Source of the DNA: Chthonomonas calidirosea T49
GTDB lineage: Bacteria; Armatimonadota; Chthonomonadetes; Chthonomonadales; Chthonomonadaceae
DNA length: 64,000 bases
Assembly: GCF_000427095.1 (NCBI RefSeq)
Contig: NC_021487.1
Span: forward strand, 248,001 to 312,000
Direction of reading: 5' to 3'
Below are positions 1 to 64,000 of this stretch, one piece after another. How positions within the stretch are numbered: the stretch's first letter is position 1; each line of letters opens with the position of its first letter. The notes beneath the pieces are model-generated. The model saw nothing but the letters and a program-made list of their open reading frames with translations. It was not told the origin of the DNA and did no database searches. The position numbers were made by a program, and so were the translations under genes.

Positions 1-426
1 TGCGCTTTTGGCTTCCTTACGGTGAAGTATTTCGAGTACTCGGCGGAAATAAGAGAACATCATTTTCCCGGCCCAACCTTTCGTTGGGAGGCTCCTAGCA
101 AAGCGAACATTGAGGCCAACACGCCGCTTATCCAGATGAGCCAAGCACCGAAAGGAATCGCTAGTTTGGGGAACTATACGCCTCAGCCCATTGAGCATCA
201 CGCCCATCAACTCTTCTTTAGCCTCTACTTCATCATGACCGGGCTTCATGGGCTGCACGTGCTCGTCGGCATTCTTGTGTTGGGGTGTCTCTGGGTACTC
301 ATCGCCGTGAAACATCCGGCTGTAGAGGATTACATGCCTTTAGAGATCGGAGGAATTTACTGGCACTTCGTGGATATCGTATGGATATTTCTCTATCCTT
401 TAGTCTATCTTATCGGGAGGCAATAG
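1..426 (+). CDS. ctaE: Cytochrome c oxidase subunit III (5' end outside window)
   Basis: The frame is open from base 1, so the first in-window GTG at 22 is not the real start; the N-terminal helices lie upstream of the window. The visible 141 residues hold the last membrane helices of haem-copper oxidase subunit III. The diagnostic stretch is HHAHQLFFSLYFIMTGLHGL followed by HVLVG, the histidine-rich helix typical of the family, and the protein ends in the usual YWHFVDIVWIFLYPLVYL helix. Subunit III stabilises the catalytic core of aa3/caa3 oxidases in the cytoplasmic membrane. The subunit IV gene follows after 3 nt, so this is the tail of a cox operon. The call is firm; the oxidase subtype cannot be told from this part. 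Confidence 0.95.
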   Translation, partial: CAFGFLTVKYFEYSAEIREHHFPGPTFRWEAPSKANIEANTPLIQMSQAPKGIASLGNYTPQPIEHHAHQLFFSLYFIMTGLHGLHVLVGILVLGCLWVLIAVKHPAVEDYMPLEIGGIYWHFVDIVWIFLYPLVYLIGRQ

Positions 427-429
427 CGA

Positions 430-771
430 ATGGCAACACATGGTTCAACTCACACGCCTGAGGAAGGGCAGCATGTACCTCATGTGGTATCAGCAGGCAC
501 CTATTTCCTTGTCTACGTGATCCTACTCGTTTTGCTGGTCTTAACGGTGGTGGTATCGCGTTTCGACTTAGGGGCGCTAAACATTATAGTGGCGTTGTTG
601 GTCGCAGTTGCGAAGACTTCCTTAGTGATCCTGATCTTTATGGGCGTGAAATGGGCCTCTCGACTTGCCTGGATATGGTCGGTGTTTGGGTTTATTTGGC
701 TTTTAGTGCTGTTTGGTACGTTAGGTGACTACATTACCCGTGAGTGGGTTCACCTCCCAATGGGATGGTAA
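430..771 (+). CDS. ctaF: Cytochrome c oxidase subunit IV (prokaryotic type)
   Basis: A 113-residue protein with a hydrophilic, His-rich N-terminus (about residues 1-20) and three predicted membrane helices (about 24-44, 51-72, 78-98). Size, topology and position directly after subunit III match the small subunit IV of bacterial caa3/aa3 and quinol oxidases, which helps assemble the copper-B site. It starts 3 nt after the subunit III stop and is followed by a strong terminator at 798-834, so it is the last gene of the oxidase operon. Sequence conservation in this family is low; topology and context carry the call. Confidence 0.88.
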   Translation: MATHGSTHTPEEGQHVPHVVSAGTYFLVYVILLVLLVLTVVVSRFDLGALNIIVALLVAVAKTSLVILIFMGVKWASRLAWIWSVFGFIWLLVLFGTLGDYITREWVHLPMGW

Positions 772-797
772 TTTAGGCCTCTGAACCTACTTAGGCA

Positions 798-834
798 GCC
801 TCCGGTGTACCATCACCGGAGGCCTTTTGTGTTT
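798..834 (+). terminator. Rho-independent terminator of the cytochrome oxidase operon
   Basis: Perfect 10-bp stem GCCTCCGGTG / CACCGGAGGC (798-807 and 814-823) with a 6-nt loop, followed by CTTTTGTGTTT. The U-rich tail is on the plus strand only, so it ends the oxidase transcript. It abuts the stop codon of the convergent protease gene. Confidence 0.93.
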
Positions 835-1528
835 ACCAGTAGCTCCAATTGTGGGTGTAGAGAATAGAGAGCCCGAGGAGGAGATTGGTGAGCATGTGGG
901 CAATAAGGGGTGCCGTGAGGGTGCGAGTGTAGCGAAGGAGAAGCGCATACAGAAGGCCACAGAGAAAAGCTGACAACCACTCCGGGTGAGCGAGCGCAAA
1001 ACAGGCACTGCCGAGAAAGAGAGCGGTATTCGAGAAACCCTCTAGAGGAAGCTGAAGAAAGTCCTCGTTTGATGTCGTAAAGAGCCGAAGCAAGAAAGAG
1101 CGCCAGAAAATCTCCTCCATGATGGGCACCATGATCACCAGGCCATAGAAGCGTAGGAGAAGGAAAAGGTTTCGTTCCAGTGGTTTTGGTAAAAAGAGGT
1201 AGGGGTCAAAAGCCGAGCGCTGACCAAATGGAAAATGAAACGGTGTTAGCTTATCGAGTGGAATCCAAAAAAGATAGACGGCAAACCCAACACCAAGAGC
1301 CGGTAAAACAGCGGTTGGTTGCCATTGATAGTCCTTTAAGGGTGCGCGGAAAATGCATAGAGCGACAGTGACGGTAATGACTTTAACCGAGTAGACAAGT
1401 GGATAGTTTGTTTTTGGTACCAGGCCTTCAAAAACAGTGAACAGAATAAAGAGGCCAGTAGGAACTATATAATCCAACATAAGCGGATTGCGGAGGCGAG
1501 AAGGAGGCGTATTTGGGGATGGGGACAT
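833..1528 (-). CDS. CPBP (CAAX-like) intramembrane metalloprotease
   Basis: About 231 residues, mostly hydrophobic with several membrane helices. The three signature motifs of the CPBP/Abi glutamic protease family are present in order: EEIFWR (EExxxR), FALAHPE (FxxxH) and HMLTN (HxxxN). They form the active site in the membrane. Overall layout resembles the CAAX-protease-related group seen near exosortase/PEP-CTERM systems, but that subgroup is a guess. I place the start at ATG 1528 because it overlaps the stop of the upstream lipoprotein gene (TAATG) and has GGAG 9 nt before it; an in-frame ATG at 1543 gives a 5-residue longer form. Translational coupling with the upstream gene is likely. 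Confidence 0.85.
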   Translation of the reverse strand: MSPSPNTPPSRLRNPLMLDYIVPTGLFILFTVFEGLVPKTNYPLVYSVKVITVTVALCIFRAPLKDYQWQPTAVLPALGVGFAVYLFWIPLDKLTPFHFPFGQRSAFDPYLFLPKPLERNLFLLLRFYGLVIMVPIMEEIFWRSFLLRLFTTSNEDFLQLPLEGFSNTALFLGSACFALAHPEWLSAFLCGLLYALLLRYTRTLTAPLIAHMLTNLLLGLSILYTHNWSYW

Positions 1529-3138
1529 TATTTTGCACTCCATTCAGCCAGTGCTTGACCATAGAGTGGATTCGGGCAGATGTGCCAACGATCCAGGCCG
1601 TTGTCGTGCGCAGGTGTCACAGCAATAATGCGCCGGTCAGCGAGGAAATCGAGAGTATATTCTAGCCGATGTAAGCTTTTTTTATCTGCAGGGGGGAGTA
1701 GATCGAAAACGAGACCAGTTGCATGGTAACTAAAGGAGAGGGGAGGCCCTACGTTTGCATGTGGCCGATTCTCAGAAGAGTTCGTACCAGCAACATAGCT
1801 CGAAGCGGGGTTGGAATCGGCTTTTGCAGAAGGTGAGGATGGGTTTAAAAGAAGACAGTCGCCGACAGTGAGCGGCTCCGTACCGCCAAATTGTTTGTAG
1901 AGGGCATTGATGAGTCGAAGTGTGCCGTAGGCTTCAGGGCGTAGAAGCGGGAAACGATGGTTGGACGAGGTGGGGATAGAGATCCGAACATCGGTTAAGT
2001 TTTGTACCGACAGGAGAAGGTGCTTTTTAACGGCCTCCTCAACTTCCGAAGGAGTGTCAAAAGCGTAGGTAGGGCCTTTGGGATACCATACGGCGTCTTG
2101 TAACCGGCCTGGCATCAAGGCGTTCCATGTTGGGAAAAGCGCACCCGGATCTTTCCGGAAATACTCGAGGAGATGAGCCGCTTCGAGAACCTTCCACCAG
2201 TAGTGGCGGTGGTCATCGCCGCGGCTGTAGAGGTAATCGAAGGCACGGACGTGGCGATGCGGTGAGATGGTAAGATAGACCTGCGCGTAGGTCAGGGGGT
2301 GTCCTTGATCGCCGTGAAGGATAAGAGAGTTTGTCGGGGCTGTTTTACCTGTATAGAGGTAAAGCAGTTTTCGTTCCCCCATCTGACCACCATGATAAGC
2401 TTGGAATATCCATGCGAGCGAAGGAAAACGCGGATAGAGATGTAAGAGATAGCGCGTCTGGGCAAATACAGCCAGGCGAGTATTGAAACGTTGATCGATT
2501 TGAGCGCGTTCATTGACAAGTTGGTCGCGGAGGGCAAGCATGTTTTGGGCAGGTGAAGGAGGTACAGAAGAGGACATCTCTGCATTTTTCGCGATTTGCA
2601 AATTAAGGCTAACGATCTGCTGGGTAAGGAGCTGCGCTTTAGGTGGAGCTACCTTCAATCCCTGTTCACGAGCTAGGGAGGGAATCCACTGTGCAACGCC
2701 AGCCGCGTTGGCCGATGAAATCTGATTTTCATCACCCCCCGATTCAACCAGGATATCTGCGAGCTGAAATAGCACCCAACGCTTCTTCGCCTGCTCATAC
2801 GAAAGGTGGTGGCTATGAGCTATCATCTTGAGGTAGGGTTGCGCCGCTTTTTGGTCGGCAGCTTCTTCGACAAGAGGACGCAAGTTCAGAACTCGTTGAA
2901 TAGCAGTGAAAGAGTCAAGTCGGCCTAAGAGTGGTTTTTTCCATCTTTCGAGCATATTTTGGAGGAGAAGCGCGCGAGGCATTTGCAATGGTAGGGGCGC
3001 GGTTCCACGCGGTGGAGTGGCAATGAGACGATGATGAGGAGAGTGCAAGGAACAACCGCCGAAAAGCAACATCATAATGCCTAAGACAACAACGATTCGC
3101 ACGTGCTGTGGCAAGGAGAAGAGGGGTTTGGCGTACAT
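1528..3138 (-). CDS. Lipoprotein with lytic-transglycosylase-like and M15-like peptidase domains
   Basis: 536 residues. The N-terminus is a lipoprotein signal (hydrophobic core, then lipobox LFGGC, Cys at about residue 29). Around residues 110-145 lies an SLT-like motif: ESGG with the candidate catalytic Glu, then SSANAAGVAQW and AREQGL. This matches goose-type/soluble lytic transglycosylases that cleave the glycan strand. The C-terminal region (about 465-530) has SYHATGLVFDL and later RWHICPNP, the His/Asp/His pattern of zinc-dependent M15 D,D-peptidases. I infer an envelope-anchored hydrolase for both glycan and peptide parts of peptidoglycan. Its stop overlaps the CPBP protease start. Both domain calls rest on short motifs; the fusion is unusual. 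Confidence 0.68.
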   Translation of the reverse strand: MYAKPLFSLPQHVRIVVVLGIMMLLFGGCSLHSPHHRLIATPPRGTAPLPLQMPRALLLQNMLERWKKPLLGRLDSFTAIQRVLNLRPLVEEAADQKAAQPYLKMIAHSHHLSYEQAKKRWVLFQLADILVESGGDENQISSANAAGVAQWIPSLAREQGLKVAPPKAQLLTQQIVSLNLQIAKNAEMSSSVPPSPAQNMLALRDQLVNERAQIDQRFNTRLAVFAQTRYLLHLYPRFPSLAWIFQAYHGGQMGERKLLYLYTGKTAPTNSLILHGDQGHPLTYAQVYLTISPHRHVRAFDYLYSRGDDHRHYWWKVLEAAHLLEYFRKDPGALFPTWNALMPGRLQDAVWYPKGPTYAFDTPSEVEEAVKKHLLLSVQNLTDVRISIPTSSNHRFPLLRPEAYGTLRLINALYKQFGGTEPLTVGDCLLLNPSSPSAKADSNPASSYVAGTNSSENRPHANVGPPLSFSYHATGLVFDLLPPADKKSLHRLEYTLDFLADRRIIAVTPAHDNGLDRWHICPNPLYGQALAEWSAK

Positions 3139-3161
3139 GAAGCTATTTTACCCGTTCTCTT

Positions 3162-3192
3162 TTGTAATTCGAGAGCTAGAGTATGGTATAAT
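3162..3192 (+). promoter_or_regulatory. Sigma-70 promoter of rpsU with extended -10
   Basis: TGGTATAAT (3184-3192) is a perfect extended -10; a TTGTAA -35-like box sits at 3162-3167 with a long 19-nt spacer, which the extended -10 would compensate. Transcription would start near 3199, about 65 nt before the rpsU start codon. Confidence 0.75.
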
Positions 3193-3263
3193 AGCAGACA
3201 CGAGTTCAAGCAGGCTCGCGAATGATGCGGGCCGTACGCGGTCAATAGGGGGTAACGAATCAT

Positions 3264-3473
3264 TTGGCACAGGTAAAAGTAAATCCTGGTGAAAGTTTGG
3301 ATGTGGCGCTGAAGCGCTTTAAGAAGATGATCATGGAGAGCGGTATTCTGAAAGAGGCGCGCGAACACGAGCACTACGAAAAACCAAGTGATCGGCGCCG
3401 CCGTGAGGAGGCCGCTCGCCAGCGCAAGCTACTTCGCGCTCGTCGTCAAGCGGAAGCGCGCGAAGGACGGTAG
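3264..3473 (+). CDS. rpsU: 30S ribosomal protein S21
   Basis: 69 residues, highly basic. The pattern VNPGESLDVALKRFKK, then SGILKEAR and REHYEKPSDRRRRE-like ending matches bacterial S21, with a longer Arg/Ala-rich tail than in E. coli. S21 sits on the small subunit near the anti-Shine-Dalgarno region and takes part in initiation. The start is TTG at 3264, with AGGGGG about 11 nt upstream. The gene is a single unit between its own extended -10 promoter and a terminator at 3504-3536. Confidence 0.95.
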   Translation: MAQVKVNPGESLDVALKRFKKMIMESGILKEAREHEHYEKPSDRRRREEAARQRKLLRARRQAEAREGR

Positions 3474-3503
3474 AGCGGAGTTTAAAGCTTTTACAGGAGA
3501 ATA

Positions 3504-3536
3504 GGGGTACCAATAAAGGTCACCCCTTTATTTTTT
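3504..3536 (+). terminator. Rho-independent terminator of rpsU
   Basis: GGGGTACC (3504-3511) pairs with GGT-ACCCC (3518-3526, one bulged C), followed by TTTATTTTTT on the plus strand. It sits just before the stop of the convergent LCP gene. Confidence 0.88.
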
Positions 3537-3537
3537 G

Positions 3538-4665
3538 TTACAACGTATGATGCCGGTAACGACTACGGCGGCGCGAGTAGGGGTTCAGAGCGAGCGATTT
3601 ATTAGGGGGAGGAACGACATTGAGGCTTACCTTTGTGGTGTCCCCGTTGTAGAGCATATCAGCGAGCATTTTGGTGGCTTCGGCAGGTTTAATGTAGACA
3701 TAGCTTCGCCCCTCTACGCAGGGTAGGATGGAGAAATGGATGTTTTGTTGGGGGAGTTGGGTAGCCCAATGCACGAGGGCTAGCATCTGCCCTTGCGACA
3801 TGTTGGTTTCTATGTCATCCGCCACTGTGTTGAGGATATCGGGAAGAGCTAAGAAAGTTTTTGGACTCGTTACTTTAGCACGTAACGCTTCCAAGAACTC
3901 GTGTTGACGTTGTTCCCTTACTAAGTCATTATCGCAATGGCGAATACGCACAAATCCCATTGCTTGATAGCCGTTGAGATGCTGGTATCCTTTTTTTAGA
4001 TGGACATGAAGGTGGCCCCAATTATCGTCGTAGTTGAGATCTTTATCTACATAGAGGTCCACACCCCCCACTGCATCCACAATTTTTTGAAAGCTTTCAA
4101 AATGGAGGGCTACCGTATAATCCGGATTAATGCCGAAATCCTGTTGCAATGTTGCATCGGTCAGCGCATTGCGACCCCATTCATGTGCCGCGTTAATCTT
4201 GTCGAAACCGCGATGTCCGGGAATATGAACTGCTGAGTCGCGTGGAATAGAGACGATATTTAGTGTATTATTATCGAAATCCACATGGGCGATTAGAAGG
4301 GCGTCGCTACGACCGGGTGAGCCTGGAATGGGCACAGGTTTATCGTTGTAATAGTCGGCATCGCAGCCAAGGAGAGCAATGATCAGGTTATGTTGTTGCT
4401 GTCCTTGGAATTGGCGTGAAACTGCATAGGGCGCAAAAATATCGCGATGTGCAATGACAGATGCAATATTGTGGGGGGTGAAATAGTTATTTACTAGTTT
4501 GCGTATGAAAGGGCTTCGAGCATAAAAGCTGCCGGCGATGATTCCTATACTAAGAAAGACAAGGCTGACGATTGTGATGAGACCTCGTTTGAACCACGTT
4601 GCAATTCGAGCACGCTTATTAAGCTGGCTGTTCAGAGCATTCGTCGTTGGGCGGTTCTCTTTCAT
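3538..4665 (-). CDS. LytR-CpsA-Psr (LCP) family glycopolymer transferase
   Basis: 375 residues: short cytoplasmic N-terminus, one membrane helix (about residues 30-50), then the extracytoplasmic LCP domain. Family motifs are clear: GRSDALLIAHVD, SIPRDSAVHIPG, KINAAHEWG and VRIRHCDNDLVREQRQ with the Arg/Asp residues that hold the polyprenyl-pyrophosphate substrate. LCP proteins attach wall polymers from an undecaprenyl carrier to peptidoglycan, which fits the uppP gene elsewhere in the window. It is monocistronic, with a good promoter at 4792-4821 and an approximately 120-nt leader. The attached polymer cannot be told from sequence. Confidence 0.93.
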   Translation of the reverse strand: MKENRPTTNALNSQLNKRARIATWFKRGLITIVSLVFLSIGIIAGSFYARSPFIRKLVNNYFTPHNIASVIAHRDIFAPYAVSRQFQGQQQHNLIIALLGCDADYYNDKPVPIPGSPGRSDALLIAHVDFDNNTLNIVSIPRDSAVHIPGHRGFDKINAAHEWGRNALTDATLQQDFGINPDYTVALHFESFQKIVDAVGGVDLYVDKDLNYDDNWGHLHVHLKKGYQHLNGYQAMGFVRIRHCDNDLVREQRQHEFLEALRAKVTSPKTFLALPDILNTVADDIETNMSQGQMLALVHWATQLPQQNIHFSILPCVEGRSYVYIKPAEATKMLADMLYNGDTTKVSLNVVPPPNKSLALNPYSRRRSRYRHHTL

Positions 4666-4791
4666 TATTCATAGTCCTTTCAGGCGTAGGGTACCTCAGA
4701 TGTGACAGAAAGAGTGGGCGAGTGAGGTAATGGATGAAAGCGATCATCCGCAAAGCAAAGTAGAACTTTTCATTGCGGTTCATCCCAGGCA

Positions 4792-4821
4792 AGTATACAC
4801 CGCTCTCTTTCAGTCTGTCAA
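4792..4821 (-). promoter_or_regulatory. Sigma-70 promoter of the LCP gene
   Basis: On the minus strand TTGACA (plus 4816-4821), an 18-nt spacer and TATACT (plus 4792-4797). The -35 is perfect. Start of transcription expected near 4785. This explains half of the 404-nt gap between the LCP and Gfo/Idh genes. Confidence 0.85.
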
Positions 4822-4995
4822 GAGCAGAACGCTACTTTGCATGTTCCTCGGCATCATTGTCGCCATTCGGCATGTGACTGCCTGCGGGCGAAGTCGTTTC
4901 TGGATATCTTATACGAAATTCAAGGGCCAACTATTCATCCTCCAAAGGGGAGTCAAATGCTGCGTTGTACTCAGCAGGTGATAGGGGCCTCTTTG

Positions 4996-5001
4996 TATAA
5001 T
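4996..5001 (+). promoter_or_regulatory. Candidate -10 box for the Gfo/Idh/MocA gene
   Basis: A perfect TATAAT hexamer 68 nt before the ATG at 5070. No convincing -35 lies 16-19 nt upstream, so another sigma factor or an activator may be involved. Apart from this and the LCP promoter I see nothing else in the gap 4666-5069. Confidence 0.45.
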
Positions 5002-5069
5002 CTAAAATGGAACACTTTTTACAGGCAGGGTTGCACCTTGCCGGAACGTTATTAGATGGAGAGTAAGCC

Positions 5070-6443
5070 ATGAGCCTAAAGAGTACGCGTCGTGAGTTTT
5101 TGGGCAGCGCCTTAGTCGGCGGTTTCAGCATATGGATCGCTGACCCGTCACGTGCCCAAGGAGGAAAGTCGCCAAACGAGCGAGTTCAGTTTGCCTGCAT
5201 CGGTGTAGGTGGTAAAGGAGATAGCGATACGGCGGATGCTGCTCGTTTGGGTGATGTCGTAGCTATTTGTGATGTGGATGAGAACACTCTCAACCGCGCA
5301 GCTCAAAAATACCCATCGGCCAAAAAGTACAACGATTACCGCAAGATGCTTGAGGAGATGGGGTCAAGCATAGATGCGGTAACCGTGAGCACGCCGGACC
5401 ATTCGCACGCACCGGCAGCCCTCATGGCGATGGAGATGGGAAAGCACTGTTTTTGTCAGAAACCTCTCGCCCACAGTATCTATGAGATCCATCGCATGAT
5501 GGAGGTCGCTCGGCAGAAGAAGCTTGCTACTCAGATGGGCAACCAAGGAACGGCATTAGATAGCTTGCGGCGATTTGCGGCTATGGTGCGAGCGGGAGCT
5601 ATTGGAGATATCCAGGAGGTTCACGTCTGGACAAATCGCCCCATATGGCCCCAAGGTATTAGCCGTCCTGCCCCCGAGCCTGTGCCCTCCTATCTGCACT
5701 GGAACTTATGGATTGGGCCAGCACCATTTCGGCCCTATGCACCGGGTTATCATCCGTTTTCATGGCGCGGCTGGTGGGATTTTGGCACAGGCGCTATAGG
5801 GGATATGGCCTGTCATACTATGAATCTTCCCTTCATGGCGCTTGACCTACGAGATCCGATTGCGGTAGAGGCCGAGACATCTGGGACGAACCATGATAGC
5901 TATCCGTCTTGGTCTATTATTCACTACTACTTCGGCCCAGCCGAGCAGGTGGGGCCGCCCTCCTCTGCCTGGCCGGCCGATATGGTAAAGCCATTTAAGC
6001 GGCCTGCTGTGGTCATGCACTGGTACGATGGAGGAAAGCTGCCGCCAGATGACGTGCTTACGGATGTACCAAAAGACCCTAAGACGGGCAAAATTAGCTC
6101 GAGCGGCTCCTTGATGATAGGCACCAAGGGAAAAGTCTACTCCCCCGGCGATTATGGTGAAAACAATATTTTGATCGGGGGCGTGGATGTGGGAGAGGTT
6201 TCGTTCCCGCAATCTCCGGGCCATTTCGAGGAGTTCGTGCGTGCAATCAAAGAGGGAGTGCCTGCCATGTCTAACTTTCCAGACTATGCAGGGCCACTAG
6301 CTTCCATGGCGATACTAGGCAATCTAGCTGTTTGGTCTGCTGGAAAGAAGATCGAATGGGATGCCAGGAGAATGGTAGCAACGAACGCTCCTGAGGTTAT
6401 GCACATCGTTCATCCGACCTATCGGCACGGTTATCACATGTAG
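5070..6443 (+). CDS. Tat-exported Gfo/Idh/MocA family oxidoreductase
   Basis: 457 residues. The N-terminus carries a twin-arginine signal (STRREFLGSALVGGF). The Rossmann domain begins near residue 40 with FACIGVGGKG and ends its second strand with AICDVDE, which points to NAD(P) binding. The family's EKP motif appears as QKPLAHS (about residue 130), followed by the GFO_IDH_MocA alpha/beta domain. Exported members of this type are numerous in Planctomycetes and Armatimonadota and are thought to act on sugars or glycosides, with cofactor bound before export. The substrate is unknown. TGGAGAG lies 6 nt before the ATG. Confidence 0.92.
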   Translation: MSLKSTRREFLGSALVGGFSIWIADPSRAQGGKSPNERVQFACIGVGGKGDSDTADAARLGDVVAICDVDENTLNRAAQKYPSAKKYNDYRKMLEEMGSSIDAVTVSTPDHSHAPAALMAMEMGKHCFCQKPLAHSIYEIHRMMEVARQKKLATQMGNQGTALDSLRRFAAMVRAGAIGDIQEVHVWTNRPIWPQGISRPAPEPVPSYLHWNLWIGPAPFRPYAPGYHPFSWRGWWDFGTGAIGDMACHTMNLPFMALDLRDPIAVEAETSGTNHDSYPSWSIIHYYFGPAEQVGPPSSAWPADMVKPFKRPAVVMHWYDGGKLPPDDVLTDVPKDPKTGKISSSGSLMIGTKGKVYSPGDYGENNILIGGVDVGEVSFPQSPGHFEEFVRAIKEGVPAMSNFPDYAGPLASMAILGNLAVWSAGKKIEWDARRMVATNAPEVMHIVHPTYRHGYHM

Positions 6444-6460
6444 CAGTCCCGTTCCCTTTG

Positions 6461-6500
6461 AAAAAGAAGTTACGCGCCTTTCTTCACGAGAGGCGCGTAA
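6461..6500 (-). terminator. Terminator of the aldehyde dehydrogenase-crtI operon
   Basis: Perfect 10-bp stem TTACGCGCCT / AGGCGCGTAA (6470-6479, 6491-6500). Read on the minus strand it is followed by CTTCTTTTT; there is no U tract in the plus direction, so it serves crtI, although it may also help end the convergent Gfo/Idh transcript. Confidence 0.85.
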
Positions 6501-6503
6501 CGG

Positions 6504-8042
6504 TTAGTAATGGGCAGATTCGAACTCTCTTTGCAAAGGATGCGTTGCCGTACCAAAATCTTCAAGCACACATTCCGCGGCGATTTGCCCTGACATAAGC
6601 ACCATAGGAACACCGGGGCCAGGGTTCACGCTGCCACCAGCAAAGTAGAGGCCTTTAATAAGATGGCTTCGATTGCCTGTTTTAAAGGCCGAACGTAGTC
6701 CTCGTTGCGTAACGACCCCATAGATCGCACCACGGTTTGCCCAGTAGAGCTGTTCGATATCTTGTGGCGTAAGCATGTAGGAAACCTGAATAGATTCTCT
6801 CAATCCGACTAGGCCGGAGCGTTCCAACTTTGAGAGAATACATTGTTGATAGTCGGTGCCCATCTGCTGCCAATTAAAGGCATCGGTAAGATAGGGGCAG
6901 TGAACCAGCACATAGAGGGCGGTGGTATTAGGCGGAGCTACAGAAGGGTCGGTTATACTCGGCACGGCCAGATAGCAGGTTGGGTCTTGATGAGGGATTT
7001 TATGTTCGTAGAGATCGCGAAACTCGGCGTCGCTATTAGCAGAGAAGAAGAAGTTGTGATGTTGAAGCTGTGGCCATGTGCGGTTACATCCGAGATAGAG
7101 CACGATGCCGGAACAGGCCGGCTCTAGCTGCTTCTGGCGGTTTTTGAGATAAGCTTTGGCTTCAGGAATATCGAGAAGCCGCTCTAAGGTGTGCACGATA
7201 TCGGAGTTCGCTATAACGGCATCAAACCGCTCAAGTTGACCTCCCGATGGCAATACACCGGCGATTTTGCCGTCGGCTGTTTCGATGTGCTCGACGAAGG
7301 TGTTAAGGCGAATGTCCACGCCAAACTCATGACAGAGCGCCCCTAAAGCCCTTGCAATTTCTCCGGTACCTCCCATGGGATACCAACAGCCTTGCCCGAT
7401 TTGAACCCATACAATGAGGCAGAGAATGGCCGGTGCCACAAACGGTGAAGAACCTACGTACTGTACGAAGTGTTCGAATAGTTGGGCTAATCGTTCATCT
7501 TGGAAGTGCTTGCGGATCGCGCGATGCATGGTGGTGAAGGGATCCATTTGAAGAGCGAGGAGAGCCGATTGAAGGTTCAGTGGGCTGGCTGTCATCAGGT
7601 CGCGCAGGCTGCCGTAGGGTTTCCAGTAGAACCATCGCTCGGCGATTGTGTTCATGCGATGGCTGTAGCGAAGAAAGCGGAGATAGTTACTTACTTCTTG
7701 TGGGGCGAACCTCTGTAACTCGGAATTCATTTGATGAAGAGAGGAGTAGAGGTCAAGATGTGAACCATCGGCGAAAAAAGCGCGCCATTGCGGATCAAGG
7801 GCAACGAGGTTAAGGTAGTCCCTGTAATGACGGCCGACCGCATGAAACAGCCGCTCGATCACCTCCGGTTTTGTGATAATGGTAGGGCCCATGTCGAAGG
7901 TGAACCCATCTGCTTGCCAGACGTTCATTTTGCCACCGAGGTGACTATTTTTTTCGTAGAGGGTTACGCGATGTCCGGCATGCGCGAGGCGTACGGCCGC
8001 GGCTAATCCTGCTAATCCGCCTCCAATAACAGCGATTCGCAC
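6504..8042 (-). CDS. crtI: CrtI-type carotenoid desaturase/oxidase (phytoene desaturase family)
   Basis: 512 residues. FAD-binding fold at the N-terminus (VIGGGLAGLAAAVRLAHAG, then LYEKNSHLGGKMN) followed by FDMGPTIITKP, typical of CrtI/CrtN. The C-terminal signature FAGGSVNPGPGVPMVLMSG is also present. Such enzymes desaturate phytoene or diapophytoene, or oxidise terminal methyl groups (CrtP type). GTG start at 8042 overlaps the stop of the upstream aldehyde dehydrogenase by one base (TAGTG), so the two are co-translated. That pairing makes a role in making terminal aldehydes or acids on an acyclic carotenoid plausible, but desaturase and oxidase cannot be separated by eye. Confidence 0.88.
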   Translation of the reverse strand: MRIAVIGGGLAGLAAAVRLAHAGHRVTLYEKNSHLGGKMNVWQADGFTFDMGPTIITKPEVIERLFHAVGRHYRDYLNLVALDPQWRAFFADGSHLDLYSSLHQMNSELQRFAPQEVSNYLRFLRYSHRMNTIAERWFYWKPYGSLRDLMTASPLNLQSALLALQMDPFTTMHRAIRKHFQDERLAQLFEHFVQYVGSSPFVAPAILCLIVWVQIGQGCWYPMGGTGEIARALGALCHEFGVDIRLNTFVEHIETADGKIAGVLPSGGQLERFDAVIANSDIVHTLERLLDIPEAKAYLKNRQKQLEPACSGIVLYLGCNRTWPQLQHHNFFFSANSDAEFRDLYEHKIPHQDPTCYLAVPSITDPSVAPPNTTALYVLVHCPYLTDAFNWQQMGTDYQQCILSKLERSGLVGLRESIQVSYMLTPQDIEQLYWANRGAIYGVVTQRGLRSAFKTGNRSHLIKGLYFAGGSVNPGPGVPMVLMSGQIAAECVLEDFGTATHPLQREFESAHY

Positions 8043-9607
8043 TATTTACCTCCTCGATGGACGTTATTTTTGAGAGCGTATTGGTGTTCTCGTCTCCAGC
8101 TTAGCACAGCAGCAAAGAGAGAGAAAAGCGCTTGAAGGCGATGGTGAAGCGAGGAAGGGATGTAGAGCTCCACAAGTGAGCGAAGCAGATGCACGTTAGC
8201 ATGATGGTATGGGAAAAGATGATATCTCCGTTTGAATGGTGACGTATGGTATATGGCCTTCCACACCACGAACTCATCCAGCCCTTCGCGCCCGCGCTGC
8301 TTCCCAAAACCACTTAGGCGCCATCCTCCGAAGGGTATCGCAGGGTTCGCAGCGATCAGCAGCTCCACCTCGTTGATGGTAACAACTGCGGCCCGCAGTT
8401 GCTGAGCTAAGAAGCGGCCGTGTTGTCTGTCTTTTGTCCAGATGCTGACGCCAAGGGTAAATTCCGAGCGGTTGGCGCGTTCTACGGCTTCCTCATCGCT
8501 ATGAACGGATGAAACGGCGAGCACAGGCCCAAAGAGGTCTTCCTGCATAAGGGCCATGTCGTCGGTGCAGTCTGCGACCAGCGTGGGGGCGTAGAAGTAA
8601 CCTGTGCGTGAAAGCGCGTATCCTCCTGTAAGCAACTCTGCGCCCTGTGCACAGGCTGCCTGAACGCGTTGGTGGAGATTGCTTCGCAAGTTTTCGGTAC
8701 GCAGAGGGGTTAGCTCTTGTTCGAGCTGCAACCGTTCCATTTGTTGTTGGCATAGGGTAAGAAACTCATGATAGCATTTTTGATGAACAAAAATACGTTG
8801 CGGAGCAACGCAACTTTGACCGGCATTGCAACAGCGTGCCCATACAAGACAGCGCGCGGCAGATGGCAGGTCTGCATAAGCGGTTACGATGCTAGCATCA
8901 TTGCCAGATAACTCCATAACGGCAGGAGTAGGCCCTTGTGCTAGAGTGGATAGAATGCTGCGGCCCGTGGCCGTACTACCTGTGAAAGCAAGCTTCTGGA
9001 TGCTGCTTCGACAGAGCGCTTGACCTACTTGGGCATCGCCTATAACAAGGAAGACGGGGAGCTCGGCTTGTTCAAGGCAGCTTTGCAGGGCGAACGACGA
9101 AGCGGTAGCTAGCTCGGATGGTTTCCATACCACGGTGTTGCCAGCTGCGAGTGCCCAGAGAATAGGGGTAAGGTTGAGCCATAAGGGATAGTTCCAGGTG
9201 CCGATGATGCCTACAACACCGTAGGGTTGGGGGGCAAGGGTCACCTGGCGAAGACGACGAGGGCGCAGGTAGTGGGCAATCTGTTGTTCAAGCCATTTAA
9301 TGGCTGAGAGCGAGGGCAAGATCTCGGCTCCGTAGACCTCCTGAAGCGGCTTGCCGATCTCTTGGTGAATGGTTGACACGAGTTGTTCCGCTTGGGCTGC
9401 TAGCACCCTGCGAAGTTGTTTTAGGTAGTCACCACGCTGGCGGGGCGTAAGGCGCGACCAGTGGAGTAAAGCCTTGTTGGCGCGATGAATGGTCGCATTC
9501 ACCTCTTCTTCGGTTGCAATGGGGTAGCAACCGATAGTCTCTTGGGTAAGCGGGGATATGGAGCGAATCGTGCGCATTTTATGGCCTAGCATGGGAGTGG
9601 ATTCCAT
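8042..9607 (-). CDS. Aldehyde dehydrogenase, probably acting on a carotenoid aldehyde
   Basis: 521 residues of the NAD(P)-dependent aldehyde dehydrogenase superfamily. The cofactor region has GTWNYPLW, and VWKPSE; GSTATGRSI is the turn that binds nicotinamide; MELSGNDA carries the general base Glu; NAGQSCVAPQR carries the catalytic Cys. The C-terminal part has an added tail of about 50 residues (RYHLFPYHHANVHL and onward). It heads an operon with crtI, which recalls the AldH that oxidises 4,4'-diaponeurosporenal in staphyloxanthin synthesis; that assignment is inference from the neighbour. ATG at 9607 has GAGGG 7 nt upstream. It lies downstream of a structured leader with an internal terminator. 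Confidence 0.85.
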   Translation of the reverse strand: MESTPMLGHKMRTIRSISPLTQETIGCYPIATEEEVNATIHRANKALLHWSRLTPRQRGDYLKQLRRVLAAQAEQLVSTIHQEIGKPLQEVYGAEILPSLSAIKWLEQQIAHYLRPRRLRQVTLAPQPYGVVGIIGTWNYPLWLNLTPILWALAAGNTVVWKPSELATASSFALQSCLEQAELPVFLVIGDAQVGQALCRSSIQKLAFTGSTATGRSILSTLAQGPTPAVMELSGNDASIVTAYADLPSAARCLVWARCCNAGQSCVAPQRIFVHQKCYHEFLTLCQQQMERLQLEQELTPLRTENLRSNLHQRVQAACAQGAELLTGGYALSRTGYFYAPTLVADCTDDMALMQEDLFGPVLAVSSVHSDEEAVERANRSEFTLGVSIWTKDRQHGRFLAQQLRAAVVTINEVELLIAANPAIPFGGWRLSGFGKQRGREGLDEFVVWKAIYHTSPFKRRYHLFPYHHANVHLLRSLVELYIPSSLHHRLQALFSLFAAVLSWRREHQYALKNNVHRGGK

Positions 9608-9667
9608 ATATTATCCCTCAGTAATACGCCTGGACTCTTAAGAAAGTGACAGGATGGAGGCGCATTG

Positions 9668-9705
9668 CAAAATAAAAATGGCGGTCGGTTCCTCCCGGCC
9701 GCCAT
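9668..9705 (-). terminator. Intrinsic terminator inside the leader of the aldehyde dehydrogenase-crtI operon
   Basis: Stem ATGGCGG-t-CGG / CCG-g-CCGCCAT (9678-9688, 9695-9705) with loop ttcctc; the minus strand continues with TTTTTATTTT. It lies between the only strong promoter and the operon, so read-through must be controlled or another promoter must exist. Confidence 0.75.
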
Positions 9706-9827
9706 CAAAAGGGGCGATAATGGGGTTTTCCGTTCTCTACGAGCACCTTTGCGAAAGATGCGGGGGCTCGCATCTTTGCAAGTTCGCGATGCTTCGTTTG
9801 AGGTGGAAAACGTCTTTTAATAAAGAC
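9668..9827 (-). ncRNA. Structured leader RNA or small RNA ahead of the aldehyde dehydrogenase-crtI operon
   Basis: About 160 nt, read on the minus strand from a consensus promoter at 9834-9862. Three stem-loops follow in order: a 7-bp hairpin at the very 5' end (plus CGTCTTT-TAAT-AAAGACG, 9811-9828); a 13-bp stem with one bulge (9749-9781); and an 11-bp terminator stem with one mismatch (9678-9705) followed on the minus strand by TTTTTATTTT (9669-9678). The operon's first ATG is 60 nt beyond the U tract. It is either a free sRNA or an attenuator/riboswitch-like leader. I do not recognise the sequence as a known riboswitch class. No convincing reading frame covers it. Confidence 0.6.
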
Positions 9828-9833
9828 GAATAT

Positions 9834-9862
9834 ATTCTATCACCCTAGCATGAGGCTGTCAA
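9834..9862 (-). promoter_or_regulatory. Consensus sigma-70 promoter for the leader RNA / carotenoid operon
   Basis: Minus strand TTGACA (plus 9857-9862), exactly 17 nt, TAGAAT (plus 9834-9839). Predicted start near 9827, at the base of the first hairpin. It is the best promoter in the 443-nt gap 9608-10050. Confidence 0.88.
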
Positions 9863-9939
9863 GTACTTTTTAGGGTTTTTGTAGCAGCGGACCAACAATT
9901 TTTCCGTTTTTCCTAGAAATAGGGGATATTTATGTAGGA

Positions 9940-9956
9940 TTGGCACGCAAATTGCA
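9940..9956 (+). promoter_or_regulatory. Sigma-54 (RpoN) type promoter of the cold-shock gene
   Basis: TTGGCACG-CAAA-TTGCA: the -24 element TGGCAC (9941-9946) and -12 element TTGCA (9952-9956) are both consensus, with the required 10 nt between the GG and GC pairs. Predicted start near 9967, 84 nt before the csp ATG. No sigma-70 promoter of similar quality is seen for this gene. Confidence 0.65.
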
Positions 9957-10050
9957 GTAAGGATTCTGGTGCACTCTTTGTGAACGTGAGTTGTTGACGC
10001 TCCGGGAGTCCGCACTGAAAGTTGTGCAGGTCTTAGGAGTACCAGACAAT

Positions 10051-10278
10051 ATGCTTTTGGGCAAAGTAAAGTGGTTTAACAACGCTAAGGGCTATGGGTT
10101 TATCGTTGCCGAAGACGGAGTAGATGTTTTCGTGCACTACTCGGTGATTCAGATGGAAGGGTTCAGAACGTTACGAGAGGGACAACTCGTACGTTACGAG
10201 GCAACGGAAGGGCCGAAAGGCCGACTCGCCACCCGTGTAATCCCCAGAGTTGAGGATGATGAACCGAGCCAAGCCTAG
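10051..10278 (+). CDS. Cold shock domain protein (CspA family)
   Basis: 75 residues forming one cold-shock domain. [16 protein letters not shown] holds RNP1 (KGYGFI) and [10 protein letters not shown] holds RNP2; the rest follows the five-strand OB pattern, with a short acidic tail EDDEPSQA. CspA proteins bind single-stranded RNA and melt secondary structure. The longest frame starts 20 codons earlier at a TTG, but ATG 10051 starts the domain directly and has AGGAGT 10 nt upstream. Expected to have an 84-nt leader from the sigma-54-type promoter at 9940-9956. Its last 4 bases overlap the convergent DUF5658 gene. Confidence 0.93.
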
Positions 10279-10802
10279 CGTAAGAAGGGCGTCCTGCCTC
10301 TGACGATAGGCGGGGCAGGACGCAAACAAAATTCGGCATCTGCAGGTTGTGGGGGACGTGCAAACCGCGTTTTATGGGCTCTCTGTGCGATCATCTGTAC
10401 CTTTATGGCCATTTGCTGGCTAAGATAATCGAGTTGGAGCGCAGAAGGATCGTTCGCTGCAAGGGGAATGTCCGCTTTCGCTGTGTGGTTTAGATGGAGC
10501 ACGCCTACCCCGTAAAGAGCAAGGTAGCCGACGATAGCGATGCGTAGGGCTCCCGTAACGAAAAGCGGATGGCGCTGACGCGCCCACTCCATGACAAGTA
10601 GAGGCCCAATAAGGCAGACGAGCTTAGCCACAATAAAGGCTCCTAGCCCCATTTCCCAGAAATGGCGAAAGATGGGGTTCGCTTCCTGCGCGCCATGTCG
10701 TTCTATAAACAGGATGGTACTGCCAAGGTCGGCTAGGCCAATAAGAGCCATGAGCCAGCTTTCGACAGTGAATCGCTGTTTTTGTGTTTTCTCCGATCTC
10801 AA
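10275..10802 (-). CDS. DUF5658 family membrane protein
   Basis: 175 residues with about three membrane helices (roughly 14-32, 50-70, 80-100). The pattern [27 protein letters not shown]-like (Asp...Thr...Gly..Glu-Ala-Asn-Pro) is what I know of DUF5658, a family of unknown function. The last 70 residues are soluble and Arg/Pro-rich. The 3' end contains a perfect 10-bp inverted repeat (10289-10323) that could end the convergent csp transcript. It is monocistronic. Confidence 0.65.
10289..10323. repeat. Perfect inverted repeat at the csp/DUF5658 convergence
   Basis: GCGTCCTGCC (10289-10298) and GGCAGGACGC (10314-10323), 15-nt loop. No U tract follows on either strand, so it is only terminator-like. 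It is inside the final codons of the DUF5658 gene and 11 nt past the csp stop. Confidence 0.6.
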
Positions 10803-10931
10803 CCGTGATTTCCCCCTTTTGTGTCGTTCGTCTTAGCGGGAGTGTTGTTTGATATTCGGATGGACGACTCGATTCCTGTAGAGTTCGCGGGGTATTGTTA
10901 AAAGCGGAAATCTTTGAAGCGAGGAGGAGAC

Positions 10932-11780
10932 ATGCCCTTAACGCTAGAGCATAAGCTGGGAAGATATCTGGATCCGGTCTACTGGCAAAACATTTGGCAT
11001 CTGTTCGTGAATCGAGGCTTAGAGGCCTTAATTCAAGTAGTCGTACTTATTTTTCTCTATTTTGTGCTGCGCAGCGTATTGTTTCGTATCGTAGATGGAG
11101 GTATGGCGCGGATCGTACGTCATCACCCAGATGGAGCTGGGCTGGGACGTATGAAAACCCTGCAGGGATTGGCGCGCAGCATTTTAAGCTATCTGCTTTT
11201 TTTCATCTTCGGTGTGTTGATCCTGAAAGCGATTGGGGTGAACATCATTCCGTTTATTGAAGCGGCCGGCGTGATTGGGCTAGCGATAGGGTTTGGTGCT
11301 CAGAAGTTGGTACGGGATATGATCTCTGGTTTTTTTATCATTGTAGATAATACATTTATGGTAGGAGAGATGGTAACAATTGCCGGAGTAACCGGAGTGG
11401 TGCAAAATATAGGCATGCGCGTAACGCGCATTGTGGATAATTCCGGACGCATCTACATGATAGCCAACGGGGACATAGGAACGGTAACGAACCTATCGCG
11501 TAATCCCATTGTAGACTTTGTGGAGATCAACGTAGCTGCTTCCGCGGATTTGCAAAAGATTATGGAGGTAGTTGAGGCTATAGGGAAGCAGCTTGTGGAG
11601 GCACCGGGCAGCGTACTGAAGAAAGCCCCTACATTGGAGGGTATTATGGCCTTTTCTGCAAGTTCGATGACGATTCGAGTAAGTTTGGCAACAGACCCCA
11701 TTCATCTCTCAACAGAGCAGATGCGCTTGCGGGGTGCTTTACGGGAAGCATTCATTGAGGCTGGTATCGCTTTAGCTTGA
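10932..11780 (+). CDS. mscS: Small-conductance mechanosensitive channel (MscS family)
   Basis: 282 residues. Two N-terminal helices (about 30-50 and 75-95) precede the pore-lining TM3 with its small-residue face (AAGVIGLAIGFGAQKLVRD), then FFIIVDNTFMVGE and the beta domain (GVTGVVQNIGMRVTRI, DNSGRIYMIANGDI), ending in an alpha/beta C-terminal domain. The channel releases solutes on hypo-osmotic shock. ATG 10932 is chosen because AGGAGG lies 4-5 nt before it; a TTG at 10914 would add six residues. A single gene, closed by a long palindrome shared with the convergent fabF. Confidence 0.93.
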   Translation: MPLTLEHKLGRYLDPVYWQNIWHLFVNRGLEALIQVVVLIFLYFVLRSVLFRIVDGGMARIVRHHPDGAGLGRMKTLQGLARSILSYLLFFIFGVLILKAIGVNIIPFIEAAGVIGLAIGFGAQKLVRDMISGFFIIVDNTFMVGEMVTIAGVTGVVQNIGMRVTRIVDNSGRIYMIANGDIGTVTNLSRNPIVDFVEINVAASADLQKIMEVVEAIGKQLVEAPGSVLKKAPTLEGIMAFSASSMTIRVSLATDPIHLSTEQMRLRGALREAFIEAGIALA

Positions 11781-11810
11781 GAGGCGCCTCCAAGCTTGGA
11801 GGCGCCTCTC
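11779..11810. terminator. Long stem-loop between mscS and fabF, shared by both strands
   Basis: Perfect 13-bp stem GAGAGGCGCCTCC / GGAGGCGCCTCTC (11779-11791, 11798-11810) with loop AAGCTT. It fills the gap between two convergent genes. No U tract follows on either side, so it may act as an RNA 3'-end block rather than a classic intrinsic terminator. Confidence 0.65.
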
Positions 11811-11812
11811 TG

Positions 11813-13084
11813 CTAGTGGCTATACCTTTTAAGAAGGATAGAGCCGTTATGCCCGCCGAAGCCGAATGAGTTTGAGAGAGCGATATTCACGTCGGCCGGC
11901 CGAGCTTTGTTTGGAACATAGTCTAGATCGCAGTTGGGATCGGGATACTCGTAGTTGATGGTGGGTGGAACGATGCGGTCGCGTATGGCGAGAGCGCAGA
12001 AGATCGTCTCAACGGCACCGGCAGCACCCACCATGTGAGCGGTCATAGATTTTGTTGAGCTGACAGGTATACGGTAGGCATGTTCTCCAAAAACCGCTTT
12101 AATAGCGAGTGTCTCTATGCGATCATTTAGCTCGGTCGAAGTGCCATGGGCATTAATATAATCTACCTCTTCTGGTTTGACCCCAGCCTCATTGAGTGCG
12201 GCGCGCATACAGCGAATGGCCCCGTTGCCATCGTCAGGAGGAGCTGTAACGTGATGGGCGTCACCGGACATCCCGTAGCCGACTACTTCGGCATAGATCT
12301 TGGCGTTACGAGCCAGGGCCGAATCGAGCGCTTCGAGTATCACGATGCCGGCCCCTTCTCCCATGACGAAGCCATCGCGTTGCGCATCAAAGGGTCGGCT
12401 AGCTCGTGTAGGTTCCTCGTTACGGGTAGACATGGTTCTGGCGGCGCAGAAACCCGCAATGCCGAGGGGAGTGATGGCGGCTTCGGCCCCACCTGCGATC
12501 ACTACGTCGGCACCGCCACGTTTGATGAGCTCGTAAGCATCGCCGATGTTATTCAGACCTGTGGTGCAGGCGGTGGTAATGCAGGAGTTCGGCCCACGGG
12601 CACCGGTAAGGATCGAGACCATTCCAGCTCCCATGTTGCAGATGATCGCGGGAATGAGAAACGGTGTGATGCGATCGGGGCCGCGTTCTAGCAACGTTTT
12701 GTGCCACTCTTCGAGAGTTGCTAGACCGCCGATACCGGAGCCAATATAGACGCCTACACGCTCGCTGTTGTCTGGGGTGATCTCCAGTTTAGCGTCTTCG
12801 ATGGCCATACGTGAGGCCGCAACGGCAAACTGGACGAATCTATCCAGTCGACGTGCCTCTTTTCGGGACTCGAAGTAAGGGGAAGGATCCCAGTCTTTGA
12901 TCTCGGCGGCTATGCGCGTACTGTAGCCACTGGCATCGAAGAAGGTGATGGGGCCGACGCCGGAGCAGCCGGACAGGCAAGCTCTCCAGGTATCTTCTGC
13001 AGTATGCCCAAGGGGCGTCACGGCGCCGATACCCGTGATCACCACGCGCCTTGGCACGCTCTGGTTATGAGATTGCGCTTGCAT
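11813..13084 (-). CDS. fabF: 3-oxoacyl-ACP synthase II
   Basis: 423 residues, normal length for KAS II. Catalytic Cys in TTACTTGLNN, first His in NAHGTSTELND and second His in STKSMTAHMVGAAGAVE. The enzyme extends acyl-ACP with malonyl-ACP in the type II fatty acid cycle. Last gene of the plsX-fab cluster, 51 nt after acpP. ATG 13084 is used: AGGAG stands 5 nt before it, while the longest frame's GTG at 13090 would overlap that Shine-Dalgarno. Confidence 0.97.
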   Translation of the reverse strand: MQAQSHNQSVPRRVVITGIGAVTPLGHTAEDTWRACLSGCSGVGPITFFDASGYSTRIAAEIKDWDPSPYFESRKEARRLDRFVQFAVAASRMAIEDAKLEITPDNSERVGVYIGSGIGGLATLEEWHKTLLERGPDRITPFLIPAIICNMGAGMVSILTGARGPNSCITTACTTGLNNIGDAYELIKRGGADVVIAGGAEAAITPLGIAGFCAARTMSTRNEEPTRASRPFDAQRDGFVMGEGAGIVILEALDSALARNAKIYAEVVGYGMSGDAHHVTAPPDDGNGAIRCMRAALNEAGVKPEEVDYINAHGTSTELNDRIETLAIKAVFGEHAYRIPVSSTKSMTAHMVGAAGAVETIFCALAIRDRIVPPTINYEYPDPNCDLDYVPNKARPADVNIALSNSFGFGGHNGSILLKRYSH

Positions 13085-13135
13085 AACCACTCCTATGCAA
13101 AAGCTTGCTAAAATAGGAGCCTATCGAGCGATGGC

Positions 13136-13378
13136 TCATGAGGCTGCAGCCTTTTTGTCTATGTAGTCCACGATGTCTTGAACGGTGACAATCTTTTCGG
13201 CATCTTCGTCGGGGATATCTATGGTGAACTCGTCCTCAAGACGAAGCACAATCTCCATCACGTCTAAAGAGTCGGCTTTCAGGTCGTTCACCAGAGAGGC
13301 TTCAGGAACGATCTCCTCTTCAGTGACATCAAGTCTATCAAGCAGCACCTTACGCACACGATCGAAAGTTGTAGACAT
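13136..13378 (-). CDS. acpP: Acyl carrier protein
   Basis: 80 residues, acidic. The phosphopantetheine attachment Ser is in the DSLD motif (ADSLDVMEIVLRLEDEF), in helix 2 of the four-helix bundle. It carries all intermediates of fatty acid synthesis. Gap of 139 nt from fabG, with no clear promoter but a strong AGGAGG about 11 nt before the ATG, as expected for a very abundant protein. Sits between fabG and fabF. Confidence 0.97.
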   Translation of the reverse strand: MSTTFDRVRKVLLDRLDVTEEEIVPEASLVNDLKADSLDVMEIVLRLEDEFTIDIPDEDAEKIVTVQDIVDYIDKKAAAS

Positions 13379-13517
13379 GTTATCTTCGTCCTCCTAAGGT
13401 AAGTATTCTCTTGTACAAGGAATTCTCTCCTAAATGGTGATATTTAGCAAGTGTGCTCATCTCGTTCTGAGAAAGCCACACTAGGTTATTGTAGCACGCC
13501 TGAGGCATCGTGCGTAC

Positions 13518-14261
13518 TCACATATACAGTCCACCATCCACGGTGATGACCTCACCATGGATATAGGAAGCATCGTCCGAGCAGAGGAAGACCGCAACGC
13601 GTGCGACCTCTCTACTGCCTCCAAATCGCGCCAAGGGTATCTGTTTTAGTGCTGCCTCGCGTTGTTCGGGTTTCAGCACGTCGGTCATTTCGGTTTCGAT
13701 AAAGCCTGGAGCGATGGCATTCACGCGGATATTACGAGAGCCTAGCTCTTTTGCCAGAGATTTTGTCAGACCAATCAGCCCCGCTTTCGATGCGCTATAG
13801 TTTGCTTGACCCGGCCCGCCCACTTTACCGATCACGCTACTAATGTTAACGATGACGCCGCTGCGCTGTCTAAGAAAGATAGGAGTCACCGCACGCGAGC
13901 AGAGAAAGGCCCCTTTAAGGTTTGTATTCAGCACAGCATCCCAATCTTCTTCGCTCATGCGCATGACGAGCTTATCTCGAGTGACCCCCGCGTTGTTGAT
14001 CAGGATATCTACTCTGCCGAAGCGTTCGATGGTGCTCTGCACCAGTTTTTCCACTTGAGAAGCGTCGGCAACGTCTGCCTGGAAGGCAAAGGCCTCCTTT
14101 CCGCTCTCTAGGAGCACTCTCGCGGTTTCTTCTGCGGAGGCAGCATTGCGATTGTAGTTAATAACCACTTTTGCTCCTTCGGCAGCGAGTTCAAGGGCAA
14201 TCGCTTTACCTATGCCTCGGCTGGCTCCAGTGACGATAGCGACGCGATTTTGTAGTTTCAT
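13518..14261 (-). CDS. fabG: 3-oxoacyl-ACP reductase
   Basis: 247 residues of the classical SDR family: cofactor motif TGASRGIGKAIA, NNAG at about residue 89, catalytic Ser in VNISSVIGKVG and YSASKAG with Tyr/Lys. NADPH-dependent reduction of 3-oxoacyl-ACP. The start overlaps the fabD stop by 4 nt (ATGA), indicating coupled translation. Position inside fabD-fabG-acpP-fabF removes the usual ambiguity of SDR naming. Confidence 0.96.
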   Translation of the reverse strand: MKLQNRVAIVTGASRGIGKAIALELAAEGAKVVINYNRNAASAEETARVLLESGKEAFAFQADVADASQVEKLVQSTIERFGRVDILINNAGVTRDKLVMRMSEEDWDAVLNTNLKGAFLCSRAVTPIFLRQRSGVIVNISSVIGKVGGPGQANYSASKAGLIGLTKSLAKELGSRNIRVNAIAPGFIETEMTDVLKPEQREAALKQIPLARFGGSREVARVAVFLCSDDASYIHGEVITVDGGLYM

Positions 14262-15220
14262 TCGTTGACTCCAGACTGTACGAAGTGGGCTAGCAGTTCC
14301 GCAACTTTGGAGAGAGTTTGTGCATCGTAGGCGCTTAACGCTGTGACATCGGGAGCAATGCGTTTCATGAGGCCAGTGAGCACTTCACCACTGCCAAGCT
14401 CAATAAAGATACGGAAACCATCTTGAACGAGGCGCTGCATAGAGGGTTCCCACAGGACGCTACCGCTTACCTGCATAGTGAGGCCGGAGACTATATCTAT
14501 TGGCTGTTCGATATAGCGGGCGTTGATATTCGCTATGATAGGAATAGTAGGTTTTCGAAGTGGCACGGCGGCGATATCGTTATAGAGGGCATCGCCGGCT
14601 TCTACCATGAGGGGCGAGTGGAAGCCGCCTGACACGGCTAAGGGCACGACGCGCTTTACCCCGCGCTCTTTTGCGAGCTGAGCGGTCTTCTCCACTGCAG
14701 CAGGCTCGCCGGAGATGACGATCTGTCCGGCACCATTCACATTAGCGACGCTGACGATGCCGGCATCTCGAGCGGCGAGGCAGACTTCTCGAGCCATATC
14801 TAGAGTGGCTCCGAGGAGAGCCGCCATGGTGCCCGGGCGTTTTCGAGAGGCATCACGCATCAGTTCTCCACGGCGGCGGACAAGTCGGAGGCCATCTTCG
14901 AAAGAAAAGACCTCTGCCACGGCAAGAGCTGCATATTCGCCCACACTATGACCTGCCACGGCATCCGGGCGACGCGGACAGAGGGATTGTAGACAACGAT
15001 AGGCGACATAGCTTGTAACGTAGAGCGCGGGCTGTGCATTTTCGGTAGATTTCAGCACCTCTTCGGGGCCTTCAAAGCAGAGATCGCTAAGCGGAAATCC
15101 GAGAAGGGCATTTGCCCGCTCGAAAAGCGCACGAGCCTCAGCAAAGCTTTCGTAAAACGAGCGCCCCATGCCAACCTTTTGGGAGCCTTGACCTGGAAAC
15201 AGAAATGCGACTTTACTCAT
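14258..15220 (-). CDS. fabD: Malonyl-CoA:ACP transacylase
   Basis: 320 residues. Starts with VAFLFPGQGSQKVGMG, has the catalytic Ser in AGHSVGEYAAL and the acceptor-site His in GGFHSPLM. Loads malonate onto ACP. The longest frame adds 20 residues upstream that would overlap fabH; ATG 15220, 7 nt after the fabH stop, starts exactly at the conserved N-terminus. Ends in a 4-nt overlap with fabG. Confidence 0.96.
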   Translation of the reverse strand: MSKVAFLFPGQGSQKVGMGRSFYESFAEARALFERANALLGFPLSDLCFEGPEEVLKSTENAQPALYVTSYVAYRCLQSLCPRRPDAVAGHSVGEYAALAVAEVFSFEDGLRLVRRRGELMRDASRKRPGTMAALLGATLDMAREVCLAARDAGIVSVANVNGAGQIVISGEPAAVEKTAQLAKERGVKRVVPLAVSGGFHSPLMVEAGDALYNDIAAVPLRKPTIPIIANINARYIEQPIDIVSGLTMQVSGSVLWEPSMQRLVQDGFRIFIELGSGEVLTGLMKRIAPDVTALSAYDAQTLSKVAELLAHFVQSGVNE

Positions 15221-15227
15221 GGCGGTT

Positions 15228-16244
15228 CTATTTTGCGTTCCACCGAATGATGTTAACCCCCCAAGCAAGCCCTGCGCCAAAGCCTGCTGTCACCACGATC
15301 TGGCCTGGTTTAAGGAGGTTCTGTTGTACGGCCTCGGTGAGGGCGATAGGAACTGAAGCCGCGGAGGTATTTCCATAGCGGTCGATGTTGATAAAAACGC
15401 GCTCTTTAGGAATGTGAAGTCGTTCGGCAACGGCCTCTACGATGCGTATGTTCGCCTGATGCATAACCAGCCAATCCACTTGGCTAGGGGTTAGGCAGGC
15501 TTTTTGAAGCGCCTGTTGGATAGCCTCAGGAATAACCCGCACCGCAAATCGGTAGACCTCTCGGCCTTGCATGATGAGCTTATTTTGGGAGCTTTCTATA
15601 AGTTCAGGGGTTAATGGGCTACGGGTGCCACCGTGGGGAAGCCACACCATTTCGAGGCCATCGCCGTTAGCACCGAGTACAGAGGTAAGTACACCCTGGC
15701 CGCTCTCGTTGGGGCCTAAAACAGCGGCTCCTGCCCCATCTCCGAAAAGAACACAGGTGGAGCGGTCGTTCCAGTTAACGTGTTTTGAGAGGGCATCGGC
15801 TCCGATGAGCAGGATGCGCTGGGCAGCGTGGCTTTGAATGAAGGCCCCTGCGACCGCCAGACCATAACAGAAGCCGGCACAAGCGGCGGAGAGGTCGAAA
15901 GCTCCCGCCCGGTAGGCTCCTATTTTTCGTTGCACCACGCAGGCGGTAGCCGGCCAAATGTAGTCTCCGGTTGCTGTGGCGCAAAGAATGAGATCAAGCT
16001 CATCTGGGTGGACATTTGCATCCGCGAGTGCAAGTTTGGCCGCCTCTGCAGCAAGATCAGATGTGGTTATGTTTTCCTCAGCAATGTGGCGTTGACGAAT
16101 GCCGGTTCGGGAGGTTATCCACTCATCGCTTGTATCTACCATTTGGGCTAGGTCATCGTTTGTGAGAACGCGTTCAGGCACGCACATTCCCAATCCGAGG
16201 ATGGCGGCCAAGCACTCTTTTGTAGGGATCAGGGGACTACTCAT
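15228..16244 (-). CDS. fabH: 3-oxoacyl-ACP synthase III
   Basis: 338 residues. Catalytic Cys in DLSAACAGFCYGLAVA, His in WLVMHQANIRI and Asn in RYGNTSAASVPIAL. It starts fatty acid synthesis by condensing acyl-CoA with malonyl-ACP; choice of primer (straight or branched) cannot be read by eye. 31 nt after plsX in the canonical plsX-fabH-fabD-fabG order. Confidence 0.96.
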   Translation of the reverse strand: MSSPLIPTKECLAAILGLGMCVPERVLTNDDLAQMVDTSDEWITSRTGIRQRHIAEENITTSDLAAEAAKLALADANVHPDELDLILCATATGDYIWPATACVVQRKIGAYRAGAFDLSAACAGFCYGLAVAGAFIQSHAAQRILLIGADALSKHVNWNDRSTCVLFGDGAGAAVLGPNESGQGVLTSVLGANGDGLEMVWLPHGGTRSPLTPELIESSQNKLIMQGREVYRFAVRVIPEAIQQALQKACLTPSQVDWLVMHQANIRIVEAVAERLHIPKERVFINIDRYGNTSAASVPIALTEAVQQNLLKPGQIVVTAGFGAGLAWGVNIIRWNAK

Positions 16245-16275
16245 CGGGCTTTAACTCGTCTTTCCAGTAAATTTC

Positions 16276-17316
16276 TCAAGTGGCTGGAGGCATTAAAGGA
16301 GCTTTGCATACGCGCGACCGGATAACCTCTACGATATTATGTTCCACCGCCTTTTCTGCTGCACGGCAGGCATTGGCCACCGCATAGTAGGTGGAGCGTC
16401 CATGCCCTATGATGCAGATTCCGTTGACGCCTAAAAGAGGGGCACCCCCTCGCTCTGCATAGTCTATACGGGTGCGCAGGCGCCGCATGGCAGGCAGAAA
16501 GGGTGCCAGGAGGGGGCGCATCCAGATGTGTCGGCCTAGCTCCTGTTTAATAAGCGAAAGAACCATTTCCGCGACCCCTTCGGCTGTTTTCAGTAACACG
16601 TTGCCTGTGAATCCGTCGCAGATCACCACATCGGCTTGGCCTTTAAACAGATCGCGTCCTTCTACATTACCTACGAATTCAAAGGGTGCCTCCATTTGGG
16701 ATGCGCTTAAAAGCAGCTGATGGGTTCGTTTAACAAGCGTATTGCCTTTATTCATCTCCTCACCGTTAGAGAGAAGCGCCACACGGGGTTTTGTTACGCC
16801 GAGCACGTGCTCGGCATAGGCACTGCCCATCAGTGCGAACTCATAGAGGTTATTCGGATCACAATCCACCGTTGCGCCAGCATCGAGCAGAATGACAGTG
16901 CCACCTGTTAGGGAGGGGAGCGGGGTGGCGATAGCAGGTCGGTCTATCCCTTTAATGCGGCCTAGGGTAAGGAGGCCGACGGCCATCGCGGCCCCGGTAT
17001 TTCCGATGGTCACGAGCGCGTCTGCCTGTCCCTCATGAACCATGCGGGCTGCGATGACCACTGAGGCATCAGGCTTTTTGCGAAACGCCACAGCGGGCTG
17101 GTCGGTCATTTCGATGACTTCGGAGGCGGGCACGATCTCGATGTTCTTGGGGCGGTTATGCCACTTTTTCAGCTCCTGTTGAAGCACGTCCGGATGGCCT
17201 ACAAGGTAGAAATGAGATGTTGAATGGAGTGCAGCCTCATAGACTCCGCGCGCAACCTCCGCTGGGCCGCGGTCTCCTCCCATTGCGTCAACAGCGATCC
17301 GCTTCGCGACGGGCAT
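16276..17316 (-). CDS. plsX: Phosphate acyltransferase PlsX
   Basis: 346 residues with the family opening IAVDAMGGDRGPAEVARG and later GNTGAAMAVGLLTLGRIKGI and CDGFTGNVLLKTAEG. Makes acyl-phosphate from acyl-ACP for the PlsX/PlsY route into phospholipids. Lies 21 nt after rpmF and before fabH, the classic conserved gene order. Confidence 0.96.
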   Translation of the reverse strand: MPVAKRIAVDAMGGDRGPAEVARGVYEAALHSTSHFYLVGHPDVLQQELKKWHNRPKNIEIVPASEVIEMTDQPAVAFRKKPDASVVIAARMVHEGQADALVTIGNTGAAMAVGLLTLGRIKGIDRPAIATPLPSLTGGTVILLDAGATVDCDPNNLYEFALMGSAYAEHVLGVTKPRVALLSNGEEMNKGNTLVKRTHQLLLSASQMEAPFEFVGNVEGRDLFKGQADVVICDGFTGNVLLKTAEGVAEMVLSLIKQELGRHIWMRPLLAPFLPAMRRLRTRIDYAERGGAPLLGVNGICIIGHGRSTYYAVANACRAAEKAVEHNIVEVIRSRVCKAPLMPPAT

Positions 17317-17337
17317 ATTTTTGGAGCGTTTCCTATC

Positions 17338-17538
17338 CTACTTATTCTGAGGTTTATCCGTCGTCTCAAAAACAGTACGACCGCGATAGCGCCCCGTATC
17401 AGGGTCTATATGATGTAGAAGGGTATAGCTACCAGGTTGCTCAAAGCTAGGCACTATAGCAAGCTTATGTGCCAGCTTGTAATGGGTTCGTCTTTTACGG
17501 GTTCTCTGATTCGAATGACGTCGTTTTGGTAACGCCAT
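17338..17538 (-). CDS. rpmF: 50S ribosomal protein L32, cysteine-free form
   Basis: 66 residues, basic N-terminus LPKRRHSNQRTRKRRTHYKL as in L32, then a C-terminal half ending YRGRTVFETTDKP. The four zinc-binding Cys of typical L32 are absent, and that segment reads SFEQPGSYTLLHHIDPDTG, so this is a zinc-independent (C-minus) variant. The position between the DUF177 gene and plsX is the standard location and confirms the call. Confidence 0.9.
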   Translation of the reverse strand: MALPKRRHSNQRTRKRRTHYKLAHKLAIVPSFEQPGSYTLLHHIDPDTGRYRGRTVFETTDKPQNK

Positions 17539-17639
17539 AAAAACACCTCTCTTTCACTGGTTTCTAATTTTCATACTTACACACATAAAAAAGGATTCTA
17601 CCCCAATAGAGGAGCATCCATTACAGGTTCGGTGTTGCG

Positions 17640-18191
17640 TTAGGGTTGCTCTTCAAGCAGTTCTCGCAGGCGAGCAAACGCTGGATGGCCGCTGGGTTCG
17701 ATATCCTGTTCGGAACGAAGTTCGGCTAGCGCCTCTTCGGGCCGACGATGGCACAAGGAGCACAGGTCTTTGTGCTGAGGCGGCAAGGGCTGTGTCGGCT
17801 GGTTCAGCAGAATATACTGGCGGAGCATTTCCGTAAGGTCGAACACATTGCCATCGAACAGTTTACCGGCGATGGGGCTTTCATCTTCTTCCACCACGAC
17901 GATATGAGGTAGGGAGCGTGGCCCGGTAGAGATGGCTCGAAGTTCGAACTGTTCTTCAATGACGAGCGAAACCGGCTGTTGGTAGTAGGTGCAACAGCGG
18001 CTACAGGGCAGCATCACGCATGTATCGCAGCTTCCACGTAGAAGAAGGGCATCGCCCGTATTGATAAAATCCAACTGTCCGATGATATCGTCCGTACATT
18101 CGATATCTTCATCCACCAGGGGCGGTTCATGCACCGTGTAGTGGGCACTTTTGCCTGGCTCTCTTATAATCTCGGAGATATCGAGGCGCAT
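17640..18191 (-). CDS. DUF177 (YceD-like) protein
   Basis: 183 residues. CDTCVMLPCSRCCTYYQQPV near residues 56-75 fits the Cys-containing core of DUF177, followed by VIEEQFEL. A second pair, CSLCHRRPEE, is near residue 147. Bacterial members precede rpmF and have been linked to 23S rRNA/ribosome accumulation; plant homologues act in plastid 23S processing. It sits 101 nt upstream of rpmF and 12 nt after the coiled-coil gene, the usual arrangement. Confidence 0.85.
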   Translation of the reverse strand: MRLDISEIIREPGKSAHYTVHEPPLVDEDIECTDDIIGQLDFINTGDALLLRGSCDTCVMLPCSRCCTYYQQPVSLVIEEQFELRAISTGPRSLPHIVVVEEDESPIAGKLFDGNVFDLTEMLRQYILLNQPTQPLPPQHKDLCSLCHRRPEEALAELRSEQDIEPSGHPAFARLRELLEEQP

Positions 18192-18203
18192 AGAAGCTCT
18201 CCG

Positions 18204-18815
18204 TTATTTTGAGTTAGAAAGCAGTTCTTTTCCTTTTTGTACTTGTAACAAGGCGCGTTGGAGCACCTCTTCCATGCTGCTCAGCACGGTTTTGGCGTAC
18301 TCATCGGCACCGTGTCGGGTAGCAGCGGCATCATTTTCCGCTTCGAGCCGAAGGGCTTGGGCGCGTTTTTCAGCCTCTTTGTAGATAACGCTTTCTGTGA
18401 TAAGGTGAGCCGCTCGCGCCTCCGCCTCTTTAAGAATTTGGTGCGCCTGTTCACGCGCCTGATCCAAAATTTTCAGGGCCTCTTTTTCTAATCTCTTGCG
18501 TTCTTCTTCGAGCTCTTGTTGCATTTTAAGGCGCATTTGCGCCAACTCATTCTGTCTCCGCTCTTGTTCCGCTAAAAGGCTTTCTCTCGCCTCTTGTCGG
18601 ATGCGCTCGGCTTGTTGGCGGGCCTCTTCGAGTAGCTGTTCTCGTTGTTGGGCTATATTAGCGGCGCGTTTCACCTCTTCGGGCAGATTCGCTCTAATTT
18701 TCATAAGGGTTATGTGAAAGCGCTCCTCTGAAAACCCGATTAGGATGCCCATAGGGCCGCGTCGAGCGTGATCCACTATATCCTCAAGCTCTGAAAGGAG
18801 CTTGAGGATGTCCAT
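18204..18815 (-). CDS. Coiled-coil protein of the coaD-rpmF locus, DivIVA/ATP-synthase-b-like
   Basis: 203 residues. A short N-terminal globular part (MDILKLLSELEDIVDHARRG) is followed by a long Glu/Arg/Gln/Ala-rich coiled coil (about 55-190). Similar proteins are found next to coaD in Firmicutes and are often loosely labelled ATPase; their role is unknown. The longest frame starts at a TTG (18965), overlaps coaD and adds 50 low-complexity residues. I use ATG 18815, which begins the conserved part and has GAGGG just upstream. An ATG at codon 26 of the long frame is a third option. Confidence 0.65.
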   Translation of the reverse strand: MDILKLLSELEDIVDHARRGPMGILIGFSEERFHITLMKIRANLPEEVKRAANIAQQREQLLEEARQQAERIRQEARESLLAEQERRQNELAQMRLKMQQELEEERKRLEKEALKILDQAREQAHQILKEAEARAAHLITESVIYKEAEKRAQALRLEAENDAAATRHGADEYAKTVLSSMEEVLQRALLQVQKGKELLSNSK

Positions 18816-18918
18816 ATTCCCTCTTGTTGGGGCCACGAACTGTGGGGCCCCTTCAAGTGGTCGTGCCGTCTGCGGCGTTGGCTTCGGCATTTCGTTTTGC
18901 GCTGCCGCGCTTGCGGTC

Positions 18919-19407
18919 TCAGGTGCTCTGGATGGTGTATTTTTCTCGGAGACGTTGTTGGACAATTTCGGGTACCAATCCTTCCACCGACCCGCCGAGG
19001 CGGGCGATCTCTTTAACGATGCTCGAGCTTAGATCGGAATAGGGGGCACCGGTAGGCAAGAAGACCGTTTCAATGGCGCTATTGAGACGGCGGTTCATCA
19101 ACGCCATTTGCAGCTCATACTCGAAGTCTGAGACGAAGCGCAGCCCCTTTACGATCACCGTGGCACCGCATTCCAAAGCGTAGTTTACCAGAAGACCCTC
19201 AAAAGAGTCTACAGTCACACGGGCAAGAGGAGCGCACACCTCTCGCAACATTTCGAGCCGTTCCTCCACAGTGAAGAGGGGTGTCTTCAAACTGTTGCGA
19301 GCGACAACCACACGTACCTCATCAAAAAGCTCAACGGCCCGCTGGATGATATCTAAATGCCCATTGGTAACGGGGTCGAAGCTCCCCGGCACAAGCGCTA
19401 AAGTCAT
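18919..19407 (-). CDS. coaD: Phosphopantetheine adenylyltransferase
   Basis: 162 residues, normal length. Nucleotidyltransferase signature PGSFDPVTNGHLDIIQRA (the TxGH motif) at the N-terminus, KGLRFVSDFEYELQMALMNR in the middle and the C-terminal SSSIVKEIARLGG motif. Catalyses the fourth step of CoA synthesis, which supplies the ACP prosthetic group used by the fab genes downstream. 48 nt after recG. Confidence 0.97.
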   Translation of the reverse strand: MTLALVPGSFDPVTNGHLDIIQRAVELFDEVRVVVARNSLKTPLFTVEERLEMLREVCAPLARVTVDSFEGLLVNYALECGATVIVKGLRFVSDFEYELQMALMNRRLNSAIETVFLPTGAPYSDLSSSIVKEIARLGGSVEGLVPEIVQQRLREKYTIQST

Positions 19408-19455
19408 AAAGTGCCACTTTTTCTTTTATATTGTACTACAAACACGTAGAAAATG

Positions 19456-21558
19456 TTAGCTTACAGAGGCGAGTTCAAGATGTGTGTGCATTCGCTGGAG
19501 GGCTTCTCGCAGCGTACGATGCTGAGGAGAAGAGAGGGTAGGGTCTTGTTTTACAAGTTCAAAGGCGGCGGTACGCGTCTCAACAAGGACGTCACGGTCT
19601 GCTAAGAGATCGGCGATATGAAGGTTGGGTAGGCCACTTTGCTTTGTGCCAAGGAACTCACCGGGCCCGCGCAACTGCAGATCTTCATCCGCGATGCGGA
19701 AGCCGTCGCAGGTTTTTACCATGATCTCCATACGAGCCTTGCCTTCGGGAGTTTTGGGGTCTGCAAGAAGAATGCAGTAAGAAGGATATTCTCCACGGCC
19801 TACGCGACCGCGTAGCTGGTGCAGCTGAGCTAGCCCAAAACGGTCGGCATCCTCAATAATGATAATGGAAGCGTTGGGAACATCTATTCCTACTTCGATA
19901 ACAGTGGTAGAGACAAGCACGTCAAGCTCGTGAGCTTTGAACCGCAGCATGACCTGCTCCTTTTCCGATGGCGGCATTTGGCCATGTAGCAACCCTACTC
20001 TTCGATGAGGATAGACTTTGTTGGCAATGTAGTCATAGAGCTTCGCGGCACTTTGTGCTTCTAGTTTTTCGCTCTCTTCGATGAGAGGGCAGACGATATA
20101 GGCTTGACGACCATCTGAAAGCAGACGTTCCGCAGCGGCGTAAACCTGCTCGCGTTTGGAGCGGCTTCGCCAGTGAGTCGTAATCGGTTTTCGTCCTGGC
20201 GGCAGTTCATCGAGCACGGAGACGTCGAGGTCTCCATACAGGGTGAGGGTAAGGGTGCGGGGGATAGGAGTAGCCGTCATAACAAGCACATGAGGTTGAT
20301 CGCCTTTGCGAGAGAGCGCTCGACGTTGAAGTACGCCGAAACGGTGTTGCTCATCTATGATAGCGAGGCCGAGACGAGCGAATCCGACCTCCTCTTGAAT
20401 GAGTGCATGGGTACCGACGGCGATGAGGCTTTCCCCTGTGCGCAATCGTTCATAAACCTCCTGTTTTTCACGTTTTGAGAGACTGCCAATGGCTAGCTCC
20501 ACACGTAAGTGGAGGGGGGCAAGGAGACGTTGCAGCACGATGGCGTGTTGTTGCGCCAGAATCTCCGTTGGAGCCATGAGGGCGGCCTGATAGCCGTTTT
20601 GTACGGTCATAAGGATAGCAGCGAGAGCGACCATTGTTTTGCCACTGCCCACATCGCCTTGAACTAGCCGGTTCATAAGATGACCACTGCTCATGTCGGA
20701 AGCGATCTCCGCGATGGCTCGTTGTTGCGCTTTGGTAAGAGGGAAGGGGAGGACGGCTTGGAGCGATTGGTGCAGCTTCTCAAGGGAGACATGAAAGCGA
20801 ATGCCTTGCGAGTTTGTGTGGAGTTTGTGACGTTGGAGGGCAAGATAGAGTTGCATGAAGAAGAACTCCTCAAAGACGAGGCGCCTGCGCGCGGCATCGA
20901 GAGCCTCAAAGGTGGTGGGATAGTGGATGTTTTGAAGAGCTTCGCGTAGCTCTATGAGGCGGTATCTTTGGCGCAGTTCAGGCGGCAGTGGCTCGTCAAT
21001 AAGCGGCAAGCATTCACGCAGCACGTGATCAGTGAGACGGCGAAGGCGTGCTTGGGTTATCCCTTCGGTAGCTGGATAGACGGGGGTGATGCGCCCACTT
21101 GAGAGCGAGTCGCCCGTTTCGTCTAGGGGCTCCCATTCTGGGTTTTGGATTTCGACGATCATACCGGAGCGTTTTGCCTGGCCGTAGACCACGACGGGGT
21201 GTTTTGCCGTGATCAGTTTGCGGAAGACCTGCTCCATATAGGGTTGATTAAACCAGACAAGCATGACAGCCGCGCCCTGGTCGTCGAGAAGAGCTTTTGT
21301 AAGGGACAGTCCAGGCCGTGGCTGGGTGGTACTAACGGAGAGGGGTAGCCCACAGAGCGTCACGAACTCGCCGCCGCGCAGTTGTGCGGCATGGGCAAAC
21401 AGAGTTCTATCCTCCCATCTTCGTGGATAGTGGCGAAGGAGGTCTCCTGCTGTGTGAAGGTTGAGTTTTGCTAATCGTTGAGCGATGAGCGGTCCCACGC
21501 CTTTCACATATTGAAGGGGTGTATCGAGGGTAAGAGGGAACGCTGTTTTTTCGGACAT
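19456..21558 (-). CDS. recG: ATP-dependent DNA helicase RecG
   Basis: 700 residues. N-terminal wedge/OB domain (helix-hairpin-helix-like VKGVGPLIAQRLAKL at residue 19 onward), Walker A QGDVGSGKTMVA, the DEQHRFG box (motif II), MTATPIPRTLT (motif III) and VGRGEYPSYC-type motif VI QLRGRVGRG. RecG remodels stalled replication forks and branched DNA. First gene of the minus-strand block that continues with coaD and the fab genes. Confidence 0.97.
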   Translation of the reverse strand: MSEKTAFPLTLDTPLQYVKGVGPLIAQRLAKLNLHTAGDLLRHYPRRWEDRTLFAHAAQLRGGEFVTLCGLPLSVSTTQPRPGLSLTKALLDDQGAAVMLVWFNQPYMEQVFRKLITAKHPVVVYGQAKRSGMIVEIQNPEWEPLDETGDSLSSGRITPVYPATEGITQARLRRLTDHVLRECLPLIDEPLPPELRQRYRLIELREALQNIHYPTTFEALDAARRRLVFEEFFFMQLYLALQRHKLHTNSQGIRFHVSLEKLHQSLQAVLPFPLTKAQQRAIAEIASDMSSGHLMNRLVQGDVGSGKTMVALAAILMTVQNGYQAALMAPTEILAQQHAIVLQRLLAPLHLRVELAIGSLSKREKQEVYERLRTGESLIAVGTHALIQEEVGFARLGLAIIDEQHRFGVLQRRALSRKGDQPHVLVMTATPIPRTLTLTLYGDLDVSVLDELPPGRKPITTHWRSRSKREQVYAAAERLLSDGRQAYIVCPLIEESEKLEAQSAAKLYDYIANKVYPHRRVGLLHGQMPPSEKEQVMLRFKAHELDVLVSTTVIEVGIDVPNASIIIIEDADRFGLAQLHQLRGRVGRGEYPSYCILLADPKTPEGKARMEIMVKTCDGFRIADEDLQLRGPGEFLGTKQSGLPNLHIADLLADRDVLVETRTAAFELVKQDPTLSSPQHRTLREALQRMHTHLELASVS

Positions 21559-21714
21559 GGCTGTGGCTTATCTTTCTTTGTAGCGGCTCTTGCCAGGATA
21601 TTGTAACAAAGCATGAGATGGGCTGTCAATTTGGGGCTTTTTAGTCGTTGACATGGTGGAAGCCCAAAGGTGTTCACGTGGGGTTGGAGAATAGTTATCT
21701 TAACGATAGAGTAG

Positions 21715-22629
21715 TCAACCACGGAGAGAGTCTGTGGAGGAACGTTTCCGATAGATGGTAAGCGCGATGCCGCAGAAGACGAGAAGCGCGCCGATAAGCG
21801 TGTTGGTACGAAGCGTCTCGCCACGTAAAAAATGACCATATAGAGGGCCGAGCAGAGGCTGTAGAAGAATGAATACTCCCATTTGGGAGATCGCATGCCG
21901 TGAAAGAAGGCGATACCAGATGCCGTAGCAGAACACGGAGCAGACAAGGCTTAGAAAGGCCAGAGCGGCAAGGGGGCGTAGAGAGACCTCATGCGGATGA
22001 TGATGCCACTCCCACAGGGCAAGAGGGAGCATAAGCGCTGCCCCAATAAGCATTTCATAGGCCACCACTAAGAGACCTGGATAGCGCATGGCCAACCGCT
22101 TTGCTGGCACGCTAACGCAGCATTCGCAGGCAAGACCAGCAAGCGCCAGCCAGTCACCTAAAGCGCGGCCGGCAATGAGCCAGATGCCCGTAATACCCAC
22201 TAAAAAGCCCGTCCATTGCAGCCAGCTAAGCCGTTCTTTGAGGAAGAGATAGCCGAAAAGAGCGATGAGGATAGGTTCACACGCGAATAGCAATGAGGCA
22301 TCGGTTGCTGTGGTGCGTTGAAGGCCGAAGTAGAATATACCGTAAGTTGCGGCAATGCCGATGCCACCTAGCGCTAAGAACAGCCACAGGTCTTCCCGAG
22401 CGATAGGGGGCAACCGGCGTCGTAGGCGTGCCAATAAGAGAAGAATAAGCCCCGCGGGTGCAAAGCGCACGAAAGTAAGTGTAAACGGCCCGAAAGCCAT
22501 GAGCGCTGTCTTAGATGCTACGGAAGAGGCACCCCAAAGAATATTGATGAGTGCCAGTTGAAGGACCGCATTCAGCCGAATCTCATGCGATTGACTCTCC
22601 ACGGGCTGCGTTGCGGAAGCGGCACTCAC
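21715..22629 (-). CDS. EamA/DMT family transporter
   Basis: 304 residues with ten predicted membrane helices in two EamA repeats (about 20-150 and 165-290); ILWGASSVASKTAL is typical of the first helix, and FLKERLSWLQWTGFLVGITG of the first repeat's end. Drug/metabolite exporters of this type carry amino acids, nucleotide sugars or other small molecules; substrate unknown. Its ATG overlaps the stop of the YgfZ gene by 4 nt, so the two are coupled. No clear terminator was found after it. Confidence 0.88.
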   Translation of the reverse strand: MSAASATQPVESQSHEIRLNAVLQLALINILWGASSVASKTALMAFGPFTLTFVRFAPAGLILLLLARLRRRLPPIAREDLWLFLALGGIGIAATYGIFYFGLQRTTATDASLLFACEPILIALFGYLFLKERLSWLQWTGFLVGITGIWLIAGRALGDWLALAGLACECCVSVPAKRLAMRYPGLLVVAYEMLIGAALMLPLALWEWHHHPHEVSLRPLAALAFLSLVCSVFCYGIWYRLLSRHAISQMGVFILLQPLLGPLYGHFLRGETLRTNTLIGALLVFCGIALTIYRKRSSTDSLRG

Positions 22630-23609
22630 TCTGTAAGACCTCGTTGGGCGGAGATGAAAGGCAAAGGCACGACGACCGCCTTTTTGCGCGATGGCCCTAC
22701 GTACAAGAGGGTGTTCGGCAGCGCAAATTCATGCCGGGCAAACGCAAGGGCGATAGGACGATGGCTCATAGCAGGCGAAGAGGCGGCAACAGAGGTAATG
22801 CGGCCGACCTCACGGGCAGGCTCTTCCGCGGGGTATAGGACTTCACCACGTTCGGGAATTTCGTCTGGAGAAAAGACGAGGCCGATAAGACCCCGATTCG
22901 TGTGGCCTCTTGATTCGATACGGGCCATGATCTCCTGCCCGACATAGCATCCTTTTGTAAGGCTTATATGCGTGTGACGAAGATTGGCCTCGAGGGCGAT
23001 AACGCTCTCATCAAGCTCTGCACCATATTTCGGAATGGCGGCTTCAACGCGCAGCAACTCGACGGTTTGCTCATCCAGAATGGGTATGTCCAGCGAATGA
23101 AGAACGGTGTGGCGCATTTCGATAGGCAGGTAGATGTCAAAGCCTCCGCTGCCGGTATGGTCGGCTTCGACGATGAGGGATGGTTCTATTGACAGTTGCT
23201 GGAGCTGCTGGGCTGCAGCAGGGCCTTGAAGAGAGAGGCAGGCCAGTTGCGAAGTCACGTCTCTGAGTTCGACGTCTTCTGTGATCAGGAAACGATTGAG
23301 TAGGCGCCAGATTTTCTCTCTATTTTCGCGTGGCATATCGAGCAGGATGCAGGTGGGTAGGTTAGGTAGTTGCCCATGGGAGATGGCAATAAGTGTCAGA
23401 TCGGTAAGCACATGTCCAGTTGGATTTAAGATACAGGCCTGTAGACGTTTTGTCCCCTGTTCCAGGAGGCGTACGTCGTTGCTTACCATCCCTTGAAGCC
23501 ACAAAAGGCGGTCATTGCCGATGGCACAAAGAAGGCCGATATGGTCTGTTCTATCTATCCATGCTGCCTGATGACGAGCGGCACGGTAGCTATCCAAGTT
23601 TTGTTCCAT
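22626..23609 (-). CDS. ygfZ: Folate-binding YgfZ/GcvT-like protein
   Basis: 327 residues. The diagnostic motif KGCYVGQEIMAR (about residue 223) of YgfZ is present, in a GcvT-type fold (N-terminal IGNDRLLWLQGMVSNDV). YgfZ uses tetrahydrofolate to help assemble or repair certain iron-sulfur enzymes. Catalytic residues of true aminomethyltransferase are not evident and no gcvH/gcvP lies nearby, so YgfZ is preferred. Coupled to the downstream EamA transporter. Confidence 0.9.
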   Translation of the reverse strand: MEQNLDSYRAARHQAAWIDRTDHIGLLCAIGNDRLLWLQGMVSNDVRLLEQGTKRLQACILNPTGHVLTDLTLIAISHGQLPNLPTCILLDMPRENREKIWRLLNRFLITEDVELRDVTSQLACLSLQGPAAAQQLQQLSIEPSLIVEADHTGSGGFDIYLPIEMRHTVLHSLDIPILDEQTVELLRVEAAIPKYGAELDESVIALEANLRHTHISLTKGCYVGQEIMARIESRGHTNRGLIGLVFSPDEIPERGEVLYPAEEPAREVGRITSVAASSPAMSHRPIALAFARHEFALPNTLLYVGPSRKKAVVVPLPFISAQRGLTE

Positions 23610-23721
23610 CCTATTCTACCCTCCTTATTGATGATACCTGAAGGCGTCCATTTACGTCTGTAGGTAGAATCCGCAGGGGTCGCGGAAAAAAGACTCAGAA
23701 TGGATGAAGCCTATTCGCTAG

Positions 23722-23827
23722 CTATCAAGAGAGCACAATGCTTTGCACAAACTTTTTGTAGATTTTGGGAATTTTTTGGCACTGAAAACTGTCTTGATAG
23801 ATAGGGGTAGACCACTCCTCTCTTGAT
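23722..23827. repeat. Three copies of a TCTTGAT(A/G)G box, one inverted
   Basis: CTATCAAGA (23722-23730), TCTTGATAG (23792-23800) and TCTTGATGG (23822-23830 region). The first copy extends to a 10-bp inverted match ATCAAGAGAG / CTCTCTTGAT (23724-23733, 23818-23827). They fill the region ahead of the gene at 23863, so could be operator half-sites or alternative RNA stems. No promoter in the 253-nt gap is convincing (best: TTGGCA-16-TAGATA). Confidence 0.4.
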
Positions 23828-23862
23828 GGCTCGGAAGGAAATAAAAAGGAGCTGAACAAGCT

Positions 23863-24426
23863 ATGGCTGTTACACTTGGACAATTAACCGACATCTTTAA
23901 AGAGGCGAACGCTGCTGTGTTCACAGATAACGAGAAGATGCTGCTCTATCCTTTCGTGCATCAGAACCAGCAGATGCTCGTTTACATCACGTTGGCGGAG
24001 GATGGGGAGTATGTGCGTTTTATTATTCCCTGTTACCTGAATTTGAATGCCGCTCGCAACCGCGAGGCGCTACTTATGAAGTTGATGGAACAGAATCGCA
24101 CTCTTAAGCTGCTGAAGTTCGGGGTAGATCCGGAGGATGGGGAGATTACGGTGAGCATCGAACTGCCAGTAGAAGATAGCCCGCTTACGGCAGGCCAGGT
24201 GCATCGCTGTATGTACACGCTCACTCATGTAGCCATGAACGAGCGGGAGCGTCTGCTTTCATTAATTCAGACGGGCATCTATCCCGATAGTCGGAACGAG
24301 GAGTTCCAGACGATAGTCAGCAATCTATTGTCGGGCGATGAGGAGACAGAAGAGGGGCACGAGGCGGAAACAGAGGAGACCGATCTTCTTGAGGAGGCAG
24401 ATGGGGATACGACCTCGGAGGAGTAA
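23863..24426 (+). CDS. YbjN-like / secretion-chaperone-fold protein, function unknown
   Basis: 187 residues, no signal peptide or membrane helix. Residues 1-140 look like an alpha/beta chaperone-like domain (FTDNEKMLLYPFV, YVRFIIPCYLNLN, LPVEDSPLTAGQVHRCMYTL) resembling YbjN or type III secretion chaperone folds; that likeness is weak. The last 40 residues are a Glu/Asp-rich disordered tail. The call should be read as unknown cytosolic protein. The stop codon is part of a tandem palindrome (24424-24454), and a terminator follows. Confidence 0.45.
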   Translation: MAVTLGQLTDIFKEANAAVFTDNEKMLLYPFVHQNQQMLVYITLAEDGEYVRFIIPCYLNLNAARNREALLMKLMEQNRTLKLLKFGVDPEDGEITVSIELPVEDSPLTAGQVHRCMYTLTHVAMNERERLLSLIQTGIYPDSRNEEFQTIVSNLLSGDEETEEGHEAETEETDLLEEADGDTTSEE

Positions 24427-24454
24427 TGTTGAACATTGAGTAATGTTGAACATT
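24424..24454. repeat. Tandem palindromic repeat TAATGTTGAACATT x2
   Basis: Two identical 14-mers at 24424-24437 and 24441-24454, separated by gag. Each contains the perfect palindrome AATGTT-g-AACATT. The centre-to-centre distance is 17 nt. The first copy includes the TAA stop of the upstream gene. It looks like a double operator for a dimeric regulator, or a cruciform/RNA hairpin pair. Confidence 0.7.
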
Positions 24455-24468
24455 TGGGTTGTTTCAGT

Positions 24469-24507
24469 ACGGTCGAGGGCAGCAAGTCAGTTCTCGACCG
24501 TGTTTTG
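24469..24507 (+). terminator. Terminator-like hairpin after the YbjN-like gene
   Basis: ACGGTCGAG (24469-24477) and CTCGACCGT (24493-24501), perfect 9-bp stem with a 15-nt loop, followed by GTTTTGC. The U tract is short. Confidence 0.65.
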
Positions 24508-24559
24508 CATGCAGATGAGGATAACCCACTTTTTAACGGTTGGGCAGTAGCCTTTCCAA

Positions 24560-24588
24560 TTGACAAATAGAGCTATTTCGCTTATACT
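24560..24588 (+). promoter_or_regulatory. Consensus sigma-70 promoter of the YtxH gene
   Basis: TTGACA (24560-24565), exactly 17 nt, TATACT (24583-24588). Start expected near 24595, leaving a leader of about 80 nt. Confidence 0.9.
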
Positions 24589-24673
24589 AGAAGGAAATAG
24601 GGCGGTATCACGCAGGCCGCGCTGTTTCGTTAGAGGAGTATGGTTGGAGAGAGATTCGCCAGGAGGTGAGATT

Positions 24674-25063
24674 ATGAGCAAAGACTCTAACAACTGGAGT
24701 GGTTATGTCGCCTGCTTTATGTTGGGGGCTATAACAGGAGCGGCCATCGCGCTGCTGTTCGCGCCACAGGAGGGGGCCGAGACTCGAAAGCAGCTTGCAC
24801 AAAAGGCCAACGAACTGAAGAGCAAGGCGTCGGATAAAGCAGTTGAACTGAAGAGTAAAGCCTCCGATCTGAAAGAAAAGGCTAGCGGTTACTCCACAGA
24901 GATTGCCAAGACCGCCAAAGAGCGCTGGGGTAGCCTTGTGGAAAACGTTGCTTCATCGGCGCAAGAGGTGAAGCAGCGCATCCAAAGCGCTGTGGTCAAA
25001 GATGGAAGTAGTTCGACATCTGCCGAGGCGCAGCCATCACTTGAAGCTCAAGAAGAGGCCTAA
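24674..25063 (+). CDS. YtxH domain protein
   Basis: 129 residues. One glycine-rich membrane helix (YVACFMLGAITGAAIALLFA, residues 10-29) ends in APQEGAETRKQL, the YtxH signature, followed by Lys/Ala-rich amphipathic repeats ELKSKASDKAVELKSKASDL that resemble LEA/apolipoprotein helices. Family members are general-stress envelope proteins of unknown mechanism. ATG 24674 is fixed by a perfect AGGAGGTGA 4 nt upstream; the longest frame (24560) begins inside the promoter and is wrong. Own promoter and terminator. Confidence 0.88.
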   Translation: MSKDSNNWSGYVACFMLGAITGAAIALLFAPQEGAETRKQLAQKANELKSKASDKAVELKSKASDLKEKASGYSTEIAKTAKERWGSLVENVASSAQEVKQRIQSAVVKDGSSSTSAEAQPSLEAQEEA

Positions 25064-25122
25064 GCCCTTTGCCACAGCACATACTCGTATTGTTTTGGTC
25101 AGCTAAGGTGGTTTTGTAGAAA

Positions 25123-25160
25123 AAGGGGCTAGGTGTTGCACCAAGTCCCTTTTCTCATGT
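25123..25160 (+). terminator. Rho-independent terminator of the YtxH gene
   Basis: AAAAGGGGCT (25123-25132) pairs with AGTCCCTTTT (25146-25155), with an inner GGTG-ttg-CACC stem. The run CTTTTCT forms the tail. Between here and 25287 I see nothing else. Confidence 0.8.
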
Positions 25161-25286
25161 GTGATCCTTTTATAGGTCTATAAGACGTTCCCGACTCTGG
25201 TTGCAGACCTCCCAAGGGGTCTATGGATGAAGCGATAGGCCTCTCTTGTTGCATTTGAAATGGCGAAGAGCGGGGCAATGGGTAGC

Positions 25287-25480
25287 CTAACGCGCTGAGA
25301 CTAAGCTCGATAAAACTTTAAATTGGAGCTGCCAGTGTACCGGCAGGGCCTTGCCATCCGCCTCTGCATAGGGATAGATGAAGTAGTTTAATGGGCCGGC
25401 CTTTTGAGGGGGTGAGAGCACGATGTCTCGTCCACAGGACATATCCACCGCGGTGCGAGGTAAGTAGAGAGCACCAAAAA
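25287..25480 (-). other. Orphaned C-terminal coding segment of the transglutaminase (shifted frame)
   Basis: This stretch, one frame away from the transglutaminase, encodes FFGALYLPRTAVDMSCGRDI, then LSPPQKAGPLNYFIYPYAEA and DGK, ending VSAR at 25287. In related exported transglutaminases the same block (FFG..., GRDI.L.P, NYFIYPYAEVDGK) directly follows the catalytic Asp segment. Reading across the T5 run (plus A5, 25476-25480) with one extra base joins the two into a 348-residue protein of normal layout. Confidence 0.8.
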
Positions 25481-26332
25481 GCTTGTTTGCCATTGAGGGT
25501 AACCGTGGTCGTGCCATCGGATCGCGTCTGCGGCATCCATAGGTATCCAGCCCTTGTGAGGAACGTTCGCCCAAACCCAACAGTGATACCCTCCAATCAT
25601 GCCTTCAGTGGGAAGAGGATTCGGGGCGGGAATACCGGTGAGCGGAAATCCAAAGGCGATGTAGGCCGGGATGCCGAGGCTGCGTAAAAGGGTTACCAGC
25701 ACGCTGTGAATATCGGAACAGTTGCCTTTTTTGTAGCTGCAGACGAAGGCCACATCTCCTTGCCCATACTCCGGTGAGGTATCGGTGTAGTCATATTCAA
25801 AGTGTTGCGTAACATAGTCAAAAATGTCCTTAACTTTATCGTAAGGGGTAGATGCAGACGCGGTTTGTAGGAGGGCAAGGGCAGCGTAGGATCCTCCGAC
25901 GGGCACAAGCCGATCTGGACGGAGCAACTGAGCGGCTACCAACGCGGAAAGCCACTGCGCTGGATATTGAGGGTTAGAATGGCGTGTAACAACCCAGCTT
26001 ACCTCAATGGAAATGGGTTTTTGATTGGGTTGAGCGAAGACGAGATAGGCCATGCGATTATGATAGAGCTTCTCTTGGGTGATCCGGTAGGGCACCGGCG
26101 CGTGGATGGAAACCTGGGAAATGTGTTGCTGGGGACTATCGGAGGGAATCGGTATCCAAAGCCGTATCTGTTTGGTTTGGAGGGATGGTGACTGCAGGGT
26201 GATGGCTTCAGTGAACTGCGTAGTAAGCGCAGTAGGGTTTATTGGCGAATGTAAGCTTTGAGCGCGGACAGACGATGCTATCCTAAGGGCTAGTAGGGCT
26301 ATGGAGCAGAACGTGAAGGTTTTTGATTTCAT
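25388..26332 (-). CDS. Exported transglutaminase-like protein, frameshifted near its C-terminus
   Basis: 314 residues in the open frame. Signal peptide at residues 1-24. Residues 70-170 are an Ig-like/pre-domain; the transglutaminase core has Cys in KGNCSDIHSVLVTLLRSLGI, His in GGYHCWVWANV and Asp in WIPMDAADAI, so the catalytic triad is intact. After about residue 285 the frame leaves the family pattern; the true C-terminus continues in the next frame (see 25287-25480). Single-base loss in a T5 run at 25476-25480 would explain this. Such proteins may be peptidases or cross-linkers in the envelope. The start overlaps the EEP gene stop by 4 nt (last gene of a four-gene operon). Confidence 0.82.
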   Translation of the reverse strand: MKSKTFTFCSIALLALRIASSVRAQSLHSPINPTALTTQFTEAITLQSPSLQTKQIRLWIPIPSDSPQQHISQVSIHAPVPYRITQEKLYHNRMAYLVFAQPNQKPISIEVSWVVTRHSNPQYPAQWLSALVAAQLLRPDRLVPVGGSYAALALLQTASASTPYDKVKDIFDYVTQHFEYDYTDTSPEYGQGDVAFVCSYKKGNCSDIHSVLVTLLRSLGIPAYIAFGFPLTGIPAPNPLPTEGMIGGYHCWVWANVPHKGWIPMDAADAIRWHDHGYPQWQTSFLVLSTYLAPRWICPVDETSCSHPLKRPAH

Positions 26333-27051
26333 GGGGCTACTCCTCTGAATGTGACGTTCTTTTCTGGTATGAGGGCCAAGTCCACAATGACGGGCAGATG
26401 GTCGGATGCGAGCCAGATTACCTGTTCGGTGGAGAGCACGCGAAAGTTTGGTGTGTGAAAAATGTAGTCTATGCGCACTTGTGGGTTAAGTGCAGGAAAG
26501 GTAGCGAAGGGTGCAGATAGGAGGACTGCGTCGTGGAGGCGTGTTTGTTCTAGAAGAAGATGGACGGCAAGCGATTCGGGATGGTCGTTGAGGTCGCCAC
26601 AGAGCAGGTAAGGAAACGGTGTTTGCCGAAGATAGTTCGATAAAGTTTTCGCTTGTCGGAGGCGTTCAGCGGGTTGAAGTCCCCAGTGCGTATTGAAGAC
26701 GGTAATGGGGCCAACGGGGGTTTGAATGCGGCATTCAAGCGCCCCGCGTGGTTCGCGTTGAGAAGGGAGGCGATGGGAGCGAATCTCCTGAATAGGCCAG
26801 CGTGAGGCAATTGCGTTGCCGAACCCCCAAAAGCAAAGGCCAAGGCAGCGCTGAAAAAAGAGGCGCATCTGAAGCTCACGCGCGAGGCGGCGGGGCTGAT
26901 TAGAGAGCCGAGAAGAGGGGAGGAAAGCGTGCACTTCTTGAAGGCAGATGATATCGGCTCGCAACTGGTTTAGATGGGAGGCGATACGGGAGATAGAGAA
27001 ACGCCCATCTATTCCAAAACCTCCATGCACATTGTAACTAACGATACGCAT
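26329..27051 (-). CDS. Endonuclease/exonuclease/phosphatase (EEP) family hydrolase
   Basis: 240 residues with the complete EEP motif set: SYNVHGG, CLQEVHAF (metal-binding Glu), FNTHWGLQP, CGDLNDHPES, RIDYIF and SDHLPVIVDL. Members cut nucleic acids or act as phosphodiesterases on phospholipids and phosphoinositides. No signal peptide, so cytoplasmic. In an operon with a CDP-alcohol phosphatidyltransferase 22 nt upstream, a lipid substrate is possible but unproven. Overlaps the transglutaminase start by 4 nt. Confidence 0.88.
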   Translation of the reverse strand: MRIVSYNVHGGFGIDGRFSISRIASHLNQLRADIICLQEVHAFLPSSRLSNQPRRLARELQMRLFFQRCLGLCFWGFGNAIASRWPIQEIRSHRLPSQREPRGALECRIQTPVGPITVFNTHWGLQPAERLRQAKTLSNYLRQTPFPYLLCGDLNDHPESLAVHLLLEQTRLHDAVLLSAPFATFPALNPQVRIDYIFHTPNFRVLSTEQVIWLASDHLPVIVDLALIPEKNVTFRGVAP

Positions 27052-27073
27052 CTGTTAGAGCATCTTCAAATCT

Positions 27074-27646
27074 TCAGCCCGATCGAGAGCTGCGTAGACG
27101 GTGGGCATGAAAACAGCTCGGCACATCGTGCTGCCAGTTCGGCAAAAGCAGTTTTATCGCCAAACCGTCAACAAAACTTATAATACCTGTTCCAATGGCT
27201 ATATCTATCCAAGGGAAGGCCCTTCGATAGATCAGGAGGGTATAGATGGCCAGAAAGAGGGTAAGGCCCCAAACCTTTGCGCTATAGGCGTGCAATGAGG
27301 TGATACGACGATATTTAACGTAATCAAAGAGATAAGAGAAAATCTGGAGACCAATCTCGAGCGCAATCCAGAGGAGGTAAGGCTGCAGTAGTCGGCGTCG
27401 CGTTCGCCAGAGGGTGATGAGTATCCAAGCGAAGTACCACGCATCCGTACGACTATCGGCTACGCGAAGGGCCGGCGTCACGATTTTGAGTCGGCGGGCG
27501 ATAACTCCGTCGAAAATATCGGATAGAAAAGCTGCAATGAGCGCTAATGCGAGCCAGCTGGAATGGACATTGATTTGGCTTATCCAAAAGATGGTGGGGC
27601 CGAGCAGCACGCGCAACACAATAAGGACATAGGGGGTGTGGCGCAT
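27074..27646 (-). CDS. CDP-alcohol phosphatidyltransferase family protein with altered motif
   Basis: 190 residues, about five to six membrane helices. The family motif D-x2-DG-x2-AR-x8-G-x3-D-x3-D appears as DIFDGVIARRLKIVTPALRV followed by ADSRTD: all four Asp and the Gly-Ala-Arg part are kept, but the second Gly is Leu. These integral membrane enzymes join a CDP-linked lipid with an alcohol, giving phospholipids. ATG 27646 is used since it lies 5 nt after the stop of the PhyH gene; the longest frame adds 21 residues inside that gene. Substrate unknown. Confidence 0.82.
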   Translation of the reverse strand: MRHTPYVLIVLRVLLGPTIFWISQINVHSSWLALALIAAFLSDIFDGVIARRLKIVTPALRVADSRTDAWYFAWILITLWRTRRRLLQPYLLWIALEIGLQIFSYLFDYVKYRRITSLHAYSAKVWGLTLFLAIYTLLIYRRAFPWIDIAIGTGIISFVDGLAIKLLLPNWQHDVPSCFHAHRLRSSRSG

Positions 27647-27651
27647 TGTTT

Positions 27652-28449
27652 CTACTCGACATGGTTGCGGCGAAAGATCTGCCGTACCCGTTGCGGCCAG
27701 CTGTCCCAAGTCGTTTTAGGAATAACAACCGGTTCCGCGTGGGTACAAGCGCGCTGGTAGACGATGGCCAGCATGGCGCGAGGTCGGGCGGAGCGATTAG
27801 GCATACCCCGGTGCCAGGTGCGCAGGTCTCTGAGCACCGCAGTGCCGGCCGGAACGTTCATACGGATAGAAGGCATTGCTGCAGCGCGAGTCTCTAAGGA
27901 AACGGTCGCTTGGGCTGGGGAATCTACGATAAGATGCGTTCCCGGCCAAACCTCCGTGCTTCCGTTCTCTTCTGTGAAGTCACATAGAGGAACATTGAGC
28001 ACCATATGTGTTGGAAGATGGGGGACTGGTAGTGAAGTGCCAAACAGGGGAGGGTGATCGCGATGGACGGGTTGGAACTCCGATCCTGGGTAGGCCGTGT
28101 TGGTATGGTAGAAGCAGCAGATAAAATCGGCACCCAGAAGCGATTCGAGCAGCGGGATGAGGTGCGGATGCGCCACGAATTCAACATTGGAAAAGGGCGG
28201 GAGGAGCGGTGGAAAAAAGCCGATATGATTTTTCCCGAATGCCCTCTTATTAAGCTGCTCGAGACCACCGTGAGCCTGAATATGCTGTTCTAGAGCTTTC
28301 TGAAAAGCCATTTCCAGCTGCGCGATCTGCTGGGGAGTATAAAGCCCGGAGATAGCGACGAGCCCGGCATCGTAGAAGTGCTGTAGAACGCTTTGCGCGG
28401 AGCATGCCGACAATACGTCCTCCTCAATCTCCAATGTGTGTAGTTGCAT
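27652..28449 (-). CDS. Phytanoyl-CoA dioxygenase (PhyH) family protein
   Basis: 265 residues. Iron-binding HxD in FQPVHRDHPPLFG (about residue 135), PGTHLI, and the distal His plus 2-oxoglutarate Arg in LRDLRTWHRGMPNRSARPRA. The family uses Fe(II) and 2-oxoglutarate to hydroxylate lipids, secondary metabolites or amino acids. ATG 28449 has GAGGT 6 nt upstream; the longer frame's first codon lies inside that site. First gene of the operon PhyH, CDP-alcohol transferase, EEP, transglutaminase, so a role in modifying a lipid or small molecule is a guess from context. Confidence 0.87.
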   Translation of the reverse strand: MQLHTLEIEEDVLSACSAQSVLQHFYDAGLVAISGLYTPQQIAQLEMAFQKALEQHIQAHGGLEQLNKRAFGKNHIGFFPPLLPPFSNVEFVAHPHLIPLLESLLGADFICCFYHTNTAYPGSEFQPVHRDHPPLFGTSLPVPHLPTHMVLNVPLCDFTEENGSTEVWPGTHLIVDSPAQATVSLETRAAAMPSIRMNVPAGTAVLRDLRTWHRGMPNRSARPRAMLAIVYQRACTHAEPVVIPKTTWDSWPQRVRQIFRRNHVE

Positions 28450-28635
28450 GGCAAACCTCACCAAGGGTTTGATAGCGAGCCTTGAAGTGTGTTGAAAGTG
28501 ATGTTACGCTTTCCTCTATTTCTAGGTGGTTATGAGAAAATCCTTCTTTGGGAACCTTTCCCTTTGGCTAATCTGAATCGCTATAATTGCGTATTTTTCT
28601 TGGGGAACCACCATGCGGTGGCACAAACGAACAGA

Positions 28636-28664
28636 TTTACTTTTGTCTACTTTTATGCTATACT
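28636..28664 (+). promoter_or_regulatory. Sigma-70 promoter of gyrB with extended -10
   Basis: TTTACT (28636-28641), 17 nt, TATACT (28659-28664), preceded by TGC so that TGCTATACT is an extended -10. Start near 28671; leader about 39 nt. Confidence 0.82.
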
Positions 28665-28697
28665 ATGTTCGTGCTTGCGAAGATCTAGAATTTGTGA

Positions 28698-30782
<2,085 letters not shown>

Positions 30783-30844
30783 TTGGCTGCGATAAAACTA
30801 GAAAATTAGCAGGATTTTGCTTTCCGGGTTTTGAAGTTTACTAG

Positions 30845-30876
30845 CAGCTCCTCAGGTAAGAGGAGCTGTATTTTTT
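30845..30876 (+). terminator. Rho-independent terminator of gyrB
   Basis: Perfect 9-bp stem CAGCTCCTC / GAGGAGCTG (30845-30853, 30860-30868), then TATTTTTT. It ends 16 nt before the debranching enzyme ATG, so that gene's translation signals lie immediately after it. Confidence 0.92.
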
Positions 30877-30891
30877 ACGGGGAGGGATCCC

Positions 30892-32967
30892 ATGAGCGAG
30901 GGTGTTTTAGGAAAGGCAGATATTGCGTTCGATGCGACACTGCTCCAAAACGAAGCCGAGGCCATGCAGCGCGAGTGGTTGGTAACGAACGGTATTGGAG
31001 GGTACAGTTCGGCCACACTGGCAAATGCAAATACGCGCCGGTATCATGGGCTTTTGGTTGCAGCGCTCAGGCCACCGGTTGGAAGATGCGTGCTCCTTTC
31101 AAAGCTTGAAGAGACGTTGTGTGTGAAACAGGGAGACCAAGAAAAGCGGTTTGAGCTTTCTACCAACCTCTATCCAGCGGTGACACACCCGACGGGGTAT
31201 CGGTGGTTAGAGGCATGGCACATGTTGCCCGTGCCCACTTGGACGTGGCGGGTTGAGGAAGGGGTTAAAATCTTTAAACAGGTGTGGATGCCAAAAGGGC
31301 ACAATGCGGTTTATGTGGCTTATTGCGTTTTAGAGGGACCGAAGGATGTCGAGATACACCTGGAGCTTGTGCCTCTCCTAGCTTGGAGAGACTATCATTC
31401 CGAAATGGCTGCCACCCCGTCTACGCCCCTTGCAATTTGGTGTGAAACGAATCGATGCCTACGTTTACGCCTATCGCAGATCGAAGGGATAACGGAGGCA
31501 CCGATACCGCTTCTCCTGCGCCTTTGCAAAAGAGATGGGCAGCCTTATCCTGCGGCCTCTTTCTCAGCAAACGCCTGTTGGTACTATCGTATTCAACATC
31601 CCCGCGAACAAGAGAGAGGGTTCGACTTCTGCGAAGACCTTTATTCTCCGGGTGTCTTCAGAGTGCCCGTTGCCGTAGGACAAACCCTTGTAGTAGAGAG
31701 CGGTGTCGAACCACTTGAACTCCCTACTCCGGCGGAAAGTCTCGACGAGCTAGGAAAGGAGCAGCAGCTTTTGCTGACACACTGCCTTGATGCCGACCCT
31801 TTCGAAGCCCGTTTAGTGCTTGCAACGCGCGACTTCCTTGTGAAGCCACCGGAAGGGCGTGCGACAGTGGTGGCTGGGTACCACTGGTTTACAGACTGGG
31901 GACGGGATACGATGATCTCTCTTCCAGGCCTCTGCTTAACGACTGGAAAGGAGGCGTTTGCATGTTCTATCCTCAGAAGTTTTGCGCAATTTGTAGACCA
32001 AGGTATGATCCCAAATCGCTTTCCCGATACAGGTTCACAGCCGGAATATAACACGGCCGACGCCTCCTTGTGGTTTGTCCTAGCCGCTTGGCGCGTCCAC
32101 AAAATAAGAAAAGAGAGGACGTTTCTTGAGGAGTTGTGGCCGGCACTGCAGGGGGTTATAGAGAGTTATTGGCAGGGTACACGTTACAACATTCATGTAG
32201 ATGCACGGGACTATCTTCTCTATGCAGGGACAGAGGGGGTGGCGCTGACCTGGATGGACGCCAAAGTGGGCAACTTTGTGGTGACTCCACGTATCGGTAA
32301 ACCGGTGGAGATCAATGCGCTTTGGTACAATGCGCTTCGATGCGTTGCCGAGATGGCACGCGAGATAGGTAGAGCGCCCGATGCCCAGCGCTATGACGAG
32401 GAGGCCGAAAGAGTAAGAACGAGTTTTCAAAGTCGTTTTGTCCGAGCTGATGGGCTGGGGTTGTACGATGTGCTCGATACACCGCCCAATGGAGAGCCAG
32501 ATGGAACTATTCGTCCTAACCAGGTATTTGCTTTAAGTCTTCCATTTCCATTGTTCGATGCCGCGCATCCCACCGCGCTGGCGATACTACGTACCGTACA
32601 GAACAAGTTGCTAACGCCGTTTGGCTTGCGGACACTTGCACCTGACGACCCTCACTATACCGCGCGTTATGAGGGGGACGTGTGGCACAGAGATACGGCC
32701 TATCATCAAGGGACAGCTTGGCCTTGGCTGCTGGGGGCTTTTGCCGAGGCGGTATGGAAGATGACTGGCAACAGGGAGGAGGCGCGTAGGATGCTCCTGC
32801 CTTTGTCCACACAGATGGAGGTGTACGGGGTGGGATCGTTGGCGGAGATCTATGATGGTAGCGAGCCGCAGCGGCCCAACGGCTGTATTGCGCAGGCATG
32901 GAGCGTCGCTGAGATCTTAAGGGTGTTGAGACAGTTGAAGGTCGAGGGTGAAAAGGAACGTTTTTAA
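30892..32967 (+). CDS. Glycogen debranching enzyme (amylo-alpha-1,6-glucosidase type)
   Basis: 691 residues. N-terminal beta-rich domain opens with REWLVTNGIGGYSSATLANA and NTRRYHGLLVA, typical of the archaeal/bacterial GDE_N family; the C-terminal (alpha/alpha)6 barrel has YHWFTDWGRDTMISLPGL with the catalytic Asp and EINALWYNALR. Removes alpha-1,6 branches of glycogen. Cytoplasmic. GGGAGGG lies just before the ATG, directly after the gyrB terminator. No other glycogen gene is in the window. Confidence 0.93.
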   Translation: MSEGVLGKADIAFDATLLQNEAEAMQREWLVTNGIGGYSSATLANANTRRYHGLLVAALRPPVGRCVLLSKLEETLCVKQGDQEKRFELSTNLYPAVTHPTGYRWLEAWHMLPVPTWTWRVEEGVKIFKQVWMPKGHNAVYVAYCVLEGPKDVEIHLELVPLLAWRDYHSEMAATPSTPLAIWCETNRCLRLRLSQIEGITEAPIPLLLRLCKRDGQPYPAASFSANACWYYRIQHPREQERGFDFCEDLYSPGVFRVPVAVGQTLVVESGVEPLELPTPAESLDELGKEQQLLLTHCLDADPFEARLVLATRDFLVKPPEGRATVVAGYHWFTDWGRDTMISLPGLCLTTGKEAFACSILRSFAQFVDQGMIPNRFPDTGSQPEYNTADASLWFVLAAWRVHKIRKERTFLEELWPALQGVIESYWQGTRYNIHVDARDYLLYAGTEGVALTWMDAKVGNFVVTPRIGKPVEINALWYNALRCVAEMAREIGRAPDAQRYDEEAERVRTSFQSRFVRADGLGLYDVLDTPPNGEPDGTIRPNQVFALSLPFPLFDAAHPTALAILRTVQNKLLTPFGLRTLAPDDPHYTARYEGDVWHRDTAYHQGTAWPWLLGAFAEAVWKMTGNREEARRMLLPLSTQMEVYGVGSLAEIYDGSEPQRPNGCIAQAWSVAEILRVLRQLKVEGEKERF

Positions 32968-33065
32968 AGGTAGGGTACAATGAATGCGCTGCGGCCGTAA
33001 GACTTCTGCCGCACGAGGCTAGTGCCTCTCATGGTTAGGCGAGCGTGGTAAAGGAGGCGATCAGG

Positions 33066-33323
33066 ATGGCATCGAAGCGTTCAGTGCGTGTGCGGTTGGA
33101 CTATCCGTTGAATCGAGTGGCCGAACCGGTGGTCTATCATCTCGTTACCGAGTTTCGATTGGTCCCTAACATACGTCGTGCTCAGATAGATAGTCGTGTG
33201 GGCGGCTGGATCGCTCTAGAGTTAGACGGTTCAGAGGAGGATTTAGAAGCGGCTATGAACTATCTAAACGATCTAGGCATTACTGTGACACCTATTGACG
33301 AGACCGAGGATTGGAATGTCTAG
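33066..33323 (+). CDS. Stand-alone NIL domain protein
   Basis: 85 residues of ferredoxin-like beta-alpha-beta pattern: RVRLDYPLNRVAEPVVYHLV, NIRRAQIDSRVGGWIALELD and AMNYLNDLGITVTPI. This fits the NIL domain found at the end of methionine ABC transporter ATPases (ligand sensing) and, as here, as small free proteins or fused to ferredoxins. ATG 33066 has AGGAGG 8 nt upstream; the longer frame from 33045 is unlikely. Role unknown, perhaps sulfur amino acid sensing. Confidence 0.8.
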   Translation: MASKRSVRVRLDYPLNRVAEPVVYHLVTEFRLVPNIRRAQIDSRVGGWIALELDGSEEDLEAAMNYLNDLGITVTPIDETEDWNV

Positions 33324-33381
33324 GAGAGCCTATTGTCTTTGATGTGGCAGCTATAACTTCATTAACCGAACGGAGCGCTGA

Positions 33382-34614
33382 GTGAAGAAAAGCGTCTTGA
33401 GTTACATCCTATTAGGTTTGATGGCCGTTCTTCTTGAAGGCCTTCTATCTACGGCCTATGCCGATGATCTCACCCCCCTCATCTTAAAGCAACGCCTCGC
33501 AGACCATCCAACAGGTGCGATGGCGGATCAACTGGCCGACCAAGTGCGAAGCTGGTTTGGCCGAACGGAAATAAAGGATGGTGCTCCTCCACGAGTAGAC
33601 GGTTTGACGACTGCTTGGGCTATAGAGGCTCCCGATGCCACCATGCCTCCAAAGGTGCTTTCGGATACCGGGCAGTACACCATTCCCTTACAACGCATTG
33701 GACAGACTCCCGTCTACGTGGCGGTTGTAGATTTGCCAAACGGGGCTGGAATGATCTGGACTTACGAAGTGAATGGACGCCGTGCACGATCCGGAAATTT
33801 AGAGGTCTATGCAAGAGAACCAGAGACAAACTACGATACCCACGTTGCTCATGGTAAGTTGATTCAAATGCCGGATTGGCATAGCAACATCTTCGCGGGC
33901 ACGGTGCGAAGCTGGTGGATCTATGTACCGGCCGAATACACACCGGAGCACCCTGCCTGTGTTATGGTCTTTCAGGATGGGGGCTACTACAAGAATTTTG
34001 TTCCCACAGTTTTTGACAATCTCATTGGCAAGCGGGAGATGCCGGTAACGGTGGGCATTTTCATTGATCCAGGTCACTTTCCCGATAACCGTAGGAGCCC
34101 TGGTGAGGAACGTAGTTTCGAGTATGACACGTTGTCCGATCAGTACGCGCGTTTCTTGCTAGAGGAGATACTGCCCGCAGCCGAGAGAGTTGTGAAGCTG
34201 CGTGAAGATGCGGCAAGCAGGGCCGTTGCCGGTATTAGTAGTGGGGGCATTTGCGCCTTCACCGTGGCGTGGAGCCGCCCCGATCAGTTCAGTAAGGTGA
34301 TGTCATGGGTCGGTAGTTTCACCGATCTTGCAGCTGGTAAAACACTTGTAGAGGGCGGGCATAACTATCCTTTCTTAATTCGACGACTTCCGCCCAAGCC
34401 CATTCGAGTGTTTTTGCAGGATGGCTCACATGACCTCGACAACATTGCGGGCAATTGGCCGTTATGCAACCAGCAGATGGCAAGGGCTCTCGCATTTAAG
34501 GGTTACGACTATAAGTTTGTGTTTGGAGAAGGGTTTCATAGTGGCGCCCAGGGCGAGGCGATTTTGCCGAGCACTCTTCGCTGGCTATGGCGCGACTACC
34601 CGATGACCCCATAA
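33382..34614 (+). CDS. Exported putative esterase (esterase D / Fes-like alpha/beta hydrolase)
   Basis: 410 residues with signal peptide (hydrophobic core 6-25, cleavage near AYA-DD). N-terminal beta domain to about residue 165, then an alpha/beta hydrolase with nucleophile Ser in AGISSGGICAFTVAW (GxSxG), candidate acid in DGSHDLDN and His in GEGFHSGAQG. Similar to the PF00756 group that includes feruloyl and enterobactin esterases. GTG start with GGAG 6 nt upstream. A plant-polysaccharide or sugar ester substrate is likely but not shown. Confidence 0.85.
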   Translation: MKKSVLSYILLGLMAVLLEGLLSTAYADDLTPLILKQRLADHPTGAMADQLADQVRSWFGRTEIKDGAPPRVDGLTTAWAIEAPDATMPPKVLSDTGQYTIPLQRIGQTPVYVAVVDLPNGAGMIWTYEVNGRRARSGNLEVYAREPETNYDTHVAHGKLIQMPDWHSNIFAGTVRSWWIYVPAEYTPEHPACVMVFQDGGYYKNFVPTVFDNLIGKREMPVTVGIFIDPGHFPDNRRSPGEERSFEYDTLSDQYARFLLEEILPAAERVVKLREDAASRAVAGISSGGICAFTVAWSRPDQFSKVMSWVGSFTDLAAGKTLVEGGHNYPFLIRRLPPKPIRVFLQDGSHDLDNIAGNWPLCNQQMARALAFKGYDYKFVFGEGFHSGAQGEAILPSTLRWLWRDYPMTP

Positions 34615-34679
34615 GAGGTAACAGATATCTATTTCTCAATTTAAGTACATAAACACTATGGAAAGAGGAGTTCTGTGAA

Positions 34680-35759
34680 TTGGCTTACAATGTAACGCTC
34701 ATTCGTGGAGACGGAACCGGCCCCGAATTGGTGGAGGCCGCTCGGCGCGTACTGGAGGCAACTGGAGTTCCATTTAACTGGGATATCCAGGATGCCGGCA
34801 TAGATGTCATGGAGAAAGAGGGAACGCCCCTTCCTCCAGCAGTGCTCGAATCGATTCGGCGCAATAAGGTCGCCCTTAAAGGGCCCATTACCACGCCAAT
34901 TGGCACCGGTTTTCGCTCGGTGAATGTGACCTTGCGGAAGGAGCTCGATCTGTATGCCTGCTTGCGTCCCTGCAAGTATTACCCTGGCATAAGATCGAAA
35001 TATACCGATGTAGATTTAGTGGTGGTACGTGAGAACACCGAGGATCTATATGCGGGGGTGGAGTACGATGTTGGGACGCCGGAGGCAAGACAGATTATTG
35101 AGATGGCCGGTCCTGGCAAGATTCGAGAAGATGCAGCGATTTCGATCAAACCCATCTCGATCTCCGGCTCACGTCGGATCATCAAGTTTGCCTTCGAATA
35201 TGCGAGAGCTTACAAGCGGAAAAAAGTGAGCGCGGTAGCCAAGGCCAATATTATGAAATACACCGATGGTCTCTTCTTCCGCGTGGGGCAAGAAGTTGCC
35301 AAGGAGTATCCGGACATTGAGTACCAGGAGGTGTTAGTGGACAACATGTGTATGCAGCTCGTGCAAAAGCCGGAGCTGTATGATGTGTTGGTGCTGCCCA
35401 ACCTCTACGGCGATATTCTGTCTGACCTCTGTGCTGGCCTGGTGGGAGGTTTAGGGGTAGCCCCTGGAGCCAACATTGGCGATGAGATCGCGCTCTTTGA
35501 GCCCACTCACGGCTCGGCCCCTAAATATAAGGGACTCAACAAGGTGAATCCCACTGCGCTCATTCTCTCCGGTATGATGATGCTTCGCCACTTAAAGGAG
35601 TACGAGGCGGCAGACCGTCTAGAGCGAGCTGTGGCTGCCGTGATCGCCGAAGGAAAGTACGTGACTTACGACATGAAACCCGATCGGAACGACCCAACCG
35701 CTGTAGGCACCTCTGAGATGGCCGACGCCATTATCCGTAAGCTAGAGGAGATGCATTAG
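34680..35759 (+). CDS. icd: Isocitrate/isopropylmalate dehydrogenase family, probably NAD-dependent isocitrate dehydrogenase
   Basis: 359 residues. [20 protein letters not shown] at the N-terminus, substrate-binding [34 protein letters not shown], and the metal-binding Asp in [15 protein letters not shown]. Short length and [11 protein letters not shown] resemble NAD-type isocitrate dehydrogenases; the malate dehydrogenase gene 1 nt downstream supports a citrate-cycle role. Isopropylmalate or homoisocitrate dehydrogenase is less likely. Start codon TTG 34680 with AGGAG 9 nt upstream. Confidence 0.85.
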
Positions 35760-35760
35760 C

Positions 35761-36723
35761 ATGCGACGCAAGGTAACGATTGTGGGAGCGGGGCAAACCG
35801 GTGCCACCCTTGCACACTGGTTGGCTCTTCGGGGCGACGTGGATATCGTGCTCTACGACATTGTGGAGGGCATGCCCCAAGGCAAAGCGTTGGATTTGCA
35901 AGAGGCGATGCCGATTATTGGTTCGGATGCACGCATTGTAGGCACGAACGGCTGGGAGGAGACGGCCAATAGTGATATCGTGGTGATTACAAGTGGCCTG
36001 CCGCGCAAGCCCGGAATGAGCAGAGACGACCTGTTAAAAGTGAACGCTGAGATCGTGGGCAGCTGCACCAAGGAGGTTACAACACGCTCCCCTAACAGCA
36101 TTCTCATTTTGCTCACCAATCCGCTGGACGCTATGTGTCATGTGGCATTGCATGTCAGCGGTTTTGAGCCACGGCGTGTGTTCGGGCAGGCGGGTATCCT
36201 CGACACTGCCCGTTTTCGAACGTTCCTCGCTTTAGAGGCAAATGCAAGCGTGACAGATGTGAATGCCTATGTGCTTGGCGGTCATGGGGACGATATGGTT
36301 CCCCTGCTAGGAAGCACCAATATCGGTGGGGTCCCTGTCGAAAAGCTCATCCCTGCGGAACGTTTGGCGGCCATTGTAGAGCGTACTCGTAAGGGCGGAG
36401 GGGAGATCGTATCGTTGCTCAAGACCGGAAGCGCCTACTATGCACCTTCTGCGGCGTTAGCACAGATGATAGATGCCGTTCTAAACGATAGAAAGCGTAT
36501 TTTGCCTTGTTCGGTCTACACGGGCAAAAACGGTGGGGGGTACGGCATAGATGATCTTTATCTAGGGTTGCCGGCAGTTATCGGTGCTTCCGGCGTAGAA
36601 AAGATCGTTTCTGTGGAGTTGACCCCCGCAGAACGAGAAGCTCTTCATCGATCTGCTGAATCGGTGCGGAATCTAGTCGAAGCACTGAAAGGGTTTGATC
36701 CGCCTTTGCTGCCTCGCAATTGA
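35761..36723 (+). CDS. mdh: Malate dehydrogenase
   Basis: 320 residues of the LDH-like MDH type. NAD-binding VGAGQTGATLAHWLA, LTNPLDAM, substrate Arg residues in GLPRKPGMSRDDLL (Arg after PRKPGMSR marks MDH rather than LDH), and catalytic His in GGHGDDMVPL. Oxidises malate to oxaloacetate. Starts 1 nt after the isocitrate dehydrogenase stop, so both are from one transcript; a terminator follows at 36735. Confidence 0.94.
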   Translation: MRRKVTIVGAGQTGATLAHWLALRGDVDIVLYDIVEGMPQGKALDLQEAMPIIGSDARIVGTNGWEETANSDIVVITSGLPRKPGMSRDDLLKVNAEIVGSCTKEVTTRSPNSILILLTNPLDAMCHVALHVSGFEPRRVFGQAGILDTARFRTFLALEANASVTDVNAYVLGGHGDDMVPLLGSTNIGGVPVEKLIPAERLAAIVERTRKGGGEIVSLLKTGSAYYAPSAALAQMIDAVLNDRKRILPCSVYTGKNGGGYGIDDLYLGLPAVIGASGVEKIVSVELTPAEREALHRSAESVRNLVEALKGFDPPLLPRN

Positions 36724-36734
36724 CACTAGGGTAG

Positions 36735-36776
36735 GGAAGCCCACCATCATGCTGTAAATGGAGGGCTTCCTTTCCT
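36735..36776 (+). terminator. Terminator of the icd-mdh operon
   Basis: GGAAGCCC (36735-36742) and GGGCTTCC (36763-36770), 20-nt loop, then TTTCCT. Perfect 8-bp stem with a modest tail. Confidence 0.7.
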
Positions 36777-36796
36777 CTAAGACAAGGGGTGAAGTT

Positions 36797-38950
36797 ATGC
36801 GTTTTCGAGGGATGGATGTGTCTCTAGGGGCGCTCTTTGTTGCGGTGGTTTTCGCTTTGCTCCCCGGCCGAGCCCTATCACAGGGGCTGGAGAAGCGCGA
36901 TTTTGTGTTTCTTGATATTACCGATACGCATCAAACCGCTGAGGGAAGTACAAAAGCACTTCGTGACCTAGTATCTCAGGCGATTGCCATGTCTCCCCGT
37001 CCGGCATTTGTCATTGACACCGGTGACATCACCGAGTCGGGGCGCCCAGAAGAGTATGCGGCTTTCAAGGTGGCGATCGCCCCTCTTGCGGATGCAGGTA
37101 TCCGATTCTACGCTGTGCCAGGCAATCACGATGTGCGTTGGTGCCCGCTTGGCAAGGAAGGATTCGAGCAGCAGTTTGGTAAGCTGTACCAGTCATTTGA
37201 TTACGAGGGAGTGCACTTCATTTTGCTCGATACAACGGTGCTTTTGGAGCATTGGGGGCATTTTGATCAGAGTGAATTAGATTGGCTTGCCCGCGATCTA
37301 AAGCATGTTCGGCCTGAAACCCCCATTTTTGTTTTCATGCACCATTGGATCGGTCGAGACGCGCCCGATGTACGCATGGTTGACAATGAGTACGACCTAA
37401 TTCATCTCTTGAACGGCCATAATGTCGTGGCAATTTTCACAGGGCACGGCCACCAGAATCTCGAGTGGAAGACCAACGGTATTGAGACCCTCATGGTGGG
37501 GGCGCTTTATAACGGCGGGCCTTTTTGTAGGGTACATGTACGCTCTGACTTGGTGACGTTAGAGAGAGGTTCTTCGGAAAAGCCAGGCACTTTTGTGACT
37601 ATTGCTTCATTGCCAATCAACCCCCCACGTCCTTCCCAGTTGCGTGCTGGATGGGACGATCCGGATGTCCCTTATCTCGCACGGCGCAGAATCGCCGCGT
37701 TGCTCGACCCACGCTCACCAGAGGACGACCCTTCGAAAGAGAGCGCCGAATATCGTATTGATAGCGGCCCGTATCGGCCTATGGAGAAGGATTCACGGGA
37801 CATATGGCATGTGGTATTTCCTACAGCGCCAATACCGGTGGGGGTGCATTCGAGCGATGTGCGCTTAACGACGAGCAACAAGGTGACTTACAGCGACGAG
37901 TTGATTTTCGAAGTTGAGCGTGACGATGCTCGAGAGCCTTCACGGGAGTGGGCTATCAATTTAGGAGACGCCATACAGTCTTCTCCATTGCTGTATGGAG
38001 ATACTCTTTTCGTCTCCTCTTTAGATCATAAAGTCTATGCGCTAAATGCCAAGACGGGCAAGATACGATGGTCTTTTGCTACAAAAGGTGCCGTACTAAG
38101 CTCTCCAGTGATCTCCGACGGTATCCTTTATATAGGATCGACCGATCACTACTTTTACGCTTTAGATGCGCACACGGGGAAGCTTTTATGGCACTTTGAT
38201 TCGGGGGATCCCATTTTCTCTACGGCGGGAATTACTAGTGGGGTGGTTTGCTTTGGTGGGAATAAGAAGATCTTTGGGCTTAATGCAAGAACGGGGAAGC
38301 TGTTGTGGACGACTCCAGCGAATGGGTTCTTTCAGTCTCGGGTAGCTGCTGATGATACGACCTTCTACATGGGCGATTGGGCGAACACCTTTTATGCGAT
38401 TGACGCAAAAACGGGCACACCTCGTTGGGAAGACCATGTAGGACGGCTATTTTACTTTTCCCCCGCTATCTCCGCGCCAGCTTTGGGTGATGGTAAGGTC
38501 TACGTGTGTTCCGATGACGGTGTGCTTCATGCTTTTGATACGTCGTCGGGGAAGGAAGTATGGGAAGTGCATGCCCCTAATGGAGACGATGTCTTCGGTT
38601 ACTCTTCACCAACCGTTCTTGGAGTAACCATCTTTGTGGCAGGTCTAGGTCCGAAAGGCAATGTATATGCCTTAAGTACGGCCAATGGGCAGCCTATCTG
38701 GGTATCGGCTATTGGACAGACCATTTACGATTCCTCTCCGTCTTTGGCCCCCGATGGCCATTCGTTGGCCATTATGGGGGTACGAGGACATGTGGCTGTG
38801 CTTGACGCGAGCGATGGAAAACCTCTGTGGAGTTATGAGCTAGGCCCAGGCAATATTTTCTCGACACCTGCCTACGATGGAAAAACAGTGTATACAACTA
38901 CGATGGCCGATGATGTTCAGGCTATCGCCGCGCCTAGCGTTATGAAATGA
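36797..38950 (+). CDS. Exported metallophosphoesterase fused to a PQQ-type beta-propeller
   Basis: 717 residues with a signal peptide (residues 1-30, ending RALSQG). Residues 35-270 are a calcineurin-like phosphoesterase: DITDTHQ, DTGDITESG, VPGNHDVRW, FMHHWIG and FTGHGHQN supply metal ligands. After a short beta linker, residues about 390-715 form a BamB/PQQ-like propeller with repeated units such as YALNAKTGKIRWSF and YALDAHTGKLLWHF. The substrate is probably an extracellular phosphodiester or phosphomonoester. ATG 36797 with AGGGGTG upstream. The stop overlaps the antiporter start (ATGA). Confidence 0.85.
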   Translation: MRFRGMDVSLGALFVAVVFALLPGRALSQGLEKRDFVFLDITDTHQTAEGSTKALRDLVSQAIAMSPRPAFVIDTGDITESGRPEEYAAFKVAIAPLADAGIRFYAVPGNHDVRWCPLGKEGFEQQFGKLYQSFDYEGVHFILLDTTVLLEHWGHFDQSELDWLARDLKHVRPETPIFVFMHHWIGRDAPDVRMVDNEYDLIHLLNGHNVVAIFTGHGHQNLEWKTNGIETLMVGALYNGGPFCRVHVRSDLVTLERGSSEKPGTFVTIASLPINPPRPSQLRAGWDDPDVPYLARRRIAALLDPRSPEDDPSKESAEYRIDSGPYRPMEKDSRDIWHVVFPTAPIPVGVHSSDVRLTTSNKVTYSDELIFEVERDDAREPSREWAINLGDAIQSSPLLYGDTLFVSSLDHKVYALNAKTGKIRWSFATKGAVLSSPVISDGILYIGSTDHYFYALDAHTGKLLWHFDSGDPIFSTAGITSGVVCFGGNKKIFGLNARTGKLLWTTPANGFFQSRVAADDTTFYMGDWANTFYAIDAKTGTPRWEDHVGRLFYFSPAISAPALGDGKVYVCSDDGVLHAFDTSSGKEVWEVHAPNGDDVFGYSSPTVLGVTIFVAGLGPKGNVYALSTANGQPIWVSAIGQTIYDSSPSLAPDGHSLAIMGVRGHVAVLDASDGKPLWSYELGPGNIFSTPAYDGKTVYTTTMADDVQAIAAPSVMK

Positions 38951-40791
38951 CCGAGGTTTTACTGGAAAAGCTCGCGCTGATCATTCTGTTGGGTACGCTT
39001 GCTCAATGGGCTGCCTGGAAACTGCGCCTACCCTCTATTTTGTTGCTCCTGCTTACAGGCATTGTGGCTGGGCCGGTGATGGGGGTGATCCGCCCGGAGC
39101 GCATTTTGGGCAATCTTTTGTTGCCTTTTGTCTCCTCCGCTGTTGCCATCGTGCTCTTTGAGGGAGGATTAAGCCTAAAATACGATGAGGTTCGGCAGCA
39201 TGGTTGGGTTGTGGCAAGTTTGGTGAGCGTAGGAGTGTTAACAAGTTGGCTTTTAGGTGTGTGGGGTGCTCACTATCTCGCTGGGATGGGTTGGCCTATT
39301 GCCGTGCTAACGGGCGCGATTTTAGTGGTTACCGGCCCCACAGTGATCGGGCCTCTGCTGCAGTTGTTACGTCCTAAGGGGCCTGTTGGGGCGATTTTGA
39401 AATGGGAGAGCATCATCATAGATCCGATTGGCGCTGCACTGGCACTTTTGGCGTTTGAGGTTGTTTTTGGGGTAGATATCCATCGGCCTGAGCTTTTTGT
39501 GCTAAAAAGTACACTTATCACGATATTTTATGGAGGTTGTATCGGGATAGGGGCGGCTCTCTTATTGGTTGTCGCTCTACAATGTTACTGGATTCCCGAT
39601 CAACTACAGAGTCCCTTCACGCTTGCACTGGTGTTAACGATAAACGCTTTAGCAGAGCATCTTCAACCCGAATCAGGGTTGCTGGCTGTTGTCATTCTGG
39701 GTATTGCGCTGGCGAATCAACAGGCGGTCAATGTCGAGCATATTGTGGAGTTCAAGGAGACCTTGCGCACCTTATTACTAGGTATGTTGTTTATTGTGCT
39801 TGCTGCGCGGCTTAGGCCTGGTGAGATGTTCAGCCATTTTGCACAGGATATGTTGTACACGTTGTTTGTACTTTTTGTGATACGCCCTATTGTGGTACTG
39901 CTCTGCACCTTCCGCTCCCCTTTGCGCTGGGCAGAGCGATTGTTTTTAATGTGGACAGCGCCTCGAGGAATCGTGGCAGCATCGGTCTCATCGGTATTTG
40001 CTTTAAAGTTAGCAAGCGTAGGGCATTTTGAGGCCGAGCGGTTGGTACCCACCGTATTTTGGGTGATTCTATGTTCTGTTGCGTTAGCAGGTTTCACTTC
40101 GCGGCCGGTGGCGATACGGCTAGGTATAGCGCAGAAAGAAGCACAAGGTATTCTCTTTTTGGGTGCTGGCTTGGCTGTGCGTGAGATGGCAAAGGCGTTG
40201 AAGGCGGAGGGTTTGCCGCTACTTTTGGTAGATACCAACCCAGCCAATGTGTTGAGCGCCCGCATGGAGGATTTGCCAGCGTTAAGAGCTAATGTGCTCT
40301 CTGGAATGGTGCGAGAGACCCTTGATCTTGATGGCATTGGGCGGCTCCTGGCATGTACTCCAAACCACGAAGTGAACACGCTGGCCGTACTGAGATTTAG
40401 AGGAATTTTTGGTCGTGCCGAGGTCTATCTGCTGCCCCCTGAGGGATTGACGAAAGTTGGTCATGAAGAAGGAGGGGTACATCCATATGGGCGTTATCTG
40501 TTCCGTGCAGAGCTGACGAGTGCACAGCTCGAAGAGCTTTTCATGCGCGGGGCCACGATTAAACGGACAACCTTCATCGCGCAGTTTACCTATTCCGACT
40601 ATTTGCGGCACTACGGGGAGAACGCTATCCCTCTATTTCTTATTGGGGATAATCGTCGCGTGCTGATCTCTGCTGAAAATCCATTGCCCCCACCGAAGGA
40701 GGGGAATGTGTTAATTAGCTTGATTCGACCAGAAGCAGATGGGGTACAGGCCCATCAAGAGGCTACCGCGGCGAGCCATAGAGCTGTTTAG
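38947..40791 (+). CDS. Cation:proton antiporter with a C-terminal TrkA-N/RCK-like domain
   Basis: 614 residues. About twelve membrane helices in the first 395 residues (LLLLTGIVAGPVMGVI, ILVVTGPTVIGPLLQLLRPK, WTAPRGIVAASVSSVFAL), typical of CPA1/NhaP-type Na+(K+)/H+ antiporters. From about residue 398 a Rossmann-like RCK domain begins (GILFLGAGLAVREMAKALKA, then LLVDTNPANVLSARMEDLPA), which would gate transport in response to nucleotides. Coupled by a 4-nt overlap to the phosphoesterase gene, an association I cannot explain. Confidence 0.9.
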   Translation: MTEVLLEKLALIILLGTLAQWAAWKLRLPSILLLLLTGIVAGPVMGVIRPERILGNLLLPFVSSAVAIVLFEGGLSLKYDEVRQHGWVVASLVSVGVLTSWLLGVWGAHYLAGMGWPIAVLTGAILVVTGPTVIGPLLQLLRPKGPVGAILKWESIIIDPIGAALALLAFEVVFGVDIHRPELFVLKSTLITIFYGGCIGIGAALLLVVALQCYWIPDQLQSPFTLALVLTINALAEHLQPESGLLAVVILGIALANQQAVNVEHIVEFKETLRTLLLGMLFIVLAARLRPGEMFSHFAQDMLYTLFVLFVIRPIVVLLCTFRSPLRWAERLFLMWTAPRGIVAASVSSVFALKLASVGHFEAERLVPTVFWVILCSVALAGFTSRPVAIRLGIAQKEAQGILFLGAGLAVREMAKALKAEGLPLLLVDTNPANVLSARMEDLPALRANVLSGMVRETLDLDGIGRLLACTPNHEVNTLAVLRFRGIFGRAEVYLLPPEGLTKVGHEEGGVHPYGRYLFRAELTSAQLEELFMRGATIKRTTFIAQFTYSDYLRHYGENAIPLFLIGDNRRVLISAENPLPPPKEGNVLISLIRPEADGVQAHQEATAASHRAV

Positions 40792-40813
40792 GATTTAGCT
40801 GTCCTGTTTTGCC

Positions 40814-42361
40814 TTAGTTCGTTCTGAGGATCTGGCGATAATAATCTTTTCTAATAAGCTCGGCCGTTAACTTTCCGGAGGTGAGCACGATGGGCACACC
40901 GCCGCCGGGGTGGGTAGAGGCACCGACAAAATAGAGGTTTTCTATCTCTTCGCTGCGGCTATGAGGGCGAAAATAGGCAGATTGAAAGAAGGTGGGTGTT
41001 AGCCCACCGTAGGCGGCACCGGCGTAGCAGCCATATAGTTTTTCAAAGTCGACAGGGGTAAACCAGCGTTCGAAGACGATGTGTTGGTGCAGATTTGGAA
41101 TAAGGCCGAGCCGTTCGAGTTTGCCGATGGTGCGATCGCGAAGGATGGGTGCTGCCGTTTCCCAGCAGATATTGCTTTGCGTGTTGGGACATGGCACGAG
41201 GATGTAGAGAACGTGATGGTCGGGAGGTGCCAAGCTGGGATCGGTATGCGTGGGCACGCAGAGATGCATGGCGGGGTCCGTTGGCAGAGCGCGTTGTATA
41301 AATATCTGATCGAGAACTTCATTGTAGTTTTCTGAGAGGACGATAGAATTGTGTGGCAGGTGTGTCAGTGAAAGCCCTTTAACCCCAAGATAGAGCAGAA
41401 AGCCGGAGCAGCCGTAGTCTTTTTGTGCTAAGGCTCCGTCGGAGTATTTACGTCGCAAGGCATTTGGGATCAGTTTTTGGTAGGCAGAGGGTAGATCGAG
41501 ATTACAGACGACTATATCGGCAAGGTGTTCACAACCATCTGCCGTGCGCACTCCCTTGGCAGCTCGGCCTTGAATTGCTATCTGATCGACCGGAAGGCAG
41601 TAGCGGATCTGTCCACCTAGTTCAGTAAAGAGCCGTTCTAGACCCCTGGCAAGGGTGTAAGTGCCTCCGATGGGAAACCACACTCCGAACTCCATTTCCA
41701 CATAGGGTAAGAGAGCGTAGATGGATGGGCAGCGATACGGACTTATCCCAAGATAGAGGGTTTGAAAGCTAAAGGCTTGGCGCAGTTTTTCGTTTGTAAG
41801 ATAGCGGCTGACCATTTGGTAAACCGATTCAAGAGGCAGCGCTTTCAAGAGACCGACGAGCGTTGTTGGATGGAGTAGATCGAGAGGCGAGTTAAAGGAC
41901 CGCTCGATGAAACGGTAGCGAGCGTTTTCGTATTTCGCCTTCATGGCTGCCAGAAGTGCGGGAACACGGGCGGCGTCAGCTGCTTGAATTCTACGCACTT
42001 GCTCCACAAGGCAGTTCATTTCCACCCCCATATCGAGGGTAGTGCCATCTGGCCATAAGATACGGTAGGCCGGGCACAGTTTTGTAAGCGGGAGGTAGTC
42101 GTGGGGGTCGCGATCGCCGATGGAGAAGATTTCGTGCAAAACCTCCGGCATCATCAACATTGTTGGCCCCATATCAATACGAAACCCAGCTTCTTCCAAC
42201 ACATTCATTCGGCCGCCGGCATGCCTGTTTTTTTCGAAGATCGTGACCTGCCAACCATGGCGGGCCAGATGAATACCAGCCGCTAGCCCCCCTAGTCCTG
42301 CACCGACGATAATGGCACTAGGGGATGACCGATGCTTTTGTAGGGAGGGATGTTGCGACAT
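40814..42361 (-). CDS. Second CrtI-type carotenoid desaturase/oxidase
   Basis: 515 residues. VGAGLGGLAAGIHLARHGWQ and IFEKNRHAGGRMNVLEEAGF form the FAD site; FRIDMGPTMLMMPEV and the C-terminal FVGASTHPGGGVPIVLTSGK are family signatures. It is clearly homologous to the crtI gene at 6504-8042 but divergent, so the two probably do different steps (desaturation versus terminal oxidation, as with CrtN and CrtP). ATG 42361 has GAGAGG 9 nt upstream; the longer frame starts at a TTG that touches this site. Confidence 0.88.
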   Translation of the reverse strand: MSQHPSLQKHRSSPSAIIVGAGLGGLAAGIHLARHGWQVTIFEKNRHAGGRMNVLEEAGFRIDMGPTMLMMPEVLHEIFSIGDRDPHDYLPLTKLCPAYRILWPDGTTLDMGVEMNCLVEQVRRIQAADAARVPALLAAMKAKYENARYRFIERSFNSPLDLLHPTTLVGLLKALPLESVYQMVSRYLTNEKLRQAFSFQTLYLGISPYRCPSIYALLPYVEMEFGVWFPIGGTYTLARGLERLFTELGGQIRYCLPVDQIAIQGRAAKGVRTADGCEHLADIVVCNLDLPSAYQKLIPNALRRKYSDGALAQKDYGCSGFLLYLGVKGLSLTHLPHNSIVLSENYNEVLDQIFIQRALPTDPAMHLCVPTHTDPSLAPPDHHVLYILVPCPNTQSNICWETAAPILRDRTIGKLERLGLIPNLHQHIVFERWFTPVDFEKLYGCYAGAAYGGLTPTFFQSAYFRPHSRSEEIENLYFVGASTHPGGGVPIVLTSGKLTAELIRKDYYRQILRTN

Positions 42362-42422
42362 CAGTAGCAACCTCTCTATCTGTTTGGGACTTATTGCCGA
42401 AGTAACTTCTCTGCATTGTGCC

Positions 42423-42941
42423 TTAGGGATCTGGGATCTGTGCGGTATGCGTGGAAACCATGCCGTTGTGTGCGCTTGCGTAGGGCGGTTCGTCGTGCAA
42501 GGAACGTAAAACCTGTAGAAGTTCGGCTATATTCGGGTTCCCGCGGCAAGCATAAGCGATGAGGCCTTTTTTGTCTACAATATACACCGTTCGTCTATTT
42601 ATGCCAAACCAACTACAGCATCCATAGGCTTTTGCAATCTTATGCCCCTGATCGGAGATCAGAGGAAAGGGGAAGGCGAACTTTTCGGCGAAGAGGCGAT
42701 GTTTAGATGGTTTTGCAGGGTTGATCCCCACAACGAGGGCATCATGTTCCAGAAGTTGGTTCCAGTGGTCTCTTAGAAGGCACAGCTGTGCCGTGCAGAT
42801 GGGTGTGAAATCGCCAGGATAGAATACGAGGACTAGGCGTTTTTTACCCTGAAAATAGGAAGTCGGCCAGGCTGTGCCGTCCGGCATAAGAATATCGAAG
42901 ACAGGAGCCGGAACACCTATCGGTAGAAGAGTCGAAGCCAC
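42423..42941 (-). CDS. Peroxiredoxin (AhpC/TSA, BCP-like)
   Basis: 172 residues of thioredoxin fold. Peroxidatic Cys in FYPGDFTPICTAQL (the T-x2-C motif), Arg further on, and DKKGLIAYACRGNP; GCCSWFG may hold the resolving Cys. Reduces peroxides. The longest frame starts 11 codons upstream, but GTG 42941 has a perfect AAGGAGG 6 nt before it and begins next to the conserved LPIGVPAPVF. Located 60 nt upstream of crtI-like gene 40814-42361 on the same strand, which suits an antioxidant role beside carotenoids. Confidence 0.9.
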   Translation of the reverse strand: MASTLLPIGVPAPVFDILMPDGTAWPTSYFQGKKRLVLVFYPGDFTPICTAQLCLLRDHWNQLLEHDALVVGINPAKPSKHRLFAEKFAFPFPLISDQGHKIAKAYGCCSWFGINRRTVYIVDKKGLIAYACRGNPNIAELLQVLRSLHDEPPYASAHNGMVSTHTAQIPDP

Positions 42942-43043
42942 TGAGAACCTCCTTTCAGCATCATGTATCATCAATCATATTACTCAGAAATGATTTGTTC
43001 GGTTCCACTTTAGAAAGCTGGCAGCCAAAAACGATGGAAGCCT

Positions 43044-44009
43044 CTAGCCGTGTGCAATGAAAAGGATCTGATCGGCTGTAAGTGCGATATCGGCCGCGGT
43101 CATGCTGTCGCGTACCTGTGCCACACTGCGACAGCCGACGATGGGAATGGTTGGGAACGGCTGCCCTCTTAAATAGCCGAGCACAATTTGGGTTATGGTG
43201 AGCCCCGTTTCCTGAGCAAGTCGCTGCATACGGTGAAAGCGACGGGAGGTTTCGGGTAAGCGATAAAAACTTAAAAAGCCGGGGTTCATTTCGTGGAGGG
43301 TTCCGTTGGCCATACGATGAAACAACCCATAAGCTTGAGATTGGAAGGGCACTGCCGCCATGCCCGTTTCCTCATGGAAAAAGAAACGCTCTTCATCCAT
43401 CCAACCAACGGTTGGGTCGCCATAAGGATATTTTGCGAGAACGGCAGCGTTCCAAAGCACTTGGTCAGCAACGAAGCCTTGAAGTCCATGAGATTTTGCA
43501 TAGGCATTAGCGGCTCGCAGACGTGGAGTTCTCCAGTTGGAGGCGCCGAACCATCGCAATTTTCCTGCCTCCCGCTGCGCGTTGAGGGTTTCGATGATGG
43601 CTTCATACGGTACGTCGGGGTCATCTCGATGAAGCCAGTAGAGGTCTATGATATCGGTTTGAAGAAACTGTAGGCTTTCATCAAGGTCTTTTACAATCTC
43701 TTTTGGTGTGACACGGGAGACATGAGGAGCCTGGAGGTCCCAGTGTCCTCCTTTAGTTGCGAGGATGATCTGATCGCGATTCTTGCGCGATTGAATCCAG
43801 GCTCCAATCGTCTTCTCACTGAGGCCTCTTTCTCCGGGAACCCAATCGCCGTAGACGTGGGCGGTATCAATGAAGTTGCCTCCGCACTCCACATATGCAT
43901 CGAGAATGCGAAAGGAGCTTTCGCGATCAAGAGAGGTACCAAATTCACCTGTTCCAAGACAAATGGTGGAGGGGTAAAGATCGGTGCCCGGAATATTGAT
44001 CAAAGCCAT
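43044..44009 (-). CDS. Aldo/keto reductase
   Basis: 321 residues, TIM barrel. Catalytic tetrad: Asp and Tyr in NFIDTAHVYGDW, Lys in LATKGGHWD, His in YWLHRDDPDV. NADPH-binding C-terminal part includes PIVGCRSVAQVRDS. Close to the group that acts on sugars and other aldehydes; substrate not predictable. Monocistronic between the peroxiredoxin and the GH-A hydrolase genes. Confidence 0.92.
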   Translation of the reverse strand: MALINIPGTDLYPSTICLGTGEFGTSLDRESSFRILDAYVECGGNFIDTAHVYGDWVPGERGLSEKTIGAWIQSRKNRDQIILATKGGHWDLQAPHVSRVTPKEIVKDLDESLQFLQTDIIDLYWLHRDDPDVPYEAIIETLNAQREAGKLRWFGASNWRTPRLRAANAYAKSHGLQGFVADQVLWNAAVLAKYPYGDPTVGWMDEERFFFHEETGMAAVPFQSQAYGLFHRMANGTLHEMNPGFLSFYRLPETSRRFHRMQRLAQETGLTITQIVLGYLRGQPFPTIPIVGCRSVAQVRDSMTAADIALTADQILFIAHG

Positions 44010-44097
44010 ACTTCAAGCGCGCTCCATCCTCGAATTGTAAAATTGTACCCGATTTCCCGCTTGAGGAGCGGCCTAGAATCGAGCGTCCAGATACGGG

Positions 44098-46443
44098 CTA
44101 CCAGCGCGCAATGAAAGTAATGATGTGGGACGGCATACCGGTGAGAGTATGGATACCCAAGACGCTAACAGGCAGTTCAGGCGTATCACAGGCGAGTTGA
44201 GCTTTCTTATCTTGGACATGTAGCTCCCATGTTCCGTTGCGCATATAGAGGGAGAGCAGGGAGCGCACGTGTCCTGTAGGTTTCATTGGGGCAAGCCAAA
44301 CGGAGGTGGGGAACGAAGCGGGTTGACCGTGTGTGGTGACCGGAGGGTGCCCTGGGTTCACTAGCACCCATGGTGCTGGGGAACCATGGGGAGCACGACG
44401 CAGTTGCTGACCGGTATTCTCCGCAATGGAGACCATTTTGATCAACAGATTTTGAGAGCTTCTAAGCGGTTTGCCGTCCAGGGCAATGGCCATGAGCGCC
44501 CCGTAAGGTGTGGCCGTGGAGAGACAAAGGGGGCCGACACGGTAGGTTTTCTTTGGTTCGAAAGCGCCTGCGATCATCACAAACGAGGAAGTGTGTATGG
44601 TTAGCAACCGGTGCACCGAGTCGAAATGGATCTGGTTCGTATCGCTGATCCACTGGCCTGTAAAGCGACTTTTTGGGTCTATTGGAGCGCCTCGATGATA
44701 AAGGGTGGCGAGAAGCCGATCTAGTTGGCGATTATCTTGGTCGGTGCCTGTTGGGGTGACAACTAAACTCGCTGCGGTGGGATGGCTCGTGCTGTTCAGT
44801 TGGACGCACCACGCGAGACGTGCAAGGAGTTGTGTGTCGTAAGGCCAGTGAAAAAGTTGGGGTTTGGGAAAGGCGAAAGTAACGGTGTGGTTGGCAGGTT
44901 GAATAAGACCTGAGAGAAAAACACGCCCTGCGATGGCATAGAGGCCCCAAATGGCCGGATCGCTTTGTTCCGAGTACATATTAAGAGCCATCGGGCTCGA
45001 ATCGTTAGGCCCTCTATTTGTTTGATAGCCAAATAGAAGCACGGCATCGTAATTCTGGAGGGCGGAGTAGGCGAGGACGAGCGGTACGGAGGAGCTGCGC
45101 CAGCGATTAGGCCAACCGACGTCCCACTCTCGGATCACTACGGGCTTGTTGTTCCATCGGAGGGTGGCTGTATAGGGGGCGAAACCCAGTCCACTGTCGT
45201 TGGCGAGGGGGTCTTGATTGCTGATATAAGATAGGTTGCGATTTTGTGGATCGGGTAAAGAGGTTTCGCCATACCAGTTTTCGGCGGTGAAATCGCACTC
45301 TTCGGCGACAGCTGCCAGATCGGCTGGCGCGTCGCTAGAGACCACGGCCGTGATAGGGATTTTCACACCGATGCTGTGCAGGTAGGAAACCATCTGATGG
45401 AAGTAAGAGCGCTCTAGAGTATAGAGAAACTCGACGCCATCTTGCACACGCTTTGGAGCATGACGCACATCAATGACGTTAGCAGGGAGATCGGTAGGCG
45501 GAGGTGTAAGCAGCGGGAGGTCTACGCTATTATTGTTGGGGTCTTCGTCTGGGCGCAAAACCGGATAGCCTTGAATAGATCCCCAAGAGGAGGCTAAGTT
45601 AGTGCGATTCCCATAACGCGCAAGGAGCCATTGATTCCAAAGTTTCCTCAACTCAGTGCGGTAGGGTTCTACAAGGTCATCAAGTTGGTCGGGTTGGAGG
45701 AAGAAGCCACTTTCGTTACAGATCTCAAGCATAACGAGATCGGGGTCATCTACAAGTTTCAGCCCAGTATAGGGGTTTGTGTGACACAAGAGGTCGTGGG
45801 CGTACTGTTGTTGGAGTTGGATAAGTTTTGGATCGAACATCGCATAGGGGCGTGCTCCTCGGTGAAGCGCTGTGGCGTTCGGCACGCCATCACCTGGTTT
45901 GAAGCTACGAAGATCAAGAAGGTCGAGGTAGTAGCAGATATGATACTGCTTCAGGGTAGCGATCCATCGGTCGAGGCGGTCAAGATAGTGAGAATCGAAG
46001 TGCAGGGAGTCGGGGGCATTTTCTGGACCTAGCAAACAGCCTCTGTTATCTATGGCTTCGAAGCGAACGAGGTTAATGCCGGCATTGGCAAAAGTGCGAA
46101 CGACGTTTTGTATCTGTTCGTCGGGAATATCAAGACGAGTGCTCGACACATTGATGCCCCAAAAGCGGGCGCGCGTGCCGTTAGCCCAGTGGAAGTGTCC
46201 ATCCGGTCCCACTTTTAGAAAACCATGGTTGTTAGGGGGGAGGAGGTCACGAAAATTGACCATACAAGATGGAGTAGGAACGAACCCTGTTCCAAGTTCA
46301 GCGGCTTTTGGGTTGGGAGTATTAGCGAGCAAGAACAACAGAAGAGGTACACTCCAAAGCGGAAGGTTCCTCTGTCTAAGGATAGGGCAACATGAGCGCT
46401 GTATGAATCTTTCCTGACCTCTCATTTCCTTCCGTTTCACCAA
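44098..46443 (-). CDS. Secreted clan GH-A glycoside hydrolase-like protein
   Basis: 781 residues with an N-terminal signal (hydrophobic WSVPLLLFLLANTPNPKAA). A TIM-barrel domain from about residue 70 (FWGINVSSTRLDIPDEQIQN, FANAGINLVRFEAIDN) has the acid/base Glu in VMLEICNESGFF and a candidate nucleophile Glu in NKPVVIREWDVGW. C-terminal beta domains follow. Looks like a cellulase-superfamily enzyme for a plant or microbial polysaccharide; the GH family cannot be fixed by eye. Start uncertain: TTG 46443, GTG 46440 or ATG 46425. A perfect palindrome (46435-46451) covers this region. Confidence 0.78.
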   Translation of the reverse strand: MVKRKEMRGQERFIQRSCCPILRQRNLPLWSVPLLLFLLANTPNPKAAELGTGFVPTPSCMVNFRDLLPPNNHGFLKVGPDGHFHWANGTRARFWGINVSSTRLDIPDEQIQNVVRTFANAGINLVRFEAIDNRGCLLGPENAPDSLHFDSHYLDRLDRWIATLKQYHICYYLDLLDLRSFKPGDGVPNATALHRGARPYAMFDPKLIQLQQQYAHDLLCHTNPYTGLKLVDDPDLVMLEICNESGFFLQPDQLDDLVEPYRTELRKLWNQWLLARYGNRTNLASSWGSIQGYPVLRPDEDPNNNSVDLPLLTPPPTDLPANVIDVRHAPKRVQDGVEFLYTLERSYFHQMVSYLHSIGVKIPITAVVSSDAPADLAAVAEECDFTAENWYGETSLPDPQNRNLSYISNQDPLANDSGLGFAPYTATLRWNNKPVVIREWDVGWPNRWRSSSVPLVLAYSALQNYDAVLLFGYQTNRGPNDSSPMALNMYSEQSDPAIWGLYAIAGRVFLSGLIQPANHTVTFAFPKPQLFHWPYDTQLLARLAWCVQLNSTSHPTAASLVVTPTGTDQDNRQLDRLLATLYHRGAPIDPKSRFTGQWISDTNQIHFDSVHRLLTIHTSSFVMIAGAFEPKKTYRVGPLCLSTATPYGALMAIALDGKPLRSSQNLLIKMVSIAENTGQQLRRAPHGSPAPWVLVNPGHPPVTTHGQPASFPTSVWLAPMKPTGHVRSLLSLYMRNGTWELHVQDKKAQLACDTPELPVSVLGIHTLTGMPSHIITFIARW

Positions 46444-46451
46444 AGGTGAAA
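46435..46451. promoter_or_regulatory. Operator-like palindrome at the start of the GH-A gene
   Basis: TTTCACC-AAA-GGTGAAA, a perfect 17-bp palindrome overlapping the possible TTG/GTG start codons and 15 nt from an AT-rich -10-like segment on the minus strand. It is placed well for repression by a dimeric regulator of carbohydrate use. Confidence 0.55.
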
Positions 46452-46528
46452 TATATTATGGCGGAAGATAGAGATAACTTTTCACTCGTAAAGACGGCCT
46501 ACAGTTCGAACAAGTTATCCTGAGCTTC

Positions 46529-47419
46529 TCAGATATCGCGTTCAACGATGAACTGTGCTAGCGCACGAAGGGGATCGGCCTTTTCGTCAAACTCTTGTAG
46601 TTGTTGGAGAGCGGCTTTCATCTCGTGGCGTGCACGCTGACGTGATTCTTCGATGCCGAACAGGCGGGGGTAGGTGGCTTTATCCTGCTTTTGATCGCTT
46701 CCAACGGGTTTTCCAATACGTTCCTGATCGCCCACAATATCGAGGATATCATCGGCAATCTGGAAGGCAAGCCCGATATGTTCTCCGTAACGGCGGAGGG
46801 CCTCGATCTGTTGAGCACTTCCGCCGGCTAAAGTGGCTCCTGCAACGACCGAGCAGGTAAGCAGTGCCCCTGTTTTATGTGAGTGGATGTAATGCAGAGT
46901 GTCGGGAGTTACGGTTTGGCCTTGGGACTCCATATCCACCACCTGTCCGCCCACCATGCCCCATGTACCAGAGGCTTTTGCCACGAGATGGAGAGTAGGC
47001 AAAACACGTTCTGGAGGTACGCTTGCCGCATTTTCGGCGATCAGTTGGAAGGCCAATGCCAGGAGGGCGTCACCGGCGAGTAGGGCTAGGGCCTCGCCAA
47101 AAATTTTATGGTTTGTGGGACGACCACGGCGGTAGTCATCGTTATCCATGCACGGGAGATCGTCGTGAATGAGGCTAAAGACGTGAATACACTCAAGCGC
47201 ACAGGCCGTTGGGAGAACCTGCTCTGCCGTACCACCTACCGCCTCGGCGCCAGCGATGACCAGAATGGGACGAATGCGCTTGCCGGGTGCGAGCACGCTG
47301 TAGCGAATCGATTCATGAAGACGTTGTGGTCGGTCTGAAGGAGATGGAAGATAGCGTTCAAGGGCTTGTTCTATAAGATAGCGCCGGCTTTGCAGATATT
47401 CGGCCAATGAAAACGACAC
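46529..47419 (-). CDS. ispA: Polyprenyl diphosphate synthase (farnesyl/geranylgeranyl type)
   Basis: 296 residues. First Asp-rich motif in LIHDDLPCMDNDDYRRG (DDx4D, the bacterial FARM) and second in FQIADDILDIVGD (SARM). KIRP-like RIRPILVIAG at the start. Makes C15 or C20 allylic diphosphates from IPP and DMAPP, the precursor for carotenoids and for the undecaprenyl carrier used by UppP and LCP proteins here. GTG start 47419 with GGAG 7 nt upstream, and a strong promoter at 47468-47496. Chain length cannot be set with certainty; DDx4D favours FPP. Confidence 0.92.
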   Translation of the reverse strand: MSFSLAEYLQSRRYLIEQALERYLPSPSDRPQRLHESIRYSVLAPGKRIRPILVIAGAEAVGGTAEQVLPTACALECIHVFSLIHDDLPCMDNDDYRRGRPTNHKIFGEALALLAGDALLALAFQLIAENAASVPPERVLPTLHLVAKASGTWGMVGGQVVDMESQGQTVTPDTLHYIHSHKTGALLTCSVVAGATLAGGSAQQIEALRRYGEHIGLAFQIADDILDIVGDQERIGKPVGSDQKQDKATYPRLFGIEESRQRARHEMKAALQQLQEFDEKADPLRALAQFIVERDI

Positions 47420-47467
47420 GATAGGTCTCCACCGAGGTACGCATTCCAGACAGGGTTTCGTATACTT

Positions 47468-47496
47468 AGTATACTAGGTGGCCTCCAAAAAATCAA
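47468..47496 (-). promoter_or_regulatory. Sigma-70 promoter of the prenyl synthase gene
   Basis: Minus strand TTGATT (plus 47491-47496), exactly 17 nt, TATACT (plus 47468-47473). Predicted start near 47461. The -10 lies in a small dyad GTATAC-tta-GTATAC. Confidence 0.82.
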
Positions 47497-47523
47497 GGAG
47501 GAGGAAGCAGATCGAGGCGCAAT

Positions 47524-47553
47524 TTGGAGACACGGTAGAGGTTGAGATATAAT
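47524..47553 (+). promoter_or_regulatory. Sigma-70 promoter of pdxT, giving a leaderless mRNA
   Basis: TTGGAG (47524-47529), 18 nt, TATAAT (47548-47553). The ATG at 47561 is only 8 nt after the -10, the normal start of transcription, and there is no Shine-Dalgarno. Confidence 0.72.
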
Positions 47554-47560
47554 GTAGGTC

Positions 47561-48172
47561 ATGGAAGAGACAAGAGATGTTACCGTGGGTGTTTTGGCGT
47601 TGCAGGGCGATTTCGATGCGCATCTGCAGACGATCCGAAAATTGGGTTTGCATGCCAAAGAGGTGCGTAGTCAGCGAGATCTTGAAGAGGTGGATGCGCT
47701 CATTCTCCCCGGAGGCGAATCCACAACCATTGGGAAGCTGCTGGCACGCACGGGTTTGGATGTGGCCATTCGCGATCGAGGCCAGGCCGGCATGCCGATC
47801 TACGGCACTTGTGCCGGCATGATTCTGTTGGCGCATACCATTGAGGGGCGTCCGGAACAGCCAACGCTCGATTTAATGGATATTGCGGTGGCTAGGAACG
47901 CATTCGGCCGCCAAATCGAGAGTTTCGAGGCGGATATTCCTTTCGATTTTGGCGCGGAGGTTGTTCCGATACGCGCGGTTTTCATCCGCGCCCCTTATGT
48001 GACAAAGGTTGGGCCGGATGTTCGGATACTCAGTAAGTTTCAGGATAAGATAGTGGCCGTGAGACAAGGAAACCTTCTAGCAACGGCCTTCCACCCCGAG
48101 CTAACCGATAATTTGCGCCTTCATGCGCTCGTGGCGGAAATGGCGCGTAACTACAGAGCTAGCAGAGGCTAG
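47561..48172 (+). CDS. pdxT: Pyridoxal 5'-phosphate synthase glutaminase subunit
   Basis: 203 residues of class I glutamine amidotransferase type. VGVLALQGDFDAHLQTIRKL at the start, LILPGGESTTIGKLL, catalytic Cys in YGTCAGMILLA, and His/Glu in TAFHPELTD. Provides ammonia to PdxS for vitamin B6 synthesis. No pdxS lies next to it, although the two are usually adjacent; it must be elsewhere. Start fixed by the conserved N-terminus; the mRNA is probably leaderless. Confidence 0.95.
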   Translation: MEETRDVTVGVLALQGDFDAHLQTIRKLGLHAKEVRSQRDLEEVDALILPGGESTTIGKLLARTGLDVAIRDRGQAGMPIYGTCAGMILLAHTIEGRPEQPTLDLMDIAVARNAFGRQIESFEADIPFDFGAEVVPIRAVFIRAPYVTKVGPDVRILSKFQDKIVAVRQGNLLATAFHPELTDNLRLHALVAEMARNYRASRG

Positions 48173-48202
48173 TTCTATAAATCTGGGGACAGGAGAACTT
48201 CC

Positions 48203-48970
48203 ATGCGATTGAAGGATAAAGTGGCACTCGTAACGGGCGCGAGCAGCGGAATCGGAAAGGCCATTGCAGAACGTTTTGCTGCAGAGGGAGCGCACGTTGC
48301 GGTGAACTATCTACCGGTAGGCGCACAAGAGGCGGCAGCGGAAACGGAGGTTACAACTTTTGGGGTTACAGGTATCGCAGTGTCCGGAGATGTAAGCAGA
48401 CGTGACGATGTAGAGCAGATGGTTGCCACGGTGGTGCAGCGTTTTGGGCGCTTGGATATCGCAGTCAACAACGCCGGCATCGAGATGAAAAAACCTTTTT
48501 TAGATTTGACCGATGAGGACTGGCACAAAATTTTGTCGGTGAATCTATATGGGGCATTTTTAGTTTGTCAAACCGCCGCGCGCCAGATGGTAAAGCAAGG
48601 GCAGGGTGGAAAGATCATCAATATCTCATCCGTACACGAAGATGTGCCATTCCCAGGGTATGCCCCTTACTGTGTTTCGAAGGGAGGGTTGCGCATGTTG
48701 ATGCGCAATCTGGCTTTGGAGCTAGCTCCTTACCAGATTAACGTCAACAACATTGCGCCTGGGGCCATTGCAACTCCTATTAACCAGCAGGTGCTAGATG
48801 ATCCCCAAGCGCGGGCTAACGCCATTAGTGAGATTCCGTGGGGACGTTTTGGGAAGCCGGAGGAGGTAGCGGCTGTGGCCGTATTTCTCGCCAGCGACGA
48901 GTCGAGCTATGTAACCGGCAGCACCTACTACGTGGATGGTGGTTTGACCCAACAGGTCACCAAATATTAG
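48203..48970 (+). CDS. SDR family oxidoreductase, glucose 1-dehydrogenase-like
   Basis: 255 residues of classical SDR type. TGASSGIGKAIAERFA, NNAGIEMKKPF, Ser in NISSVHEDVPFPGY and YCVSKGG with Tyr/Lys. The segment ISSVHEDVPFPGYAPYCVSK is like that of glucose 1-dehydrogenases, which oxidise glucose to gluconolactone. ACAGGAG precedes the ATG. It follows pdxT by 30 nt and may share its transcript. Confidence 0.9.
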   Translation: MRLKDKVALVTGASSGIGKAIAERFAAEGAHVAVNYLPVGAQEAAAETEVTTFGVTGIAVSGDVSRRDDVEQMVATVVQRFGRLDIAVNNAGIEMKKPFLDLTDEDWHKILSVNLYGAFLVCQTAARQMVKQGQGGKIINISSVHEDVPFPGYAPYCVSKGGLRMLMRNLALELAPYQINVNNIAPGAIATPINQQVLDDPQARANAISEIPWGRFGKPEEVAAVAVFLASDESSYVTGSTYYVDGGLTQQVTKY

Positions 48971-49040
48971 GGAATCTGTAGGTTTAGCCGTTTTCCAGCG
49001 CCGTGTGCCAAGCAAATGGTGTGCACTACAAAAAAGCCTG

Positions 49041-49069
49041 TTGACATTTCTGGAAAGGTGTGGTATAGT
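49041..49069 (+). promoter_or_regulatory. Consensus promoter of the RRM protein gene
   Basis: TTGACA (49041-49046), 17 nt, TATAGT (49064-49069) preceded by TGG (extended -10). Start near 49076, giving a leader of about 200 nt. Confidence 0.88.
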
Positions 49070-49075
49070 AACTTA

Positions 49076-49276
49076 ACGGTTTCACGGTTTGAAGAACGGG
49101 TGCGGTTGGTTTGGTTGTGTGAGGAGGAGTTATCTGCCCCTATTGCATCTCCCTCGGTGCGCCTGCTTCCACTCCTGTTCGGAAAGTGTGACCGTATTGT
49201 AACGCGCCATGTGCGCATGTGAAACCCAGGGGACGATCAATCTTTTAGGCGTCCTCTTTGTGTGAAGGAGTGAAGA
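49076..49276 (+). promoter_or_regulatory. Long 5' leader of the RRM protein gene
   Basis: About 200 nt without a credible gene. A stem (G)GGGACG / CGTCCTC at about 49229-49256 lies just ahead of the GAAGGAGTG ribosome binding site (49264-49272). Long leaders that change fold with temperature are common for cold-induced RNA-binding protein genes; here that is inference. Confidence 0.45.
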
Positions 49277-49540
49277 ATGTCTAAGCGCATCTATGTGGGA
49301 GGCCTGCCCTATTCCGCTACCGAGCGGGATGTGGAGGCTCTCTTCTCGTCAGCTGGTACGGTGAAAGAGGTGACCTTGGTGTCGGACCGTTACACCGGAC
49401 AGGCGAAAGGTTTCGGCTTCGTGGAGATGAGCACGGATGCTGAGGCCGATGCTGCCATCAACATGCTGAATGGTACGACAATGGGCGGCAGGACGTTAAC
49501 CGTTAACGAGGCTCGCCCGCGCCCTGCACGTCGCTACTAG
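49277..49540 (+). CDS. RNA-binding protein with a single RRM
   Basis: 87 residues, one RRM: RNP2 is RIYVGGLPY and RNP1 is KGFGFVEM, with a short Arg/Pro tail RPRPARRY. Small RRM proteins of this type in cyanobacteria and other bacteria are cold- or stress-induced. GGAGTG lies 4 nt before the ATG. Own promoter with long leader, and a very strong terminator after it. Confidence 0.95.
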   Translation: MSKRIYVGGLPYSATERDVEALFSSAGTVKEVTLVSDRYTGQAKGFGFVEMSTDAEADAAINMLNGTTMGGRTLTVNEARPRPARRY

Positions 49541-49559
49541 ACCCGAGACTTACAAGAAC

Positions 49560-49603
49560 ATACCCTCCTCTTCATTGTTAAGTAAAGAGGAGGGTATTGT
49601 TTT
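49560..49603 (+). terminator. Rho-independent terminator of the RRM protein gene
   Basis: Perfect 13-bp stem ATACCCTCCTCTT / AAGAGGAGGGTAT (49560-49572, 49585-49597) then TGTTTTTG. Confidence 0.93.
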
Positions 49604-49683
49604 TGCATCTCAGTAAGACGTGGTTAGTATACGGATAGATACTTGACGACCATTTTTTAGATAGGTGAATACGCTTATGGAGG

Positions 49684-50169
49684 TTATCCCTCATTCAAGG
49701 TCGCCTTCGGAGGCTGGATGGAGTTCACGGGGATGTCATAAGGATATGGGCGGCCTTTTCCCGTTTCCACGAATTCCTTAAGGCTCAGGAGAAAGAGTGC
49801 CCAAGTCATAGAGCATTCCGGAAACGACGTCGCATCTAGGTTCCACTTCGAATGCCGGAAGTGGAGCACGGTCCTCCCCTGATCGCGGAATATCTTGAAT
49901 TCCAGTTCGGTGCCGATCCACTCACCCCCAGTGCCTGAATCGATCACCCGCCATTGAACGAGCTCGTGCGGTTTGAGCGCCATCACTTCCATAATGGCGG
50001 ATGCATGCGACTTGGAAAACCAAAATTCCAGCGTCTTGCCCACTTCAGATCGCCCTCGGGTGTCGGTTGTCCACCAGTGGGCGAGTTTTTCCACGTCGGT
50101 CACGGCCTCATACACGTCCCTCGGTGAAGCGTTAATCCGAATCTCATGCCAGATTTCACGAGACGACAT
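49684..50169 (-). CDS. SRPBCC/AHSA1 domain protein
   Basis: 161 residues. EIRINASPRDVYEAVTDVEK, then LAHWWTTDTRG and the beta strands VGKTLEFWF and LHFRHSKWN fit the AHSA1 (START-like) fold, ending with the amphipathic helix ALFLLSLKEFVETGKGRPYP. These proteins bind hydrophobic ligands in a cavity; function unknown. Single gene with a good promoter at 50231-50260 and AGGAGG before the ATG. Confidence 0.88.
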   Translation of the reverse strand: MSSREIWHEIRINASPRDVYEAVTDVEKLAHWWTTDTRGRSEVGKTLEFWFSKSHASAIMEVMALKPHELVQWRVIDSGTGGEWIGTELEFKIFRDQGRTVLHFRHSKWNLDATSFPECSMTWALFLLSLKEFVETGKGRPYPYDIPVNSIQPPKATLNEG

Positions 50170-50230
50170 AGCATCTCATCCTCCTTCATTTGAAATCATA
50201 CTGTCCTTCCCTGGTAGGTCAGACATAACT

Positions 50231-50260
50231 AGTATACTAATATAGGTAGATATTCGTCAA
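50231..50260 (-). promoter_or_regulatory. Sigma-70 promoter of the SRPBCC gene
   Basis: Minus strand TTGACG (plus 50255-50260), 18 nt, TATACT (plus 50231-50236). Start near 50224, leader about 55 nt. The rest of the gap to 50413 is AT-rich with nothing recognisable. Confidence 0.82.
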
Positions 50261-50413
50261 CTATTTTATGTGATTTTTTATTCTAACACCCACGTTATTA
50301 TAAGCAAAGCTATTATGTGCCGGGGCTACGGAACACCCTACTACCTCTCACCCTTTTGTGGCGCAACGCAATCGAGCTTGATGTGGCCGAATGTATCGTG
50401 CGAATAGAAAAGC

Positions 50414-52195
50414 CTATTTTAGCTCCTGTGCCAGCCAGTGCACCGCCTCCGCGCGATGCACTACTTGCGGCAACTCTTGCGCCGGTAGACCCAGCAAAGC
50501 GCGCCAACTACCCCAATCCTCAGGTTGCATTGGCTCTTTCGGCCGGAAGAGTAGGTCGGTCTCTTTACCAAGGCCGAGCCCTCTACAGGCTAAACGCTGT
50601 AGGGCGTAGAAAGCTGGATGGTACGGCGGCACGTCGGTATACCAGTGCAGCACAAGCCCTTCTTCTAAAAGCTTTGTCTGAAACTTGCTGAGTGCTGACG
50701 GAAGGGCATAGACTTCGCGCGGAGTCGTGTTTGTGGCGATGCAGTACGCGATGAGGATGCCGGCTGCCTCGCCAATGCACCATTCAATGGGGTGTAGACG
50801 ATAGGCACCGTTGGTCAGGTGGGTGAGGCCTGCATTTTTGCTAGCCGGTAGAAGATTTTCCCAACGCCTAGGTATAAGAATACGCAGAGGGATTTGGAAC
50901 GGACGGGTGGGAACATAGGCCGATGGCTCCCCGTGGGCGTTTTGGTGGATATCAAGCGCATAGTGGCCAATACCGATTGTATCCGGCATGAAGACCGCGC
51001 GCGCCTGTTCTCCGCGGCAGATATTTCCTTGAAAATCGCGCACCACAATATCCTGCTCGCGCACGGTGTCTACCGATAGGATGCGTCGAGACTCTCGGAT
51101 ATAAGGGGTGGGAGCGCAGCCGTCTTCGGTATCGAAATAGTCCTTTCGTAGACGGAACTCTGGGTAACCACACCGGTTTGGGTCGTCCTCACGGGGACAC
51201 TCGTTTTGGAGCCAGTAGAGATAGCCGATGGAGGCTCGACGCGCGCGAGCAAGGGTGGAGCGTATCTGGTTCTCATCTCCGGCGTTAGCGCCGATGATAT
51301 TGCCTCCATAGAAGTCGTTGCTGGCTGTGTTGATCATGGAGACGTCGTGCGGAATGCGGGGATCGTTGAAGTTTTCGGCTGCAAGGATACGCCGGTAGCT
51401 CCACCAAGGGTAGTTGCCGCTAAAAAGTCCGGTGATAGCCCCATCTACAAGGCTGTACCGCTGCAGCTTTTTCAGCTCTTCATAGTCAGGTGGAGGCGCA
51501 ATAAGGTTTTGTTCCTTTGTTTCGGGGCACCATTCAATGGCAAACGGAAAGGTGAAAGGCTGAACCCAATCGGGGCGCGGGGTGGGAGGCGCATCGGGCT
51601 CACCCGTTTGATCTTGGCTTTCTGCCCCGACAACCCAGTCTACTCCCTCTTTGCCGCAGAGCGGGAGCAGGTCGCCCGTGTCGGTCGCATCGAGCACATA
51701 GTGCGGGCGAAAAGCCAATGTCTGCCCTTCAGCAGAGAAGATAATCAGGTTCAGCATGCGCCCATCTGTGCTCATCTCACAGCGAAGGCAGCACGTATTC
51801 AGCAGGATGTGCAGGTTACCATTCTCTTCAAGAGAATGAAGGCGCTCGTAAAGTATCCGTTGGCCCACTTTCGGCTCGAAGGAGATCCGACTTACCCAAC
51901 ACCTCCCCGGATTAAAGGGTTCCATGGCTTTACCGATAGGGCTGAGCTTGTAGAGGGTGCGATAGTAGTCTCGGACGGAGGCACGGAACCAGGCATATCT
52001 GCGGGAGGGAGGAAAGGTCTCGATGAAGGCGTTTTCATCAGGGGTAGAGACACCTTGGGCCGTAAGTTGCCCTCCAATCCATGCGGTAGGCTCAACGAGC
52101 CAGGTGTTTAAACCCAATTCTGCGGCAGCCATGGCTGCTGCCGTTCCACCGGTGCTAGCACCGACAACGAGGAGGTCGCACTCGTGTATTTCCAT
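50414..52195 (-). CDS. FAD-dependent oxidoreductase (FAD_oxidored family)
   Basis: 593 residues. FAD motif CDLLVVGASTGGTAAAMAAA at the N-terminus with ELGLNTWLVEPTAWIGGQL, then YVLDATDTGDLLPLCG in the middle, both typical of the large FAD_oxidored family (PF12831) abundant in Planctomycetes and Armatimonadota and often linked with sugar or xenobiotic use. Substrate unknown; no signal peptide. It starts 3 nt after the uppP stop, so the two share a transcript, an odd pairing. Confidence 0.88.
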   Translation of the reverse strand: MEIHECDLLVVGASTGGTAAAMAAAELGLNTWLVEPTAWIGGQLTAQGVSTPDENAFIETFPPSRRYAWFRASVRDYYRTLYKLSPIGKAMEPFNPGRCWVSRISFEPKVGQRILYERLHSLEENGNLHILLNTCCLRCEMSTDGRMLNLIIFSAEGQTLAFRPHYVLDATDTGDLLPLCGKEGVDWVVGAESQDQTGEPDAPPTPRPDWVQPFTFPFAIEWCPETKEQNLIAPPPDYEELKKLQRYSLVDGAITGLFSGNYPWWSYRRILAAENFNDPRIPHDVSMINTASNDFYGGNIIGANAGDENQIRSTLARARRASIGYLYWLQNECPREDDPNRCGYPEFRLRKDYFDTEDGCAPTPYIRESRRILSVDTVREQDIVVRDFQGNICRGEQARAVFMPDTIGIGHYALDIHQNAHGEPSAYVPTRPFQIPLRILIPRRWENLLPASKNAGLTHLTNGAYRLHPIEWCIGEAAGILIAYCIATNTTPREVYALPSALSKFQTKLLEEGLVLHWYTDVPPYHPAFYALQRLACRGLGLGKETDLLFRPKEPMQPEDWGSWRALLGLPAQELPQVVHRAEAVHWLAQELK

Positions 52196-52198
52196 AAG

Positions 52199-53146
52199 CT
52201 ATTCCCTTTTGGATAAGAGAACATGATGAGATACATTGGCGGTACGCTCGGGAGTATGTTCGTGCAGAACTCCCGCCTTTAGGAGGGCGAGAATCAGAAC
52301 GCCGAGTAGGATACGATAGCCGATGAAGAGAAACGTGTTATGGAAACGCATATAGCCCATAAACCACTTGGTGACGATGTAGGCAAAGATGCCTGCAACG
52401 AGTGCCGCGAAGAGGAACATCCCTAGTTCGGTAAAAGTAGGGGGGCCGACATGAAACGGCATCAACCGATGAGCTTCGTTGGGGGAAAATGCGGAGGGTT
52501 TCAGCACAAAGAGGGCTGTTTTGCTCAGCTTGTAGAGGCCGGCCGCGGTGATAGCGGGAATGGAGAGAAGGAAGCTGAAATGGGTGGCGCTCTCATGGTC
52601 GAGATCGCGAAAGAGGCCAGCGGTAATGGTGGTTCCAGAACGGGAAGCGCCAGGAACGAGGGCAAGCACTTGGGCCCATCCAATGATCTGGCTGTCGAGA
52701 AAGCTAAGGTGCTCCAGGTCCTTCTTGCGTTTGCCAACAACTTCTGCCACCAACATAATAGCTGCGAGCACAATAAGCGCAACGGCTACTACGTCGAAAC
52801 GGCGGAAGGTTGTGTCAATCTTTTTTTCGAGCAGCACCCCAAAAACCGCCAGAGGAATGGTGCCGAACGCGACGTACCATCCCAGGCGTGCGTCGGTGTC
52901 ATGGGGAGGGATGTTGAGGGGCGTGCGGGTTCGCAGAATGCCACGTAGGTACCGAACGATATCTTTCCAGAAGTAGACGATAATGGCCACGATAGGGCCA
53001 AGCTGTACGACCGCGGAGAAGGCCGACCCGACGTCATGACCGAGCATAAGTCGTGAAGCGATATCCATGTGCGCTGTACTGCTGACAGGAAGAAATTCGG
53101 TGAGGCCTTGTAGTAGGCCAAGTAGGGCGGCTTGGAGCCAATTCAT
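52199..53146 (-). CDS. uppP: Undecaprenyl-diphosphatase UppP (BacA)
   Basis: 315 residues, about eight membrane helices. Conserved catalytic motifs LLQGLTEFLPVSSTAHM (residues 12-28) and VPGASRSGTTITAGLF (about 165-180) are intact. Recycles undecaprenyl diphosphate to the monophosphate carrier for cell wall and glycan synthesis, and gives bacitracin resistance when abundant. It is the first gene of a pair with the FAD oxidoreductase; an extended -10 lies upstream at 53181. Confidence 0.96.
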   Translation of the reverse strand: MNWLQAALLGLLQGLTEFLPVSSTAHMDIASRLMLGHDVGSAFSAVVQLGPIVAIIVYFWKDIVRYLRGILRTRTPLNIPPHDTDARLGWYVAFGTIPLAVFGVLLEKKIDTTFRRFDVVAVALIVLAAIMLVAEVVGKRKKDLEHLSFLDSQIIGWAQVLALVPGASRSGTTITAGLFRDLDHESATHFSFLLSIPAITAAGLYKLSKTALFVLKPSAFSPNEAHRLMPFHVGPPTFTELGMFLFAALVAGIFAYIVTKWFMGYMRFHNTFLFIGYRILLGVLILALLKAGVLHEHTPERTANVSHHVLLSKRE

Positions 53147-53180
53147 TCTGAAAATCCTCTCTAAACCTCAAATCTGTTAG

Positions 53181-53189
53181 AGTATACCA
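53181..53189 (-). promoter_or_regulatory. Extended -10 promoter of uppP
   Basis: Minus strand TGGTATACT (plus 53181-53189). No good -35 at 16-18 nt. Leader about 30 nt. Confidence 0.55.
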
Positions 53190-53256
53190 AAGCGGCAAAG
53201 TGTCTCCCCTCAAAGTTGTGACAAGCTTAGACGATTCTAAGTTTTGGAATAGTCAA

Positions 53257-53296
53257 GATAAAAAGGTTGCGGGCAGTACCGTGTACTGCCCGCAAC
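53257..53296 (-). terminator. Rho-independent terminator of the GloVer propeller gene
   Basis: Perfect 14-bp stem GTTGCGGGCAGTAC / GTACTGCCCGCAAC (53266-53279, 53283-53296), loop cgt; the minus strand continues CTTTTTATCTT. Separates this gene from uppP. Confidence 0.92.
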
Positions 53297-53324
53297 AACA
53301 ACGCGTTTATGGACACGAAAGGGG

Positions 53325-55376
53325 CTAGGGGACTTTGAGTTTGGCAGAGCCTCCGAACGTGCCCTTCTGGCCTAGACCGGTTACATAGCTGCCTTTCACC
53401 AGCAGCATTGCGTTCCCCGAGGAGACCGAAGATGGGAAGGTGAGGCTAAGGAACGTTGCGGTGTTCGGCGCCATATTGCCGAGGGGGATGGGCAGAGCTC
53501 CAAGGGGTTTAAATGTTTTATTGGAGCTATCGGTGAGTTGTGCGGAGTTAAGGAGGACATTATAGGCGGTGCCAGGCCCTACGTTCCGGATCTGCAGGTA
53601 AATGGTTACAGCGCCGGGAGCTCCTGTAGGCGAACGTCTTCGGACGATTTCGATGAATCTCAGAATGAGCCTTGGCGGCTCCCTATCTCCGATGAGGTAG
53701 CAGGGATCAGGAGGCAAGGACGTAAGACCGCTGTCGGGGTCATAGACCTGGACGGAAGCAATGCCTGGGGTCGTTAGGAGGGTGCTTGGGATGAAGCAGG
53801 CCAGGTAGCGCCCGTCACGAGAGACCTCAATGGGGTCGATGGGAATGCGTACGTTTGGCATGTCAGAGGGCGTCCACTCCACGATGTCGTCTTGAGTGAG
53901 GCCCGACCCTACGATGAACATGTATATTCCGCCAGAGACGGGCCCAGGGCCTATGGGAGGGGAGGGTGGGACTGGATTGCCTGGCGGAGGGATGAATGGG
54001 ATGTGGATAACATTGGGCAGGATATAGAATATCTTAGGCCCTATTCGATATACGCTACCATATATGCTACTATCTCCCAACGTGCATTCTCCATAGAGAC
54101 ATCCATCGTTGGCTTGAATGAGAGGGCCTGGCCCACTTCCTGGGCTGAAGTTTGCATCAAATGAATGGATCACCTGGAAGCCAGTCCCATAGGGGCTGAT
54201 GCGATAGGCAACACCATCTCCAGTAGCGCCGCCTTGGAACGTCGTTCCATACAATGTGCCGTCGGCGGCTTGAAGAAAGTAAACAGGTTTGTCACCATCT
54301 GGTCCTCCTGAAAAGGCATGGAGCACTGTTAGGTTAGAGCCTGTGGGGTAAAGCCGAAAGAGGGTACCATGACTGCTTGACCCTCCACCGTAACAGGTAC
54401 CGTAGAAGTAGCCATCCTGACCCTGCAGAATGAAACTAGGGCCAACCCCGTCATAATTCTGTCCGCTGGCATTAGTGGCCGAAAACGTGTAGAAAGTGAA
54501 ATGTACATCGAAAGGCTCGGTGTCACAGCAGAAGATGGTGCCGTTGCCGTTGTTTCCACCCTCAAGGGTCGTTACAAACAGAAGCCCGTAGTTGTCCTGG
54601 ATGATATGAGTTGGAGCTGCCCCATCCGGATTTTGCCTTGCTGCATATAAGGCAGAAAAGTCATAGAGTTTAGTGAAAAACGAGCCGTCCGTGGCTAGCG
54701 CAAAGATCGTGCCAGTGCCGTTTGAACCTCCGGCTCTACACGTTCCGTAGAGAAGCCCATCGTTCCCTAACACGAGACTGTCTGGGTAATCACCATCGTC
54801 GCCATTGAAGTCGTGTAGATCCTGAAAGTTAGACCCATCTGGGTTAAGGCTAAATACATAGCCGTGGTACCCTAAATCATAGTCTGAATAGGGATTGAGC
54901 GGGACAGCTGTCCCGTAGAGGGTGCCATCGGGGCCTTGTATCAGACTGATTGGCATTGATTGGGCGTAGAAGTCGAATGTGTGGAGCACTTGAAAGTGCG
55001 AACCATCCAGATCCATTCGAAAAATTGTGCCTCCCCCGACGACGGAATCCCCCTCGGTTGTACCGTAAAGCTTTCCATCTTTGCCTTGCAGAAGGGTTGT
55101 CGGATGGTAGCCATCATCGAAGTTGCTGCCGAACTCATAAATGGTCACGGCAGGAACCTCCGCTTGCGCCCTGTGGGCTTGCCCGAAAAGCCCTAAGAGG
55201 AGGAGGGCAGCAAGCATCCCCATAACTAATCGCAGCGTGCGTCGGAGGTGGAATTGGGGTGTGGAAATCCCCTTTCTCTCTTTTGAGACGACAATCTCAG
55301 AGGGTGCAGAGAGAGGTGTTGCTCCGTTGGCGAGCATTCCTACGGCCCTAGGGGTCGAGTGTTTCTGTGCATGCAT
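53325..55376 (-). CDS. Exported GloVer-repeat beta-propeller protein
   Basis: 683 residues. Long N-region then a signal helix (LVMGMLAALLLLGLFGQAHR, about 51-70). Residues 80-440 hold seven repeats built on the pattern LLQGKDGKLYGTT..GG.GTIF, e.g. LIQGPDGTLYGTA, LVLGNDGLLYGTC, FLQAADGTLYGTT, which I recognise as the Gloeobacter/Verrucomicrobia repeat family and would make a seven-bladed propeller. A Pro-rich linker is followed by an IPT/TIG-like domain and a CARDB-like domain. Function unknown; probably surface binding. ATG has GGAGA 7-8 nt upstream, supporting the long N-region. Confidence 0.85.
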   Translation of the reverse strand: MHAQKHSTPRAVGMLANGATPLSAPSEIVVSKERKGISTPQFHLRRTLRLVMGMLAALLLLGLFGQAHRAQAEVPAVTIYEFGSNFDDGYHPTTLLQGKDGKLYGTTEGDSVVGGGTIFRMDLDGSHFQVLHTFDFYAQSMPISLIQGPDGTLYGTAVPLNPYSDYDLGYHGYVFSLNPDGSNFQDLHDFNGDDGDYPDSLVLGNDGLLYGTCRAGGSNGTGTIFALATDGSFFTKLYDFSALYAARQNPDGAAPTHIIQDNYGLLFVTTLEGGNNGNGTIFCCDTEPFDVHFTFYTFSATNASGQNYDGVGPSFILQGQDGYFYGTCYGGGSSSHGTLFRLYPTGSNLTVLHAFSGGPDGDKPVYFLQAADGTLYGTTFQGGATGDGVAYRISPYGTGFQVIHSFDANFSPGSGPGPLIQANDGCLYGECTLGDSSIYGSVYRIGPKIFYILPNVIHIPFIPPPGNPVPPSPPIGPGPVSGGIYMFIVGSGLTQDDIVEWTPSDMPNVRIPIDPIEVSRDGRYLACFIPSTLLTTPGIASVQVYDPDSGLTSLPPDPCYLIGDREPPRLILRFIEIVRRRSPTGAPGAVTIYLQIRNVGPGTAYNVLLNSAQLTDSSNKTFKPLGALPIPLGNMAPNTATFLSLTFPSSVSSGNAMLLVKGSYVTGLGQKGTFGGSAKLKVP

Positions 55377-55458
55377 GTGTCTTCTCCTTTGCGAACAGGT
55401 TAATTGGTAAGCAGAGGCCGTGGTAACGAGAGGGAGTTATCCAGAGCCTCTAACAACT

Positions 55459-55487
55459 ATTATATCACAGTGTATTTTCATATACAA
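55459..55487 (-). promoter_or_regulatory. Sigma-70 promoter of the GloVer gene
   Basis: Minus strand TTGTAT (plus 55482-55487), 17 nt, TATAAT (plus 55459-55464), preceded by TGA as extended -10. Start near 55452. The remaining gap 55490-55827 is AT-rich; I see no gene and no convincing promoter for the plus-strand cluster. Confidence 0.85.
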
Positions 55488-55827
55488 GTAAATGTATGCA
55501 CACATCAGGAGAAAAAATTACATTCTATGTCTGTCTGGTTTATTGGCTCAAGCTTGTGGTCAAAGGGGTTTTCGGTAGTTGGAATGTGTGCAGGAAATAG
55601 AAATCGAGGGTAAAGGCAGAGATGCCGATAGGTTGGGCGCTAGTTAGGCATGGGCATGCATCCGAAAGAAGATCTAGAAGAGTTTGGCTATTCTTTTTTT
55701 GTAACTTTTTTGTGTCGAAGGATTCAAACTACTTAGAACTACTATCGGCCTTCTTCATAAAAAAAGAGCAAGCAGGAAAATTGGAGTGAGGGTAGAATAA
55801 GACAAGAAAAGATAAAGAAAGGGTTTG

Positions 55828-56283
55828 ATGATGCATTTCAAACGTCATGTCTTTCTAACGAGCCTTATAGGGATAAGCGTTGTGGGGCTAGGGTGGTTCT
55901 GTGTTGCCGCTCCGCCAAAGAAAAAACCACACCCTGCTCCTCACGCAGAAAAGGTGAGCTATTATCACCAAATTCGTCCCATTCTTATGGCGAAGTGTTT
56001 GCCATGCCATAGCGCAGCCAACCATGCAGGAATGCTCGATGTCACCAGTTATGCTGCACTTCTGAAGGGAGGAGCGCACGGCCCAGCTTTCGTCAAAGGG
56101 CAGCCGGCAAAGAGCCTGATCGTTGGGTATTTGCACGGCAAACCGATGCTGATGCCTAAGGGCGGGCCTCCGTTGCCCAAGGAGCAGATAGCGCTTATCG
56201 AGAAGTGGATAGCCCAGGGCGCTGTGGATGACACGCCGAAGCCGCACGGCAAACCTTCTCAACAAAAGGTATCGCATCGCTAA
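55828..56283 (+). CDS. Exported planctomycete-type cytochrome c (PSCyt1-like)
   Basis: About 151 residues: signal/anchor helix (8-30), a Lys/Pro/His-rich linker, then a cytochrome domain with haem motif CLPCH in MAKCLPCHSAANHAG and a candidate sixth ligand Met in KPMLMPKGGPPL. The end EKWIAQGAVDDTP is typical of this family. Nearly the same domain opens the next gene (56305-57759), so the two arose by tandem duplication. Likely periplasmic electron carrier. Two ATGs (55828, 55831) are possible; a TTG at 55825 is less likely. Confidence 0.87.
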   Translation: MMHFKRHVFLTSLIGISVVGLGWFCVAAPPKKKPHPAPHAEKVSYYHQIRPILMAKCLPCHSAANHAGMLDVTSYAALLKGGAHGPAFVKGQPAKSLIVGYLHGKPMLMPKGGPPLPKEQIALIEKWIAQGAVDDTPKPHGKPSQQKVSHR

Positions 56284-56304
56284 AAATTAGAGCAGAGCTG
56301 ACTT

Positions 56305-57759
56305 ATGCGACCAAGCGTCATTCGTAATCTGATATCATTGATCGTCGTATTTGGCGGGGCAGGACTTGTATGGCTCTGCCTCGCCGTTCCTCCAAGACCC
56401 CACATTGCAAAGCCTTCTGCTGTGCCCCGCAGTCGTGAGGGGAGGGTAAGTTTTTATCATCAGATCAAGCCGATTCTGCAGGCGAAGTGTCAAGGGTGCC
56501 ATCAGCCGAACGTGCGCAGTGGCCATCTGATGCTGATCTCCTATGCCGACTTTCTGAAAGGAGGGGCACACGGCCCGGCTTTTGTAAAGGGGCATCCGGA
56601 AAAGAGTCTGGTGATAGGCTATTTGGAAGGAAAACCGGAGCTGATGCCTCAGGGAGGGCCGCCGCTTTCCAAGGCTGAAATAGAGCTGTTTAAACGCTGG
56701 ATCGCTCAAGGCGCTGTGGACGATACTCCTGCTGAGCATTCTGCCTATGATGCGGCGCACCCGCCGGTGTATACCTCCTCGCCAGTCATCAGCGCTGTGG
56801 CATTCAGTCCCGATGGAAAGACGTTGGCCGTTGCAGGCTATCATGAGGTATTACTGCTGAACGCCGATAATGGAGCTTTGGAGGCGCGCCTTGTGGGGGA
56901 CGCTCAGCGACTTCAGTCGCTCGTGTTCACGAAAGACGGTAAGCTGCTGATCGCTGTGGGAGGGTCACCGGCGCGCTTTGGAGAGATACAGTTTTGGGAC
57001 GTGTCGAGCTATAAACAGATTCGGTCGGTGCGCTATACCTACGACACTCTATTCGGCGCTTCTTTATCGCCCGACGATAAGGAGCTTGCCTTTGGAGGCG
57101 CGGATAATACGGTGCGGGTCGTGAGCGTGCCCGATGGCAAGCAGATTATGATGCTGGAAAACGATACGGACTGGGTGTTTGGCACCGTCTTTTCGCGCGA
57201 TGGGAAGTATGTGGTAAGCGCAAGCCGGGACGAAGCGTTGAAACTCACGCAGGTGCAAACCGGCTCTTTCATTGACGATATCAATACCCATACCACTCCG
57301 ATGCGATGTATGGTAGGGAGACCGGGCCAAGATCAGGTACTTTGTGGGGGCGACGATGGTATTCCGCGCCTCTATAAGATCTTTCGTACCGAGGCCCGCA
57401 CCATGAACAACGAAGATCATAACCTCATTCGTGCTTTCGAGCGACAGCCGGATACCATTACGGCATTGGCCTTCGATCCTACCGGAAACCTGTGTGCTGT
57501 CGCATCGGAAGCAGGAACGGTTAACCTCTACGATGTGAACAGTGGAACCAAGCAGTTGAGCCTGCCGCCGGTGCGGGGGGCGGTCTTTACGCTCGCATTT
57601 CGACCGGATGGGAAGGTTTTGGCGACCGCTGGTTTTGACGGCTATGTGCGTTATTATGACGTGCAAAGCGGTCGGTTACTACGTGCGTTTATTCCCGTGC
57701 CCATCCGCAAACCCAATCGCTCTGTGTTATCGGTGCAACGGAGAGGACATCATGGTTAG
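56305..57759 (+). CDS. Exported cytochrome c (PSCyt1-like) fused to a WD40 propeller
   Basis: 484 residues. Membrane/signal helix (8-30), cytochrome domain with CQGCH in QAKCQGCHQPN and Met in ELMPQGGPPL (50-150), then about seven WD40-type repeats (AVAFSPDGKTLAVAGYHEVL, SLVFTKDGKLLIAVGG, TLAFRPDGKVLATAGFDGYV). Such fusions are known from Planctomycetes and relatives. The propeller would bind a partner protein or polymer. The stop overlaps the next gene's ATG region by 8 nt, so translation is coupled. Confidence 0.88.
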   Translation: MRPSVIRNLISLIVVFGGAGLVWLCLAVPPRPHIAKPSAVPRSREGRVSFYHQIKPILQAKCQGCHQPNVRSGHLMLISYADFLKGGAHGPAFVKGHPEKSLVIGYLEGKPELMPQGGPPLSKAEIELFKRWIAQGAVDDTPAEHSAYDAAHPPVYTSSPVISAVAFSPDGKTLAVAGYHEVLLLNADNGALEARLVGDAQRLQSLVFTKDGKLLIAVGGSPARFGEIQFWDVSSYKQIRSVRYTYDTLFGASLSPDDKELAFGGADNTVRVVSVPDGKQIMMLENDTDWVFGTVFSRDGKYVVSASRDEALKLTQVQTGSFIDDINTHTTPMRCMVGRPGQDQVLCGGDDGIPRLYKIFRTEARTMNNEDHNLIRAFERQPDTITALAFDPTGNLCAVASEAGTVNLYDVNSGTKQLSLPPVRGAVFTLAFRPDGKVLATAGFDGYVRYYDVQSGRLLRAFIPVPIRKPNRSVLSVQRRGHHG

Positions 57760-60316
57760 GCAGAAGGGGTATTGTGACATGAGCAACATATGGAGGTCTC
57801 TTATTCAGAGGTGTACACCCAAGGGCTTTGCCGCTCTTATGTGGCCGCTAGTGAGTTTTATGGTGATCGGCTTCATGACGCTGGCGATTCCTAGCGCTCA
57901 GGCTGCAAAACGTGGGCAGGGGATCTCTTTTAGACCGACATCCTCGCTCTCACTTATTTCCATTGAGGTGCAGCCGTCGGCCCTAGTTTTCAATAATGCG
58001 AGGGATGCGCGAACCTTCATTGTGACGGGGCATACCTCCGCTGGCTACGCGATCGATCTCTCACCGATAGCTCGAGTGCGCGTACTACAGCCCCTTGTGC
58101 GTATGGATGCTGAGGGCTTTCTGCATCCGATTCGTGTGGGGCATACAAAGCTTATCGTTTCGGTAGGAGAGAAAAAGGCTGTTGTGCCGATCACAGTTAA
58201 GAGTGTTATAGATCCTCCGATCAGCTTTATGCGCGATGTCGAGCCGATTCTGAGTAAGATCGGGTGCAATGCAGGGATGTGTCATGGAGCGGCACATGGG
58301 AAGAACGGCTTTCGACTGTCTTTAAGAGGCTACGACCCGGCTTTCGACTATCATTCGTTAGTTTATGACGTTTCAGGGCGTCGCTTCGACCGAACAGACC
58401 CGGCACGCAGCCTTATGCTGCTGAAGCCTACGGAAACGGTGCCCCATCGCGGAGGGCTCGTGTTACCGATGGGATCGCGCTATTATCGTATCTTGAAGGC
58501 CTGGATCGCCCAGGGTGTGCGATCAGACGTAGGAAAAGTAAGCCGACCCGACCGCTTAATCGTCTTACCGAGTGTGCCTCACTTAACCCTTCCAGGTATG
58601 CATCAGAAGATGGTGGTTATCGCACACTATCCCGACGGCACCACGCGGGATGTGACGCGCGAGGCCATTCTTTCCAGCAACACCCCCTCCGTCGCATCGG
58701 TAGATAAACTTGGCACGCTTTGTGCTGTGCGCCGTGGAGAAGCTGCTTTGCTCGTTCGCTATGAGGGACTGTTCTCCACCGTGAACATCACTGTGTTAGG
58801 CGATCGGAGTGGTTATCGTTGGACAGGAGCTCCGGAGTTTAACTATATTGATAGGTTGGTGGATGCCAAGCTTCGCAAGGTGAAACTGCTGCCCGCCCCT
58901 GTATGCGATGATGCCACCTTTATTCGCAGGGTAAGTTTAGATTTAACCGGGTTACCTCCCACTCCAGAAGAGGTAAAGGCCTTCTTGGCTGATCCAACAC
59001 CAACCCAGCAGAAGCGCGCCAAGTTGGTTGATAGGCTACTTAATTCGCCTGCTTACGTAGACCGCTGGACTAATAAGTGGTGTGACCTTTTGGACTGCAA
59101 TAGCAAGTATATGGGACCCGAAGGCGAGCGCAAATTCCGCGATTGGATTCATCTTGCGATCGCTCGTAATATGCCCTATGATCAGTTCGTGCGCGCTCTC
59201 ATAGCCTCTTCAGGAGACTGCTATGCGTACCCGCAGGTAAACTACCTCCGGGTTATTTCAGATACCAGTACGGCAACAGAGGATATAACCCAGCTGTTTC
59301 TAGGCATTCGATTCTCCTGTGCCCGTTGTCATGATCATCCTTTTGAGCGATGGACACAGAACCAGTATTACAATTTAGGGGCCTTTTTTGCCCATATGAC
59401 AAGCAAGCCAGGCCCACGACCAGACGACATGGTGTTTTATGAGCAGAGCAGCGGTGAGGTGATCAACCCGCGAACAAACGATCCTGCGAAACCGATACCG
59501 CCATTCGGGCAGGTGAACCTGGCGGAGTATCATGGAAATTTACGCGAGGCTTTCGCCGCTTGGCTGACGTCGCCCTCTAACCCCTATTTCGCAATGGCGA
59601 TGGCCAACCGCCTATGGAGCTATTTCCTGGGCAAAGGGATTATAGACCCTGTGGACGATATTCGTGCCGACAATCCGCCCTCTAACCCAGCGCTGCTTGC
59701 GGCGTTGACACAAGACTTCGTGATGCACCACTTCGATATGCGTTACCTAATGCGTCAGATCGTGCTTTCGCGAACCTATCAGTCCTCAATTGTCACCAAC
59801 AAATGGAACGATGATGACGATATCAACTTCTCACATTTTATACCCAGGCGTTTAGATGCGGAGCAACTTTACGATGCGATTAACCTTGCTGCGGGAGTCA
59901 AGCCCGATTATGTGGGGGCTCCGCCAAGTCTTACCGCGCAACAGCTGCCAGGGGTAAATCAGGATAGTAGCGATGGTTTCCTTGATCTGTTCGGACGGCC
60001 CACGCGCCAAACGCCCTGTGAATGTGAGCGCAATAGCAATATGGGGATCGTGCAGGCTCTCGATCTCATCAACGGGCCGACGGTAAATCGAGCGCTCTCA
60101 GCTCCAGACGGCCGCATTGCGAAGATGATTAAAGAGAAGCTTTCTGACAAAGAGATGATTGAGGAGATTTTCCTGGCCACGCTGTCACGCCCGCCCTCGC
60201 CAAAGGAGATGCAGTCGGCGCTCAGTTACTTCCGAAAGGCAGGCGACCGCGCACAGGCCGCTCAGGACCTGATGTGGGCTTTGTTCAACAGCCCTGCATT
60301 CCTATTTAACCATTAA
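57752..60316 (+). CDS. DUF1549/DUF1553 protein with cytochrome-like and Ig-like domains
   Basis: 854 residues. Signal helix (about 33-50, ending AQAAKRG), Ig-like part (VIVTGHTSAGY region), cytochrome-like segment GCNAGMCHGAAHGKNGFRLS (a CX4CH form), a second Ig-like region, DUF1549 (RRVSLDLTGLPPTPEEVKAF) holding a true CxxCH in FSCARCHDHPFERW, and DUF1553 (MAMANRLWSYFLGKGIIDPV, QIVLSRTYQSS). Typical planctomycete surface/periplasmic protein of unknown function. ATG 57752 follows GGAGAGG; ATG 57779 is an alternative. Forms a pair with the DUF1501 gene 12 nt downstream. Confidence 0.9.
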   Translation: MVRQKGYCDMSNIWRSLIQRCTPKGFAALMWPLVSFMVIGFMTLAIPSAQAAKRGQGISFRPTSSLSLISIEVQPSALVFNNARDARTFIVTGHTSAGYAIDLSPIARVRVLQPLVRMDAEGFLHPIRVGHTKLIVSVGEKKAVVPITVKSVIDPPISFMRDVEPILSKIGCNAGMCHGAAHGKNGFRLSLRGYDPAFDYHSLVYDVSGRRFDRTDPARSLMLLKPTETVPHRGGLVLPMGSRYYRILKAWIAQGVRSDVGKVSRPDRLIVLPSVPHLTLPGMHQKMVVIAHYPDGTTRDVTREAILSSNTPSVASVDKLGTLCAVRRGEAALLVRYEGLFSTVNITVLGDRSGYRWTGAPEFNYIDRLVDAKLRKVKLLPAPVCDDATFIRRVSLDLTGLPPTPEEVKAFLADPTPTQQKRAKLVDRLLNSPAYVDRWTNKWCDLLDCNSKYMGPEGERKFRDWIHLAIARNMPYDQFVRALIASSGDCYAYPQVNYLRVISDTSTATEDITQLFLGIRFSCARCHDHPFERWTQNQYYNLGAFFAHMTSKPGPRPDDMVFYEQSSGEVINPRTNDPAKPIPPFGQVNLAEYHGNLREAFAAWLTSPSNPYFAMAMANRLWSYFLGKGIIDPVDDIRADNPPSNPALLAALTQDFVMHHFDMRYLMRQIVLSRTYQSSIVTNKWNDDDDINFSHFIPRRLDAEQLYDAINLAAGVKPDYVGAPPSLTAQQLPGVNQDSSDGFLDLFGRPTRQTPCECERNSNMGIVQALDLINGPTVNRALSAPDGRIAKMIKEKLSDKEMIEEIFLATLSRPPSPKEMQSALSYFRKAGDRAQAAQDLMWALFNSPAFLFNH

Positions 60317-60328
60317 GGAGGCATTGCC

Positions 60329-61792
60329 ATGCTTTCTATTCCAGGTAATCATACTCGAGACTGTGACGGCATAACCCGCCGTGAGCTTTTAAGGATCGGG
60401 GGCTCTTCTATTTTAGGGCTTTACCTTCCGGAGTTTTTGGCCTTAGAAGCCAAAGCAAGCTCTATTGCGAAGCCTACGGACAAGCCTGGCTTTGGTAAAG
60501 CGAAATCGGTTATCCTCATTTTCTTGCAAGGGGGGCCAAGTCACATAGATATATGGGACCCCAAACCAGATGCACCGGATAACATTCGTGGAGAGTTCAA
60601 GCCCATCCGAACCAATGTTCCGGGCATTTGGCTGACAGAGGTGATGCCCCTACTGGCAAAGCAGATGGACAAGGCGACCCTTATTCGGTCGGTTTCCTAC
60701 ACGCCAAACGGGCTGTTCAACCATACGGCGGCCATGTACCAGATGCTTACAGGAGAGCAGGCGACCGACGTATCTCCATCTGGACAGTTGCAACCGCCCT
60801 CTCCGGCAGACTACCCGAATGTAGGGTGCCGAGTGGTGGAGTTCAAGCCCCCGGATGTGCCCATGTTGCCCTTTGTCATGTTGCCGCGCCCGCTGCAGGA
60901 GAGCAATGTGATCGGCAAGGCAGGCAACGCGGGTTTTCTAGGGCGTGCTTACGACCCCTATACCCTCTACCCGCCAAATGCCGACACCGATCCGAATGCA
61001 ATGGACAAAATCCAAATTGCGGATTTGCAGCTCGCCAACGAGGTGACGCGAACGCGCATGGCCAAACGTGTTGAGCTGAGGAAGCTGATCGATTCGGGCA
61101 TGCCGGCGCTGGAAAAGGCGGTAAGTAACTATCAGTTGGATTCCTACTATGAGAAGGCATTGGGGCTTATTCTGTCGGGGAGAGCGCGAAAGGCGTTCGA
61201 CCTTAAAGAGGAGCCGGATAAGGTGCGCGATCGCTATGGGCGCCATGTTTTTGGCCAGTCGGTGCTGATGGCGCGTCGTCTCATCGAGGCCGGTACGCGA
61301 TTTGTGCAGGTGAACTGGCCTTCTGTTGCCAACGGCGATCCGCGAGTAACAGCCTGGGACACCCATGCTGCCAATTTCGGGCCGCTGCGCAATCTACACT
61401 GCCCCAAGCTCGACAGCGCCCTTTCTGCCTTGTTGGAAGACATGCACCAAAGAGGGTTGTTGGAAGAGACCATGGTCATTGCCATAGGTGAGTTCGGACG
61501 TTCTCCGCGGCTTGGTGTTTCGACTTCGGGAAATTCCAATGCACCCGATGGACGCGACCACTGGCCTTATTGTTACACAGCCCTCATTGCCGGAGGCGGT
61601 ATTCGACCAGGCCAAGTCTATGGAAAATCGGACTCCACAGGTTCTTCACCGGCGGAGAACCCCGTGCATCCTCGGGAGATACTCGCGACGATGTATCATG
61701 CACTGGGCATACCACCAGATACAGTTGTGACCAACTATCTGGGTCAGCCTCGACCGTTGGTGAGTGGGAAGCCGATCTTGGGGTTGTTTTAG
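60329..61792 (+). CDS. Tat-exported DUF1501 protein
   Basis: 487 residues. Twin-arginine signal ITRRELLRIGGSSILGLYLP, then the DUF1501 domain of the alkaline-phosphatase/sulfatase-like superfamily: FLQGGPSHIDIWDPKPDAPD, GLFNHTAAMYQMLTGEQ, VNWPSVANGDPRVTAWDTHA and GEFGRSPRL, which probably bind metal. DUF1501 genes nearly always follow DUF1549/DUF1553 genes, as here (12 nt gap). Role unknown; candidates are cleavage of sulfate or phosphate esters in polysaccharides. Confidence 0.92.
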   Translation: MLSIPGNHTRDCDGITRRELLRIGGSSILGLYLPEFLALEAKASSIAKPTDKPGFGKAKSVILIFLQGGPSHIDIWDPKPDAPDNIRGEFKPIRTNVPGIWLTEVMPLLAKQMDKATLIRSVSYTPNGLFNHTAAMYQMLTGEQATDVSPSGQLQPPSPADYPNVGCRVVEFKPPDVPMLPFVMLPRPLQESNVIGKAGNAGFLGRAYDPYTLYPPNADTDPNAMDKIQIADLQLANEVTRTRMAKRVELRKLIDSGMPALEKAVSNYQLDSYYEKALGLILSGRARKAFDLKEEPDKVRDRYGRHVFGQSVLMARRLIEAGTRFVQVNWPSVANGDPRVTAWDTHAANFGPLRNLHCPKLDSALSALLEDMHQRGLLEETMVIAIGEFGRSPRLGVSTSGNSNAPDGRDHWPYCYTALIAGGGIRPGQVYGKSDSTGSSPAENPVHPREILATMYHALGIPPDTVVTNYLGQPRPLVSGKPILGLF

Positions 61793-61816
61793 TTCACGAT
61801 TCGTTTGTTAATGATG

Positions 61817-61855
61817 AAGCCTCTGAAGGGGACTCTCTCTTCAGAGGCTTTTTAT
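61817..61855 (+). terminator. Rho-independent terminator of the cytochrome-DUF1501 cluster
   Basis: Perfect 12-bp stem AAGCCTCTGAAG / CTTCAGAGGCTT (61817-61828, 61839-61850) followed by TTTATTG. Ends the four-gene plus-strand cluster. Confidence 0.92.
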
Positions 61856-61885
61856 TGTTATTGCTTGTAGGCTTCGGAGGAGACC

Positions 61886-62734
61886 TTAGGCGTAGTAGGC
61901 GATGAACTGGTCGAGATACTTCTTGCCAATCAAGAAGCCCTCTTCGCGCTCTACGGCACTATCTTCGTGCTCAATGGAGATCACCCCATCATAGCCATTA
62001 CGGCGAAGGGCGGCGATATACTCTCCCCAGCGGATGACCCCTAAGCCAGGGATCACGTAACGCCACCAACCATGACCAAGAATCCCCACTTCACGTTTCA
62101 CGTGCTCTTTGATTTCAGTGTCTTTTCCATGCGTATGGAAAATACGGTCAGCGAAGCGATCTACGGCTTCAATGTAGTCTATGCCTTGCCAGACGAGGTG
62201 GGAGGGATCGAAGTTTAGACCGAAATTCTTGTTAGGAATAAGCTCAAAGAGCCGCTTCCAGTGCGCGAGGTTCTGAATATTCGTGGCCGTCCAGTTTTCG
62301 AGAGCAAGCTTCACCCCGTTCTTTTCCGCATGTTCCAGCAGAGGGGGAAACACCACCGTGCAGTCCTCCTCGATGGTTTTCATGCGATCTTTACCGTTGG
62401 GCGGCAAACCAGCCATAGTGCACACCACATCTACACCCAGCATTTTCGCGATACTAATGGCGTTGTAGACAGTTTGAATATTTGTACGGCGTCGTTCCGG
62501 GTCTGCTGCGGTGAGGTCGGTATAGGCGGCAAGAGAGGAGATGCGCAGGTTGCGTTTTTCCATGAGGGTAAGTACCTCTTTCGCCCTTTCTGGAGTGAAG
62601 TTATTGGTATCTATATGTTTGCTGCCTGGCCCGGCAACAATTTCGAGACTACCGAAGCGATGCTCTCCGGCGAAAGCGGCCACTACCTCGAGGGGTTCAC
62701 CTGAGAAGGGGGCGGTGAGAATGCCAACAAACAT
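61886..62734 (-). CDS. Sugar phosphate isomerase/epimerase-like TIM barrel
   Basis: 282 residues of the xylose-isomerase-like AP endonuclease 2 family. Metal ligand candidates: Glu in GVKLALENWTATN, Asp/His in GLNFDPSHLVWQGID, His in FHTHGKDTEIK and Glu in GVISIEHEDS. Similar proteins act in inositol or rare-sugar pathways, often near Gfo/Idh/MocA genes. Monocistronic or linked to the two amidohydrolase genes upstream (50-nt gap). Substrate unknown. Confidence 0.92.
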   Translation of the reverse strand: MFVGILTAPFSGEPLEVVAAFAGEHRFGSLEIVAGPGSKHIDTNNFTPERAKEVLTLMEKRNLRISSLAAYTDLTAADPERRRTNIQTVYNAISIAKMLGVDVVCTMAGLPPNGKDRMKTIEEDCTVVFPPLLEHAEKNGVKLALENWTATNIQNLAHWKRLFELIPNKNFGLNFDPSHLVWQGIDYIEAVDRFADRIFHTHGKDTEIKEHVKREVGILGHGWWRYVIPGLGVIRWGEYIAALRRNGYDGVISIEHEDSAVEREEGFLIGKKYLDQFIAYYA

Positions 62735-62784
62735 GAGAAACCTCCTAAAAAAGATTTACTCCTATGGAGAGGAGTTTGCATTTT

Positions 62785-63522
62785 TTACGCACCTAGTTCC
62801 AGCTGGAAAAGTTTTTCTGCATTCTCCGAAAGAATGCGGCGGCGATTGGAGGGGCTGATCTCGGCGTCTTCGAGAAGCCCTATGATCGCTGCGGGGTCAA
62901 GATTGGGCAGGCCGCTGCCAAACAGTAGACGATGAGAGCCGACAGCCTCGATGGCCGCCGGGATGCGGCCTAGATCGAGCATACCCGAAATTTCGAGAAA
63001 TATGTTGGAGGCCTGTTGGGCCGCCATGATAGCGGTTCTCCAGTCGGGGCCTCCCATTCCCAGCAGCACGAAACGATGCATATGGTAGCGTTTGGCAAGT
63101 TCTAGACCAACCTCCACACAGAGCCGATTAGGGGCATGAAGGTAGATCGGCTTTTGAAAGCGGCGACAGGCATTAAGAATCTCGTCTGCACTTAGGGGAT
63201 GGAGCGGCTCTTCCGGATCATCGCCGGTAAGCAGTACCCCGAGGAAGCGGCGGTGGCCGAGAAGATCGCGCACGGCATTAATAGAGGACTCCTGGTTGCG
63301 GACGTGGGTAGCGAGACAGCCGTACAAACCGTTGGTTTGCTCCAGCATATTTTTGAGAATGGTGTTCCCAGAAAGCGGATCGAGCCTGGCAGCACGCGTA
63401 GAGATAACGATGGCCTGATCGATCCCTCTTCCCGCAAGAAGCTCTGCGAGGGTCTTAGCCGTTTGGTTGGTCGAAGGTATCGGGCTACCTTCTATATAGA
63501 CATGGCAGTCAATAACAGACAT
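62785..63522 (-). CDS. Amidohydrolase-fold protein with degraded metal site
   Basis: 245 residues with the Amidohydrolase_2 TIM-barrel layout. The usual HxH of strand 1 is CHVYIEG (second His is Tyr); YLHAPN keeps the third-strand His; the expected His of strand 5/6 (vlxHxGG) is LLGMGGPDW; the closing GSDxP is FGSGLPNLDP, so the catalytic Asp is gone. It is therefore probably not a normal metal-dependent hydrolase. The gene lies 6 nt after a second, related gene; they are likely to form a complex or to have arisen by duplication. Confidence 0.75.
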   Translation of the reverse strand: MSVIDCHVYIEGSPIPSTNQTAKTLAELLAGRGIDQAIVISTRAARLDPLSGNTILKNMLEQTNGLYGCLATHVRNQESSINAVRDLLGHRRFLGVLLTGDDPEEPLHPLSADEILNACRRFQKPIYLHAPNRLCVEVGLELAKRYHMHRFVLLGMGGPDWRTAIMAAQQASNIFLEISGMLDLGRIPAAIEAVGSHRLLFGSGLPNLDPAAIIGLLEDAEISPSNRRRILSENAEKLFQLELGA

Positions 63523-63528
63523 AGTGCC

Positions 63529-64000
63529 TCACAGTGAAAAGATACGTTCTGCATTACGATGCAGAATCAGTTCTAGCTCCTGAGTGGAGAGCTCGGCAAA
63601 TTCCAGAGTGCGTAGGACTGAGGCGATGGGCCGCTGGGGGGCTTCTGTCCCGAACAAGACTCTTTCGGCCCCCACATGGTTAGCCACCAGTCGAACCGCT
63701 CCTGGAGCGAGCAGATGGGAGGTTTCTAGATACCAGTTGGGCTGTTCTTTAAGAACGGCAATAGCCTCCGCTACAGTACTACTGTCCACGTCGGAAAGGA
63801 TGATAGTGGCAGGGTAATCGTTGAGCAGGGATTGCAGGAGAGTACAATCTCCCATACGTCGAATCTGGAACATTAAAGGAAGAGCGAGGGGGCGCAGCGC
63901 CCGTAGGAGAGCGCGGAATGAGGCCAGATTCACTGGCCAGCCCTGCGAAAAGGGGAAGAACCGGATAAGGCGAAACCCATCCTCCTTCAACTGATGCAGC
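63529..64000 (-). CDS. Amidohydrolase-fold protein, C-terminal part (5' end outside window)
   Basis: The frame stays open to base 64000; the in-window TTG at 63990 is not the real start. Visible are 157 residues of the second half of an Amidohydrolase_2 barrel: EDGFRLIRFFPFSQGWPV, PNWYLETSHL and VGAERVLFGTEAPQRPIASV, ending HRNAERIFSL. The position of the catalytic Asp in GSDxP is Glu here (GTEAPQ), and IILSDVDSS stands where many members have a metal-binding His. Precedes the similar gene 62785-63522 by 6 nt. Confidence 0.75.
   Translation of the reverse strand, partial: LHQLKEDGFRLIRFFPFSQGWPVNLASFRALLRALRPLALPLMFQIRRMGDCTLLQSLLNDYPATIILSDVDSSTVAEAIAVLKEQPNWYLETSHLLAPGAVRLVANHVGAERVLFGTEAPQRPIASVLRTLEFAELSTQELELILHRNAERIFSL

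Follow-up and report, generated by a model that had tools for sequence, protein, structure and literature searches.

We found that a stretch of the minus strand (9828 to 9669 of the window, that is, of the 64,000-nucleotide stretch of Chthonomonas calidirosea T49 DNA analysed here) is very probably a conserved stand-alone small RNA (sRNA) gene. The predicted transcript is about 158-160 nt long, its start being set by the promoter and its end by the terminator. Judged from its sequence, this new RNA founds a small family of sRNAs, of a kind already known. The family, which is defined by its promoter, its covarying structure and its loop, was seen in our searches only in the Armatimonadota family to which Chthonomonas belongs. 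The papers that we searched yielded no description of a regulatory RNA from Armatimonadota, and this phylum is now added to those where regulation through C-rich loops may operate. As the family is present in a cultivated type strain, it is directly testable. The tempting lead that the neighbouring carotenoid genes are controlled by attenuation was removed as wrong. The pathway genes of C. calidirosea have been reported to be unusually scattered (PMC4959169).

The sRNA locus lies between a divergent cold-shock gene (10048-10278, plus strand) and an aldehyde dehydrogenase (ALDH) gene (8042-9607, minus strand; Pfam Aldedh, 3.8e-117). The ALDH gene lies downstream and does not belong to the RNA. 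Its start codon is the ATG at 9607, with a Shine-Dalgarno-like GAGGG ahead of it, and its own neighbour encodes a CrtI-like desaturase (6504-8042, minus strand; Pfam Amino_oxidase / NAD_binding_8). A sequence-only reading had described a consensus promoter before this ALDH-crtI operon, and a near-consensus promoter was indeed present at 9862-9834 on the minus strand, with 11 of 12 consensus matches. It consists of TTGACA (9862-9857), a 17-nt spacer and TAGAAT (9839-9834), and it is of the extended -10 type (GTGA TAGAAT), a TG preceding the -10 box. A promoter scan of the 1-kb region gave 2 promoter-like sites, against 0.7 expected from shuffles. From the promoter, transcription is predicted to start at about 9828-9826. 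The cold-shock-domain gene stands about 190 nt from the sRNA promoter, and such a gene was not observed beside the other copies. The element is single-copy in the one-contig T49 genome (G000; 3,437,861 bases), where the remaining weak model matches were short and terminator-like, adjoined a tRNA-like stretch, or were antisense to terminators.

BLASTN of the element in relatives yielded no homologue, only short chance matches. With a covariance model of the single window sequence (R2), full-length matches were obtained in G008, G011, G001 and G006. A five-sequence model made from a hand alignment (R3), in which gaps were filled with N and the G006 terminator loop was shortened by 10 nt, additionally placed the RNA in G003, G016, G015, G012, G002, G010 and G007. 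The covariance search in related genomes that the sequence-only reading had proposed gave homologues in 12 of the 17 family genomes (E 1e-23 to 0.02 with R3), and their helices covary on structure-guided alignments. A pattern search for promoter plus loop revealed a weaker 13th copy, in G004 (10.3 bits), that has the same promoter and motifs. No copy was seen in G005 and G013, which belong to one genus, or in G009 and G014, which are 73% and 74% complete; candidate promoters in G009, G013 and G014 were without a homologue there. The promoter layout TTGACA-14N-TGNTANNNT was observed in all 11 untruncated R3-scored homologues and also in G004. Since the promoter is absent from the models, its fixed 17-nt spacing in 11/11 is an independent confirmation of the homologues.

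Across about 270 genomes of the phylum outside the family, the covariance model gave no convincing match. When 291 phylum genomes were searched at E<=0.01, the family members were returned along with two 64-nt matches (G061 and G186), and these two were set aside. R3 matches in G020, G025 and G035, and a second match in G000 by a tRNA-like stretch, were also rejected; those inspected were without a matching promoter and mostly due to terminator similarity.

We further examined the fold of the window copy, which shares 46-57% identity with the other copies. The element folded at -58.7 kcal/mol, as against -37.6 +/- 4.1 kcal/mol for dinucleotide shuffles (z = -5.2, 0/200). All of its parts given here are on the minus strand. 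A 5' hairpin, CGUCUUUAUUAAAAGACG, lies at the predicted start (9828-9811). It is stable in the window copy and not clearly conserved; a comparable hairpin could be drawn in G008, and it was weak or different in the other copies. Read on the plus strand, the same hairpin is also terminator-like (CGTCTTTTAATAAAGACG then AATATATTCT). Helix P1, with UUUUCC (9805-9810) as its 5' arm and 9726-9731 as the partner, had 87.5% of its cells paired over 12 sequences. In helix P3, the 5' arm is GAAGCAUC (9788-9795), from which one A bulges out, and the 3' arm is GGUGCUC (9741-9747); both-side changes were seen in 6 of the 7 pairs. The apical stem, P4, is formed by AUGCG (9769-9773) and CGCAU (9758-9762), and all 5 of its pairs changed on both sides. 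In C. calidirosea P4 extends to 13 pairs with bulges (9781-9749) within a longer rod, and the tip of the rod carries the hexaloop AGCCCC (9763-9768), the most conserved part and the proposed seed. The 3' arm of P1 and a second C-rich motif, GGAAAACCCCAU (in its typical family form, GGAAAACCUCAU), follow at 9720-9731; this segment is mostly single-stranded and is a proposed second pairing site.

The transcript is predicted to end at an intrinsic terminator (9706-9669), a stem-loop AUGGCGGCCGG..CCGACCGCCAU followed by TTTTTATTTT, in which 8 of 11 pairs showed both-side changes. A simple terminator scanner missed it, a C-A mismatch in the stem being the probable cause. With its 3' arm complete, the terminator was part of the minimum-energy fold, and a terminator-like stem stands at the corresponding place in the homologues. 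The earlier structural description was thus correct in that the hairpin (9828-9811), the 13-bp bulged stem (9781-9749) and the terminator are all present, although its +1 hairpin is the part that is not clearly conserved. The conserved parts are the rod with its C-rich hexaloop, the 3' C-rich motif and the terminator.

Covariation was estimated on an alignment of 12 sequences made with the covariance model, and such an alignment is biased towards the structure of the model. In this alignment 91.5% of the cells pair, and both-side changes were found in 21 of 29 pairs; the covariation score was 0.552, whereas shuffles gave 0.183 (0/500) and sliding gave no more than 0.117. When RNAalifold was run on a sequence-only alignment, the terminator alone was recovered and not the rod, because MAFFT misplaces the GA[A/U]GC arm by one column in some rows. 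As the rod is missing from the sequence-only alignment, its covariation rests on the structure-guided alignments. Visual inspection of helix P3 gave the pattern G[A]W-GC..GC-WC, where W-W alternates between A-U and U-A and is scored as a mismatch by the stored structure.

Folding of unaligned single sequences recovered P4 in 12 of 13 copies. The closing pair of the hexaloop hairpin had a probability of at least 0.97 in 11 of 13; it was 0.53 in G006, and the hairpin was not formed in G004. The hexaloop A[G/U]CC[C/U]C was present in 13 of 13 copies (AUCCCC or AUCCUC in 5 and AGCCYC in the others), with an unpaired probability of 0.92-1.00 in 12, and its sequence is kept while its stem varies. 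The six-column stretch of highest information was the apical loop with its closing pair, followed by GGAAA and CCUCAU. The second C-rich motif had its exact form in 9 of 12 copies and looser forms in the rest (CCCCUU in G001 and G011, CCUCUU in G008). It is partly paired in several members, with an unpaired probability of 0.30-0.54 in about half.

The sequence-only reading had offered two possibilities, a free RNA of about 160 nt or anti-termination of the carotenoid genes. The surroundings of the homologues supported the free RNA, since they have their own promoter and terminator and stand beside unrelated genes. The RNA precedes an apparent nucleotidyltransferase (NTP transferase) and then an MFS transporter on the same strand at L093 in G008, L094 in G011, L096 in G001 and L110 in G003, the transferase assignment in G008 being tentative owing to an ambiguous reading frame. 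This is perhaps the ancestral location in that subclade. The G006 copy adjoins an esterase, and the copies in G002, G012 and G015 face a convergent gene downstream. The downstream genes thus differ among genomes and do not form the consistent co-directional set that a leader would need.

We also followed the ALDH locus itself. In most of the ALDH-carrying members of the family this gene is followed by a close crtI (59-73% identical); by tblastn the order was that of the window in every case where the contig extended far enough. A separate search for loci related through the ALDH returned distant proteobacterial dehydrogenases, which were uninformative. At L036, L037, L039, L040, L045, L046 and L047, loci of several relatives, a second CrtI-like desaturase (32-36% identical) lies directly before the ALDH; the window locus has only the close crtI after the ALDH and no distant desaturase before it. 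Upstream of the ALDH in relatives, nothing resembling the element was seen by eye, and there was no Rfam match.

A cis-acting leader, in which the operon would be transcribed from the sRNA promoter and read-through of the terminator regulated by a ligand, a protein or temperature, would fit the position of the operon, which has the same orientation and follows about 60 nt past the terminator; in the interval 9668-9607 the promoter scan gave no site on the minus strand. However, the homologues stand apart from ALDH-crtI in several genomes that possess this operon (the two are on different contigs in G001, G003, G006, G008, G010 and G011), and three homologues have the convergent gene downstream. 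In addition, the rod and the terminator of the window copy are compatible modules that fold independently, with no competing antiterminator visible, and the fold in which the 3' arm of the terminator was kept unpaired was about 11 kcal/mol weaker than the terminator fold. As the RNA lies apart from the ALDH in six genomes having both, relatives show by eye no such element upstream of their ALDH, and no competing folds were seen, attenuation is not supported, and we consider a leader very unlikely. Occasional read-through into the ALDH-crtI operon is possible in C. calidirosea.

We also considered whether the element might be a 6S RNA that has diverged, or an RNA that replaces 6S functionally by binding RNA polymerase, in the manner of mycobacterial Ms1. 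The idea was raised because 6S RNA was undetected in the T49 genome and the first R2 matches fell in genomes lacking 6S; the 6S identity was dropped when R3 placed the RNA also in genomes having 6S. The new RNA does share with the 6S RNA of Armatimonadota its length of about 160 nt, a long bulged rod and its own promoter. Searches with RF00013, and with a phylum-specific 6S model from 17 sequences (R1) that scored 69 candidates per genome out of the several hundred from a first look, left 6S undetected in G000, G001, G003, G006, G007, G008 and G011, all of which have the new RNA. 6S is present in other members of the same family and order, and in this clade it was either lost or strongly diverged. 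Against a 6S identity, RF00013 gave no match in the whole T49 genome at E<=10, and R1 gave none over the sRNA element with filters off. Both RNAs occur together in six members (G002, G004, G010, G012, G015 and G016). The conserved 6S letters and the large central bubble are lacking, the window copy having only small internal loops and its 5' and 3' ends being unpaired with each other, and 6S RNA does not have the feature that is best conserved in the new RNA, an apical C-rich loop. We therefore regard a 6S-like RNA as quite improbable. Several clear Armatimonadota 6S RNAs (e.g. L050-L067 and L022-L029) scored 20-42 bits with RF00013, below the gathering cut-off. With the phylum model these RNAs scored 116-163 bits, a gain that is partly by construction as the sequences are among the model's own input. 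The Rfam 6S model may under-call Armatimonadota.

The own promoter and terminator, the independence from neighbours and the exposed C-rich loop suggest that the sRNA probably regulates other genes and not the adjacent carotenoid genes. It would be transcribed from its strong extended -10 promoter up to its own terminator, giving a long bulged rod with the C-rich hexaloop at the tip and the second C-rich motif (ACC[C/U]CAU) in a single strand before the terminator. Acting in trans, first the hexaloop and then the second motif would base-pair to target mRNAs at their G-rich Shine-Dalgarno regions, and ribosome entry would thereby be blocked, possibly with the help of Hfq. An Hfq is encoded at G000:C1:524115-524306 (E 1.9e-28). 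By analogy with known sRNAs, we think it rather likely that the RNA acts through its C-rich motifs on ribosome-binding sites. In a duplex search for targets, none of 51 gene-like starts in the window stood out, and the neighbouring ALDH start came 23rd for pairing with the C-rich linker. Any CCUCC-like loop is complementary to a Shine-Dalgarno sequence, so a match by itself is weak evidence. As a highly improbable further possibility, the RNA would be a novel type of global regulator in this lineage, imitating the 16S rRNA tail (as with the GAUCCUCC loop in G001, G007 and G011), joining general translational control and having inherited some of the growth-phase function of 6S.

The conserved loop could instead be bound by a protein, the RNA serving in titration or as a scaffold. 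A fixed hexaloop on a varying stem also marks protein-binding hairpins, and the AGGAAA/CGGAAA stretch can be read as a GGA motif. But this GGA lies in helix P1 and not in a loop, while the conserved loop is rich in C and is followed by another C-rich motif, and we take protein binding to be unlikely. That the element is transcribed but functionless, or very recent, is hardly credible, since promoter spacing, helices, loop and terminator have all been kept at 46-57% identity between the window copy and the others and the compensatory changes already disfavour it.

Regulation of other genes through the C-rich motifs was next compared with known systems. The sequence-only reading had recognised no known riboswitch or sRNA, and this held: Rfam 15 gave no match in the window or at nine homologous loci, and no family matched the element at gathering or permissive thresholds. 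The 6C model, too, gave no match in the window element (E<=10) or the homologous loci (E<=1). Binding of Shine-Dalgarno sequences by accessible C-rich motifs is an established mode, as in the UCCC sRNAs of S. aureus (PMC3861533), LhrC (PMC4132741) and B11/6C (PMC10470900). B11 represses its targets by pairing of its C-rich loops with G-rich ribosome-binding regions (PMC10470900). Like 6C/B11, the new RNA would be a stand-alone sRNA with an exposed C-rich loop; however, 6C/B11 has two C-rich hairpin loops, whereas the new RNA combines a single hexaloop, at the tip of its long bulged rod, with a C-rich motif in a single strand, and 6C/B11 belongs to mycobacteria while the new RNA is from a different phylum, with Hfq present. 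The UCCC-type sRNAs of Firmicutes (the S. aureus Rsa family, RNAIII and Listeria LhrC) have short conserved C-rich seeds in loops and single strands, as does the new RNA. LhrC carries such seeds in a loop, in the segment that separates stems and in the loop of the terminator (PMC4132741). There was no match to these sRNAs in sequence or structure, and the new motif, A[G/U]CC[C/U]C, is not strictly UCCC. PmaR of Agrobacterium has a long stable stem and one exposed C-rich loop that is required for target regulation, and its effect on targets is mainly activation, exerted outside the ribosome-binding site (PMC6234868). The likeness to PmaR is one of outline, a long stem with an exposed C-rich loop at its tip, the PmaR loop being larger, and homology would not be expected. 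Together, these comparisons place the new RNA beside the C-rich sRNAs that bind Shine-Dalgarno sequences, with which it shares a stand-alone gene with promoter and terminator and a conserved unpaired C-rich seed.

Follow-up and report, generated by a model that had tools for sequence, protein, structure and literature searches.

Chthonomonas calidirosea T49 appears to transcribe one of its cold-shock genes from a functional sigma-54 promoter, as a dedicated paralog that belongs to a small and probably enhancer-independent regulon for matrix production. We give this reading, which is drawn from sequence analysis, a probability of about 0.8. As a conserved sequence the promoter is real, and it is almost surely functional. 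What is new is the combination of a csp gene as a core member of the regulon, a single activator devoid of a DNA-binding domain, and a csp paralog that is absent alongside rpoN. A literature search for sigma-54 or RpoN in Armatimonadetes/Armatimonadota found no paper, and a search for exosortase in Armatimonadetes returned a single paper, apparently on LuxI/LuxR.

A near-perfect sigma-54 promoter precedes csp

The window, i.e. the whole 64-kb stretch of DNA that was analysed, contains a single exact match to TGGCACGN4TTGCA, for which 0.008 would be expected from base composition. This 16-mer, TGGCACGCAAATTGCA (TGGCACG-CAAA-TTGCA), places the -24 GG at 9942-9943 and the -12 GC at 9954-9955, and lies 94 nt upstream of the csp ATG at 10051, on the same strand. 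The claim of the initial annotation that a near-perfect -24/-12 element with exact spacing and correct orientation stands before csp is thus confirmed. From the positions of the GG and GC elements, transcription is predicted to start at about 9967, leaving a leader of about 84 nt. The features of the region are as follows.

9941-9956 (+): sigma-54 (-24/-12) promoter TGGCACGCAAATTGCA, exact in consensus and spacing
9967 (+): predicted transcription start, 12 nt past the -12 C, from the -24/-12 geometry
9967-10050 (+): predicted csp leader, 84 nt, from the predicted start
10035-10039 (+): Shine-Dalgarno sequence AGGAG, read directly
10051-10278 (+): csp gene, paralog A, coding for a 75-aa cold-shock-domain protein of the VDVFVHYS type (PF00313, tree clade)
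9862-9834 (-): divergent sigma-70-like promoter TTGACA-17-TAGAAT, 11 of 12 matches, from the promoter scan
9690-9827 (-): putative divergent non-coding RNA with a G+C-rich hairpin and a T-run at its end, read by eye and outside the sigma-54 unit

The csp product contains a cold-shock domain (PF00313, E = 7.5e-25), and none of the NCBIfam csp subfamilies scored it over cut-off. Our scan for sigma-70-like promoters found none on the sense strand between the sigma-54 site and the csp ATG. The predicted leader had no match in Rfam, and an alignment of 18 leaders showed little conservation beyond the ribosome-binding site, so that conservation of the leader sequence was dismissed.

The second csp gene of the genome (C1:134528, L017) is preceded by TTGACA-17-TATACT, matching at 11 of 12 positions, and by no sigma-54 site. 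The ordinary arrangement is therefore kept at this locus, and the sigma-54-associated csp looks like a specialised copy.

A back-to-back sigma-70-like promoter does exist, as had been described, with about 78 bp separating it from the sigma-54 site. The suggestion that the two promoters influence each other found no support: the divergent RNA has no Rfam match, and a search of 40 relatives did not recover it in any of them, whereas the sigma-54 site is widespread among relatives. Any mutual influence would therefore be peculiar to this species.

The csp site is conserved in one paralog clade

Searches of 61 genomes yielded 126 csp matches in 57 of them. We scored 111 of these, drawn from 56 genomes of the phylum, in their correct orientation and left out the 15 weakest rows. 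Sixteen of the 111 copies carry a sense site scoring at least 14 within 350 nt upstream, at -110 to -192, compared with none of the 111 on the antisense strand (best score 13.8). The threshold of 14 was chosen after the scores had been seen; raising it to 15 leaves 14 of 111. A chance match is very unlikely since the site is kept in relatives, and we rejected it on this conservation together with the antisense control.

Within the order, represented by 31 genomes and 58 scored copies, the site occurs in 12 of the 17 members of one csp clade, paralog A, and in none of the 41 other copies. Support for this clade is 95/91 in a tree that is built on 64 columns and weak inside. Paralog A of the rpoN-bearing G020 and G025 has a weaker site (score 11.4) at a shared position, and no site was found within 350 nt of paralog A in G003 and G008, both rpoN-positive, or in the rpoN-less G007. 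Nor did the csp of G007 show a sigma-70-like replacement promoter. Outside the order, the csp site is present in G055 and in three genomes of family f6 (G033, G047 and G060). A pattern scan of genome contigs for the site followed by csp at 95-125 nt, which covers one leader-length range and is no census, returned four stretches, one of them in a Calditrichota MAG.

Seven exact sites define a small putative regulon

The 3,437,861-bp genome (one contig) contains seven exact TGGCACGN4TTGCA sites, compared with 0.45 expected from base composition and two matches for the reversed control pattern. Most precede envelope- or EPS-related genes. Further sites, for which the initial annotation had proposed a genome scan, do exist. 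Allowing up to one mismatch gave 27 matches against 21 for the control, which is mostly background; the real regulon therefore comprises little beyond the exact sites and one decayed copy.

Window 9941 (+): before csp
C1:1253948: before a gene for a small secreted protein whose C terminus has TPELS, then a hydrophobic stretch and arginines
C1:1501118: before an exosortase/exopolysaccharide gene run
C1:2227245 (+; L004 1501-1690): before a terminator-ended stretch, then an M16-type peptidase (named by eye)
C1:3116462: before an EPS sugar transferase
C1:3202014: before a second TPEL-CTERM protein (TPELG-CTERM)
C1:3208269: before the receiver-PilZ gene that immediately follows the activator gene
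C1:3202864: decayed site with one mismatch, TGACACGGAAATTGCA

All seven sites share the core TGGCACG(G/C)(A/T)AATTGCA, positions that normally vary agreeing as well, and an A three bases 3' of the site is invariant in all seven. The run behind C1:1501118 codes, in order, for a Wzz/tyrosine-kinase protein, a polysaccharide export protein, a glycosyltransferase, an exosortase (PF09721, E = 1e-55; TIGR02602, 136 bits against a cut-off of 105.6), EpsI (45.2 bits, cut-off 42.8) and an ABC-2-type exporter, the last named by eye. 'Bacterial exterior' has been proposed as the theme of sigma-54 control by Francke et al. (PMC3162934). The regulon fits this theme, with csp as its odd member.

The site at C1:2227245 carries the same 19-mer as csp, TGGCACGCAAATTGCAGTA, and the stretch behind it ends in a strong terminator-like hairpin. 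This stretch could encode a small RNA driven by sigma-54, or else contain a short reading frame. Among the 41 genomes searched, the putative small RNA was found in its own genome only, and its single weak Rfam match was regarded as due to chance.

Proteins with a TPELG or TPELS motif, a hydrophobic stretch and basic residues (L006/L179 6331-6948, L002/L182) match no NCBIfam or Pfam model, and the genome has an exosortase; their tail is possibly an undescribed exosortase sorting tag. Adjoining the intact TPELG-CTERM copy is what appears to be a decayed tandem copy (L179 7199-7880, minus strand) with the one-mismatch site at C1:3202864.

One RpoN and one activator that lacks a helix-turn-helix

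Sigma-54 control of csp had been said to call for RpoN and an AAA+ activator, and the genome has both. A single rpoN (PF04552, E = 7e-28) codes for a protein that keeps the activator-interacting, core-binding and DNA-binding regions; its CBD scores E = 9e-47 and its AID 22.2 bits, just under the Pfam cut-off of 23.8. It contains ARRTVVKYRE, which we take to be a recognisable RpoN box. PF00158 found one convincing sigma-54 activator (E = 1.6e-72), the next-best matches, at E = 1e-7 and weaker, being taken as other AAA proteins.

The activator consists of a receiver, an AAA+ domain and a lid, and ends about 40 residues after the start of WPGN; no C-terminal helix-turn-helix was found. Its L1 loop reads NAFTGA instead of the usual GAFTGA (L179 13379-14614, minus strand). 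Most short-tailed homologues (L070-L091) also have NAFTGA, with SAFTGA in G027 and GAFTGA in G054 and G041. Twenty-five of 30 homologues fetched were readable, and 21 of these share the short tail; that of G042 is slightly longer (56 residues), those of G050 and G059 look HTH-like by eye and that of G037 is long and of another kind. Where the genome carries a csp site, the activator is short-tailed in every readable case (14 of 14). No csp sigma-54 site was seen in the genomes with a long or HTH-like tail (G037/L095; G050 and G059/L092, L097). The activator search drew a blank in G009 (73% complete) and G019 (64% complete).

A kinase gene adjoins the activator gene, and its product combines GAF and PAS domains with HisKA and HATPase. 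Kinase gene, activator gene, sigma-54 site and receiver gene follow one another in this order in G000, G006, G010, G018 and G001, and the receiver and PilZ domains were confirmed in four of these genomes (G000, G010, G018 and G001).

Since the activator ends without a helix-turn-helix, like FlgR and CtcC, enhancers are probably unneeded. FlgR of Helicobacter pylori works without binding DNA (PMC3930126), and CtcC of Chlamydia trachomatis is described as having no DNA-binding domain (PMC7482065).

Paralog A co-occurs with rpoN and the activator

Of the 17 rpoN-positive genomes of the order, 15 have paralog A, against 2 of the 14 rpoN-negative ones (31 genomes, P = 5×10−5, Fisher's exact test). 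Removing the six genomes below 90% completeness leaves 12 of 14 against 1 of 11 (25 genomes, P = 2×10−4). These genomes are related, so both P values are too small and overstate independence. One rpoN-negative exception, G009, is 73% complete and yet has the csp site; the search did not find paralog A in the rpoN-positive G013 and G028. The activator follows rpoN still more closely (16 of 17 against 0 of 14). The co-occurrence pattern is present in two families, f1 and f3.

Across the 61 genomes, TGGCACGN4TTGCA occurs 160 times in the 41 with rpoN (reversed pattern, 19) and 13 times in the 20 without it (reversed pattern, 6).

Twelve of the order's 31 genomes, from two families, lack all three of rpoN, the sole activator and one csp paralog.

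Alternative explanations

That the site resembles a sigma-54 promoter by chance, csp being read from an unrecognised promoter of the sigma-70 family, is highly improbable. The use of the csp promoter is deduced from sequence, ECF promoters fall outside the coverage of our scan, and C. calidirosea has many ECF sigma factors, as stated in PMC4959169, all of which leaves room for such a promoter; against it stand csp sites at the same position in 15 other genomes, the empty antisense control (0 of 111) and the co-variation of paralog A with rpoN. We also regard it as very unlikely that the site is a true sigma-54 binding site at which polymerase is held in a closed complex, with repression or interference as the outcome and csp transcribed from another promoter. 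Sigma-54 closed complexes are stable without an activator, which makes such a role conceivable. It has a precedent of sorts in E. coli, where cspA and cspH bind sigma-54 in ChIP and yet are transcribed by sigma-70 in vitro, as reported in PMC4551910. Those E. coli sites have no clear -24/-12 consensus, whereas the site found here is near perfect, and no other promoter-like sequence was found nearby on the sense strand.

A third possibility leaves the csp promoter under sigma-54 and bears on enhancer independence, the activator reaching an upstream element through an adaptor or a DNA-binding partner. An excess of shared words upstream of the seven sites would suit such an element: in an 8-mer test, ten words were common to all seven upstream regions, against 0-4 in dinucleotide shuffles. 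The words are A/T-rich tracts, however, and little follows the AAA lid in the activator, which has no helix-turn-helix, so we consider this arrangement unlikely.

A candidate circuit for surface-coat production

A functional sigma-54 promoter before csp would complete a candidate circuit made of one kinase, one activator that lacks a DNA-binding domain, one sigma-54 and about seven promoters. The kinase beside the activator gene, with its GAF, PAS and HisKA domains, would phosphorylate the only sigma-54 activator of the genome, which would probably reach sigma-54 RNA polymerase at any promoter directly from solution. An activator with no DNA-binding domain of its own implies that all promoters of the regulon (the seven exact ones and the decayed one) would fire together. 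The set so expressed would comprise the exosortase/EPS operon, the EPS sugar transferase, the TPEL-CTERM surface proteins, the receiver-PilZ gene, csp and possibly a small RNA. Csp would then be an RNA chaperone made while the exopolysaccharide coat is built, and not chiefly for responding to cold; the other paralog, with its sigma-70-like promoter, would cover the housekeeping functions. The csp gene would thus be assigned to surface-coat production instead of to cold, and the co-variation of the paralog with rpoN makes the role of Csp in the sigma-54 regulon directly testable. Several observations weigh against this reading: the paralog-A copies of rpoN-positive genomes with a weak site or none, the two rpoN-positive genomes in which paralog A was not found, the words shared upstream of the seven sites, and the NAFTGA loop of the activator.

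More speculatively, Csp could serve as a chaperone or antiterminator for the long exopolysaccharide and exosortase transcripts, and perhaps for the co-induced sigma-54 small RNA, and have nothing to do with cold shock. We find this version doubtful; if correct, it would explain the tendency of the gene, its promoter, the activator and rpoN to be absent jointly.

Relation to known systems

FlgS/FlgR of H. pylori and CtcB/CtcC of C. trachomatis share with the present system a receiver-AAA+ activator without a helix-turn-helix, a partner kinase and a small sigma-54 regulon. They differ in that the regulon found here comprises EPS/exosortase, PilZ and csp genes and not flagellar or developmental ones, in the NAFTGA version of the L1 loop, and in the score of the activator, which falls below the NCBIfam FlgR cut-off (337 against 750 bits).

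The PEP-CTERM/EpsH system with PrsK/PrsR and a sigma-54 box (Haft et al. 2006, PMC1569441) resembles the present one in its exosortase, EpsI, Wzz/tyrosine kinase and export protein, and in its proteins with C-terminal tags, all located behind sigma-54 sites. Membership of the PrsR and PrsK families was rejected on score, the activator reaching 374.6 of 502.6 bits (PrsR, TIGR02915) and the kinase 99 of 300 (PrsK). Unlike in that system, the activator here has no helix-turn-helix and the TPELG/TPELS tags fit no NCBIfam model; the PEP-CTERM DNA motifs are said in that paper to be common to Proteobacteria only.

An in silico survey of sigma-54 regulons lists COG1278 cold-shock proteins among the genes enriched in predicted sigma-54 promoters (PMC12316311). 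Its main text has no mention of Armatimonad-, and the passages at hand contain no analysis of a csp activator or of co-loss. Links between sigma-54 and cold shock have also been drawn for SigL of Bacillus subtilis, indirectly via BkdR and YplP, and for cspA and cspH of E. coli (PMC4551910). Those links are indirect or involve no clear -24/-12 site, whereas in C. calidirosea a near-perfect site stands directly before csp.
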